From Tausonia pullulans (Eukaryota > Basidiomycota > Tremellomycetes > Cystofilobasidiales > Mrakiaceae): a stretch of DNA of 64,000 nt. Shown piece by piece: positions 1-64,000 of the stretch; position 1 is the stretch's first letter, and every line of letters starts with the position of its first letter. The stretch spans positions 62,001 to 126,000 of the forward strand of contig OX637637.1 in NCBI GenBank assembly GCA_951802195.1, written 5' to 3'. A program made the position numbers and the translations under genes. The notes beneath the pieces were generated by a model. The model was not told the origin of the DNA, did no database searches, and saw nothing but the letters and a program-made list of their open reading frames with translations.

Positions 1-2111
1 GGCGAAGGCTGCTTGGACGTCCCGAAAGAAGGCGTCGGCGGGCCGCTGCCTCCTCCTCTTCCTCCTCCTCCACTGTTCATCGACTCGAATGTCGAGACCG
101 ACACCGATGTTGAAATGGGCGACGATGCCGACGACGGCCTCTGCTTCTCATCAGAAGATGGCGCTTCGTAGACGAACGACATCCCTCTCGTCGCATTGCT
201 ATACGTCACGGGCCGCGTCCGCATCGGCGTCGGCTTGGGCGAGTTGGGTTCCTCGCCGTTGTTATTGTGGAAGTCGCCGGTGTGGTGAACCGCCACTGCC
301 GACGACGAGCCATCGAGGATCCCGAGACCCAGTCCATCAACAGCGCTACCCCGTCGTGGAGGCGGAGGCTCGGTGCTGCTCGACGTCGCAGACGGTCCAG
401 GACCCCACTTGGCCCTCCTGTTTGCAACTGCTGCTTCAGCCTCGTCGCGATCGTACCGTCCTCCTCCTCCTGCAACGCCAGCCGCAGCTAGAACAGCAGC
501 CGCAGCCGCCGTCCCAGCGGCCGCGACGGCCTCGCCCAGACTCGACGCCGATGTCGAGTGCGGAAACACGGCTCCTGTCATCAACAGCATCGTTGCTCGC
601 CTGCTGTCTCCCTCCGAGGACCCAATCGTCCTCCGCGGATCCCACTCCCCCTCGCCGCCGCCGCCGCCGCCGCCTCCTCCTCCTCCCTCCCCGCCGACCA
701 CAGACGTCGGCAGCGGTGGCGGGCCACCTGCAGGGTGGTGATAGTTAGGATCCGGACTCGACCACGCGCTCCCCCCTGCTGCGACCCAGCGGGGCGTCGC
801 GAGCTCCTCGAGGCCGACGAGCCCGCGCCGGTCGATGGAGGAGGGGGAGGGGGGGTCTGGCGTCGAGGGGAAGGGGACGGCGGCACTGAGGGGAGTGGAG
901 TGGGGGCTTTTGGGCGAGGGAGAGAAGAAGCCGCGAGAGAGCGGAGTCAGTGGGCTATTTGTTTGCAAGGGAGGGTCGCGCTCATCTCGCGCTCGGGGCG
1001 AGAGGAGCGATCTAGATTTGGGGGCGGGTTGGGGAAACGTGCGTCGAAGTTCGAGGAGGAAGAACTGTCACAAGCTCTTGCCTGATGCATCCGGCTTGCG
1101 TCACGCTCGCCGCCCAGCCGGCCACAAAAGTTCCTGAGCCTTCAGAGGGGCGAGCGAGGGAGGAAGACCACGGACGAGCGCGCTCCCGCCCTGACGCGTC
1201 ACGTCGGAGCTGCACGACGCTGCCGGAGCGATCGGGTCCGCCCGCGCTTTCCCCCCCCCCCTCCCTCCTTCCCTTGGAGCGGCGCCATCGAGCAGCAGGA
1301 CGAGTAGAAGGAAAGACAGGAGAGCAAGAGAAGGCAGGCTGGTACGCACGAGAGGTCTGCTCCCTCTTTCGTCGTCTGAGCCCTCTGGGGCGTGGGCTGC
1401 TCCTGGTCCCGAGCGGGATCGAGCCCGAGCGCGTACGGCGGGCTCAACGGTCGCGGGAGAGAGGCCGCATGGTCCTGGCCTGAGGAGGGTCGGCCGGGGG
1501 CAGACGATGCTGGGTTGGGGCGGAAGGCCTGGAGCGAAAGCAAGGAGGAGAGTCCGGACGCAGAGGGGGAAGAAGGCGAAGAAGTTGTCGCGGTGGTGCC
1601 GGCAGTGGTGAAGCGCGACGAGGGAGCGGGGGCCGTGGCGGCGGCTGATGGGGAGGAGCCCGTAGGTGATGATGAGGTGGCCGCTGCGGGGCAGGACTGT
1701 TGAAGCATGTCAGACGACAGCCCTCTCGCGGGAGAGACAAGAAGAGGGAGGACGACAAGCGAGCGAGCGAGAGCTGGCCAGGCGGGGGAGAGAAAGAGTC
1801 GAATCGAGACGAACCTCGGTAGCGGCGCGTGTCTGATGGGCGCTCGGCCTCCTCGTGTGGGCGGCCGCCTCGCTCCTGGGTGAGAGCTCCAGCGCCTGAG
1901 GGACCGCCTTTCGACGGCCACTCATGCCGCTGATGCTGGATGCCGTGGTGGATGACAACAACGCTGCTGCTGCTGGCGAAGAGAGGTCGCGTCCCTGCGC
2001 CAAGGACGGAGGCGGCGGCTGGTCGCCGTCGCTCCGAGGGCTAGCGCCAGGCGCCATGCCCTCGAGCGGGGCCTGCTCGAGCAAGGGCGATGGGAACGCG
2101 TGGCCTGACAT
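1..2111 (-). CDS. Unrecognised Ser/Pro/Gly-rich protein, 3' end outside the window
   Basis: The product is not recognised. The start is taken at 2111 (MSGHAFPSP), giving an N-terminal exon to about 1808. An intron with donor GTTCGT and a CTGAC branch site follows, then a second exon from 1696. A third long open stretch starts near 1064 after an acceptor ending TGACAG and runs off the left edge. The third exon holds the most protein-like text: FFLLELRRTFPQP near its start, then a Ser/Pro-rich part with GFFSPSPKSP, then RRGLVGLEELATPRW, and later Gly- and Ala-rich repeats. The exon 2/3 junction is uncertain because the best donor (GTGCGT near 1347) is in a phase that does not fit the only usable acceptor. 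No domain or signal peptide is visible. A regulatory or scaffold protein is possible but is only a guess. Confidence 0.5.
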
Positions 2112-2866
2112 GGGTTGGATTTGGAAAGATCAGAGGAGAAGGGGGGATGAGGGAGGAGGGTGTCTCGACGAGAAGGGGGCGGGGGGGGGGGGAGGGGGGC
2201 CTCGGGTCGCTGTCGTCCGTCCGTCGCGCTCGCCTCTAGCTCGCTGCTCTCTGGTTCAGAGAGAGAGGGAAGCAGGCTCGGCGAGGAAGACGAGGCGAGG
2301 GGAAGTGTAAAGGTGAAGGCGGAGGTGGCAGGGGGGGTCCGGTCCGTCGGTCGGGGTTGGGATGAGGAGCGATGGTCAGGCGGCGGGCTGAGGACGGAGG
2401 GAGAAAGAACGGGCCCAGGGAGAGGGCGGCGAACGAGAGTCGGAGTAGTCGCGACGAGGACCGGGCGCGTCTCAAAGGGCAGAGGGGGGTGGGTGGGCCG
2501 TGGTCGGTGCAAGCTGGCGTCCTCGGCTAGGGGACAGGCCGTGGGGGTCCTCGAGGGAAGGCGATTGTCTCCCGCGTAAGGGTGTGACGGCCCTTGGATT
2601 AAAGCGGAAGAAGGGAGAAGAGGAAGGGGAAAGGGCGCGCGTCCGTTGGAGGTCGGGGCTTACGTGCATTCATTGGTGTCGTGACTGATTTTGGAGGTGC
2701 CCGGACCCGCGTCCTCCCTCCCTTTCTCAGCATCCACGAACGGACCCACAGGGTTCACCTGATTGCTCCCCGCCCCCCCGGCCGCCCTTGCCTTCTTCCT
2801 TGTCTGCAGACGGACCAAGCAGCATCACTCAAGAGAGAAAACAAATCTAACGAGCTATGCGCCGCA
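2112..2866. other. Intergenic, purine/pyrimidine-skewed flank
   Basis: This is the 5' flank of the leftmost gene (minus strand) and the 3' flank of the WW gene. Minus-strand CT-rich tracts fit a fungal promoter or leader. The open frames here are low-complexity and look like composition artefacts. I see no RNA gene. Confidence 0.4.
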
Positions 2867-4558
2867 TTAACAGCCTCCTCCTCCCCCGCCACAGTCGCCA
2901 CCGCCGCCACCGCCGCCACAGTCGCCGCCTGGGCGATCGACAGATTTCAGCATTCTCTCGCACAAGGCACTCTTATACGGTCCAGACTCACCGAATCCTC
3001 CACCATAGCCACCTCCTAGACAAAGAAAGGAAAGGTCAGCCAGCCATCTCTTCATCTCCTTCTCGACCAACGCTCACCCATCGCGCCACCCAGTAACATG
3101 CCCGCTCCAAGTCCTCCTAGACCACCCATCATCATGGGAGCCCCGAAGCCCGGACGGCCACCGTAACCGAACCCTCCGTATCCGCCATAGTTTCCGAAGC
3201 CGACTGGCGAACAAAGGAAGAGGGTCAGCTGCCTCCCCTTCTACAAGAGTCCAAGCCAACTAGACGTACACGCCGGACGTGAGTACACGCCCATCGGAGG
3301 AGCGTAGACGCGGCCCGTGTTGGGGTAGTAGCGTTGGACGTAAGGGTCATTCAGGCGCTGAAGGGCGAGGATCAAGGTTTCGTTCAACTACATGCAGATG
3401 GTAGAGACGACGTTAACTTACGGTCGTCTGGGCCTGCCGGAGCGCCGCCCTCCGCTGGAGGAAGAGCAGCTGCATTTGCTTCTGCCTGGCCTGAAGAACG
3501 TGCGATAGCGAAGTCGTCTCGTCAGCACGGCCGCCTCACTTGCCAGGGGGCCCGCTCGCTGGACTCGGGCTCACTCGCTCCTGGGCAATCTCCTTGCGCT
3601 TCTTCTCATCACGTTCCTTCTTCGTCGTGCCCGTGATCTTGTCCTGCCACCAGATAACCCGCGGTAAGTCAGTCATCGGGTTCGCCTGTAAAGGACCCCA
3701 GCCGAAGCGCACCTTGATCTTCGTCCCGAGTGAACGATTCTCATCCTCGTCCTTCTTCTGCTGATTGAGACGGGCAGAGTGGGCGACCTCGCTGTGACCA
3801 TCATCGTCTGCCAGACGGCGAGCCGCGGCGGCGTCCGAGTCGGGGATCGACTGGAGGTATTCGGGATCGTCGAAGGGGTGCTGTTTACGAGTAAATAGAG
3901 GGTTAGTCGAATGGAGGAGGTGAGTGGGAGAAAGGGTGAGGACTTGCATGCCAAGTGCTGCGAGAGGGCACGAGGAAGAGACAAGTATCAGTAGCGCAAC
4001 CCAAGAAGGGCAGAGAAATGATGACTGACGAGCGGGGAGGGCTAGCCCGAAGGTCGACGTAGAAGTGGTGGTCCTGAGTGCGGCGAAATGGGGGGTCAAT
4101 CAAGCGCTCGAGTGATTAAGATCGACGGTCTCCTCTTCCTCTCTCCACAGCATCCACCAACTACCCATCCGCCTACTTTCTCTTCCCCCTTCCCCGTTCC
4201 AAAGACCACCCAACGCACCTGATTCACATCAAACTGCCGAACCCACCCCTCTGGCAGCGGCCTCTCCTCATCCTCCATGCTCCTCCTTGACGCCTCATCC
4301 ATTCCGGGCACGTTTGGCACCTGGAGGTGCCGCGACGAGGGCTCCTCGTCGTCCGAAAGTTCAGTGTCTTCGTTGTAGTGCGCTAAGCGCGGGGGAAAGA
4401 GGACGGGTGAGCGAAGATGATCGGATACGGAAACTAGGAGAGGGGGATGGACAATTGTCCTGCGGGACTTGAGGGTGCTGCTGCTGATTCTGCTGGTTTT
4501 GTTGTTGCTGGTCTCCCGATGGGAGGCCGGGGTATGGAGGTGGCTCGTCGGATGGCAT
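2867..4558 (-). CDS. WW-domain protein with Gly/Cys-rich C-terminus
   Basis: About 330 residues in roughly ten exons. The start is at 4558 (MPSDEPPPYPGLPSG) and a Gln/Asn-rich segment follows. The WW domain is assembled from four exons: PLPEGWVRQFDVNQ (to 4219), DHHFYVDLRASPPRS (4030-4073), the 10-nt exon 3948-3957 giving STWH, and HPFDDPEYL (from 3880). Both tryptophans are present. After it come a charged helix (KITGTTKKERDEKKRKEIAQER), RQKQMQLLFLQRR, and a Gly/Tyr/Met-rich tail with GAPMMMGGLGG ending in DCGGGGGGC. WW domains bind proline-rich ligands; the partner is unknown. The intron before 3880 uses a GCAAGT donor (GC-AG). The domain call is secure, the role is not. The last exons (3' of 3200) are placed by splice consensus and are less certain. 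Confidence 0.8.
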
Positions 4559-6364
4559 GGTGGAAAGGTGGCCGTTGTTAGAGGGAAGACAGTCCCAGGA
4601 GATTCCTTCGTCCCGGCAGCCACGCGGGCTGGCGGCGAAGATGAACGGATGACCGGTGATGACGTCATATCTGGATCTGCCGACGCCCCGCATGGTCCTT
4701 TTCCACCATGTTACCTTATCTCATGTCGAGTTGTATCGCCTTCTCTTTCTCTCTTCCTTGGATGTTCGTGATCATGAACCACTGTGCGTTCCTGAAATGC
4801 TTCTCCTTCGAACTCCAGCTGATTCACCCCTGCGACCTCTGGCTCTGTCCCGTTCTCTGGACAATTTCAGGCTTCCTGAAAGATGCTGAGCGTACCAGGA
4901 ACGCAATCATCGGCTGCGACGCTGGCAAACCCAATCTAAATATTCATCGTAGAGCTCCAAGAGTTGTCCAAGCCAGTTGTCGCAACTCGGCATCGCATCC
5001 ATGCCGTCGCTCAGCACCGCCACGCCGAAGTCCCCCCCACCCCACCCCACCACACCCCCCTTGCATAGCTTTAGCCGTGTTTCCGGTTCCCTAACTCGAC
5101 TAGGACCTCGAGCAAGGGCGAGAAGGGCAGGAAGGAGCCGGAGGGGGGAGAGGAACGTCAATGTTCCGCCACTTCGAAACGAGCCGGACAGTGAATAATA
5201 ACGTATAGGTACATGCTCTCCTATCCAATTGAGGACTCTCTCCATCTTGATGAAGAATTTCTGTGGTTTGGCAGAGTGGCGTCCGATGCGTCAGTGACTG
5301 AGAGCAACACGCCACGCGCATTCTTTTTGCGGCGACTGATCATTCTTCTCAACAATCTTTGTTCGGTGGGCGGCTTCTACGCTCGTACAAACAAAGACAA
5401 GAGAGTTTCTATTAGCAAAGCGAGTGAATAAGCCTAGTTGAAGCCGGACGAACCTCCGGCTCCTTCAGTCAAATCTCCTCTTGTCGCTTGAGCCACTCAT
5501 TTTTCTTTTGGTAGTCTTTAGATTGGCCTCGTAACCAAGACAGCGGATCAATATTTGATACCTTTCCCGCTCAAACTGAGGGAGCATGGTCCGTGGTGGC
5601 GAGATAGGGTTGCAAAGGCTGGATGCGGCATGACTTCTACTTCGTCTCCTTATCGCGACCATTCGCATCGCGTTCCTCCTTCTTCAAGCCCTTGTGTTTG
5701 TTCTGGAGATGTCAGAAGAGAATAGATCTGCCAAGAGGATTCATCTCGACCTGGTTTATCGGTTGCTAAAGCGACCGCCACTGGTTCGTGTGCACCGGTC
5801 GTTTAACCAGGGGGAGTGAGTCTACTGCACAGACGTCGTCACCTCGGCGAGAGAAATGGGTAATAGAGTTCAGACGGACAACGGGCAATGTGGCCGGAGC
5901 AGAGGAGGAAAGTATTGCACGGTTCATCGGAAAGATCGGAAAGCCAGGCCGGGCATGCGCCCTCTTAGCCTTGCTTCGGCCCAAAGCCATGCCGCAGCAA
6001 CAAGATCGATAGATCCTCTTCCTCCGAGACGATTCAAGACGAGCTTGCCTGCCTTAAGATGAGATGTAGGAACCTTGCTTCAACACTTGACAGTCGTGTG
6101 GTTGCAGGGGCAAAGAGTACGCATGGCCCCCGTCTTCGTCGATGAGGCAACAGGTCGAAGTAGTTGTCGTCCTTCGCGTCTCGCCGACGCGCTCCTCTTC
6201 GGCACTCACCCGACCACGACCAGGTCACCGATAGCTGCTGTCGTCAGGGATCATCTCACAGCACCGATCTCGCGCAGAGTCTCAAGCGAGATTTCCGTCC
6301 GCCATACTCACCCTCTACGCGCCAACCCATCCAGCCCGCATCGACCTGTCTTCTCCTGTCCCAG
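4559..6364. other. Unresolved 1.8-kb interval with short coding-like pieces
   Basis: No complete gene could be built. On the minus strand some pieces look coding. One ends at 5469 and reads DPLSWLRGQSKDYQKKNEW then LKRQEEI. Another lies at about 5640-5710 after a good branch/acceptor and reads NKHKGLKKEERDANGRDKETK followed by a stop. A third at 4907-5245 contains LGQLLELYDEYLDWV. They could be exons of one or two small minus-strand genes with introns I cannot place. The right part (about 6030-6364) is the upstream region of the gene at 6365. Confidence 0.3.
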
Positions 6365-8003
6365 ATGGCGAAGTCTCTCTCCTCCCAGCTATCCCACCAA
6401 TTCGTTCAATCCCTCCGACTCCCCCTCGCTTCCTCGTCCCGATGTTACACCTCTCGGATGACTCCTCTGGCAGCGGGAGCTCCTCCTCTCCCTGCGTCCA
6501 AGCAGAGAACATCTCCTCTTCCGTCCACCAAGAAGGCTGCCTCTCTACCCTCCGCCTCGTCCTCCTCGACAAAGCCCCTCCCAGATCACTCCCCCTACAC
6601 AATTGACCAAGTCATTGCCCTCTCAAAAAATTACAAGCGCCTCCGAGGTATCACGGACCTCCACCGGCTCATTCCGGCGTTCCTTAAGCAAAAGGCGCGG
6701 GAACATGATGCCAAGGCGAAGACCTACAGGCGGTTCGCCGGCGCGGAGAGAAGTGAGGTGGTCATTGCTCCCTCCGATGGGGGAAGGCAGCACAAAGAGT
6801 TCTTTGGGGAGGGAGTTGCGGGTGTGCCAATCCTGAGGGTGAGCGATAGGCGGACATGTCTATTGACAAGCCAAACGCATCGAGTGAACGCTCGCTAATT
6901 TCTCGCTCATTTTGTTAGAGGTGGCCGATAGATTGGAAGGAGGAGAAACGTATTGCGATGGAGAGGCACGGGATGCTCAATCCACAACCTCGACCACCAC
7001 GGTCAAGTCTTGGGGATAAAAGCCTTCTCAAGTTGGCACTTGCGGAACAGCCACTTCACCTAAGGGTCCGTCCTTAGCTCTTCGCCGCCGTTCTCCATTT
7101 CACTTTCTAACACTCACATCTTCCTTCCTCAAGATTCTTACCCCCCGCTACCCAGCCACCAAGGCCCCCTCCGTGCCCTCCGTTTTCACCAGATCAGAGC
7201 CTCTCCCTCCCTGCCCCCTCCTCCACCCACGCCACATGCCCGCCTCCTTTCTCCCGCCTCCCTCCTCCCAACCCCTCTTCACACTCCACGCCTCTCCCCT
7301 TCCCCCTCCACCAACGTCACACCGCTTCCTCCCACGGGACGCGCCAAACCTCCACCGTCGAGCAGCCGAGACAACCCCATCCTACCTCGCTGAGCTGGAG
7401 AGCCTCCTCGCTAGACCAGGGACGGACGGCGCCGTCGCGCAGCGGGTCTGGGCGATGATGAACAGCCGGTTCGAACGCGTCGGGTTGATCCCGCTCCAGA
7501 GGGGCGCCAAGGCGCATCAGGGAGACGATCCATTCGAGCTTCCAGAAGCACCAGAAAGGGCAGCTGGACCATGGGAGCGCGTGGACCCCGTGACAGGGGA
7601 GGAGTACGGCATCTTGTGGGTTGCGTCCCGGGTGGGGATCAGGAGTGTTCATAAACTCGCGACGAGGAGGAGCAGATGTCGGCGCAAGCTGAGGGCCGCT
7701 CTGATGATGGCTGTCCTCGATGAGGATGCCCGAAAACGGCGTGAGGGTGGGGGAGATCGGTTCCTCTGGAGGAGTGAGTCTATTTGAGCCTGTAAGCGAG
7801 CGAACAACGGGGTCTGGCTGACTTTTGTGCGTACAGGTTGGAAGTTTGAACTCGCGCCCTCTCATGCGGTTTGGCTTACACCAATGGCGGTCTTAGTGGA
7901 GAAAATGCGGGCGGCGCTATGGAGCATAGGATCAAGGCAAAAAAAAATTGCCATTGGGGGATCCAACGAGGCGAAATGGTCAAAGGACAAGAGGAAGACA
8001 TGA
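6365..8003 (+). CDS. Mitochondrially targeted protein of unknown function
   Basis: Four exons (6365-6838, 6919-7065, 7134-7773, 7837-8003) join in frame to 475 residues. The start MAKSLSSQLSHQF opens a Ser/Arg/Leu-rich, acid-free presequence with RCYTSRM, typical of mitochondrial import. Later segments include YTIDQVIALSKNYKRLRGI, a Trp-rich stretch RRWPIDWKEEKRIAMERHG, PSYLAELESLLARPG, and a basic patch around KLATRRSRCRRKLRAAL near residue 400. That patch loosely recalls the Arg-rich motif of RNase P protein subunits or a mitochondrial ribosomal protein, but I cannot support either name. The stop lies in AAGACATGA at 8001-8003. The matrix location is inferred. The splice sites all fit and the total length is divisible by three. 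Confidence 0.7.
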
Positions 8004-8214
8004 CTGTCTTGTGCTGTTGAATATCGTTTCCATGAGAGGCGGCCGACGGCAAATCCACCCGCTGAAACTTTCAGGCCACCTCTTACGCTGGATCGGGAGA
8101 GTTCGGCATGTTCCCAGTATGGCACTGTATTCTACTGCGAAAGCTCTGGATCGAGAAAGGTGACAGAGATAAACCCCTTGTTTCGTATATAACTAACCAT
8201 TGAAAAATCCACAG
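8004..8214. other. 3' flank of the 6365 gene, entry to the repeat zone
   Basis: Short non-coding stretch between the stop of the mitochondrial protein gene and the first LINE-derived sequence. No feature is visible. Confidence 0.4.
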
Positions 8215-8515
8215 CTCAAAGTGCAACGGTGTAGGCAATGAGAGGAAGCGGAATCTCGTCATTGTCACGAACGACGAATTCCTTGAGCTTACTGTACCGT
8301 CGGCAGCGGAGAAGGCGCCAGAAGGTGACGAAGATGCAATGGAAGAGGGGGGACATGTTGCGGGGGCGAGGGTGTCGGACAGACGAGCGTCTGGAGGAAG
8401 GGAGAACGGGGGAAGACAAGTACTGTGGCAGCGGTCTAGACGGCGTGCACCACAGGACAGAGCTTTTCGAATAAGGGGCGAAGGGAGAAGCAATGGGAGA
8501 AGCTGAGTAAGGTTG
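8215..8515 (-). mobile_element. Old 5'-truncated LINE fragment (3' end only)
   Basis: The minus-strand translation RNMSPLFHCIFVTFWRLLRCRRYSK matches the end of the larger LINE at 8898-11366 (AAFLFHCIFVARTWRSVRRRRYSK) with many substitutions. Only the last roughly 70 codons and part of the 3' tail remain. It is a separate, more diverged insertion of the same family, lying in the same orientation just left of the younger copy. Confidence 0.7.
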
Positions 8516-8539
8516 TATTTTTTAAATCAAAGACATTAG

Positions 8540-8660
8540 TCATACGTAGAGGACGAGGTAATCCTATTAGAGACAGCGAGTCGCAGCTAGATAGAGGGAG
8601 AGCGAAAATGAAAGAAGAGGTGGAAGGAAAGCAAATGATGGCAATAGCTATGGGCCCATT
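8540..8660 (+). repeat. Short dispersed repeat R1, copy a
   Basis: Diverged copy of a roughly 145-bp repeat whose core contains ATACGTAGAGGACGAGGTAA, then a CAGCTAGATAGAG box and a purine-rich AAAGCAAA tail. It also occurs at about 8676, 11417, 13203 (inverted) and 56854. Confidence 0.75.
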
Positions 8661-8675
8661 TTGTATTTTTTATTT

Positions 8676-8820
8676 TTGTATTCAAGTCATGAGTTATACG
8701 TAGAGAACGAGGTAACCCTATGAGAGATGATGATTAGTAGCTAGATAGAAGGAAAGCGAAAATGAAAGTAGGGGTGGAAGGAAAGCAAAAGATGGTTATG
8801 GACATATGCCCATTAGAAAA
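8676..8820 (+). repeat. Short dispersed repeat R1, copy b, interrupted by the LINE
   Basis: Same repeat as copy a. It ends in CCCATTAGAAAA, where the LINE sequence begins. The uninterrupted form of this junction is seen at about 56990, where the repeat runs straight on into AAAATGACCATGG. Confidence 0.8.
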
Positions 8821-11363
8821 GGTAAGATATTAAGATGACCAGATACACCAAGCATTGGCTATGGACCAGCCATACTTCCCCACCCCAGACCTGCTTGTCA
8901 CCCAGGATCGATGTCGGCGCCGACCGCAGTTCCATCCATCTGGTCCCTACGAGCTATCCACCTCGTACTCGACTGCCAGTGTGTCTGCCGGATCGTAGAC
9001 GCGATCTTGCGGATTTCCTCGTCCGTGACAGGGTCGAGGGCTGCGATCTTGCTGTACCTCCGCCTCCGGACGGATCGCCATGTCCGGGCAACAAAGATGC
9101 AGTGGAAGAGGAAGGCCGCCCTCGGCGGCGACGGTGTCGGGCAGACAAGCGTCTGGAGGGAGGGAGGATGGGAGGGGGGTGAAGGAGAGGCACGCGCTGC
9201 CGCAGCCGCCCAGATAGCGCGCACGACGGGACACGGCTCGTCGAAGAGGTGGAAGAAGGACTCGACGGGGGCCATCAGGCACAGCGCACATCGCTTGGAC
9301 CTGTTGTGCGGCGTAGCGGTTCCGTCGGCGAGGAATGCCGCAGCAGTATGCTTTCCTGGGTGGAGACTGTACAGCGAGAAGCGGTGGGCCAAGTCGACGT
9401 CTTCGGGCGACGCTCGGGACACGGCCTTGAGCAGGCACCACTGACGCTTCCAGTCGACCTTGGTCAGCGCCGGAAAGTGGTCCTGCCAGCCCTTTGGGAT
9501 GATGAGGCCGCGGTTGGCTAGAGTACGACTGTGTGCGCCGTGGGGCTCACGAGGGGCGTTCAGCCGGCCGAGGTTTGTGTGGCTAGGAAGGAGACCCAGC
9601 CGCAACTGGCTATCTGTACCGAACGTAGACATCCAGTGGACAGTGTTCCTCCAGCGGTTTTGATTCCAGTAGCTCGTGTCAAAGCTGATTTCTTCGAACC
9701 ATGCCCGGAGGTAAGCCTGCCATCGTGCAGGGAGAGCTCTTCGGAGCATTGGGATGGCATTCCACCAGACGGCTGGGAAGAACCATTGACCTTCCACTGG
9801 GGAAAGGAATACGCCTAGCCAGCTGAAATTGGCGGGCCGAGGTCCTCTGATGAACTCTCCATCCCTGAAGATGGTGCGAGTCAGCATTCTATAGGCCCCT
9901 GGGTCAAGGCTCATGGTATGGATGATCCGCTTGCGAATACGGATCGATGCGGGAAGCTCCGGTTGGAAGAGCACATCGCCAGCCCACTGGGCGCGCGCTT
10001 TGATGAGCTGGAATCGGAGTGGCGTGAAGCCGAAGCCGCCGAGGTCTCGAGGGGTTTCCAGACGCTCCCTGCTGACGTCGTGGTGTTTCGATCGGTAGAG
10101 GGACTTGTAGGCCGTTGCCTCGAGGTCTGCCAGGATATCGTCTGGGCACGGCAGGAAGCGGTCCAGGTAGATGATCTTCGAGTAGATGTACTGGTTGATG
10201 ACGTTGCATCGCGCAAGGAGAGGGAGGTCGTGCAGCGGGATGCGCGCAAGTCGAGCCTTCAGTTTGCCGATGACATCTCGCCAGCAAGCAGGCACGTTGA
10301 CCGTGCGACCACATGGGACGCCGAGGAAGTCGAATGAAAGCGTTTGGACGCGCCAATCGTGGTACATCGTTGGCGCATCCGTCCGGCATGACCCTAGAGG
10401 ATACAGGAGTGATTTCTGGTAGTTCAGCTTGCTTGCTGCGGCTTTCTCGTACTCTCGGAGGGAGACCGTCGCCTCGTCGACCTCCGACCAGGTCCGACAA
10501 CGGATACTGAGATCGTCTGCAAAGAGGAGGACCTTCCGCTCATGTAGAGGGGGTGGATTGGCCGGTGGGAGGCGATGGCGGAGCATACATGCCAGCGGCT
10601 CCAGAAGGAGAGCAAAGATCGTCGGTGCCGCGGGATCGCCCTGGCGGACACCAGACCGGATGTCGATGGCTTGGCCCATCCATCCGTTGATCATGAGCCG
10701 AGCTGTCTGAGAGGTCATCGTTGAGGTGATCCACGCAGCGGCGCGCGGACCGAACCCCATGTGGCTGAGGCAGGGGCCAACAAAGTCGTGCGACACTCTG
10801 TCGTATGCCTTCTCAAAGTCGACTTGGGCGAGGACGCCAGGTAAAAGGTCTTCGTCGTCAATGGCGAGCTGGAGAGAGGAGATGTTGCGACCCGAGTCGC
10901 GGCCAGGGAGGAAGCCTGTCTGGTCCCCGTCGATGAGGGTGTCCACGACGGTGAGCAGGCGGCTGTTGATGGCAAGGGAGAAGATGCGAGCGTCAACGTT
11001 GATGAGCGAGATCGGACGGTAGTTGGCAATCTGGTCGCGATCTCCCTTCTTCTTGAAGATCAGATGGATATGGGCCTCGCGCTGTGAGGCGGATCGGAGG
11101 CCTGTCTCCGGGACGAGGTTCAGCAGGCTGAGGAGGACCGGGCCGACGACAGCCCATGTGGCCTGGTAGAACTCGACGGGGATCCCGTCGCTTCCTGGTG
11201 TCTTGTTACGGTTCGATCGGAACGTGGCCCGCCTGAGCTCGTCCAGTTCGAAGGGTTTCTCGAGGGTCCGACTCTGGGAGTTGTCGAGTGTGTTGGTGAC
11301 ATATCGGAGGACGTTGGCGTGCTCGGCAGCTGGCGACGTCTTGGTCTCATAGAGAGTTGTGTC
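8821..11363 (-). mobile_element. 5'-truncated non-LTR retrotransposon (LINE)
   Basis: A single open frame of 822 codons (8898-11366, minus) codes for a LINE reverse transcriptase. Visible RT motifs are NYRPISL (about residue 116), GFLPGRD (151), DFEKAYDRV (183), GVRQGDP (239) and FADD (282). A C-terminal zinc-binding segment (RCALCLMAPVE ... H ... C) is typical of the zf-RVT region. No apurinic endonuclease domain or ORF1 is present, so the 5' part is missing. The apparent Met comes from flanking DNA. CCATTAGAAAA flanks both ends (left about 8810-8820, right 11365-11375) and looks like a target-site duplication. The frame is open throughout, so the insertion is probably young. No poly(A) tail is obvious at the left (3') end. 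Confidence 0.85.
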
Positions 11364-11410
11364 CATTAGAAAAAATTAAAATGACCATGGTAGAGCGTTG
11401 AAAGGAGATG
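11364..11410 (+). repeat. Right target-site copy and displaced cassette flank
   Basis: Contains the second CCATTAGAAAA followed by AAAATGACCATGGTAGAGCG, which is contiguous with R1 at 56986-57034. This supports LINE insertion into a pre-existing cassette. Confidence 0.65.
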
Positions 11411-11416
11411 AATTTT

Positions 11417-11503
11417 TTTGTATTTAAGTCATGAGTTATACGTGGAGAACGAGGTAACCCTATGAGAGATAGCGAGTTGTAGCTAGATAGAGGGAGAGCG
11501 GAC
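11417..11503 (+). repeat. Short dispersed repeat R1, copy c (partial)
   Basis: Starts GTATTTAAGTCATGAG and carries the ACGAGGTAACCCTATGAGAG core and the GTAGCTAGATAGAGGGAGAG box, then diverges into a tandem repeat. It is absent from the matching place in the second cassette (about 57035), so it arrived there later. Confidence 0.7.
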
Positions 11504-11515
11504 ATGACCGAGCGC

Positions 11516-11702
11516 GAGAACGTCGGGCGAGGCGCCGTGGGAAGAGGGTTGGTCGAACCACTGGGGATGGTTGGCCGGACGGCGTGATGGGCGCCGTGGG
11601 AGGGGGGTTGGTCGAACCACCGGGGATGGTTGGCCGGACGGCGTGATGGGCGGGCGCCGTGAGAGGGGGGGGGGGGGTTTGGTCGAACCACCGGGATGGT
11701 TA
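11516..11702 (+). repeat. Tandem repeat, unit about 65 bp
   Basis: About 2.6 copies of a unit containing GGCGCCGTGGGA, GGTTGGTCGAACCACC and GGGATGGTTGGCCGGACGG. The unit includes the palindrome GGTTGGTCGAACCA-type arms. It sits only in the first tRNA cassette and is missing at the equivalent position in the second. Confidence 0.8.
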
Positions 11703-11778
11703 TTTCTTTTGGCTCATTTCGCATGAAGATAGTGATACTGCTTTGGGCGCTGCTGTCAGCTTCTGTCTTTGTGACACT

Positions 11779-11926
11779 GACCCAGTGGTGTAGTGGTATC
11801 ACGCGTCCTTCGGGCTTTCATAACCCGCCCCACATCGGGGTAGCGATCTGGACGGTCTCCTTCATTCGAGGGAGACGGTTCATATCGATCATGGACGAGG
11901 TCCCCGGTTCAAATCCGGTCTGGGTC
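11779..11926 (+). tRNA. tRNA-Pro(CGG) with 77-nt intron, copy 1
   Basis: Acceptor stem GACCCAG pairs perfectly with CTGGGTC. The D arm is GTG...CAC. Anticodon stem CGTCC (11804-11808) pairs with GGACG (11893-11897). The loop TTCGGG gives anticodon CGG. The intron 11815-11891 lies directly after position 37. The T loop is TTCAAAT, with one mismatch at the base of the T stem. A TTTT terminator follows. The identical gene recurs at 57124. Confidence 0.85.
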
Positions 11927-12321
11927 CTTTTGTCCCCCCTGTCACGGCCAAAGCGGCTAACCTCACGCGTTTCGTATGCATGCGCTGGCAGGGTTGCGTC
12001 TGATGCATCTAGTGGAGGTGAGACGACGTTGCCGGGGTCGGCGCTGGCGTGTGCAAGATGGGGCGGGTGGGATGAGGTTCCCGCCGCGCCTCAACTGATG
12101 GGCGCCGTCTTCAGAGCTCCAGTGGTTAGTGCCAGTGGAAGTCAGGCTGCCTTGGTAGATCTCTTGTGCTGCCAGGGACGCCAGAAGAGCGCAAGGCAGG
12201 CCCCCGTCTCCGAGGTGGAGAGTTCGCGCGCTCATCCATCAGCGACGGCTTTGGAATCGTAGATCTTCCTTCACACAGGCAGGCCCCTTGACACTGGGCA
12301 ACGAGTTGCAAAAAAAGGATC

Positions 12322-12466
12322 TGATCGATCAGGGACTCGAACCCTGGTATCTGGCGTTATGATGAGGAGCTCTGCCCCGCTCTACGTTCCTGGACACCCA
12401 GGAACCTACAAGGGGACAGAAAGTCGCCACAAGCCAACGCCCTAACCACCTAGACTAATCAATCAT
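12322..12466 (-). tRNA. tRNA-His(GTG) with 71-nt intron, copy 1
   Basis: Acceptor stem TGATTGA/TCGATCA (one G-U), D stem GTC/GGC, anticodon stem TTGGC/GCCAG, loop TTGTGG giving anticodon GTG, and T arm CAGGG-TTCGAGT-CCCTG. The intron 12357-12427 sits at the 37/38 site and contains a stable internal hairpin (TTCCTGG...CCAGGAA). A run of seven T follows the 3' end on the minus strand. The first base being T rather than G is unusual for tRNA-His. Confidence 0.8.
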
Positions 12467-12612
12467 TGCGTTGAGATGAAGAGTGACAGCGGGGTGGCTC
12501 AAGTGTTTGCTGCGTGAAAGCTTCACCCTCCAATTGTGTGCGGGCACGAAGAATGGGCGCGAGCTCTGACGGTTGTCTGTAGACTGATGCGCCGTGGCGC
12601 GCGCGCTACAGT

Positions 12613-12679
12613 GCCCCCTTCCCCTTCCCCTTCCCCTTCCCCTTCCCCTTCCCCTTCCCCTTCCCCTTCCCCCCCCCCC
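12613..12679 (+). repeat. (CCCCTT)n microsatellite ending in poly-C
   Basis: About nine units of CCCCTT followed by a run of C. The matching site in the second cassette (57973-58013) has only about three units, so the tract length differs between the two copies. Confidence 0.9.
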
Positions 12680-13008
12680 GCCCTTTCCTTCCCGCTTCCT
12701 CCCACTGACTACGGTTGTTGTACGGTTAAGCTGCAGAAGACTCGATGGTTAGAACTCCAGGAACAAAATTCCTCTCCGTTTGATCCATGATCCATATATT
12801 GAATGCAAAGCAATTAATAGCCATTCTCCACCGGAATTCCTTGTCTCTGCTTTCAGCCTGATATCACCTGTATCGTTTCGAATGAGATAAGGGCTTGAAG
12901 CCAGGCCACTGAGGGCTGTGTCAGCAGAGTTGGCGGCGTAGGATGAATGGCTTGCCTCTTGCAATTGGCGCGCTCGCCCACCTCGACTCCACGGCAAAAG
13001 GAATGTCT

Positions 13009-13110
13009 TCAGAACCGAGTGTACTAACCATCTATACTACACCGCCGTGCCTTGTACATGCTCGTACAGGCGGACAGGCAGTGCCCGGACTCGAACCGAG
13101 GTTGCTCGGA
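13009..13110 (-). tRNA. Permuted tRNA-Gln(CUG), copy 1
   Basis: On the minus strand the 3' half (13110-13076: T38, CCGAG, T arm, CACTGCC, discriminator T) comes first. A 29-nt linker (13075-13047) follows, then the 5' half (13046-13009: GGCGGTG, D arm, CTCGG, TTCTGA). TTTT follows 8 nt downstream. The DNA just upstream of T38 differs from the other three copies (an AT-rich sequence instead of GATCT), so this copy may have lost part of the processing signal. See copy at 56679 for the full structure. Confidence 0.8.
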
Positions 13111-13202
13111 AAATATATCTCAACGTGAAGATGTCAACATCGGTTTGATGCGACAACAGCAGCTCAGAGGAGACACGTCCTGGCCGTACAATGCAAAGGG
13201 AT

Positions 13203-13283
13203 TTTCTCTATCTAGCTACGAATCACCATCTCTCATAGGGTTACCTCGTTCTCTACGTATAACTCATGATTTAGATACAAAAT
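13203..13283 (-). repeat. Short dispersed repeat R1, copy d (inverted)
   Basis: The plus strand reads CTCATAGGGTTACCTCGTTC and TACGTATAACTCATGA, the reverse complement of the R1 core. It closes the right side of the first tRNA cassette, opposite in orientation to the copies on the left. Confidence 0.75.
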
Positions 13284-14080
13284 AAGTATATTCTTACTTA
13301 CTTTTTGAGCATTCTTTCCTCTCCTCTCCTCCCTCCCCCCTCCCCCCCCCCCCTCCTCATCTGTTCTCTCCCCTCCCCTCCTCCTTATGTGGAATCCCTA
13401 TCTCCTATGTCAGAGTTGGTGATGGTGGTGGCAGCCTTGATACCGGTGCTGGATGTGTTGGTCGTGATGAGGGTCGTTGGCCGTGGGGGTGCGTTCCTGG
13501 TGTTCTCCTCATCCCATTCTTCCCTCGTCCTCCTTCCAACTCTCCTATCTCTTCCTCTTTCCCCTACCATTCATTCTTCATTCCTTTCACCCACCTCTTC
13601 ATTCCCTGACTTCTTTGTGCCATTCCCACCTCTTTCGGGAGCGCGCGCGCTATAGTGGGCTCCCCTTCTCCCCATCCGCTTCCTCCCATTGACGACAGTC
13701 GGTATACTTTGATTTGCGGATGACTCGATGGCTAGAGTACAACGAAAAGTGATGGACGTGGTTCATCGCGCGTGGCGTTTGTCAGCTCTGCGACGCGAGA
13801 TCTTGCTCTCTCCGCTTTGATTCTATGGCGGGTAGCCAGCTCAAAACGTCACGATGTGACGAGCCTCCAATTCGGGTCTCTGTCGAGCCCTCCAACGCTC
13901 CAGATCTAACTCGACGCCAGCCCCGTCCACGCATCGCCTCTAGCTCCTCGAAGTTCAGACACAGAAAGAAGCACAAGAAAGGTCCATCCACCAGCAACCA
14001 ACAAAACACTCTAATTCTCTTCGCCTTAACCCCCTCAGACCACCGCCCAGCCCACTTTCGAGGGTGAGTGAGTGATGATT
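13284..14080. other. Pyrimidine-rich intergenic DNA with a diverged cassette fragment
   Basis: 13310-13380 is a C/T-rich low-complexity tract. 13640-13745 (GCGCGCGCTATAGTGGGC, then CCGCTTCCTCCCATTGACGA and GACTCGATGG) is a diverged copy of the cassette sequence at 12600-12760 and 57955-58082, which suggests an older, decayed cassette. 13760-14080 is the 3' flank of MIC19 with no convincing gene. Confidence 0.55.
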
Positions 14081-15246
14081 TTATCGGAGCGTCGAGACGA
14101 AGTGCTGCTCGAGCTTGGCAACGGCGGTCTTGAACTCCTCGGCTTGCCGCCAGCAGTCGAGCGGCCGGTCGGCATTAGAGCTGAAAGGGAAGAGAGGTCG
14201 AGTCTGCATCAGCAATGATCAAAGGGAATGCATGCGTGATGGGAAGAGACCGGACGGGCGAGCGAGCCGCGGGCACATCAGATGGGAAAGCTGGCGTGCT
14301 CTCTTTCGCTGCTCCTCTGGGCAAAAAAAGCGAACGAGCCAGCATAGAGACCTCAATAGGGCCCGAAATCATTCGCCATCGCTTCATCGTTGAAGTCGAG
14401 GTGCAAGCGCCTGGGGATTGCATACGACGAGCGCGCGCGCGAGGACAACGAGGTGTGCAAGTGTGCGAGCTCGCCTCATCCGTCGAACGCGGCTTCAACA
14501 GATCCTGATCCACTGAAAAAGCAGCGTTTTCTCTCTAAGATAGCGTAGAGTATACTCCACGGTAGCAGCACCCATGCCTCGGAAGAGCCAGCGTTGACCA
14601 AACTCACAGGTAGCACTCCTTCACCGCCGCCTTCTTTGCGGCGACATCCGGCCAGTCACTGAGCTGCCGCTTCTCCGACATCCTCTGAACCTTCTCCCGG
14701 ATCTCTTCAATCTCCCTTTTGAGAGCGAGCGACGAGGCACCCTTGGCGCCTCCCGAAGGGTCCATCTCGCCGGCCTTCTGGGCACCCTTGAGGGCGGCCT
14801 CAAGTTCAGTCGTGAGACGCTGCTCCTCATCCTTGAGAGAGGCAAGAGAGGAGGAGAGCTTGGACCGAATGGACTCGCTGTGAGAGAAGGGTGACGCGAG
14901 GGCGGAGAGGGAACGTCAGCCCGGAAGTCGACGGACGGACGCGTCAAGTCGAGCCGCGGGTGAGAGAAGAAGAGAGTGGCCGCGAGGGGCGTGCGAGCGA
15001 GAGACGCACTCCAGGGAAGCTTGGCGGGACGACGATGGCGCCGGGGAGAAGTTCTTGTCTGAGAGCTGGTCAAGAAGTTCCGGGGCGAGCTGGAGGGAGG
15101 AAGAGCAGCAAGAGAGCGACAGAAGAGGTGAGGTTGGGCCGGTCGCTCGTAATCGGCAGCGGCAGTCTACGGACGGTGATGGACGGCTTCGGAGGCGTGA
15201 AAACCTTGGCGTCGTCGGCGACGGGGGAGGATTGCTGGGCACCCAT
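14081..15246 (-). CDS. MIC19: MICOS complex subunit MIC19 (CHCH domain)
   Basis: Exons 15175-15246, 15010-15089, 14608-14877 and 14081-14180 join to 173 residues, in frame. The N-terminus MGAQQSSPVADDAK has Gly at position 2, fitting the N-myristoylation seen in this family. LAPELLDQLSDK follows, then a long charged coiled coil (SIRSKLSSSLASLKDEEQR ... REIEEIREKVQRM). The C-terminal CHCH segment ECYLSNADRPLDCWRQAEEF has the cysteine pair of fungal MIC19. MIC19 sits in the intermembrane space and links MIC60 to the rest of MICOS at cristae junctions. It is divergently paired with COA6, another twin-Cys intermembrane-space protein, 214 bp away. The call rests on the CHCH motif plus the N-terminal signature. 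Confidence 0.88.
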
Positions 15247-15460
15247 TTTGGCGAGACCGGAGAAGGAGAGGAGGAAGCGAGACTGGTGGTGGTTGGTCGG
15301 ACGAACGAGAGAACGCGCGGGGAGGGGAGACGGACGGAAGGGGCCGCACGCGGTGAGGCGTCGTCATAGCAAACCGACCTCGCCGCTTTCTAATGGAACG
15401 AGAGTCACTCTTGACCACCACCAGGGCCTCCTCATTACCCCTCTCACGACACTCACAAAC
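15247..15460. promoter_or_regulatory. Shared divergent promoter of MIC19 and COA6
   Basis: The two start codons are 214 bp apart on opposite strands, so both promoters must lie here or overlap the leaders. I see no clear TATA box. Co-regulation is an inference. Confidence 0.5.
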
Positions 15461-16277
15461 ATGGCAAAGGAAGACGCTCCGCCCGCGCCGACTCGACAGG
15501 AGCGCAAGGCCTGCTGGAAGGGCCGCGACCTCTACTTTGGCTGTCTTGACAAGGCCGGCGTCGTCGAGGCCGGGGCCGAGAACGGGGCGTGCTCAAGGGA
15601 GCTGTCCGAGTACGAGAACAACTGTGCGAAGAGCTGGGTGAGTTGGATTCCATTGCTTGCTTGAAGAGCTGTGGCTCGCGGGTAGTCGGGTCGACAGAGC
15701 TGGGAAAGAACGGGGTGGAGGGCTGTCGTGCGTGCGCGAGCGAAGGGCTTCGGTTTCCTGTCCAGACGTCGGAGAGCGTCAGGCTCGATCCCTGTCGTCT
15801 CTATGGTCGGCCATCTCGTTAGTAGCATGGCTTAGAATCTGCCTGGGCTGAAAGGGTACTCGGCACCAGCGGACGCAGTACCAGAGATAGCTCCGCTCGC
15901 ATGCCGACGGCGCTGTCGTCTTGACAGTTGAAGCCTCGGTGTTCCTCGTTTGCTCTCTCACCTCTCTCTCCTTCCTCGACATGTTGAAACGTCACCTCAA
16001 CGACCTGTCGAGTTGCCGAGTCTTAATCTCTCGATTGCCAGCGCAACGCGTCTGTCTCTTCGCCTGTCTCTCATCCGCCTCAACGCGACGATGATACCTC
16101 GATCTTGACTCACACCCCTCCCTCGCTCTTCCCCAGATTTTCTACTTCAACGAGCGACGCGTCCAAGAGGCCAAGCTCCGCGCCCGGCTAATCCAAGACT
16201 CGAAGAACGGGATTGACGTCCGCGGGCTGCGGTATGGACCGGACGACCCCAAGCCGAATTACAGTGGGCGGGGCTGA
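15461..16277 (+). CDS. COA6: Cytochrome c oxidase assembly factor COA6
   Basis: Two exons (15461-15637, 16137-16277) give 105 residues. The core KACWKGRDLYFGCLDKAG has CX9C and ACSRELSEYENNCAKSW has CX10C, followed by FYFNERRVQEAKLRARL. This is the COA6/COX12-like CHCH fold of an intermembrane-space protein that helps mature the copper site of COX2. The length fits the family. The intron is 499 nt, far longer than neighbours, and holds no ORF of note. A GATGATA-like box near 16090 could hint at a box C/D snoRNA, but no convincing D box was seen. Convergent with the alpha-xylosidase gene, 233 bp away. Confidence 0.9.
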
Positions 16278-16510
16278 AGATCGATGGAATAGAAAGCACT
16301 TCCGGACGGACGGGACGACTTATTAAACACCACTCACTACCCTGTATGGGGAGGCAGCCGGGCAGCAGGGGATGCGAAGATCGAAATCGCGGGCCAGTCG
16401 AGAGCCACCGTGCCTGACTGACCTGAGCGCCGGTGTGCACCATATCATACACACATCTCATTCACATAAGTTCAATCATCGAGAAAATCGCGACAGTCCA
16501 TAATTCTCGA

Positions 16511-19500
16511 TCAAAAAGCAACGACTTTCCATCCCTCCAACTTGCCCTCGACGACCTCGACATTGACGCCCTCAGAAGAGGCCCCCTTGCCCGATGAGGA
16601 GACCTTGATCTTCGCTGCGATGTCTTTGCCTTTGCCGCTGGGGATGAGGATCTCTCTGGTGTTGGAGTTGAGACCATAGGTGCGTAGCTCAAGAGACTTG
16701 GTGTAGTCGTAGTCCGGGGTGCTGTTAAGGGAGGAAGTGTCACTCTTGATACTTGCGAGAGAGGGACAGACGAGGGGCAAAGGCACGTACGTAACACCTT
16801 CGGGTCCAAGGGGAATAACAGATCCGGGGCGGACATAGATGGGGATGCTGAGAGAGCATCATCAGCGAGCGGTACAATATTTGTGTGTAATGGAGACTCA
16901 CGTGTCAAAGGGCACGTTCTCCTGCTTGACCCAGCAAGGGCCGGTGATGGTTTCCTTCGGGTCCCAGAACGAAGTCCAGATTCCAGCAGGGATGTAGAAG
17001 GAGGCCTCGGACTCGTGGAAGCTGTTGTCGCCGATCTCGTCATCAATCAGGACGCGTTCCAGTAGACACCATGAGAGAAAGACATACACAGGAGCAACGA
17101 GGAGCGATTCTCCAAACATGTACTGCTTGTCGAGGTAGTGGCACGTCGGGTCTTCGACGAACTCGAGCACCATCGACCGTTGTACAGGCACACCGGTGCG
17201 GTTCGCCTCGAGGGCCTAAGAAGGAGGGGAAACAAAGAGTCAGCCGCCCGACTAAGCTTGACTGAGGGGGATGAAGGGACACCTACGGCGGCGTAAATGT
17301 ACGGCATAAGTCGGTGCTTTGCATCGAGGAACTTCGCAAGGATCTGCGCGCACTCCTCGCCGTACATCCAAGGGACGCGGTAGGAGTTGGAGCCGTGGAG
17401 ACGAGACTTGGGAAACACGCTCTTGTCAGCTTGAAGGCAGAGGCAGGCTCGTGGGAGAGATGCAACTCACGTGGGAGGAGAAAACTCCGAAGGCTAGCCA
17501 GCGGTTGAAGAGTGCAACTGGAGGGGTGCCCTCAAATCTGGTGAGGGGAGGTAGCAACATCCTGTTCAGCCGGGAGTCTTCTATCATTCTGGGCGAAGGT
17601 AGACTTACCCCCCGATGTCGTGGGACCAGAATCCGAAGCCCGACATGGTAAGGCTCAGTCCTCCGCGAAGCGACTCGGACATGGCCTCCCACGTGCTTTC
17701 GCAGTCACCTCCCCAGTGGACAGGGAACTGCTGACCTCCCGCGGTGGCGGATCGGGAGAAGACAACTGCCTCGTTCTTGCCAAATCGGCGCTCGAGAAGA
17801 TCGAAGACGATCTTATTGTACTTCCAGGCGTACCAGTTGTGCACCTGATAGAGTTGATGTTAGTACTTGCTCCGAATTGAGGGGTGCCTTGCCAAGACGC
17901 GCACCTTGTAAGGGTCCTCGCCGTTGTGGTACTTGACGTCGACGTGCGGGATGCGCTCTCCAAAGTCGGTCTTGAAAGATGAAAACGTGAGTCTTAATGC
18001 TTATAACAGACGAGGAGGACTGAGTGGCCCACCTTAAAGGCGTCGATACCGAGATCGAGGAGACCTTCGAGCTTGGAGATGTACCAGTCGCAGGCGGCCG
18101 GGTTGGTAAAGTCGACGATGGCGAGTCCACTAAAAGAGACTCATCAGATAAACATAGCAAAGAGTTGGTGGACCTGCAACAACGGACTCACGGTTGCCAG
18201 AGATCTGATAGAATAAGCGGGGAGTGATTAGCATCCTCGTCACCTCATCAGGCGAAGTCTCCGACTTAGGTCACTCACCCCACTGCCAGATGTCGCCGTT
18301 CGTACGCTTGATGAAGTAACCGCCATCGACACCTTCATCGAAGAGAGGGCTTTGCTGCGAGATGTATGTGTTGATCCAGACGCAAACCTTGACACCGTAG
18401 TCCTTTTTAATCTTGGCGATGTAGGATTTGGGATCCGGGAAGTACTCCGGGTCAAAGGTGAAGTCGCACCAGCGGTAGCGCTTCATCCAGCTGGGAGGAA
18501 GCGGTGATGACCTGGTCAGCTAAAAGCGCTTGAGTCAAGAGAAGAGGTCCTTGCTCACAAGCAGTCGAAGTGGAAGACGCGGAGAGGGCACTTGCGCTGC
18601 TTCATTCCCTCGAGGAAGCCGAGAACGGTGTCCTGACCGTCTGGTACGTGAAGGATAAGAGATCAGCGAAGCGTCCAGTAGGAGGGGAAAGTATCCGCCG
18701 ACGCACAGTCAGTTGTAAAGGAGGTGGAGAGCCAGAGACCGAAAGTCCAGCTAGGGGGAAGCCTGTAAGAGAGATCCAAGCCCTGTTTCAGCTTCACATT
18801 GGATTTTCATTACTAAAGCGAACCCTAGCAATGGTCACCCACCCGGGCCGTCCAGTAATCTGCGTATACTTGTCGAGAACGCTCTTGAGCGAGCCGTTCT
18901 TTCCGGCGATGAAGTAGTACTCGAGCGTCTCGCCGCGGGTGATGATGCCTACGCGGGAACCCTTCTCGGAGCCGACCTCGAGATCGACCTCTCCGGAGTT
19001 GTTGACAAAGACTCCATAGCCGCGGTTGGAGAGGTAGAAGGGAATCCTATAGGGAGCAGCAAGGAGATGCGTCAAAGCACGTAAGGACAGACGTCGCGGA
19101 CTTGGCGCACGTTTTGTAGCCCTGAGAATAGTTGGGCAAGGGGTCATGTTAGCTAGCTACCTTTGTCTCATTCAAGAAAATTTCAGCGAGACATGTACCT
19201 GTTCCGAGCTGGTTCCTCCGTCCCGGTTCCAGACGCTGATGGCTTGGCCGTTCTTCGCGAGCGGCCCAAAGAGTTCGCCGAGACCATAGATGAGCTCGCC
19301 GACGACGAGGCTCAACTCGGTCTGCATGAAGTTAGTGAGCGCTGGCTTGGCGCCAACAGATGGCGTGTATGGATTGGTGGCAAGGATCGAGGTCTCCGAG
19401 GCTTGCTGAGATGTCAAGGAAGGAGGGAGGGCTGGAGGTAGACGCGTTTTAGCTCTACTTCTGCTCAAAACCTGAGCAACGCAAGTTGTCCCTTACAAAG

Positions 19501-20368
19501 CGACGTGATGGACTTGTAGCCGGATCTGACAAATGTCAACGCTGATCAGATCAAGCGCCATTTGAACGCTGGGAAGATGAGCAACTCACGACGAGAGGAT
19601 GCGGTCCTTGCCGCTCGACGAGTCGACAAAGTCCATGTTGAAACCCGGGGCAGCCTTAGACGCTTTGAGGGTGAGAGATCCCGTCGTGAAAGAGACATAC
19701 TCCTCGTCTTGAGACATCGACGTTTTGGGCGCCGTGGGCTCGCCATCCGGGAAGAGGGCAAAGGCGGGTCCGTGGTCCTTAGTGCCCTGTTAGATTGGTG
19801 GGAAGAGTCAGACGATGTTGTTGGAGGTTCCATCTTTCGCGCGTGCTGACCTTGAAATGAACAGCGGTGACTGCTCGGAGAAACAGGGTAAGAGCGTGGA
19901 CGGACCAACGCGTGTTTGGCATGCATCAGCTGATGTTTGCCGAGAAGTGGTTGTTTCACATGTGCTCAATCTCTCCTCTCACCCTTGATGACATCTTCGA
20001 TGGGCGAGCTCAGAGTGACCGTGATGAGGGGCCCTGTATTAGGGCAGATGTTTCTCCTTCAACTCGAAAGAGCAAGCAGATGACGAGGTCGGGTGGACGG
20101 ACCTCCCAGCGTGGCGCCTCGGTCGGCGATGTGTTTACAAGCGAGCAGAAGCTGGAGCTCGCCCTTCTTTTCGTCTAGGGTCGTCTCGACGATCTCGATT
20201 CCCGGTCGGACCTGAGCGCCGGTGCGGAGAAGCCATACTGAAGGCGAGGCGAGGAGGGAAAACAGCGGAAGGAAGAAAGGGTTAGCGAGGCGGCGTCACT
20301 GTCGTCGACGGCCATCTCTGGTTGCCTGTCTCGCTCAATCAGGACTCACGTCCATCAGAGACGCGCAT
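16511..20368 (-). CDS. Glycoside hydrolase family 31, alpha-xylosidase type
   Basis: About 14 exons. The first is only 19 nt (20350-20368, MRVSDG), joined to LWLLRTGAQVRPGIEIVE. The N-terminal beta domain includes GPLITVTLSSPIEDVIK. The barrel has RYRWCDFTFDPEYFPDPKSY, VCVWINTYISQQSPLFDEG, LGIDAFK-TDFGERIPHVDV (the nucleophile Asp lies in KTDFGE, near 17950), FSRSATAGGQQFPVHWGGD (acid/base Asp in GGD) and FGFWSHDIGGFEGTPP. The end is GKLEGWKVVAF. These signatures match YicI-type alpha-xylosidases, which release xylose from xyloglucan oligosaccharides. No signal peptide is seen, so an intracellular enzyme acting on imported oligosaccharides is likely. Every exon looks open. Substrate choice within GH31 is inferred from motif similarity. 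Confidence 0.9.
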
Positions 20369-20771
20369 GTTCTGTGTATAGGGCGAAAGTGGGTGTGAAG
20401 GAGGGGTGTGCTAGTGGTGGTTGACTGTGGGGGAAGATTGGCCTCGCTCATCGAAAGAGAGGAAAGATCCAGAGATCCACGACTGTCATCGGACAAACTT
20501 CGCTGGATCGCCGAGTTCGGGCCGAGTTGCCCCGGCGGAGTTGGGTCGAATAGGGAAGGAGGGGAGAACGACAACGATAAAGCCGGCGGCACAGGCCGAG
20601 GTCAAGGCAGGTAAGGCTTCATTACAGAGCTTTCCGCCTCTTCTTCTGAGACAGCAAAGACTCGGGTCGGACATATCAAGCAAAAAGGCGCGTGCGGCCT
20701 CGTCCGACGACGACGGGCTGAATTGCTGCGCATGAGCCGCTTCATATCCGCTGGTCTGGAGAATCAGAATG
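20369..20771. other. Intergenic between GH31 and tRNA isopentenyltransferase
   Basis: The 5' flank of the alpha-xylosidase gene meets the 3' flank of the next minus-strand gene. The open frames are short and uncharacteristic. Nothing further is seen. Confidence 0.4.
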
Positions 20772-23117
20772 TCATCCGGTCTGCCCAGGTGTGGCACCGC
20801 TCGTTGCTCCCCCTTCCCCCGTCTCCTGCTGCTCTTCCGTGAGTCCCGCCTCCTCCTGAGCCCGCTTCTTCATCTGCGCCCTCACAGCAGCCTCCTCCCT
20901 CAACTTTGCCAGCCTCGGTGCATCCGCCTCTCGCTTGATCTTGCGGGCCACGCTGTACCAAAAGGAGGAAAAAGGGCGTCAGGCCAGTCCACTCAGGTGA
21001 AGAGAAGGAGTAGGCTCTCAACTCACGCAGCATGCCGCTTCCCCCGTTCATGCGCCCGAATAGCCTCCTGAGGGTCGGCGATCTTGTCAAGCATGATGAA
21101 GAACGGCTCGGCCGGCGTCGAGCAGAGAGCACAGATCTGGCGGATACCGCTCGGGAGATTCCTATGACGACGGTTGATCAGTCCGTGCTGTGCGTCTAAA
21201 GATGGCTAAAGGAGCAAGACGGACGATTTCCGTTGGACTTCCATGTCAAGGCCGAGGAGATCAGCCGTATTGGGACCTCCAATCTCTCGAGGGTCCGGTA
21301 ATGGGGAGTCGGCGAGGAAGGCTTTGTCGAGAGAGGGCATGTTAGAGGAGAAGCGTCAATGAGCTCGAGGGGCGAAGACTGCGCACCATCAAGGACTTGC
21401 TTTGCCGGCTCCAGTACGCGCTCATTCCATCGTTCAAGGTCTGAGCGGAGTCAAAACGTCAGCGGACATTGTGACGTAAGTACGAGAGCGCGAGTAAATG
21501 AACAGGACTGACCACTCGCATCCAAAACAAATAGCCCCTCCTTCTCAAGGTCAACTTGCTCTCGAACTGCCGGCCGAAGCTTCGCTTGGATCCACTTGAT
21601 CTGCGATCGGGCATATTGCCGTGTGGCCGTCTTCATCTTGTCGAGTGCCTCTTGAAACGCCGGTTCAGCGAGGGACGCGAGCGTCAAGGAGGAGGTGGGA
21701 AGGGGGGAGAACTCCTTGTAGCCTAGGAAGGAGGAGAAGAAGTCAGCCTAGCCTGGAGGACGAAAGAGAAGGATAATGCAAACGGACCGATCGACTGAAA
21801 GATTCCCGAGGCATACTCCTTTGGGTTGGAGGACGCAGAGGACTCCGCCATTTCAGCTTCAATGCGCCGCATGTCGATGAGCTCATCGAGCATGCCAAGC
21901 TGGAGGGGGAGGAGAGGGTATCAGGATGGGGCGCGGGTGCGCCGCACACATGAAAGCTGAAAGACCTTACGTCCACCATCTTGTCCACACGAGTATCCAG
22001 TCGCGGGTTGAGAATCTCTGGCGGGGCATGCAGCCAAAATATGAGGGTCCGGAATCTGAAGAGGTTCAGTTTCATCAGCTTGAACTCTTTAAGAAGGCCT
22101 CGTCCACGGACCTCTTGCTCTCCCCACCGCCTCCACTGCCTGCGCGCTCGGCCGCTTCCTGCTCCTGCTCCTCCCAAATCGTACTCTCCCGATTTGCCTC
22201 ATTCCAGACTGGCTCGAGGCACCTCAAGACCTTGCGCGTGTCCTTCCAGTGCCACTTCTGCGCGATCTTACCATCCACCTTACGGAGGAGCTCCCATAGC
22301 GGGAGGGCAAGCTCCTCCGGCGGGGAGAGAGGGAGATATGGCAATGAGCGGAGGAGAGCGTCCTCGGAGGTCGTGAGAGGTTCGGGTAGAGAAGCGAGGA
22401 AGCTTTCAAGCGAGGGGGAGGGCAAGAGGTTGAAGGGGGTGCGGGTCGTTGTGGGCTCGGCTTCGAGGGAGGTGGAGCTCGCGGGCTTGCCGAGTGGAAA
22501 GAGAAGATGCTGGACCCAGTAGGTAGTCCCTCCGGTGACGAGGGGAAGAGAGGAGGTCTTGTGGAGTTGGGAAATCTGCACAGGAACCAGCCTGTCGTCA
22601 GCGTGGATGATCCGGTGGTGAGGCGCTGCAGCAGGGCTGGACCGAGACGCCGTACCTCGTCGAGCGTCACTTCGACCCAGCGCTGCATGCCCCAGCCCTT
22701 CTCGCCTCTAGGGTCGACGACACCGATAAGACGATGCTTGACGCCCTGGGTCTCCTCCTCCGTAACTTTGTTGGTGATGACGTCGAGGCCCCGGTAGATC
22801 TGCATCGAATCGGCGTTGATGACCTCGGCCCTGAGCTGAAGGTGCTTCGCAAGTTCGATAGCGAGGTTCGACTTGCCAACTCCAGTTGTGCCGATGATGG
22901 CTACGACGGGGAGCTGGGGGCTGGGAGACGGGGTAGCGTGGGAGGTGGAGGTGGACGACGACATACTGCCTGAGAGAATGGTTCGAAGCGATAGCGCAAA
23001 TTGGCGGGCAAGGCGCATAGACTGTCGCAGAGAGGCGATAGAGGGTGGTTGAAATGAGAGTGTCGATGTGGAAGAGAAGCCTCTGCAAGATGACCGAGGA
23101 GAGAATGGCTGAGGCAA
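20772..23117 (-). CDS. MOD5: tRNA dimethylallyltransferase (isopentenyltransferase)
   Basis: Transfers the dimethylallyl group to A37 of tRNAs reading UNN codons. Visible parts are the P-loop AIIGTTGVGKSNLAIELAK, INADSMQIYRGLDVITNKV, KHRLIGVVDP, PLVTGGTTYWVQHLLFPLG, WHWKDTRKVLRCLEPVW, EYASGIFQSIGYKEF and ATRQYARSQIKWIQAKL. A C-terminal U1-type zinc finger follows (CALCSTPAEPFF ... H ... GKRH), then a charged tail ending near 20772. Three in-frame Met codons lie at the N-terminus: 23117 (MPQPFSPRSSCRGFS), then MRLARQFALSLRT, then MSSSTSTSH just before the catalytic core. The first stretch is Ser/Arg-rich and acid-free like a mitochondrial presequence, so alternative starts could give mitochondrial and cytosolic forms, as known for yeast Mod5. 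Divergent from TOM20, 267 bp away. Confidence 0.9.
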
Positions 23118-23384
23118 CGAAGGAGACAGGCACGTGAGTCGCGTCGGGACGCGCCGAAAAAGAGCTGAAGGATTGGTCCGGCCAACTGTAGCATCAACTC
23201 ATCAGTCTTCGGCTCAAGGGAAGAGGGTTCCATCATGCTCTTACGCTCTCACCTCTTGCCGTAGAGACCCAGGAGCTCGCGGTGGTTGTGGTTTGGGGGA
23301 ACGTTGCGAACAGACCACGACGACGAGGGAAGACGGGTCCCCGTCATTCGCTCTCGCAATCTCGCACTCTCGCCAACCACCACC
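23118..23384. promoter_or_regulatory. Divergent promoter region of MOD5 and TOM20
   Basis: 267 bp separate the two starts. CT-rich tract and CCAACCACCACC leader precede the TOM20 ATG. No defined element was recognised. Confidence 0.4.
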
Positions 23385-24894
23385 ATGTCCGCCGACGCCG
23401 CCCCCTCCCCGCTCTACTCCCGCAGGGTACAGACGCTCCTCATCGCCGGAGTGACCGCCATCTTCGTTGCCGGCTCCTTCTCCTACTTCCTCGCCTCGCG
23501 CCACTCGGACCGGGGCGCTCCCTCGGACAGCCAGGGTAAGGGCAAGGATAAGGCTCGTACGTTCTTGCTCCCTCTAGTCTGCTCTTTGTCTCGCGTGATC
23601 TCTATCTTGCGTGGTCTTTATCTCGCGTGTGGTCCACAGAGCTTATTCCATCTCCTCATCTCTGCAAAGGCCGCAAGAAGAAGAAGATGACCCCGCTGCC
23701 CAGCGGGTCCAACTCGGAGGGCACCCTCCCCGAGAAGCCGGCAGCTACCCCTCCACCTCCTGCTGAGCCGGCCGTCGTCCTTGAGATCGAGGTCCGTTGT
23801 GGTGTTTCCTTGGGCATACATAGAGCTTAGCTAACCCTGCTCATCCATGACAATTATCTAATCCTCCAACAGAAAGTCAAGGCGGATGTGATCAAGATCA
23901 TCGCCGCCGAGAAGGACGGAGGACCCAAAACGCCTGACGAGATCGTCCGTCGTCTTACTCTCCTATCTCTGGACCGCCCGATAGAAGCAAAGATGGGACT
24001 GATATCGTCCTCTCATCCTGCAGGAGGCGTTCGTCATGCAGCGTGTCGCCTTTGGCGAGGCTCTCGCTGCCGGAGGTCCGTTAGATTGCTGGCTTGCTCC
24101 TCTTGTTCTCGCCCTTGCATCTTCAAGCTTAAGCGACGTGCCTTCCCCCGTCTTGTGCATTCCCACCTTGCAGGACCTAGCACTCACTACTATTGTGCCA
24201 TGGAGTTCTATCGCGCCGTCCGGGCCTACCCGGACCACGATGAGCTTCTCGCCGGTAAGCATGGACAAATGGGGCGGCTTGTTTCGGACGCGTCTCCGAA
24301 TCGGACCCGAGCTGATTCACAACGCGATCCTCCCTTATCCCCTTTCTTTTCAGTCCTCGTGCGTCATCTCTCGTTTTCTGGCCGCATGTCGAAGCCCACT
24401 GATCATCTTCGCTGCTTTACTTCTCATCAGGGCCGGACCGCCCCCCCTGAGATCTATGCTGTGAGCCGAGCGAGCCTTACCTCCCCTGGAGATCCATCCT
24501 GACCTCTCTTTGCCCCCTCCAGCTCCTCAAGCAGATCGTCGACATCGCCGCAACCATCCCCGAGGAGAGCGCTGCCGCCCCCGCCGCTGCCGCCGCCCCT
24601 TCTACGAAGGAGAAGGAGAAGGGCTGGGAGACCGTCAGCGACGAGGGCGAGGTCGGGAGCGATGAGGGGAGCGGCGTCTATGTCGGCACGCCTCTGTCGG
24701 AGGAGAAGCTGGAGGACACCAAGGAGGCCCCCATCACCGCTGCTGCTGCTGTTGAGGAGGAGAAGGCGGCCGTTGTTGAGGAGGTGAAGAAGGAGGAGGT
24801 CGAGGAGAAGCAGGTTGAGGAGGAGCAGGCCAAGCCCCAGGAGGCCAAGACCGAGGACGAGAAGACGGAGGAGCCCAAGCTGGACCTTGACTGA
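23385..24894 (+). CDS. TOM20: Mitochondrial import receptor subunit TOM20
   Basis: Eight exons: 23385-23556, 23670-23791, 23873-23944, 24024-24075, 24174-24254, 24354-24358, 24431-24460 and 24523-24894. They total 906 nt and give 301 residues in one frame. The N-terminal anchor VQTLLIAGVTAIFVAGSFSYF is followed by the basic stretch RRKKKK. The receptor domain has EAFVMQRVAFGEALAAG, PSTHYYCAMEFYRAVRAYP and LLAVLGRTAPPEIYALLKQIV. The tail is long, acidic and Glu/Lys-rich (after about residue 180), unlike the short tail of yeast TOM20. It is an outer-membrane receptor that binds presequences. The 5-nt exon 24354-24358 supplies the Val-Leu in LLAVLGRT. Skipping it breaks the frame at once. Confidence 0.9.
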
Positions 24895-25068
24895 GTCACT
24901 CACCCTCCGATAGAAACATGTTGGACAGACTTTTTGAAGAGCTCTGAGAGAAATAGAAAGAGCTCGCATAGGCCGGCTGAAGTGATCCAAGACGCCACGT
25001 CTTTCGGCGACATCCGTGACTCAACTTGTCATTCCTCGCATAGCAGGCTCTATCGTCCAACCACCACC

Positions 25069-27246
25069 ATGAGCGTTACGAAGCAGCGTTCGCCCTCGCT
25101 CATCGAGCTCTCCACACTCCCGCCTCTACCTCCGTCTACCTCGACCCTTTACCTCGTTCCTTCGGCCGCCGACTGCCCCCGTCGTTCTTCGTCTTCGGCG
25201 GAAGATGCTATCGCTCCTTCATTTTCAGCCTCGTCGGTACGCGGCCCGCAGCTGCCTCGAGGTGCGACTGCTGCCCATGATTCGACCTAAAGTCTTACTC
25301 CAGACTGACATGGTGTATGCAACGATGGTTTAGCGGACGGAGGCCGTCAAGCATGGCTCTTCTTGGGAGGCGCATTTCTCGTCGAAGCGATGGTCTGGGG
25401 GTTCCCCTTCTCGTTCGCCATCTTCCAGGAGGTGAGTACTTTGATCAAGGTGGACGTCCAGGCATTGCCCACTGACCCATGTGGACGACAGTACTATCTC
25501 GCGGAGAATGGACCGTTTACAGGGCAGCAGGGGCTCATCACGCTGACGGGAACGCTGTCGTCGGTACGTCGGTAACTTTAGCCTGTGTTGCTGAGAGCGA
25601 GTGTCAATCTGATTGGTTATTGTCTTGATAGGGCGTGACGTACATGTCTGGGATTGCCAGTGAGTCCTCTCGGGCGAACTCTATCATGTCACTGACTGAT
25701 GGGGCTTCTTGATACAGTCTACCCGATCTTAGAACGCAAGTCAGTTGGAGCGCAGAGTTCGACTCGTGATTTTGTGGGCCCATCAAGAGCTAACGATGTT
25801 TGTCGGTAGTCCGCACTGGGACCGGAAGTGCATGTATCTCGGTTTCGCAGGCATCGTTGCTGGGCTCGTCGGGAGTGGCTTCGCTCAGACGGTGGGTTCT
25901 CGATCCGCCTGCTTCTGCTTTGTCCGCTGTCTGACCTCCCGCTTCGGAGCGCAGGCCGAGATGCTAGTACTCACACAGGGTCTCCTCTTTTCCCTCGGAG
26001 GTTCTGCGCTATACGCGCCGGTCGTCCGCTATATGAACGAGTGGTTCCTCCGACGAAGAGGGCTGGCCTACGGGGTGATCACCGCTGGTCAGTCGCTGTT
26101 CCATGTCTTTGAAGCCATCGTGCGCTGATGCTTGTATCTTCACTAGGCACATCAATCAGCGGGATCGTCTTCCCCTTTATTATCCAGGCGCTCTTGTCGC
26201 ATTACGGACACCGCGTGACTCTATGGGGTCTGGTGCGTGAGGCGTTCCTTTCTCGTCATCGCTCACCCTGACCCTTTTTTTATCCACCAGGGGGCAGCCC
26301 TGTTCATCGTCATCGGAAGTCTACTCCCCTTCATTCGAGGTCGTCATCTTGAGCCTCACACCTCAAGCGCTGGCGGCGGGCGCGGCGCAGATCGGTCCCA
26401 CCCGCCGCCCAAGATCAACTACTCTTTCCTTTGGCGACGGCAGTTCTGGGTGCTATGGCTGGTGAGAATCCTCTTCCCTTCCTTCCCTGACCTAAGATCC
26501 AGACTGACATGACCGACCAGGCCAACTTCTTCCAAGCCCTTGGCCATTTCCTGCCGGCGCTCTTCCTCCCGCTCTACGTCGCCCGGGCCGTCCCTCACTC
26601 TCCCGCCTCTCTCCCCTCCACCTCCCTCGCGATCCTCAACGCCGCCTCCGCCTTCTCTCGTCTGGTCCTAGGGGCCTTCTCCGACTCCCCCCGTGTCGGT
26701 GTCGTCCCGCTCCTCGTCCTTTCCGCCGTTGGTAGCGGTCTTTCAGTCCTCCTCCTTTGGGGGCTCGCCGGCGATTCGATGGCTGGAGCGTTGGCCTTCG
26801 GGATCGCCTATGGCCTGTGCGGAGGTGGGTTCTCGTCGCTGTGGAGCTCTATGATCAGGAGCATCTTGGGGCCGGAGGATAGCTCGCCGCAGCAAGCGAG
26901 CACACTGTACGGCATCTTTTCGTTCGGGCGAGGTCTCGGTAGGTCTGCTCATGGCTTTTTTTTTTCTTTTTTCTGTGTTGCATCGTCCGCCTTCCGATAC
27001 TGATACATCGACGTCTTGCCAGGCAACGTCCTCGGCGCACCTGTGAGAAATCTTGCCTTTTCTCAACTATGCCTCGAGCTGACTCCTGCTCCTCAGATCT
27101 CCACGGCCCTCCTCAAGGCTCCTTCGCTTCCCCTCTCTTATGGGATCGGCGAATATGCCGGCCTCATCCTCTTCACGGGCGCGTCCCTGTGCACAGCAGG
27201 AGGGATCGGCGCACTCGCGGACGGGTGGAAGAGGAAGACGGCATAA
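25069..27246 (+). CDS. MFS transporter, monocarboxylate-permease (MCT) type
   Basis: About ten exons. The first ends at 25261 (donor GTGCGA), giving MSVTKQRSPSLIELS and a Ser/Pro-rich cytosolic tail. TM1 is WLFLGGAFLVEAMVWGFPFS, with FAIFQEYY and TGQQGLITLTGTLSSGVTYM after it. Later helices include YLGFAGIVAGLVGSGFAQT, LVLTQGLLFSLGGSALYAP, VVRYMNEWFLRRRGLAYGV, GTSISGIVFPFIIQALL, NFFQALGHFLPALFLPLYV, LSAVGSGLSVLLLWGLAG and SYGIGEYAGLILFTGASL. The YMNEWFLRRRGLAYGV motif is typical of fungal MCT-like permeases. The substrate cannot be told. It ends with GWKRKTA at 27246, only 51 bp from the end of the convergent AAA gene. Confidence 0.85.
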
Positions 27247-27297
27247 AGCGAGGCGGAATGCTTCAGTTAAAATAGTGCGAGACAATTTTCAAGTCAT

Positions 27298-30200
27298 CTA
27301 TGCTGCACCATCTTTGGTTGTCTCGCCACCACCGTCAGCCTTGGCCTTCTGCTCGCCACCGAATCCAAAGCGGCCAGCACCAAAGCCGCTCTTCTTGTTC
27401 TTCTTGGTGCCCGCGTCGCCAAACTGCTCGTTCCACTGTGCAAGGCATAATAGCAAAGTCAGCGATCGGTCGAAGAGAGTAACGATAAGGGGGAAGCGAG
27501 CGTCAACAGACCTTCCGCAGCTCCGGCAGAGCTCCGAGCTCCTCACTTCCACTCGAGCTCGAGTTCGTGAACGCCGCGTCAAAGTGTTTCTTCATGAGAA
27601 CCCTCTCCTTCGGTCCTCCCGCCTTGGCTTTAGTCTCTCCCTTCTCTCTTCCATCCGTGCTCGTTTCTTCAGCCGGCGCCGACTCCCCGCCGCCCTTCTG
27701 AGCCTGGACAGCCTTCGCAGCCGCCTCCCGTCCAATCGCATCGAGCGTCGCCTCATCCGGCAGATCCTGGCCAAGGGCCCGGGCTCGCGCCACGGCATCG
27801 AGGACGGCCTTGCGGGCGGCGTTCGAGGCGAGGGTGATTGTGGCGTTGAGGGCGGCAAGGTCGGGCTTGCCGTCTGAGGTGAGGGAGACGGGGATGTTGA
27901 CGGCTAGGGCAGAGGCCGAGGAAGAGGAGGAGGAGGAGGAGGAGGAGGAGGAAGGGAAAGAAGGGGCAGAGGAGGAAGAAGAGGAAAACGAGGAGGAAGT
28001 TGCTGACGAGGAGGATGACTCGAGACCCATGCAGACAGCGTCGGTGATGTCGGTCGCGCCGCCCTCAGTCACGGGCTGCGGCTTGGCCTCCTTGGGCATC
28101 GCTTCGGTCCCTGGCGTGATGTTATGAGATGCAGCCTCTTCAACGATGGGGACTACAGGCGGGGAGTTTTCGTCCGAAGAAGACGAGGAGAGCAAGGGCG
28201 AGCTTTCCGTCGAGGACCCAGAGAGCTTCTTGGCCCAGGGGACCTCATAAAGTTCCTTGACGGCCTCCTGGGCGGCGAGAACGCAAAGGTCTGATTGAGA
28301 TGTAAAGTTGAAGCAGATCAGCAGATGAGCGTGGACTCTTAAATGCGGCACGACTCACGCTTGAGGTCACTTCCAGAGTAGGTCGCCGTCTGCTTGGCGA
28401 TTGCGGCGAGGTCAACGTCGGGACCAAGCTTCTCCGTTCGGAGAAGGAGCTTAAGAATGGCTGTGTAAAGCCGAGAGGTGTGAGTCTTGTACATGGAAAC
28501 GAACTGAGGACTGTTAGACTTACCCTCTCTCTCCTTCTCGCCCGGAAGATCAATAAGCAGTCGTCGAGGAAGACGACGCAGAACTAACGAAACTCGTCAG
28601 TAAAAAATCCCAGGCGTCTCCTCCTGGGAAAGTCAACTTACCAGCCTCATCGAGATCTTGAGGGCGGTTCGTCGCTCCAATAACAACGAGCCCTTTCTTG
28701 CGGTTTTGAGAAGCCGAGTTCAAACCGTCCATCTCCTGCATGAACTCTGCGAAGAAATTGGGGGTTAGCCATATTCCCAGTAATAGTTGACAAAGAGACA
28801 CACCAGTGAGCATCTGCCGCCGAGCGCTGTCTCCACCCGAGGAGCCACCTCCTGTCCTAGACTGGAAGAGCGCGTCCAGCTCGTCGATAAAGACAATGCA
28901 CGGCGCAAGACGACGCGCGATGGAGAAGACGGCCTTGACAAGTTCTGTTGGTGTTCGTCGCGAGAAGCAAGAGAGCGAGGTCAGCGATCGGGCGCGCGTC
29001 CAACGAGAGAGTCCTCTCACTCTCGGCCTCTCCAAAGTACATGTCCATGACGTCTGACGGCTGGATTGACATCATCCGAGCGCCGCTGTCCTTGGCAAGG
29101 GCACGGACGAGGAGAGTCTTTCCGGTTCCGGGCTGTAAACAGAGACAAAGAGTCAGCGACCGAGTTTAAAGCAGTATGAGGAAAGGTAGAGGCGGCTTAC
29201 AGGTCCAAAAAGGAGTGCGCCGGTCGTGGAGTGGTTCTTTAGGACTGAGGTAGGAATAGATCAGTGAAAGACCAAAAAGACGGCAGAGAAGGCGGGGCGC
29301 AGCGCTCACTTCCAGTGGAGAACGCCTCGGGGAAGAGCAGGGGTAGTGAGACGACGCTCCGGATCGCGTCAATCGTCTTGTCCGGTAGGTGGACGTCATT
29401 GAACGAATCCGGGATCGCCCTGGCGTCGACAATCGTGTGAAGGATCTTCTTCTCATACTTGTTAAGCGTTGTGTCTTTTTTGAGCGCCGCGATCACCTCG
29501 TCTTGCGGCTGCTGGTGAGGCTCAAGGACGCCATCCTGAGCCGGGTCGACCTTCTCGCCATTGTCGGACTGCTTGGAGTCATTGCCGCCGGGTGAACTAT
29601 TCTTCACCGTCTCGGCATGGAAGGCTCGCAAGGCGGCCGCCGATGAGTTCAAACTCTCGTAAGCTCGGCGAAGAAGCGCCCAGGTGATGGGGACCTCGCG
29701 AGGTGAAACGTGAACAGCCACAGGACGAGGGGGCGACTTGGAAGACTCGGCATTCTCCTCGCTAACGCTAGTTGACGGCGAGACAGGAATGGTGGCATTG
29801 AACTGAGCAATGCCAGCCGCAATTCCAGACAGGCTGACGACTGAGGAGAAAAAAACAAGACGTACGTTAGGTGGGGTCCAGGCTGAGATCGCTCAGGGGA
29901 ACAAGCGACATACCCTCTTCCCATGAGATGACCGAGGTCCGGAAGCGACGGTCGAGGTCGTCCGCAGACGGATCCGCCTTGCGCTGGATGCCCGACTCTC
30001 GAAGAGCCTGGTCAATCGAGGCCTGAACCGAGTCCCTCGCCTCGCTTGCCTCGGCTGCTTCCTCCGACTGAGGCGAATTATCCGAAGGCAGCGGGCCCTG
30101 CAAGACCGCCTGCGACGTCGAGGCGCCCATCCGGAAAAGGAGCTCGTTGATGCGTGCAATCGTCCGCTCACGGGCCTGCTGCTCTAGGTGAATCTGCCGC

Positions 30201-32296
30201 GACCGAGGAAGCACAGCGACCACCTTCCAGAGCGTCTTGCCGGTGACACCACCCTTGCCGTCGCTGCCTCCACCTCCAAGCCGACCAGGAGGGCCAGCGC
30301 CAAGCATCATCATGACGCCGCCAGCCTTGCCGAGCGGGGTGGGGACAGGGAGGCCAAGGTTGCCTAGAAGAGAGGAGAGCTTGCCTCCACCGCCATGCGA
30401 GGAGTTGCCACCACCCTCGAACGGTGGAATGAGACTTCCCCACTGGCCCTTGAGCGCCTTCTGGATCCGCTCGTCGAGGACCGCATCCTGTTCGGCCCGC
30501 GTCAAGCCGGGGGTGGAGCGCGTCCAGAGCGGGCCACGCGGTGCAGGGTGGCCCGCCCAAAATGGGTTCTGCAGCTGTGACGACTTGGGCGGCGGCATGA
30601 CGGACGGCGTTAAGCCCAGGACGATGATGGTCGGACCAACATCTCGCCGGCGAGTCTGGACGGCCTCCCGGAGCTCGGCGAACCAGTTCGGGCGGGAGGT
30701 ATCGTCGGAAGACATGGTCTCTGAGAGTGGGATGGCATTCTTGATATAGATTATGCGAGAGGGGGAGGAGGTTGAGGTGAGGGCAGTAGTCGACGCGTCT
30801 TCCTTGGGCAGAGAGGAGACCGGGTCGATCTGCTGCTGCCCCGGCAAGGCGTCGGCGGAGGAATCGGGAGATGAAGAGGAGGAGGAGGAAGACGATGCTG
30901 GAGTTCGAGGCTCGGCGTTGACAATTTCGCCACAGAGCCTTGCAAGGATCTCCTTCGGGTCGGCACTCGCGTGTCCCTTGCGCGAGAACCGGTCCCGGGC
31001 AGGGAGGAATGGCGAGAGGAAGTCTGGGTGTGGCGGCTCGTCAGAGAGGCCGGACGTTGATGACGATGCTTTCTGAGGGGGGTCCAGGACCACCGCAGGC
31101 ACGTTCTGCCAGTCGCTGCTACGGGACGCGGATGACGACGAGACGGTGTGGTCGTTGTTGTCCGGCGGTCCAACGTCCTCAAGGTCATCCTCTTCCTCAT
31201 CAACATCGAGATCCTCGTCAAAGGCATCGTCCTCCATGGACTGGCCCATGTCTCGCGGGGCGTCCCAGAGGGAAGAGGTGGACGCGGTGGTGGTGGCGAC
31301 GGAGGAAGCGTCCGCTCGATCGAGCTTAAGCGGATTCGGAGAGAGCGGAATGACGGAGGTCGCTGTTTAAGCCGAAAGGAGGGATAAAAAGGGTCAATCT
31401 CGTGATTGATAGACAGATGCGGCGATGGTGAGGCGAACGAGCCTCAAGACGCCTCGTTGCCAGAAGGCGCCGTTGTCTTCGTCAGGGCGAAGCGCGCACG
31501 CGAGCAACGCGCAGCGACAGACAGAGAAACAAAAACAAGAAGATCAAGACGCACCAGGACCCAAAGACCCTTTGCCCTCGGCAGCGAGCTCAATCGCGTC
31601 CAGCGTGACGAGCTCTGCGCCGACCCGGGAGGCGACCTCCTCGATGGCAACGTCGAGAACGTAGGTGCCGCCCTCGAGCGGGCAGTACACGCCAACCACA
31701 GGCTCGAGAGCGGCATTCATGCCCTCGTGCTGAGACGCCGAGTGTAGCCTCTTGCTGACGTGGAGAGCATCAACGACCGACGCCTGGACAACGGCAAGGT
31801 TCTCCTCAGTCGGCAGCGACAAGTTCGGCGGTGGGGGGCTCGATGGAACAAGGTCGGAGGAAGACGAGGCGCCGTGAGTCTCCTCTAAGCCAACAAGCGG
31901 AGGCTCAGACTCAGAGGACGACTCTGGTGGTGGGTGAGGGGGCGAAGCGGGAGGAGGAGAAGGCGGTGGCGAAGAGGCAAGCAACCGGTTGTCCGACGAC
32001 GACGATGAAGCCGGCGTTCGGAGGTGCTGCTGGACCCACGCTGGGGGGAGCAGAGGAAGTTGCGAAACCCGGTGGGGCGGCGAGCTCCTCGAAGACTCGA
32101 CGGTGCGCCGATGTGGCCTTGTGGAGAGCTTGGAGAGGTCCTTGAGTGGGATAGAGAACGACCGCTCCGAGGTCGACGGCGGGTTGGTCCGCGGGAACGG
32201 TCGAGACGGGGTGAGGGAAAGGCAGCGCGCCGAAGTGCTGAAGCTGCTGGCGTTCCGCTTCTGGGAGACCCTCCGAAGTGACCGGCCGAGAAGCAT
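27298..32296 (-). CDS. Large mitochondrial AAA ATPase
   Basis: About 1,400 residues in roughly ten exons. The start at 32296, MLLGRSLRRVSQKRNASSF, is a classic mitochondrial presequence. A very long Ser/Pro-rich N-terminal part contains GVYCPLEGGTYVLDVAIEEV, an acidic block around DAFDEDLDVDEEEDDLEDV, and IIYIKNAIPLSE. The AAA module follows: KYEKKILHTIVDARAIPDSF, Walker A ALLFGPPGTGKTLL, Walker B CIVFIDELDALFQSR, ATNRPQDLDEA, then GSDLKHLCVLAAQEAV. The C-terminus is Lys/Gly-rich (KKNKKSGFGAGRFGFGG). The AAA core resembles the MSP1/ATAD1 group, but the genuine MSP1 is at 49790, and this size and presequence suggest a matrix or inner-membrane paralogue of unknown role. A 5'-end intron runs about 31363-31554. 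Confidence 0.8.
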
Positions 32297-34382
32297 GCAA
32301 GAGAGGAGGGGAAAGGGGGGGATGGGTGGGGGGAGACAGTGGGCAAGGGGACGTTTGGTGTTGGGGGTGAGACGAGGACGCGAGGTGGAGAAGGAGAGAA
32401 GACGCGCTTCTTCTTTGGCTTGACAACCGGGTGGCGAAACATATATGGAAGAAAACGTTGTGAAGCTTCGAAATCAATAAAGAAAACATGGACAAATCAA
32501 GTATAGAAAATTACTTGACTAGCATGGTTGTTATCTCGGATACAACTCGACCATCGCGCGCGCTTCAGAGGCTTCACTGCCATCGATCCGCCCGAAGCCC
32601 AATCAAACTCATTACTCGAACTGAAACCTCTTATCTTATGTTGACTTTATTAAAAGGCAGACCTAATCTGTGCCACCTGAGATGTCTATTAGGCAAGCAC
32701 GCGCAATCCCATTCGTGCCTTACGCTCAGAGCCGACTCATCTCTCCCCCACGTCCACTCTGGAAGATGATCCCTCTCCTTTACGACAAGAGAGTTGAGGC
32801 TGCCGAGGCTTTCCTAGTCGTGTTACCCATTTTCCGTGTGACGACGGATGGCAAGCGACAAGCGTGCCTGAGAGCCAGGAAGAGACAACCTCCACTTCTC
32901 CGGCGGGGCCCTTGCTGTGGTACCCCGGAGTCTCAACCATCGCCAATATCGAGGCCGAGGGGATCGGCACACGGACAGTGGGAGCGGTTATGGTCTGAAC
33001 CGGAAGTGGGGCGAAAGGGGCTTGCATGAGATCAGAATCGATGATGTGTGCGCGCCTGCGGCGGGGGCGATCGGACTCACTGCCACTGGCGATCATGCAG
33101 CTGATGTGATTTGGGAGGCTGACATCTGTCAGAGCGAAGAGGCATGATGACTTCATCAGCGATAAGCAGTCGCCAGGGCGGCACGAAGAAAGTGCTCGTT
33201 CCAAGCGCCAGGCTGCGGTGACATACACGCTCTCGAACAAGGGAGCAGGCCTATGAATCGGATCAGACAAAGGGGCGGGGGGAGCCTGCGACGGACTACG
33301 AAATGATTGCGAGAAGGATGGGGAGAGCGAGACTCTTCGCCCAGATGGAGGAGGGAAATCAGCGTCTGTCTGGGCATCTCTGCTGTTCTCCGGGGGAATG
33401 GTGACTGAACCTCAAAAAGGGGAGACCTGAACGAGGGGAAAGTACAAGTTGAAGCGGGCAGGACATAAGTAGCGCTTCTCGTGCAGTCGATAAGGACTTG
33501 TGCGCAACAAATGCATTGCAGTCAAGTCCAAGTCTGTCTCTTTAAAACTCTCGCGTCTTGCAGTCTGCTGCAAATGTGCAGTCCCGCCCCAACCGTAGTT
33601 CCCTCGGGACGATCAGCGATGAAGTTGGAAGAACCTTCGAACGTAAAGTGTGCCCCTGACTGGGGTATTTCGACCGATCTCCGTCGGCAGGGAGAAAAAC
33701 CGAAGGGCGGCTCTCTCGGGAGCGAGCAAGAAACCCCTCGGCGCTTTTCAAAGAGAGTGAGAGGCATTTGGGTGTGGGGGCTCACGAGGTAGCACGTTTT
33801 TCTCTATCGCTAGAATTCTAAGCATGTGGGTATAACAGCAACAATGGAGGATCAACGTTTTTCGAATACTTATGAGTGGCGGAAGCATTGATGACGAAAA
33901 GAAGAGAGCCGGCTTGAGCCTTTCCGCCTCCGAGGGAGTCAGCTTCCTTGCATGAGAAGCAGGAAAAGGGGGCCAACCGGTGATAATGATGGAACGAAGA
34001 ACCTGGAAAGCTCTACGAAGGGGCTCAGCCGGGGAAGAGGGAGGCGGTATCTTCGCGCCCGGCTATATGGTTCCCTCTTCATCCGGCCACCGTGGCCGGC
34101 AAAATGCTTACCAAGGTTGACCCCTTACCGAGCGACCGGCAAAGGCATGCACAGCGAAACGGGCACTTTTGTCCATATGGCCGAGAGCCGTCTCTTGTTC
34201 TTGGAATCAACTATTTTCCTTCAGCCTGCTGCACTCCTCTCTTCTCCCTTTCAACCAATACCACCTAATCCGACCTCCTTTCCTTCCGACTTCTCCTGTT
34301 TTCCCCTTCGACTTCGTGTCGTTCCTCTCCTCTCCCCTCTCCCTTCTCCGTCCCCTCTCAGCACCACTAGCGTTCATCCACC
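32297..34382. other. 2-kb intergenic region, doubtful minus-strand ORF
   Basis: 32737-33270 (minus) is open for 177 codons with fairly protein-like text (MQAPFAPLPVQTITAPTVRV) but has no known domain. I give it low weight. 34230-34382 is a CT-rich promoter or leader for the plus-strand transporter, with a CCAAT at about 34255 and a CACC just before the ATG. Confidence 0.4.
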
Positions 34383-36818
34383 ATGTCGCGCACCTCCGGC
34401 TCGTCTCTCCCCCCAACTCAGAAGCCCTCGCCGACGCCGACGGTCGCTGCTCTCCCTCCCGTCAAGCCCTTCATTGAGCTTGAGGCCGAAGACTTCGAGA
34501 AGCCCGCTGTCATTGTTCCGACGTCGGCAGCGCCTGCCTCTCCTTATAAGGGTTCTGGCACGGCTGAGGACCCGTACATTGTCGTCTGGCTCGAGGGCGA
34601 GAAGGAAGACCCTTACAACTGGTCTAAGGGATATAAGTGAGTTTCATTTTAGGACAGAAGGGGGCTGTAGCGCTGCAGTCAATCGATGGAGATGTGGAGT
34701 AGGCGCAGAGCGAAGGAAGGGGAAGGCCCTGGGGTACGGGGCCGTCACAGGGGGTAATTGGTCGAGGTAGCCTGTTTCAGTCGGCTGATCGCCACTATCT
34801 CATCAACCTTCCTATTATTCAGGTGGTTTCAGACCGCTATCACCGCCATTGACACCCTCTGCATCGGTGAGTCCATGCAGTCCCTTCTTCGACTGATCGT
34901 ATCTTTCGCTGAAAAAACTTAACCCCAAGCCTTCGCTTCCGCGGCCTACTCGTGAGCTCAACTAGCGCGCGCGCTTTCCTTGTCAATCTGTTTGTTATCC
35001 TCTGACACCCTTTCTTTTTGCAGTGGTGCCGCCGGCCAGATCACCGCTCGCTTCAAAGTCTCCACCGAGATCATCATCCTCGGTGTCTCGCTCTTTGTTC
35101 TTGGCTTCGGAATTGGGCCTCTCATCTGGGCGCCTCTCTCCGAGATGTACGGTCGCCGCAACATTTTCCTTATCTCGTTTGCTCCCTTTACCCTACGTGA
35201 GTAAAACAGCTGGTTGTCCGGCACTCATTGTCCGACTTCGCTGATCGCCACCTTCCCCCCTCGCCAGTCCACATCGGTGGTGCCTGTGCAACCAACATTG
35301 AGACCATTATCATCACCCGGTTTTTCGCTGGTTCATTTGGATCTGCCCCGCTCACCAACTCAGGAGGAACCATCGCCGACATGTGGTCTGCTCGCGAGCG
35401 CGGAACCGCCAGCGCCCTCTTCGCCCTCGCCCCGTTCCTCGGCCCCGTCCTCGGCCCGATCGTCGGCGGTTTCACTGGCCAAACCGGCTGGGAGAATGTC
35501 TTCTGGGTCGTGAGTATCACAATCGAACATGTGAAACCATGTAAGAGGAGGAGAGAGCTGACCTCGCCACTTCATGTCAGATGTTTGGCTTCGCCGCCGT
35601 CATGTTCATTATCTCGGCCATCTTCGTCCCTGAGACGTACGCACCTGTCCTTCTCCGCCGGAAGGCTGCCAAGCTTCAGAAGGAGTCCAACGGAGAAGTT
35701 CGCTACATGTCCGCCATGGACTACGCCAACACCAAGACGACTGCGGAGATCTTTAAGATCAGCATGACTCGGCCCTTCGTTCTCCTATTTAAGGAGCCCA
35801 TCGTCCTTGCCCTCTCCATTTACTGCGCCATCATCTACGGTATTCTCTACATGTTTTTCGCCGTGAGCTCTCCTTTTGTCCTGCGTTCGTGTGTAGGCGG
35901 AGCGCATGCTGACAGGGGCGTCTTCTCTAGGCCTTCCCCATCATTTTCCAGAAGTACCGCCACTGGTCGTCTGGCATCGGCGGCCTCGCCTTCCTCGGTG
36001 TCGGAGGTGGCATGGTCCTTGGTACCGCCCTCTCTCCCATCTGGAACCGGTTTTACATCCGTGCGATGATGGCGTCGCCGACTGGCCGTGCTCCTCCTGA
36101 GGCGCGTCTCCCCGGTGCTATCCTCGGTTCCGTCCTTCTCCCCGTCGGCCTCTTCTGGTTCGCCTGGACCTGCACTCCGGACATCCACTGGAGCTCTTCT
36201 GTCCTTGCTGGAATCCCCTTTGGCTTTGGTTTGATTACGATTTTCTCAGGGGTGCGATTGAATCTCCTTCCATCTCTGAAAAGACGATGTACTGATGAGT
36301 CTTAATGTTTCTGTTTCTCTAGATCATCAGCTACCTCATCGAGGTCTACCTCCTGTACGCTGCTTCCGCCCTCGCTGCCAACGCCGTCATGCGCTCGGTC
36401 CTTGGTTGCGTCTTCCCTCTGATCACTAGGTCAGCATCCGCGCCATCCTTCGTTTTCAGCCCGTCGCTGATCCCCTTTCCGCGTCCAAAGGTTCATGTAC
36501 GAGGACCTCGGTCTCCACTGGGCCGGCTCCCTCGCCGGCTTCCTCGCTCTCGCCTGCATGCCGATGCCCTTCCTGTTCTACCGGTACGGCGAGAAGATTC
36601 GGTCATACTCTAAGTTTTCCCCGACCGCGGCGCCCAAGGCCCCGACTCCTGCTGCTGGCTCGGCTGAGCCCCCGGCCCCCGTCGTCGAGAAGGTCCCACA
36701 GCCGTCGATCGACACGGCTTTGGAGCCGGAATACGGACCCGAGGCGGGCATGCCAGAGCAGGAGGCTCGCGAGCGCCGCGAGGAACTCGAGAGGACCAAG
36801 GGCGACAACATTGTTTGA
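34383..36818 (+). CDS. MFS drug/polyamine-type transporter (DHA1-like)
   Basis: About ten exons. A hydrophilic N-terminus ends in VVWLEGEKEDPYNWSKGYKW, the usual entry motif of fungal DHA1 transporters. TM segments include AITAIDTLCIAFASAAYSG, IIILGVSLFVLGFGIGPLIW, motif A LSEMYGRRNIFLISF, TRFFAGSFGSAPLTNSGG, DMWSARERGTASALFALA, FLGPVLGPIVGGFTGQTGW, GFAAVMFIISAIFVPETYAP, LSIYCAIIYGILYMFFA and FPIIFQKYRHWSSGIGGLAF. The tail is Pro/Ala/Glu-rich and ends ERTKGDNIV. The 22-nt exon 34930-34951 encodes the AFASAAYS part. Plasma-membrane export of polyamines or drugs is the family norm; the actual substrate is unknown. Confidence 0.88.
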
Positions 36819-37981
36819 GTATCCCCCGTCTCTTGTTCTCTGTGCTCCTTCTCTTAATCCTCTTTCTTCAAGCGGGGCTACCCCGGTGTAGCGCTCCATC
36901 TTCTGCATCTGTTTCCTTATTTTCTTTCTCCCCCTACAATATTCACCTTCCTTTAGCAGACTCCATTAGTTCCCTCCGCCTCGAACTCTGAGCCCTCAAC
37001 AAGGGTGCCTGCCGCCTTTACAATCACGATTCTCCCGTCCCACCTTGACCCCTCTCTTTCCCCTCTCTTTAGACTTAACCTTAGAGCTACCCATCCTTCC
37101 TAGAGCCATATATTTCTTCTTTTGCACTCACCTAGAATGTCCTCGTGAGCACGCAGACTTGATGTTCTTGAACGAAGCCCCGGAAGCCTTGGAGAGCTCA
37201 TCAAGGACTCCTCCAACATGGCCGACATGCGAAGACATCTGCAGAACGCAATAATCTATCCCGTGATAGATACCCCATCTCAACTCTTACGCCTAAGACT
37301 GTCCATGAAACACGCCCGCGCGCTTGGGCGGGCCCCAAAGGTAGCTCGGCATTCCTTCTTCCTTCTCGCACCGCAGAGGGCTCCCGTCGATAGAGAAGAA
37401 ACCCATGCGGAAATGGGGCCAGAACCCAGGCCGTCAATAGATAGCTGGACAGACAGCTGCGGGGTCCCCCCGGCCCGGCCCTGGAGAACGTGGGAACGGA
37501 ACGGATGCGATTGGAACGCGCGGGCAAGGGGGAGGGGGAGGCGACCGGGCCGTGGTCGTCAGTTCATGCGCGATGAGAGGACCAGGCGAGATGGCGGGCA
37601 CGGAAGAGAGATGGATCCCTTCCGTGCCGCCTCAGCCTTCGCCCCAACCATCGACCCTGGGCATGTGTACTGCGGCTGCGGAATCGGGCTGGCCGAACTG
37701 GGGTTGCGGGTGAAGGAAGAACCCGTGGCCCTGAGGGCGCGCGCGCGAAGGTGGCGTCTCTCGCTCTCGTTGTCTCTCCACCGTCGTCCCTCCCCAGCCA
37801 AAATCCCCTCCGACCGCCTCCTCTCCCCGATCCCCCCATCGCGTCCAGCCCGTCCCCCCAACGATCAACAAGCAGCACGACGACGACGACGACGCCGCCT
37901 ACACCCCCGCCTTCGTCCACCACGACCCACACCACCCGACCCTCGGCCACCCCTCCCTCCACGTCTACCTCTTCGCCCGAC
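36819..37981. other. 3' flank of the MFS gene and upstream region of the carrier gene
   Basis: CT-rich 3' flank up to about 37100, then purine-rich and CT-rich tracts. The frame containing the carrier start stays open upstream to 37751, but that stretch is Ser/Thr/Pro repeats and the carrier fold begins only after 37982. The 335-codon open frame at 37218-38225 is in a different frame and looks like composition bias. Confidence 0.45.
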
Positions 37982-39911
37982 ATGGCCGCCTTGGCCCACC
38001 CCGTTGCCCTCCCCCGCCCGCCTCCTGTGCAGGGCGGCCCTTACCCCTCCTGGCTCGGAGGTGTCGCCGCCTCCATCGCCGCCTCCATCACCCATCCGCT
38101 CGACCTCACCAAGGTCCGGCTTCAAGCGACGGGCGAGAAGAGCATGGTCTCCTCGCTCAAGAACACCTGGCGCGGGAATGGTGAGCGAGGCTGTGTGCTG
38201 CTCTCGGCGTTCGCGTCTTTGCTGACGGCCACACCCGGTCCCCCCCGGCCTTCTCCTCATCCCTCCCTCGCTTGCTGCAGGCGTCTTTGGCCTCTGGGAC
38301 GGCCTGAGTGGTACCCTCTTCAGACAGATGACCTACTCGATGTGCAGATGTGAGTAGTCGAGCGAGCGGGCGAGAGGTCCTCTAGTCCATGCCTCGCCCG
38401 ATGAAGTCGCCCGCCGAGCAGCTCCTTGAGTTTCCCTCCCATTCGTGTTCGGCTCCCGAGACGAGGCTCGGTGGCGCATGACCTTGGTCTCCGTCCGCCC
38501 TTTCGGGAAGAACCCTGCCCGCCGCTTCGCTAGCCTTACCAGAGCTGACCTAGTCCTCCACTCCGACAGTCTGGGCATACGACAAAGCGAGGGCCGTGTA
38601 CAAAGGCAAGATTGGCCCTACAGGTGGACTCGCTGAGATGGTGGCTTCGGGAGCGACTGGTGAGAGCGCATCTTCGACCTCGGCCGATTCTTCCCCCTGA
38701 GGACGATTGTTCTTCCTCTCACGGATCCCCAGTGCCTCCACTGACTGCTTGACCCTCCATCTCCTGTCTGCCCATAGCTGGTGCTGTCGCTGGTGAGCCC
38801 AGCCTGCGCCTCGCTTCCTATGATCATACACGCGGCCTCTCTCTAACCCTCGATTTTCCCCTGTACTCGCAGGCGTCGTCGGCAACGTCGGCGAGGTCAT
38901 CATGGTGAGCAAGAGGGTAAGATCAATGGTAAAAGGCCGAGATCTGACGGCGAGCACTCTCAGGTCCGCATGCAAGCCGACGGATCCAAGCCTCTCACCG
39001 AGCGCAAGAACTACAAACATTGCTTTGTGAGTTCCGAGATGTTCCAAGCTAATCGGAGTCATAGACTAATCCTCTTCTTTCTGATAGGACGCCCTGTTTC
39101 GCATGACTCGGGAGGAAGGTCTGTCGTCGTCCGGTCGTCGCAAACATTCCCCTCACACTCAGCCAGTATTGACCCAGTCTGGACTCTCCTATCCTTCTCC
39201 TCCTAGGCATCCAGTCCTGGGTCCGCGGCCTATCTCCCAACGTCGTCCGGTCCATCCTCATGAATGCGTCTCAGCTGGCATCGTACGACTACTCGAAGCA
39301 GGCGATGCTCAAGTCGGGTGTCTTCGCCAAGGATGACACGCCGCTTCATATCGCCGCCTCTTTCTGCTCGGTGGGTCCATCCAATGGGAATCAAAGGGAT
39401 GAGCACAATAATCTAATCAAGTTCCGCTCGTAACCAGGGAACTATCGCCACCACGGTCTGCTCGCCCGCTGATGGTGCGTCGCGCTCGCCGCACCAACCT
39501 TACTGCATTTTCTCCCCTTGTACCCGGCTTCTGACATGTCATATGCAGTCGTCAAGTCTCGCATCATGAACGCGACTGGATCGGAATCTGTTGGCCAGGT
39601 AATTGCGAAGTCCATCAAGCAGGAGGGTCCTCTGTTCATCTTCAAGGGGTTAGTCGTCCGCTCCCATCGCCATCTCGACTTGAACTTGACTCTTGCCTCC
39701 TATTCCCTTCAGATGGGTTCCGGCTTGGGCGCGCTTACAACCGACAACTATGCTCATCTTCCTATCGCTCGAGCAGGTCAGAAGACACTGTCCTTGTCGT
39801 TGTGGTTGATTCGCTGTTACATGCCATGCCAAACTAACCTGCTCAATTTGGCCTTATCTCTACACCCTCCCACAGCTCAAGAGGACCGTTGACTGGTACC
39901 GCGCTTTCTAG
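37982..39911 (+). CDS. DIC1: Mitochondrial dicarboxylate carrier
   Basis: Inner-membrane exchanger of malate/succinate for phosphate. About ten exons and about 300 residues, with three repeats. The carrier signatures are THPLDLTKVRLQ (repeat 1), VGNVGEVIMVRMQ (repeat 2, Val in place of the usual Pro) and CSPADVVKSRIM (repeat 3). Family text includes SGTLFRQMTYSMCRFWAYD, ADGSKPLTERKNYKHCFDAL, GLSPNVVRSILMNASQLAS and FKGWVPAWARLQPTTMLIF. Exon 38778-38792 is only 15 nt (AGAVAG), and the next is about 32 nt. The start MAALAHPVALPRP is chosen by position in the fold. It ends at TAG 39909-39911. Confidence 0.9.
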
Positions 39912-40834
39912 AAGACCTCTTCTCAGCCATACATATCAACCATCGTCGTCTCGCTCGGCCTCTTGGGTGCGAGAGCGACGATGATAGTGCGCTCCTCTTG
40001 ACCTTTTCTTCTTTCGCATGCCTCCCTCCCCCCCTCTCTCTCTCTCTCTCTCTTTCTCTCTCTTTGTGTCGCATATGTTTCTCACGATTCACTTGCACTG
40101 GACATTTGAATCTCACCCGGAGGAGGGAGCAGGGAGAAAGGCAGTGGTGGGAGGTCCTTCCTCGCCACCCTTCTGCCCGCCCATATATGCAGCTCATATT
40201 TTCACTCACTCTGGCTTTTTCTCCCACGGCGATGTCCAGTGTCGCCCTTGTCATTATGATTTGATACTTTTCATTTCTATTTTTTTTTTCTTGGGTTTAC
40301 TGAGATGGAATGTCGGGCGTGACAGCGAAATCTCTCGGTCTTTTGACCGGATTTCGACTCTATCACCTGCCCTTCGCTACCTTGGTCTGCATTCGGCGAC
40401 GACGGCGAGCATGACCCGTGAAGATGTCGATCGGTCGTTGCCACTGAGTAAGGCCCAACGGCGCGTGCAAAGGGAAGGAGAGCTGACGTCAAAGGCTGCG
40501 TCAAGAGAAACGATCCCGTTGCTCCCCAAGATTGGTGGTGCTCTTGTCTCATCTGATAGTCCGCCCTTCCTGAGAGTTTCCGGCCCACCTACTAAAATGA
40601 CCAGCTCCATATATTTACAAACCGTTCTGTCAAATAGTGCCAAAAAAAACAGAACGATCGAGGAAGAAGTGCGAAACAGCGGGGAGTCGCGGCCTCCTCT
40701 CTCCCTCTCCGGCCCCCTTCCCTTCTTTCTCTGCGTTCGTGCCAAGTCGACCACCACCGACCCACCCAATCCTCCGACCGACAGGCTTCTTTCATTCTCT
40801 ACCATCCTTCCCCTTTCGTTGTCTCCTTCGACAA
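39912..40834. other. Intergenic with (CT)n tract
   Basis: A TCTCTC run lies at about 40034-40070. A long open plus-strand frame (40018 onward) crosses this region but has no family-like text before about 40930. The final 150 bp are CT-rich and precede the next ATG. Confidence 0.45.
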
Positions 40835-42435
40835 ATGATCTTCAACGTCCATCTCCCGTCCGGTTCCCAAGCGTTCGCGCTCCCTTACCGAGGTGCGTTC
40901 TCTCCGCCCTCCGCCCAGCAGCTGTCACTCTTCCGCCTTGTCTTCAGCTCAAGCAGCCCGCTGACATCCACCATCCATCCTCTTTCGTTACCCTTCACTT
41001 GACCTCGTACCGTACTATTATAGCCTCCGACAGCCTCCCCGTCCTGCTCTCCCGCATCGCGGATAAGGCCGGGATCCCCTCTGGTCAGACGATCGGCAAG
41101 GAACGCGAGGGTTGGCGGCTCAAGTACGCCTGGGAGGGGAGCGAGTGGAGCTTGGACGATGGTAGGTCCTGTTGTTTCTCTCTGGGGCTGGACGTGGAAC
41201 ATTGGGTAGGGACGAGAGTCAGGACGTCGGGCAACGCTCGTTGTTGTCAAGACCAAGATGTCCGAATCCGTCGTATTGTCGATCTTGGAACGACAGCCCT
41301 ACCCGCTTCGACTCCTTACCCGCATCAACTTCCTTCCCTCTCCTCTAAACTTCCTCTCTGTTTGACTGAACGACCACTGACACCCGCCTTGCTGCCTGCC
41401 TTGTTAGCCGACGACTTCGAGATCCTCCTCTCCCGGTTCAAATCCGAGGTCAACCTCCGGCTTCACGCACCATCTCCATCCGGCGTCCCCCCAGCCGCCA
41501 ACAACACCAACGGTGACCCCTCAACGTCGGCCACCGGATTCCGCCGACCGTCCTCCGAGAACGGAGGCGGCGGGTCCATCCACGGCGGAGGCGACAAGCC
41601 GTCGCGCGTTCACCGGGGTGACGCGACGTCGGGCGCCGCTCGGCGGGCTCGGGGCGAGGAGCTCAAGCACGAGAAGGAGTTCACCGAGTTCCACTCGACC
41701 AATGGCGTGAGGACCGTTCAGGGGAGTATTGGACCTGTGGAAAATGGTGAGTTAGAGGAAGAGAAAGATTCTGCTTACTTGCTGCAAGTGGGAATGGAGG
41801 ACAACAGGGCTGATGACGCATACAATGGCGGGCACAGTCCGAATGCTCATCAAGGCTGGCTACCGTAACGTCTACATCTCGCGAAACTTTGCTCAGGCGA
41901 ACGGGTTTATCCCGCAAGACGCTGCTCCGGGTCAGTGGCGTTCGTTGCTCGGCGCTTGTCCCTCCCCCCTCCTCACCCTGTCCCTGACACTGGTCCACGT
42001 GGTCCTTGCCTTCAGGATGGTACGGCTACACCGGACTCGTCAACCTCGGCTCTTGGCCCATTCGGTAAGCTCTGTTCACTCTTGCCATTTCTCCCACTCT
42101 CGTGCGCGCTGACGCAAGCCGCCACCACCCTTTACTCCCTACTCCAGCGTTGGCAGCAAGACAGCCAAGCACGTCGTGATGCTTTCCGAGGAGTCGCACT
42201 TTGACGTAATCCTCGGGCGGGCATGGATGGAGAAGATGGGCGTCCGGATGGACGCCTTGGACCCGACGACCATCATCCTCACGCGGGACGGGGCGCACGA
42301 GCAAATCCCATGCGAGTTGGTCATCATTCGGGATGGAAGGTGAGTCGCCCATGGTCAATTCAATTCCTCAAGGTGGGTTTGCTTACGGGTCTTCTTCGTC
42401 CCTTACGCAGAGGCGACGTCGTGACGGTCACGTAG
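40835..42435 (+). CDS. Conserved fungal protein with retropepsin-fold-like C-terminal domain
   Basis: The start MIFNVHLPSGSQAFALPYR is followed by QLKQPADIHHPSSFVTLHLT, SDSLPVLLSRIADKAGIPSG and ADDFEILLSRFKSEVNLRL, an N-terminal ubiquitin-like or PB1-like half. A linker follows (GEELKHEKEFTEFHSTNGVR). The C-terminal half has TVRMLIKAGYRNVYISRNFA, GWYGYTGLVNLGSWPI and FDVILGRAWMEKMGVRMDAL, ending GDVVTVT. The DVILGR segment recalls the second half of aspartic-protease folds, but the place where a DTG would lie reads KAG, so catalysis is doubtful. The junction between exon 1 and the QLKQ exon cannot be placed in a consistent phase, so the start is uncertain. This reads as a single-copy host gene with introns. 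Confidence 0.6.
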
Positions 42436-43010
42436 GGCGATGAACACTCTGCTTTTCCTCTCTCTCTCTCTTTCAGTCCGAGGTCCCTCTTGCCTTAACT
42501 TCTAATAATCTTTTTGCCACGCCGTCTCCCTTTGATGATATCTCGTCGTTATCATGATTTCCCCAGAGCATCGTTGCCTTGTTGCCGCGCGCGCCAACCC
42601 CAAGCACCTGCCAACACGAACCGATGTAATCTTGGATTTATTTTCACCTTGTCATCGCAGTATCTCCATGATCCCAGCTAGCCGCCCGTTCCACGCTCTG
42701 GCTCTCGGATCATCTCGGGATCATGCTGAGAGAAAAGCTTCGCGGCCGGTGACTGCGAAGCTTCTCGCCGGCCGAGCGAAGAGACGGAACGGCCGACAAC
42801 GATCCGTAATCGCGCGGCCTGATGATGACCCCGCGTGTTTCTGCGGGGATCAGCGGAGAAGGGGGGAAACAGAACAGGGAAGCGAGCGAGGAGTCAAGGT
42901 CTGACGCTGGAGAGGCCAGAGGGCAGAGAGCGCGCTTCTCTCCGAACCGTCATCCTTCTTCGCTCCCAACCTTCACCCGTCATTCTTCTACCACGACCCC
43001 GCCCGCCGAG
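42436..43010. other. Intergenic, promoter of the Zn2Cys6 gene
   Basis: Between convergently independent plus-strand genes. A purine-rich tract at 42840-42900 and a CACGACCCCGCC leader precede the ATG at 43011. No RNA gene seen. Confidence 0.4.
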
Positions 43011-46000
43011 ATGGCCCAGTCCTCGTCCAGCTATCCAGACGGTCGGCCGGCGGCTCCTTCAGGGCTCCCTTCGCACTCGTCGGCCTCGTTGTACACGCCC
43101 TCCTTCTCACATCTCCAGCAGCAACAGCAGCCGCCGTCGTCGCCGTCGCCCTTCTACGGAGCTCCCCCTTCCGACAACGCGCCGCTCCTTTACGCGCCGC
43201 ACGCACTGAGCCTGCCGGCACCCATGGCATACGCTGGCCAGCATCAGGTGTATGGGCAACAGCAGCAGCCCCTCGTCGGAGGAGCAGGAGCAGGAGGTTA
43301 TGGCCAACCACACGGTGGTCTGCCTGTCGGGAGGACCCCGTTGGTCCATGCTGCTGGCGAGACCGCGAAGTGAGTTGCGCCGCTCGCATGTTGCTCTCTC
43401 TCTATCTCTCTTTGCGAGCTCTATGCCCGTACGTGACCGGGTGGACCAAGTGGATGGGCTTCTCTCGCTCGCCAGGTACAGCTGCCGGGACAGCCGACCA
43501 TGCCGTGTACGTGAGCGAGCGATTGGAACCTCAACCCGTACGGCGGAAGGCAGCGTGGGCTCGACCTGGCCACGCGTCCAGCTCTCCTTCCTCGGATATA
43601 GACGTCCCGTGTTCGTCTTTTCTGGCTTGCTCCCATTTCGATGAGGGGTGGAGAGTGGAAGGTCTCCCTGCCTGATGTGGACAGCGCCGCATCTGAGAGG
43701 GGGCGGAGCGGTCTTGTCCTGTCGTAGTGCATGCAGCAGCCACGACGAAAGCCTCGCGTGGTCTCTTCCTTCCTTCTCTCTAGCGAGGAACGTGCAATAC
43801 GTAGGAGGACAAGGATGAGCTAGATCGTCCCCCTCGATCTCCCACGTTCACGCGTGTCTTTCACGCTTCTTGCCTCGGAGCTGCTTGTTTCCGGACTGTA
43901 TTTCCCCAACCTTTGAACGAACGAAACATCGATCCAACCTCCTTTGTTCTGGATTGGAGAGACTGAGAGTCTTCCTGCTCTATCAAACCCAGCTACGCCC
44001 ATAATCCAACTCAGGCTTCCTCTTCTTCCTCGTGAGTGACCTGTCCCTTTTCCTTCCGCCGTTCATTCCCCCCCACCTCCCCCCCCCCCCCCCCACCCCC
44101 GGTCAGGCTTCACCGAAGTAAGCCGGGATGCGCGCCGCATGCCCACACCCGCCTCCCCAGCGTAGCTTACCTCATTCATGCGATCTCGCTTGACTCATGC
44201 TGACGCGTTCTTTTTTTTTCTTTTCTCTCGCTCATCTTCTCACCAAAGCTCTTTCCACACTTTTCCTTCTTCATCCTACCACACCTCGCCGCACAGCTAC
44301 TCCGAGCCCTCATCGGCCGGGTCCGGCGGCAGGACAGAAGCGAGCCACAAGCGCAAGAACTTCTCGGACGGGTCTGCCAACAGCAAACCTGCAGCTGGAG
44401 TTCCCACCAAAAAGGGGAAGAAAAAGTCTGACAGCGTCAAGTTGGAGGGAGGAGGGTCGCCGAGCCAACATGAGGATGACGAGGACAAGCGGACGAAGAC
44501 GAGTAGGGCGTGAGTTCAGAGACACGCGCGCGCTTTCGCTTTGTTGTCTCAGAAGTTCGTTCGGGACGAGCGCGAGCTGACGCGTTCTTCTAAAAGCTGT
44601 GACCGGTGCCGCGGGAAGAAGACGAGATGCGACATTATCCCGGACGTGGACCCTCCAATCTGCATTCATTGTCAAAACGTGCGTTGGGCGTTACATCTCT
44701 CTCTTGCCAGACTTAACTGATGATTCGCTTTCCCCAGGCCAAGCTCGACTGCACTTTCTTCCTGCCCATCACCGAGACGCGGTTCAAAAAGAAGCGGATG
44801 GAGGAGGCCAAGGCTGCGGCTCAAACCGAGGGGGCGACGAGTGGTAGTGCCGGCGACATGCATCGCGCCTCGACATCAACGAGCTCGCCAGCGACCAACA
44901 TGGGCAATGGGTTCGCGAGCCAGAGTCCCTCGGGGAGCCATGGCGGAGGTGCTGGGATGCAGGAGCGCCCCCAGGTGAGGGTCCAGGGCCCGACGTCGAT
45001 TGCGTTCCTCCTCCATTCAACAGCGGCGATCCCTTCCAACACATTCGACAACTACGACCTTCGTCACCACATGACGTGGGAGGTTTCGGCCTCAGGCGAT
45101 GGCCTTATCAAAGTCTACCATCCCAAGTCGACAACAGACCAGAACTCACCGCGGATCTCGCTGCCGCCTGGCGTCGAGTCGCGTCTCGGTGGAGATGTCA
45201 TCGAGAAGCTTGTCAATGGGTTCTTTTCGGATGTCGCCCCGTACTTTCCCGTCGTCACCCGGGCTGAGTTCCTCGGGACTGTCAATCCGTCGCCGCTGCT
45301 CCTCTACGCCATGTGCGGTGTGGCAGCTACGCGGCGGACGATTCCCCGTGAGGTCTTCAATTCGCTCCGGACGACCATCAACGGCATCATCAAGAACAAC
45401 GACGTCCTCTCCGATACTAGCCTCGTCAACGTCCAGTCCCTCCTCATCCTCTCCATCGTGGGTGACCTCCACGCCCAGCCCGTCTCGGCCGCGACAAGCG
45501 CCGCGGTCCTCCGTCTCGGAGTCGCGATTCGGATGGCCCAGGACCTCGGTCTCCACCGGGACGACATCAAGCGAACCGACAATCTCTCGGAGCGGGAGCA
45601 GCTCGAGGAGCGGGCCTACCTCGAGCTCAAGCGACGCGTCTGGAGCGGTTGCGTCATCATGGACAGGTGGTTCGCCGCCTCGTTGGGAATGCCGCAGATG
45701 ATCGATCTACTCGACTGCGACGTGCTCCTTCCGGACCCGGACGAGGTCCCCCTCCCTGAGCGGCTCGCGATTGCTCCAAGTTCGCAGCCGTATCTGTATA
45801 TGAGCGAGAATCTCAAGTTGTCGATCCTGCTCGGGCGGATTACCAAGACAATCTACGGGTAAGTCGTTGCTGTCGCCAATGCACCGTTCCTTTCTGACCC
45901 TCTGCTTGCAGCCCGACGGGTCTCAAGCACACGACCGACCATCAGCTCGAGACGCTCCTCGCCGACATCCGCCTCTGGAAGGTCTCGCTGCCTCCTGCTC

Positions 46001-47645
46001 TCCAATTCAACGGCCTGGACTCGCCGCAGGCAGCCGGTGCGTCCAGTCCCTCATTACTTCTCTCCGTTCAGGTCGCTCATCTCTCTTCTCCTCTTCCCCG
46101 TAGGCATCCTCCACATGTACTACACAGCGATCAATTTCCTCTTTTTTCGCGTCTTTATGCGCATCTCGTACCAGTGCCCGAGTCACCTCAAGTTCAGTCT
46201 CGACATTTCGAGCTGGTCTGAACTCTTTACGTGGGCGACTGAGGCGATCGACTGGCTCGAGCGGAACGATTGGGTTCTCGACACGTCTTTTATCGTCTCG
46301 TACTCGGCGACGTCGATAGCGCTCATTCAGGTGGGTCTCTTGTGTCGCTCGAGCACGGTGTCCAATAGAGACTGACGTTCTATCACACAGTACCACACCT
46401 GGGCGAGGCGCAAGAATCCCAAGGCGCTCGAATCAATGCGAAAGCTCAGGGACACTTGTCGACGCTGGGAGGTGCGTTCATCAGCTGTTTCTCTGTCACT
46501 TCCACCTGCACCCGCTGACAACCAACGTCTCCCTCCCCCCCCTGCCCCCGCCCCCGCCTCCTCCATTCTGAATCTCCAGAACGCCGTTCAGCCGGATCAC
46601 ATGAGTATTCGCCGCAAAACGATGGAAGTCATGTCCCTCCTCTATGACGCCGCCCGGCATACGCATGTCACGCATCCACCCGCACCAGGTGGCACGCGCC
46701 TAAACCCGACGTCTGGCGTGCAGAACAATCGCCCACCACTCGATGGACTCGTCACGTTCCGGGCGGACCCGACTCAGCCTGGTGGAGGGGTCTTCGTCGC
46801 GGAGAACGAGGCGGTGAAGTCGGCGTTTGATCAGCAAGGGTTGGTGTCGGGGACGGTGATCAACAAGCCAGCTGTGACTGTCAAGCCGAACGTTGCCAAC
46901 TCGGGTGGAGATTTGGCTGTTGGTGATAGCAATACTCAGGGGCTTTCGGCTGGTAGGCCTAGCCGTGGACGGACCAACAGTGTCAACGGCTCTTGGAAGT
47001 GAGTGCTCTCGCTGGGTTCCTGCGTGAAGACAGCGGTGACTGACTCTTTCCTTGTTTCTCTCCAGCGTCAACCCCAACATCATCGGCGTCGGCGAAGACA
47101 CGGGCTACGGCACGATCGACCCAGAGTTTGGCGCCCTGATGCACACGAACGACAGTTACTTCGAAGGCGCAAACCCTCAAGGCAATAACGGTGGCGGGCT
47201 TGGCGGTATCGGAGGTGGAGGAGAGGGGAGCGAAGCCGTCAACGGCATCTCCGGCAGCGGACTTGGTGTCGGTTTTAACGTCGACAGCATGGTCGGCAAC
47301 ACTCAGATCGGGCTGCTCGAGGGCATGCCTGGGTCCATGCTTGACTGGAACGCTTGGGACTCGGTACGTTGACTCTTCGTTCTGCATCTCTGCTCTTTCA
47401 GCCTCTAACCATATTCTTTACAGTTCTTCTCCCGCTTCTCCCTCCCACTCGACGAGTCCGACTCCCGCCAGATTGACAACTCCCAGCTGCAGTTCCAGAT
47501 CCCGCAGATTCAGGAGCGCCCACTCGAGATCGAAGGCTACTCCTCCCTCCCCGCCGCGGAGGGTGATTTTTTCGGTTCCGGCGGCGGGGGAGGTGACGAC
47601 GACGGCGGACAGAGTGGAGGAAACGGGGGTGGATCCGCTCGGTAG
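43011..47645 (+). CDS. Zn(II)2Cys6 fungal transcription factor
   Basis: About nine exons and more than 1,000 residues. Exon 1 (43011-43369) is Ser/Pro/Gln-rich. A 926-nt intron follows. A basic Lys/Ser block then leads to the zinc cluster CDRCRGKKTRCDI-IPDVDPPICIHCQNAKLDC, split by introns (about 44599-44750). The fungal_trans region follows, with WEVSASGDGLIKVYHP, GGDVIEKLVNGFFSDVAPYF, LLLYAMCGVAATRR, VLRLGVAIRMAQDLGLHRDD and RRVWSGCVIMDRWFAASLGM. The C-terminal part is Gly/Asn/Asp-rich with GDFFGSGGGGGDDDGG. This architecture is that of nuclear regulators binding CGG-containing sites. The target pathway is unknown. The GH31 enzyme at 16.5 kb is too far to link functionally. The stop is at 47643-47645. 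Confidence 0.9.
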
Positions 47646-48318
47646 GCCTTTGCTAACAGCTCGTGATCCCTCGCTGTCTTCGCCTTGGCCCCTCTTGCAT
47701 TTGACCTTCCAACCTCAACCCTTCATGTTCTCCTTACTGTATTCTAACTACCTGTTTTTTTTTTCTTTTACTCATGTTCATTCTCCTACTCCCCCCACTA
47801 CATACACCCCTGATCTCTCGTCAACCAAATGGTCTCTTAGCGGGTCACCTCTCCTCTCTTTGTAGCCCTAGATCCCCGCCCAAGAGACCTGCCTTCCATT
47901 AATCCTTCATCCTGCCCTCCGACTTCCCTATGTCGACCTTGCAGCACATGCTATCGTATCCTCATGTGTTTCTGTGAAAAAATCACAAACATCTCAATGC
48001 TGACCTCCTGCATGCGAACCACCATGGCTGCTTCTCCTGCGAGCACCTCACCCCCGCACGCCTGGCCCCCTTCGGGAGGAGCGTCCACGCAGCTGCGGCA
48101 CCCTCAAGCCGAGACTGCCCAGCTTCTATGAGCGCATTATTCTGAATGGAGCTCTTTCCCCTCTTCTATACTCCCTCCAACAATACCCCCTTGACCAATC
48201 GTCATGGCCAAAACGAGAAAGTTAATGGTAGACGTCGCCTTGGAGATAGACGCTCCTCGCAGTCGAAGTCGCGCCGGTCTCTTTCTTCGACCACCACCCA
48301 CCTTCCACTTCTCCCGAG
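47646..48318. other. Intergenic
   Basis: 3' flank of the regulator gene (T-rich run near 47755) and upstream DNA of PRP38. CT-rich leader just before 48319. No other feature. Confidence 0.4.
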
Positions 48319-49507
48319 ATGGCCAACACTACCGCCAAGGGCTACAAGAACATCCACGGCTCGAACCCTCAGGCTCTCATTGAGAAGGTCATCCGGTCGA
48401 GGATTTATGAAACCCAGTACTGGAAGGAGCATTGCTTCGCGCTCACGGGTTCGTCATTCGTGCGCGTCTTGTCTCGCCCTGGTCCAGAGACAGCTCCCGG
48501 ACTCACGTCCTTCTCACTCACTTACTTATCCACTGATTCGATTCGGTTTTTGCTCCTTGTCCCGTTTCCACAGCCGAAAGCTTGATCGATAAGGCGATTG
48601 CCCTCCCCTCCATCGGCGGGGTTTACGCCAATCAGCGGCCAACCGAGTTCCTCTGCCTCACCCTCAAGTTGCTCCAGCTACAGCCACAAAAGGAGATTCT
48701 GGTCGAATACCTGCGGGCTGAGGAGTTCAAGTGAGTCCTCAGTCCAGCGGTGAAGACTGAGGCGAACATGAGCAACGCGTCGTGATCGAACTGACCGGAC
48801 GCGTCACGTCGTGTTCACGCGACCCGGCGACAGGTATCTTCGCGCCTTGGCAGCGATGTATGTCCGGTTGACGTTCCGCTCGGTGGAAGTATACGAGATC
48901 CTCGAGCCGTTGCTCGCAGATTATCGTAAGCTACGCCATCGAGACGAAGGTGCGTGCCTCCCTGTCAGCGAGCCAGTGCGGCGACCCTGCCCGAACCCGT
49001 CCCGACTGACTCCCACCTCTCGACATTCCGGCAGCCGGCTTCTCACTCGTTCACTTCGACGAATTCATTGATCAACTCCTCCAGGAGGAACGAGTCTGCG
49101 ACATCATTCTCCCTCGGCTGACGGCGCGGAACGTCCTCGAGGATACGGAGGGTCTCCCGAAGCGGGCCTCCCAGCTCGAGGACGCGCTGCTTGGGAGCGA
49201 TGACGACTCTGTCGATGGCGGAGGGGGGCGCCGGAGACAGTGGAGGGGCAGCAGTGCGGGCGGGAGCGACCGAAGTCGGAGCAGGAGTCGAAGCAGAGAC
49301 AGGAGCCCGAGTCGCTCTCGGTCGAGGAGCCGGAGTCGGAGCAGGAGTGAGAGTGGCAGCGAGGGCGGCCGATACATCTCCCGGAGCCCGAGCCCGCAGA
49401 GGAGCGATGCGGGCAGTTGGCGGAGCCGAAGTCGGAGCATCAGTCCGGATCGGGAGGAGAGGATGCAGACGGAGGATGGCTTTGAGCGGGTAGAAGGCGA
49501 TGTCTGA
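48319..49507 (+). CDS. PRP38: Pre-mRNA splicing factor PRP38
   Basis: Subunit of the U4/U6.U5 tri-snRNP needed for spliceosome activation. Four or so exons. The conserved domain starts KGYKNIHGSNPQALIEKVIR and goes on with RIYETQYWKEHCFALTAESL, IGGVYANQRPTEFLCLTLKL, FKYLRALAAMYVRLTFRSVE and VHFDEFIDQLLQEERVCDII. The C-terminus is an RS domain (many Arg-Ser dipeptides between about 49260 and 49440) ending in DGFERVEGDV. The RS tail is typical of metazoan and basidiomycete PRP38 and absent in budding yeast. Intron density in this window fits a need for an elaborated spliceosome, though that is only context. Confidence 0.92.
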
Positions 49508-49789
49508 GGGTCGTCGATGCATGTCTGCCTGCTGTGATGCTGCCCTGGTCCATTCGTCCATTCGTCCACTCGTCGGATACATACATCCTGCAGAGACATT
49601 GCGATATTCCCACATCGAGACGGTCGTCGTGGCGGCATCCCCGAGTGTGGCCAAGGTCCGTTCGCTTTCACGGCTCGAGACGCCCGTCTTCCCCGGCGAG
49701 GGCCGCCCTCTTCCGGCAACCAACCTCCACCAGTCACTCTCTCTTCTCTCTTTTGCCTCCCCGCCGGCCCTCCAACCTCTTCGCCCGCC

Positions 49790-51783
<1,994 letters not shown>

Positions 51784-52035
51784 TGATGGGGGTCAGTCAG
51801 AAAGGGTTGATATGCTCTAGATGCGATCCTAATGCGTGATCCTTTGTTGGGCGAGGAGGAGATGAAGGCTTGTCCAGGAGATCTGATCACTCGTCCCCCG
51901 TCGTGATAATGAAGTTAGATCAGACGTCATCGGAGCCAGACAGACTAGTACATGAATTCAAAACACAAAGAGACGGATGGACTGAGACTACAAAGAGGGA
52001 AGAGGAGAGTTGGAAACTAGAGAAAGGAGACAGAG

Positions 52036-52667
52036 CTAGTACTCGTCCCGAAGGCCCTCCCACAGGTAATACCCTCCGGTTCCGAGGGCACCGAGCGCCA
52101 GGACCACCGCAGCCGGCTTGGCCTGCAGGGCTCTGGGGAGGGTAGCGGCTCCTACTAGGGCCGACGCAGCTTGGGATAGAGACGGCGTTGGTCAGTGGGA
52201 CGGAAAGCGATGAGACGTGTACTGATGAGGAATGGCGGCTCACCGACTCCACCCCAGGGTCCGTCCTCGAGCCGTGTGTTGACGGCCTGGGCATCGAGGT
52301 AGTAGGTTCCTGCTGCGAGCGAGCCGGCGAGGAGATAAAACGTGGAGCGGAGGGATGGGTGGCGGAGAAAGGAGACGACTGAAGTCGTAGCCAGGGCGCC
52401 GCTGCACATAACAAGGGGTCAGTCGGCTATGTGTTGTTGGGAAGAGGAGAGAGGCAGGCGAAGACGAACGACATCAGGTATGCCGGAGAGGCAGAGACGG
52501 CTTGCGGCTAGGAAGAACGGCTCAAGATCAGCATACATGACGGGAGCGACCGAGAAGGTGGCGGCGACGGCTCCAAGGGATCGGGATCGCCATCGAATGA
52601 CACCACTCACTCGGACTTGGGCAAAGAGGCCCTTCGGGTACGTGGGAGATGAGGCAGCGGACGACAT
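52036..52667 (-). CDS. AIM19-like small mitochondrial membrane protein
   Basis: Four exons give about 108 residues. Order: MSSAASSPTYPKGLFAQVR, then PQAVSASPAYLMS, then SGALATTSVVSFLRHPSLRS, TFYLLAGSLAAGTYYLDAQA and VNTRLEDGPWGGV, then ASALVGAATLPRALQAK and LALGALGTGGYYLWEGLRDEY. Three or four short hydrophobic helices with Ala/Gly spacing and the TRLEDGPWGG motif resemble the AIM19 family of fungal mitochondrial proteins of unknown function. I recall the family pattern rather than aligning it, so the name is tentative. The start at 52667 follows a clean leader. Splice junctions keep frame throughout. Confidence 0.6.
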
Positions 52668-53709
52668 GGATATCGTGGGTGAGGGCGTTGAGGATGGCGA
52701 TGTTGCGGTAGGGGAGAAGGTAGGGGTTCGGCTAAGAAGATCGGCTCGATGACTTGCGCTGAGGCCGGAGGGTGTCGCTGTTGCTTTGCGACGAGGCGAG
52801 GGGGAGCGATACGACGAGCCAAGGGGCTGACGGTCGCAAGGATAGATGTCGTAGATAATGATGAGGGTTGATGGGTGTTAGAAGAAGGGAGTTGGGCGGA
52901 CGGTGTCCTTATAGGACGCTCAGCAAGAGAGACGGTCGACGGCGGGCCGGTGACGTTGGATCTTCGCGGAATTGAAGGAGGAGGCAGAGGTGAGAAGACT
53001 CGCGAAGCTGGTGTAAACGTAGTCGTTCCTGCTCTTTTGGATCAGAGCTTCGTGGGTCTACGAGACGAGTAGTAGTGTGTTCCACGTAATCTGGGTGGAC
53101 GTTGGGATCCAAGGAAAGGAAAACGGGATGACGGCTTCACTCAAACGAGAGCGACGTAGGCACGACGGACGGGAGGGAAAGTCGATGTCTCTGCGGCCTC
53201 GCCGGCGTTCAAAAGGAAGATCAGTCTACAGGTCAGGAGGCCTGATTTTCTGCTCAATGATCCTTGGCTCAACGCAACATGCTGCAGCCTGTGGACAAGG
53301 GCGAAAGCAAAGTCCTATCCATCTCCGATGTACTTTTCGCCACGGACGTGCGCGAGGCTACAGACATGTGATGCCTGAAACATCAGGCTCCGATCTCTCC
53401 CCTAGATGAACCTTCATCAGACTCCTTTGTCTACCGCCCTGGCTGGTCAAGACACGGCGTTCAAATCGACCCACTTTCGGTCACCATGCAACCACGCGAG
53501 CGGCTGGTTTAACGGTCCAAAGCGGCGGCGGCTGGCCCCGAAGCTCTGTCCCCTCCTGCTTCGGCTCCTTGCTCTGTCTTTCTCTCAACCCGTCTCTCCT
53601 ACTTCTCTCTTCTTTCCTCTTGTCTGTCCAGCCCTTCCGCGTGCCAGCTGTCTCTCAGACCGGACAGCACGCTCACATGACGCGCTTCCATCCTTCTCAA
53701 CAGCCCACC
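52668..53709. other. Intergenic between AIM19-like and HEM2
   Basis: The two genes are divergent, so both promoters lie here. A CT-rich tract at 53575-53640 precedes HEM2. ORFs in the middle are short and have no family-like text. Confidence 0.4.
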
Positions 53710-55271
<1,562 letters not shown>

Positions 55272-55565
55272 ATATCGTTGGAACTATGAATGGAATGTCT
55301 TGGCCTCTTCGCTCTATCGGGTAGGAATAATGAATCTCACTTGAGATGTGTAGAAGACAGCTAAAGGGTCGACATGCTCGCTGCGGCTCGGTTGGCGGGA
55401 CAGACAAGCGAGGGGCCGAGTGGCCCGTCGTTTTTCTCGGTCGCCCCACCATTTGTGTTGCATTTAGTCGTGGATCAAGGGTAGAGAGCAATATAGCACT
55501 CTCCGAGAGGGGGGGTACCCATGGGGGAAAAGGGTGCCACAACAGGGTGGCAGGCAAAAGACTTT

Positions 55566-55649
55566 CACCGCTTGCGGACTCGAACCGCACACCTTGAGAG
55601 GTCTTTCAATCGTTACAGTCTCACGCTCTACCAGATGAGCTAAGCGGTG
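55566..55649 (-). tRNA. tRNA-Tyr(GTA) with 12-nt intron
   Basis: Acceptor CACCGCT/AGCGGTG, D arm GCTC...GAGC, anticodon stem TGAGA/TCTCA, loop CTGTAA giving GTA, T arm TGCGG-TTCGAGT-CCGCA. A 12-nt intron sits after A37, as expected for eukaryotic tRNA-Tyr. TTTT follows. This is a normal, unpermuted gene and acts as an internal control for the permuted ones. Confidence 0.93.
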
Positions 55650-56325
55650 GATTACACTTTCACGTCATGCAATCGGCACTATTATTCCACGTAAGAACTC
55701 CACCCTGCCTTTTGCATTTTCGCCGCCCGGTCCTGCCACCTTCGCTTTTGACGGTATAGCAAGCTCAAAGGCCTTGTCGATGTCACACACAGCGAAATCC
55801 GAGAGCCCGGATCCATCATCGGGTGCAATCATCGGCGGACGCGCATGTGGTGCGAAGGTCAACACGCTGGGCAGGGGGTGGTGCTGGTGGTAGTGAAGGA
55901 TGCGGTAGGAGTGATGGCGGTGGCGACAGCGGCAATGGCTGGGGGCTGGAGAGGACCAGAGAGGGATGGCAGAAGTCGTTCGGACGGGTGGGCATGTGTG
56001 TGACTGGTCGATTATGCTCACCTCTCTCTTCCTCTCCACCCTCCCATTCCTCCTCCTCAATCGCTCGTCTCCTACGCCTCCCTCCCTCCCTCTGTCTGGA
56101 GTGGTGTGCCCTTTGTGTCTGAGTCATGATTCGGACATGGCTGACGGTATGGCCTTATGAGAGACAGCGACAGAGAGGGGAGGGGAGGGGAAGGAAAGGG
56201 AGGGGGGGGGAGGGGGAGTCTACAGATGGGGAGGGACGAGGGACAATCTCTTGGACCGACTTAATTTCGGGCAGTTGTACATTACCCATGCTCGGACGCA
56301 GCTACTGTCAGAGCGACGCGATGCA
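55650..56325. other. Intergenic, G-rich and C-rich tracts
   Basis: A minus-strand open frame near 55665-55835 (FELAIPSKAKVAGPGG) is too short and isolated to call. 56160-56215 is a purine-rich low-complexity tract. Nothing else. Confidence 0.4.
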
Positions 56326-56410
56326 TGATCGATTAGTCTAGGTGGTTAGGGCGTTGGCTTGTGGTTCATTCAGAACGCCAGATACCGGGGTTCGAGTCCC
56401 TGATCGATCA
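56326..56410 (+). tRNA. tRNA-His(GTG) with 11-nt intron
   Basis: Acceptor TGATCGA/TCGATCA, D stem GTC/GGC, anticodon stem TTGGC/GCCAG, loop TTGTGG (anticodon GTG), intron 56365-56375 (TTCATTCAGAA), T arm CGGGG-TTCGAGT-CCCTG. TTTTT follows. The exonic sequence is almost the same as the two minus-strand His genes, but their intron is about 70 nt. Confidence 0.85.
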
Positions 56411-56678
56411 ACTTCTTTTTCCCTCATGCGACCACGAGGTGGGTGACCCCGCTAGGATCGAGTCGAGGGCGGCTTGACCACTGCCTACCCTATTGTTGCT
56501 TCTACGCCGGTGGTGTCTTTTTGCCGTCTCTCTTCGCCTACAACTCTCTCACGCAGAGGAAAACGGGCAGTGCCACCTGTTTAGCTAGCTGAAATAGCGT
56601 CAACACGGCAGAAGACGCAACAACCAGGTGTCCACGGGACGCCGCGTTCTGTCCGCTTCTTGCAATGAGCGAAGATCT

Positions 56679-56780
56679 TCCGAGCAACCTCGGTTCGAGT
56701 CCGGGCACTGCCTGTTCGCCTGTACGAGCATGTACAAGGCACGGCGGTGTAGTATAGATGGTTAGTACACTCGGTTCTGA
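56679..56780 (+). tRNA. Permuted tRNA-Gln(CUG), plus-strand copy
   Basis: 3' half first (56679-56713): T38, CCGAG, CAAC, T arm CTCGG-TTCGAGT-CCGGG, CACTGCC, discriminator T. A 29-nt linker (56714-56742) follows. The 5' half is last (56743-56780): GGCGGTG, TA, D arm GTAT...GTAC, A26, CTCGG, TTCTGA. When joined at 37/38 the halves give seven acceptor pairs (one G-U), a D stem, five anticodon-stem pairs, a five-pair T stem and the loop TTCTGAT with anticodon CTG. The loop and neighbours match yeast tRNA-Gln(CUG) as I remember it. B box GGTTCGAGTCC lies upstream of the A box, the reverse of a normal gene. TTTT at 56790-56793 is the likely Pol III terminator. The flanks hold GATCT before T38 and AGAC after A37, which can pair over three bases. 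Confidence 0.88.
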
Positions 56781-56853
56781 AGACAATCCTTTTGCCGTGG
56801 AGTCGACGAGATGAGCGATGGAAGAGGCCGACTTTTTGTTTGTTTGTTTGTTT

Positions 56854-56998
56854 TGTATTCAACTCAAGAGTTATACGTAGAGGACGAGGTAATCCTATGA
56901 GAGACAGCGAGTCGCAGCTAGATAGAGCGAGAGCGAAAATGAAAGAAGAGGTGGAAGGAAAGCAAAAGATGGCTATGGACATGGGCCCATTAGAAAAC
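56854..56998 (+). repeat. Short dispersed repeat R1, copy e (uninterrupted)
   Basis: Full R1 copy ending GGGCCCATTAGAAAACATAA and continuing unbroken into AAAATGACCATGG. It shows the state of the site before the LINE entered the other cassette. Confidence 0.8.
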
Positions 56999-57123
56999 AT
57001 AAAATGACCATGGTAGAGCGTTGAAAGGAGATGACGATTTCATTATTATTTTTTGGCTCATTTCGCATGGAGATAGTGGTACTGCCTTTGGGCGTTGCTG
57101 TCAGCTTCTGTCTTTGTGACACT

Positions 57124-57271
57124 GACCCAGTGGTGTAGTGGTATCACGCGTCCTTCGGGCTTTCATAACCCGCCCCACAACGGGGTAGCGATCTGGACGG
57201 TCTCCTTCATCCGAGGGAGACGGTTCACCTCGATCATGGACGAGGTCCCCGGTTCAAATCCGGTCTGGGTC
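57124..57271 (+). tRNA. tRNA-Pro(CGG) with 77-nt intron, copy 2
   Basis: Same structure as 11779-11926 with acceptor GACCCAG/CTGGGTC, anticodon loop TTCGGG and intron after position 37. Exons are identical; the intron differs by a few bases. TTTTT follows. Confidence 0.85.
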
Positions 57272-57677
57272 CTTTTTGTCCCCCTGTCCCGGCCAAAGCG
57301 GCTAACCTCACGCGTTTCATATGCATGCGCTGGCAGGGTTGCGTCTGATGCATCTAGTGGAGGTGACACGACGTTGCCGGGGTCGGCGCTGGCGTGGGGC
57401 GGCGTGTGCAAGATGGGGCGGGTGGGATGAGGTTCCCGCCGCGCCTCAACTGATGGGCGCCGTCTTCAGAGCTCCAGTGGTTAGTGCCAGTGGAAGTCAG
57501 GCTGCCTTGGTAGATCTCTTGTGCTGCCGGGGACGCCAGAAGAGCGCAAGGCAGGCCCTCGTCTCTGAGGTGGAGAGTTCGCGCGCTCATCCATCAGCGA
57601 CGGCTTTGGAATCGTAGATCTTCCTTCACACAGGCAGGCCTCCTTGACACCGGGCAACGAGGTGCAAAAAAAGGATC

Positions 57678-57821
57678 TGATCGATCAGGGACTCGAACCC
57701 TGGTATCTGGCGTTATGATGAGGAGCTCTGCCCCACTCCACGTTGCTGGGTGTCCAGGAACATACGAGAGGACAGAAAGTCGCCACAAGCCAACGCCCTA
57801 ACCACCTAGACTAATCAATCA
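57678..57821 (-). tRNA. tRNA-His(GTG) with about 70-nt intron, copy 2
   Basis: Same as 12322-12466. Exons are identical; the intron is one base shorter and has several substitutions. A run of seven T follows the 3' end. Confidence 0.8.
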
Positions 57822-57972
57822 TTGCGTTGAGATGAAGTGTGACAGCGAAGTGGCTCACCTGTTTGCTGCGTGAAAGCCGCGCCTTCCAATTGTGTGCGGG
57901 CACGGAGAATGGGCGCGAGCTCTGACGGTTGTCTGAAGACTGATGCGCCGTGGCGCGCGCGCTACAGTGCCG

Positions 57973-58013
57973 CCCTTCCCCTTCCCCTTCCCCCCCTCCC
58001 CCCCCCCCCCCCG
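57973..58013 (+). repeat. Short CCCCTT tract and poly-C
   Basis: Contracted form of the microsatellite at 12613-12679, in the same cassette position. Confidence 0.85.
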
Positions 58014-58344
58014 CCCTTTCCTTCCCGCTTCCTCCCACTGACTACGGTTGTTGTACGTTTGAGCTGCAGAAGACTCGATGGTTAGTACTCCAGGAACAAA
58101 AGTCCTCTCCGTTTGATCCATGATCCATATATTGAATGCAAAGCAACTAATAGCCATTCTCCACCGGAATTCCTTGTCTCTGCTTTCAGCCTGATATCAC
58201 CTGTATCGTTTCGAATGAGATAAGGGCTTGAAGCCAGGCCACTGAGGGCTGTGTCAGTAGAGTTGGCGGCGTAGGATGAATGGCTTGCCTCTTGCAATTG
58301 GCGCGCTCGCCCACCTCCTCGACTCCACGGCAAAAGGATTGTCT

Positions 58345-58446
58345 TCAGAACCGAGTGTACTAACCATCTATACTACACCGCCGTGCCTTTTACATGATCG
58401 TACAGGCGGACAGGCAGTGCCCGGACTCGAACCGAGGTTGCTCGGA
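58345..58446 (-). tRNA. Permuted tRNA-Gln(CUG), cassette copy 2
   Basis: Both halves are identical to the plus-strand copy (3' half 58446-58412, linker 58411-58383, 5' half 58382-58345). The linker differs by a few bases. AGATCT precedes T38, and AGACAATCCTTTT follows A37 on the minus strand. Confidence 0.87.
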
Positions 58447-59572
58447 AGATCTTTGCTCACTGTGGAGAACAGACAGAAATGCGTTACCGAACGATGCACG
58501 CTTTGATGCGCCTCTTTCGCGAGCAGGTTCTCACATCTCAACAACGTCTGCTGCTCTGACTTTGTCTGTCCTTACTTCGCATGCTTGCGGTCGCCCAGTG
58601 ACAGCGCGGGCTGCAAGGAGGTCTACTAAAAGCACAAATGAATGTGGCGTGCGCCGAGCTGGTTGCGCAGCGGTCAACGAAGTGCCAAATAGTTGCTTGC
58701 CAGTTGCTCCCTCACTAGCTCCGGCGATGTGGAGCAAAGGTGTCCGGCTGCTTGTGGCTGGTACGTGAAACGCACAGTCGCTCTCCTCCTCCTCACGAAG
58801 TGAGAAGGTTGAATAAGGAAGGGTTACGCACGCGTACTCCTATGATCGGCTTTGCGTGGTCAAGCACCGCATGCGGTCCGTTCCTCTATGGAAATTCTCC
58901 TTATGGACGTCCAGTTAGGTCGAAATCAAGAGACATATAAGCGCTGGGCCAGGCAACAGATCAATTAAGGACTCCTTGGTTCGGAACGATCCACTGGGAT
59001 GCTGCTCACGATGCCACGCATGCGGTGACTTGATGTGGGACCGAGAGAATCCGAGTACTGCCCCGACAGTGTTGCACGCTGTGTTCCTGTCAACAGTTGA
59101 CACGGGCAGCAGAGTTCGCATGGACGGAGGAGGGAGGTGGTAGGTCTGGCTGCCACCGAAAGAGCGGGCCCTCCCCATCTTGTGCTCTTTCCGTGCTCCT
59201 TTAGGATCTCTTGACTGACCGACCTGTAGTTCGTCTTCTGAATCTTGCGATCCGTAACCTTGGCTCTCTCTCGTCACTTACCAATGGGTCTCAGATGTCG
59301 TCACATACGAATGCAACTTCAACGATAGACACGAGTCCAGAGTCTCGACTCAATTCAACGGTCCATGGGCACGCATCCCCTAGGCTCTCCACATCACAGA
59401 GCGCTGCGTGGTGGCTCTCAATATATACAGGCGGCGATGAGATCGGCACACCTATTGCTTCCCTTCCATGCATCTGCTCTGGCTGGAGCTCTTTGCAGCG
59501 CCGACATCAGGACGGCCTTGAAGAGAGGGTTGCTTTCCATATGTCTCGACCCCACGGCAAAAGGATTGTCCT
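58447..59572. other. Intergenic between tRNA genes
   Basis: No protein gene recognised. ORFs up to about 120 codons occur on both strands without family-like text. DNA next to each Gln copy (GAGAACAGACAG-type) is shared between 58460 and 59690. Confidence 0.4.
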
Positions 59573-59674
59573 CAGAACCGAGTGTACTAACCATCTATAC
59601 TACACCGCCGTGCCTTGTACATGCTCGTACAGGCGGACAGGCAGTGCCCGGACTCGAACCGAGGTTGCTCGGAA
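59573..59674 (-). tRNA. Permuted tRNA-Gln(CUG), solitary copy
   Basis: Same 102-nt layout (3' half 59674-59640, 29-nt linker, 5' half 59610-59573). Mature halves are identical to the other copies. The base just after A37 is G instead of A, outside the mature tRNA. It is followed by GGACAATCCTTTT. No tRNA-Pro or tRNA-His lies beside it. Confidence 0.87.
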
Positions 59675-60099
59675 GATCTATGCTCTCGATGGAGAACAGA
59701 CAGTGAACGCCGCGCCAACAGGCGGCGTTTGTTCCTGCCATCGCGCAAAAGCTCGAATCATCATCTGTCCAGCCAAAAGACAGCCAAAAAAAAACAAAAA
59801 AACGTCCAAGCTCTCGTCCGCATAGGATACTCAGCAGCGTTCCGGCGTGCGCTCCCCCGTCGTCGGCCTTTCAAAACACCCATCAATGATCCTCTTATTC
59901 GCTGTCTCTCCGCCGTCGCATTCTCCTTCGCAACCCTTTCGTTGACATTTCGACCAAGTCAGTCCAGCAAACCTCTTCTTGCTTTCCCATTGCCTTGATG
60001 CAGACCCTTTCCTTTCACGCACAGCTGACATGAGGCCAACACATACTCCAAGTCATTCCTAGCAATACAACAGTCTAAGAAAATTAACGCGGTACAATT
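59675..60099. other. Intergenic, 3' flank of the GAPDH gene
   Basis: Contains an A-rich run near 59785 and no recognised gene. Confidence 0.4.
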
Positions 60100-61790
<1,691 letters not shown>

Positions 61791-63594
61791 GGCAGGAACG
61801 ATGATAAGGGGGCTGGAGTGAGGTGTTAATGATGGTGGTGGATAGAGGAAAACTGCAAAAGAAGTTATGAAGAAATAATACATGCAGCAACAAGATGGGG
61901 CATGAGCGGGCCTCAGGTCCGAAGGGAGCGACGAGGTCGACGGCGGGGAAGGCCGAAGGAAGCCTCGAAGCCCGACTTGAACCGTCTTGATCCGCGTTCC
62001 GGGACATCCTCATCTCTCTCCCTTGCTTCCCTCTTCTCTCCCCCACATACTCCTCATCCCCATCGTTGCCCGCATCCATCCCCCCAGTGCCCCTCAACGA
62101 TTCATCAAAGGTCGACGGCCCGCCTCGGAGAACCGGAGATAGACGCTCGGCACCGCGGGCCGCCGAGGCCGGCGGTTCATTTGGGAGTGATGCGGAGCGG
62201 CAGTTTCCGGAGATGTCGCTGCCTCCCCCGTCCTCTCTGTTCTGCTAGCTCATCGCCCCTCGGCCTTTGAACTTCAATCCAAGCCAAAAAACAGACAAAA
62301 CACAGCTTGAATTCGATGGGAAGCGCCGCAACCACTGCCAAGCTTTCAACAAAGCCAGGGCATCGCGCAGAAGACCGGTAGACAACTATCAAGCGGGTTG
62401 CAGTGTGGGATACTCTTTCTCCATTGCACGATCTCCTCGGGAGCTCTCACGAGAGGGTCGGAAAAGGAAGATGAAGGGACTGCGTAATCAACATCTCGAA
62501 GTACGAGTGCAGACGAAGAGCTTAAGTCGCCGAGCCTCAGCCAATCTGCCGGTCTCTTCCCCGGCCTGCTGACCATTGATGACTTCGCAAGGGCGTGCGA
62601 GACGCATCCCTTGAGCCGCACGCCTGATTTTAAGAGGTAATCCGAGTAGAGAAGGATCGACTCCGAGCTCTGATGAGCACTTAGAAGGTGTGAGGAGGAC
62701 AAATAGAACCGACAGTCCCGATTGGACTGCCGTTTTCCCGAACAAGTCATCAGATGTCTCGGTGGGACGTTCATTGGCATACTGGCGGAGCTGTTAAGAA
62801 TCCCTCGCCCATGCAACCCTCGCCTCCCCCCCCATCCTGCTTGAGTGGACGAAGCGACTACGTGTGGCTTGGCGGACGATGTCAGGATTGCTCCAAAGGT
62901 CAAGGGCTGAGGAGAATAGGTGAACAGGAGCGTTGGTGGAGGAGTGGAAACGAAGTGGTAGAGGTGGTACGGGTTTGCTTCGAGGTCTTGGACAGTTTTG
63001 TCGAGTCCAGATGATAGCCACAGCTAGAGTGCAGGACAAAAATCTACGATGAGCAGAGCGTCATATGGACGAGGGTTGTGAACAATGGAGGGGATGATAA
63101 GCATGAGAAAGATGAAGAAGCTAGGAGGCATGGCATGCTTAAAGGGAGAAAAGGAGCAAGGATGAGAAAGCAAAGAGTTTGCGAAGATCGGGCGAAATAA
63201 GGAACGAAGAAGAGGGAATGCCGAGCAAGCAAGGCAGAAGCTGCAGAGGCGAACCGCGCAGAACACCCGAAGCCCGTCGAGCGAAGAAATAGTGGAAGGC
63301 GCATGAGTGCAGGCGCGGAAGTAGCTAGGCGCAGGCCGAGGTGGCGAGTCAGCGAGGTCCTGGCAGGCAGCCTATATGCATGAGTCTTCCTTGTCTCACC
63401 TGATGGCATCTAAGACAAGTCCAATGCGGAATATGAGCATGTAGGCAGACATGGGCAGGGCCAGTGAACACAACAGGTATAGAAGGAGAAGACTAAAGGC
63501 TCTTTATCAACCAACCTACAGATCGCCCGCGCCCCTCCCCGTACCCTCCCACGTATATTTCCTCTCCCACCCACTTCCTTCCTCTCTCCTCATC
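61791..63594. other. 1.8-kb region without a supported gene
   Basis: 61791-62100 is the GAPDH upstream region. ORFs at 62267-62572 (plus) and 62346-62903 (minus) are single-exon, have no known motifs and overlap each other. 63040-63410 is A/G-rich on the plus strand. The CT-rich stretch at 63530-63594 looks like the leader of the small ORF that follows. Confidence 0.4.
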
Positions 63595-63903
63595 ATGACA
63601 TCCTTTGCTCCACGTACTACCACTTCCTCAGAGGCATTGACCGTTGTCACCGCTCTTATCATGACCAAGCTCACCCTCAAAGAGGTCAAGTTGATCAAGA
63701 GCGGCGACACTGATAACGACGTCCAGGACCTCTTCGGCAACTTCATTGTTTACACTCAAATCACACCCGACACCAAGGAGGAATTTCTTGGATCTCATGC
63801 TATGTTCTCATTGAACGTCCATGGCGCTACAAATGACAAGCCCGGGACACCAGAGCGCGCATGGCACCCTTATAAGAAGGGTGAGCTCTACGACATCGGC
63901 TAG
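63595..63903 (+). CDS. Small orphan protein, 102 residues
   Basis: Single exon without introns. The start MTSFAPRTTTSSEALTVVTA follows a good CT-rich leader ending CATC. The middle is LTLKEVKLIKSGDTDNDVQD then LFGNFIVYTQITPDTKEEFL, and the end is HPYKKGELYDIG. No domain, signal peptide or repeat is recognised. The amphipathic and acidic text looks like a real folded protein rather than chance, but no other support is visible. Confidence 0.45.
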   Translation: MTSFAPRTTTSSEALTVVTALIMTKLTLKEVKLIKSGDTDNDVQDLFGNFIVYTQITPDTKEEFLGSHAMFSLNVHGATNDKPGTPERAWHPYKKGELYDIG

Positions 63904-64000
63904 AGCGGTGCCTTTTAGAAACCCGAAGTTAAAGGCGAGATAAATCCTATCAGAATCAATTTCATCAACTGGGTTCCCATCGACGGAGGTCTCTATCTGA

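Follow-up and report, generated by a model that had tools for sequence, protein, structure and literature searches.

The window analysed here is the whole stretch of 64,000 nucleotides, and on its plus strand, at positions 56679-56780, lies a tRNA-Gln(CUG) gene with the two halves of the tRNA in swapped order. The 3' half, running from T38 to the discriminator base T73, is encoded upstream (56679-56713) and is followed by a linker of 29 nt between both acceptor-stem ends (56714-56742), which takes up a hairpin when the precursor is folded without constraints. The 5' half, positions 1 to 37 and ending in A37, is encoded downstream of the linker (56743-56780). The B box, GGTTCGAGTCC (tRNA positions 52-62; 56692-56702), thus stands ahead of the A-box region of the D arm, TAGTATAGATGG, which was read directly from the sequence at 56750-56761. 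A TTTT, by type an RNA polymerase III terminator, occupies 56790-56793 and begins 10 nt past A37. The joined halves have complete acceptor, D, anticodon and T stems and a loop reading TTCTGAT with anticodon CTG, and they meet exactly at the eukaryotic intron site, 37/38. A sequence-only reading had proposed a permuted tRNA-Gln(CUG) at this one site, with the 3' half first, a 29-nt linker, a complete cloverleaf, the B box before the A box and a TTTT beyond the 5' half. Re-reading of coordinates, order and parts confirmed all of these features, the circle form is called tRNA-Gln(ctg) by ARAGORN, and the gene proved to be one of a wider family, with three further copies in the window and 17 elsewhere in the genome.

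The same reading had assigned the DNA to a fungal nuclear genome. This assignment agrees with a Fungal_trans domain encoded in the window and with the named proteins among the matches listed for it, which are basidiomycete. The ALAD protein, with exons stitched by eye, has its best match in Phaffia rhodozyma (77%). The conventional tRNA genes of the window that carry 37/38 introns include those for Tyr, for His (one intron of 11 nt and others of ~70 nt) and for Pro(CGG) (~77 nt). Three genes, at 56327-56410, 57677-57821 and 12321-12465, with introns of 11 and ~70 nt, were read by eye as tRNA-His(GUG) and are labelled Thr, SeC or Tyr by ARAGORN; the Pro isotype is likewise a reading by eye and differs from the ARAGORN name. 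A segment of ~1.4 kb is duplicated within the window (11700-13111 and 57043-58447, 94% over 1429 bp); it includes a permuted tRNA-Gln gene besides genes for tRNA-Pro(CGG) and tRNA-His, whose introns measure 77 and 70 nt. An open frame of 825 aa on the minus strand (8898-11375) encodes a reverse transcriptase domain (PF00078) and probably belongs to a retroelement.

A covariance-model search of the window identified four permuted tRNA-Gln(CUG) genes in total. The other three are all on the minus strand: 58345-58446 (3' half 58412-58446, 5' half 58345-58382), 59572-59673 (3' half 59639-59673, 5' half 59572-59609) and 13009-13110 (3' half 13076-13110, 5' half 13009-13046). The gene at 56679-56780 scores 82.9 bits (E ~1e-28 in the window) and all four score between 82.8 and 82.9 bits; the next match reaches 25.1 bits, and the weaker matches sit at or beside conventional tRNAs. 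The model, R1, was made from six sequences, three of the permuted family and three rearranged conventional tRNAs of the same genome. Because it was built partly from this gene family, independent checks weigh more than its score. ARAGORN calls tRNA-Gln(ctg) in 21 of 21 precursors of the family when these are closed to circles and in none of the 21 as lines, and it called no tRNA among 2100 mononucleotide-shuffled circles. Standard pairs fill 63 of the 63 pair cells of the three mature forms that the family encodes. The permuted structure at 56679-56780 is not due to chance. A circle scan around 78 B boxes called 25 places with contradictory anticodons, and its noise is too high for use. Other permuted isotypes were sought with R1 over 273 kb, made up of the window plus 69 of 98 loci picked for tRNA matches, many of which overlap; only the Gln copies scored above 30 bits. 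Applied to the window, ARAGORN and the Rfam tRNA model at its gathering threshold detect none of the four permuted copies, so standard tRNA finders may report Gln(CUG) as missing.

We searched the genome (23.9 Mb, 21 contigs) and identified 21 intact permuted copies on seven contigs (C1, C11, C12, C14, C16, C17 and C18), the 3' half being upstream of the 5' half on the same strand at every locus. The pattern CTCGGTTCTGA occurs at 30 places in the genome, of which 21 are the permuted genes and nine have no tRNA context visible by eye. A 22nd copy (L098:234-365, contig C18) is decayed: its anticodon is TTG, its stems are mismatched, closing it to a circle yields no tRNA call either, and there is no TTTT in the following 35 nt. 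This copy shows how an unused permuted gene drifts.

A normal tRNA-Gln(CUG) gene elsewhere in the genome, the check suggested by the sequence-only reading, was sought by similarity and by pattern, and none was found. The mature 73-mer has no contiguous match genome-wide. All 42 of its matches are halves, 21 to the first 38 bases (or to bases 8-38 or 8-40) and 21 to bases 39-73 (or 39-65), and every pair is in swapped order, so that the mature sequence is present solely as swapped halves and no conventional Gln(CUG) gene is recovered by similarity. The pattern search asked for a B box downstream of TCTGR or TTCTGA, either 14-44 nt later, which admits introns up to ~30 nt, or 45-75 nt later, for introns of ~31-61 nt. 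The first spacing gave 56 matches, none recognised as Gln by eye: 28 are Arg(ACG), five Leu(AAG), four Tyr, two Ser and two Pro, one is the leader of a permuted copy, and the remaining 14 show no recognisable tRNA. With introns of up to 120 nt allowed, ARAGORN predicted no conventional Gln gene in the loci covering 30 of the 56 matches, including seven of the 14 unassigned ones. The second spacing gave eight matches, again none that is Gln by eye. The permuted family thus appears, from these sequence searches, to be the sole nuclear source of tRNA-Gln(CUG).

It could be argued that the permuted genes are expressed and that the main work is done by a conventional Gln(CUG) gene too diverged to be recognised. 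Our survey used similarity and patterns rather than a complete inventory, with 63 of 897 tRNA candidates scored, and the 14 unassigned matches leave some room for such a gene. None of the 56 and eight pattern matches was recognised as Gln, however, and every one of the 21 sites located with the mature sequence is permuted; we therefore regard a diverged conventional gene as unlikely. The source of CAA decoding was sought in a similar manner. No conventional Gln(UUG) gene was found genome-wide in the form of U33-U34-U35-G36-A37 with a B box 14-44 nt later, and no permuted Gln(UUG) gene was recognised among seven of 20 pattern matches. The one TTG-bearing match, at L098:234-365, is the decayed permuted copy with broken stems. 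CAA decoding may be supplied by a permuted gene, by a gene with a long intron or by one with a different B box.

The joined halves of the 21 copies yield only three mature sequences, represented by 15, 5 and 1 copies. These are identical within each class despite differing linkers, of which there are 14 different sequences, with lengths (T73 excluded) of 4, 5, 7, 8 (four copies), 11, 23, 24, 29 (nine copies) and 46 nt (two copies). When one copy from each of ten linker groups is compared with the others without gaps, the 3' halves are 93% and the 5' halves 95% identical, against 26-31% in the upstream flank, 41% over +1 to +8 and 25% over +21 to +40. BLAST detected short common flanks between some groups (among them C11/C14, C17:580/C18, and the C12 copies L046/L047) and long common flanks among the C18 copies. 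Since some linker groups have short flanks in common, the number of independent lineages is lower than ten. Across the three mature forms both sides of the acceptor stem are altered at four of the seven pairs, a result equalled in 13 of 500 shuffles with n=3 rows. The acceptor strands co-vary although they are separated by the linker and encoded in reversed order, and each locus carries a matching pair of variants. Position 72 is followed by T (T73) in all 21 copies; U73 is typical of eukaryotic tRNA-Gln, and T73 fits. TTTT begins 8-18 nt past A37 in each of the 21, against a background of 2% at positions across the window, and occurs inside the permuted unit in none. A tandem-duplication origin was considered by searching for remnants of the outer halves up to 600 nt on either side, which gave only three matches of 10-11 bases (E 0.13-0.49).

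These patterns bear on the possibility that the copies are dead or parasitic, a family of pseudogenes or tRNA-derived repeats that duplication has spread and that yields no tRNA. Part of the C18 family does lie within recent segmental duplications (L056/L058, 94% over 1429-1432 bp), some other groups have short flanks in common, and one decayed copy exists. Nevertheless, such a family would have kept three classes internally identical in mature sequence across 14 kinds of linker of 4 to 46 nt, changed its acceptor pairs jointly and retained T73 and TTTT in every intact copy, and no other source of Gln(CUG) was found. We consider it improbable that the family is dead or parasitic. The genes are very probably working circularly permuted tRNA-Gln(CUG) genes, broken at 37/38 and matured through a circular RNA, as judged from the sequence. 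In Saccharomyces cerevisiae, tQ(CUG)M is CDC65, which appears among genes with a G1 phenotype (PMC5348972), so that loss of tRNA-Gln(CUG) would not be expected to be tolerated.

The maturation pathway outlined by the sequence-only reading, with a splice-like junction, a circle and removal of the linker, is drawn by analogy with algae. RNA polymerase III would transcribe one linear precursor consisting of leader, 3' half, linker, 5' half and trailer, which would adopt a cloverleaf fold whose anticodon loop is open. Cleavage after position 37 and before position 38 by the tRNA-splicing endonuclease would follow, and a Trl1-type ligase would join both tRNA ends into a circle that retains the linker. 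RNase P and tRNase Z would excise the linker, after which CCA would be added. For algal permuted tRNAs the same pathway is described on biochemical evidence, with intermediates detected experimentally (PMC3978253). The genome encodes the splicing-endonuclease domain PF01974 at two places and, once, the Trl1-type ligase domain PF08302, and thus has important components of the apparatus that the circle route would need. Splicing at 37/38 is presumably in use, since conventional tRNA genes of the window have introns there. Before it can work, the Gln(CUG) RNA must probably be circularised and then cut again; as the permuted family is apparently the only source of this tRNA, normal reading of CAG would depend on the circle route.

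The two halves might instead be made as separate RNAs and joined in trans, as in a split tRNA, and the anticodon stem could pair in trans as well. Separate transcription units were rejected, given that the halves are adjacent with no TTTT between them. None of the 21 units contains a TTTT, the halves always keep the same order and lie 4-46 nt apart beyond T73, and the two acceptor strands of a locus always carry matching variants; a split tRNA is accordingly very improbable. Weakest of all is the reading of the loci as conventional genes with giant introns, in which splicing would link a 5' half to the 3' half of the next copy downstream. ARAGORN with long introns allowed proposes introns of 763 and 1125 for tandem copies, but an intact same-strand 3' half follows within 1500 nt in only two of the 21 cases, and TTTT comes 8-18 nt after every 5' half. 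A conventional intron-containing gene would have its 5' half upstream, and the mature sequence has no contiguous match in the genome. This reading is scarcely credible.

With the circularly permuted reading preferred, the DNA elements fit an algal-type mechanism, with two weak points, the junction motif and transcription. In every copy the outer helix can be supplied by the anticodon stem; no strict bulge-helix-bulge junction was detected in the permuted copies. Pairing between leader and trailer in 13 representatives shows no excess (mean -6.7 versus -6.2 kcal/mol across families, sd 2.1), and no conserved leader-trailer helix extends beyond the anticodon stem among them. Nine of the 21 copies have a purine at -3. 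The remaining 12 have T there, preceded each time by A at -4, and a T at -3 cannot make the usual pair with U32. The same context closes the introns of the window's long-intron His and Pro(CGG) genes when position 38 is placed by eye; in the introns of Tyr, Lys, Asp and the short His gene the base at -3 is G. The yeast-type endonuclease is described as measuring from the mature domain besides recognising the junction (PMC3978253), and T at -3 thus does not rule out cutting. The free precursor fold lies below the bare open cloverleaf in all 21 cases (-29.3 to -47.3 versus -20.8 to -23.6 kcal/mol, with leader, linker and trailer kept unpaired in the latter). The joined tRNA alone also folds 4-5 kcal/mol below its own cloverleaf, and since that cloverleaf is likewise not favoured, the free-folding comparison is no test.

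Transcription is the least understood step. According to PMC3978253, the inverted order of B and A boxes should not suit TFIIIC binding. We detected no uniform TATA-like element upstream of the fungal genes: TATA or TTAT is found within 90 nt in two of ten representatives, and ATATAT lies just upstream in some other C18 copies. In four of the ten representatives (L046, L048, L054 and L055) the 3' half is preceded, at a distance of 40-50 nt, by the word CATCAA, which may be a promoter element or a chance occurrence.

Permuted genes broken at 37/38, termed type II, are described for Cyanidioschyzon merolae, Ostreococcus and Micromonas (PMC3978253, citing Soma 2007 and Maruyama 2010). As presented there, the algal genes resemble the fungal ones in having the 3' half upstream, the 37/38 break, a short linker, a T run past the 5' half and no encoded CCA, and Table 1 of that paper includes a permuted Gln(CTG) in C. 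merolae with a 31-bp intervening sequence. The intervening sequences of its permuted cases span 1-74 bp. The fungal linkers, of 4-46 nt past T73 with no internal terminator and a T run downstream, fall within the type II features, and on the DNA-level features examined, apart from the junction motif, the fungal genes belong to that type. They differ in that the host is a basidiomycete, that no uniform upstream TATA-like element is seen, and that 21 copies of one isoacceptor are present, whereas in Table 1 each anticodon of a species has a single gene or, at the most, two. In the green alga Auxenochlorella, permuted genes with reversed halves were noticed from an incomplete tRNAscan-SE set (PMC12636532). 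The archaeon Thermofilum pendens also has permuted tRNA genes, but these are listed with the break at 59/60 in the T loop, encoded CCA and linkers of 1 and 7 nt (PMC3978253 Table 1). Ordinary fungal tRNA genes with 37/38 introns have the same junction as the permuted genes, and presumably use the same endonuclease and ligase, but differ in their normal half order and linear splicing product. A search of viral and prokaryote genome contigs gave no matches to the permuted pattern. The sequence-only reading knew of no permuted tRNA gene from a fungus, and our search of the open literature, judged by titles and abstract starts, likewise returned no report of one. In kind the fungal genes are like the algal ones; what appears to be new is that they occur in a basidiomycete, in so many copies and apparently in place of the ordinary gene.

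We think it likely that the ordinary tRNA-Gln(CUG) gene has been wholly replaced by permuted genes amplified to 21 copies, that RNA polymerase III reads them with the B box ahead of the A box (or starts without TFIIIC), and that CAG is decoded by way of a circular intermediate. In Trichosporonales and relatives, 51-1455 tRNA genes per genome are reported by tRNAscan-SE, and some tRNAs, with His or Asp named, are given as absent in some species (PMC12820176); these absences may merit a recheck that allows for permutation. If our reading is true, these genes would, as far as our searches show, extend permuted tRNA genes beyond algae, nucleomorphs and archaea for the first time. They would mean that the permuted arrangement can arise in opisthokonts and take over a whole isoacceptor, and that permuted genes can be amplified and held under strong selection. 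They would also make it possible to test the circle pathway, the substrate rules of the endonuclease and transcription from inverted A and B boxes in a eukaryote other than an alga.
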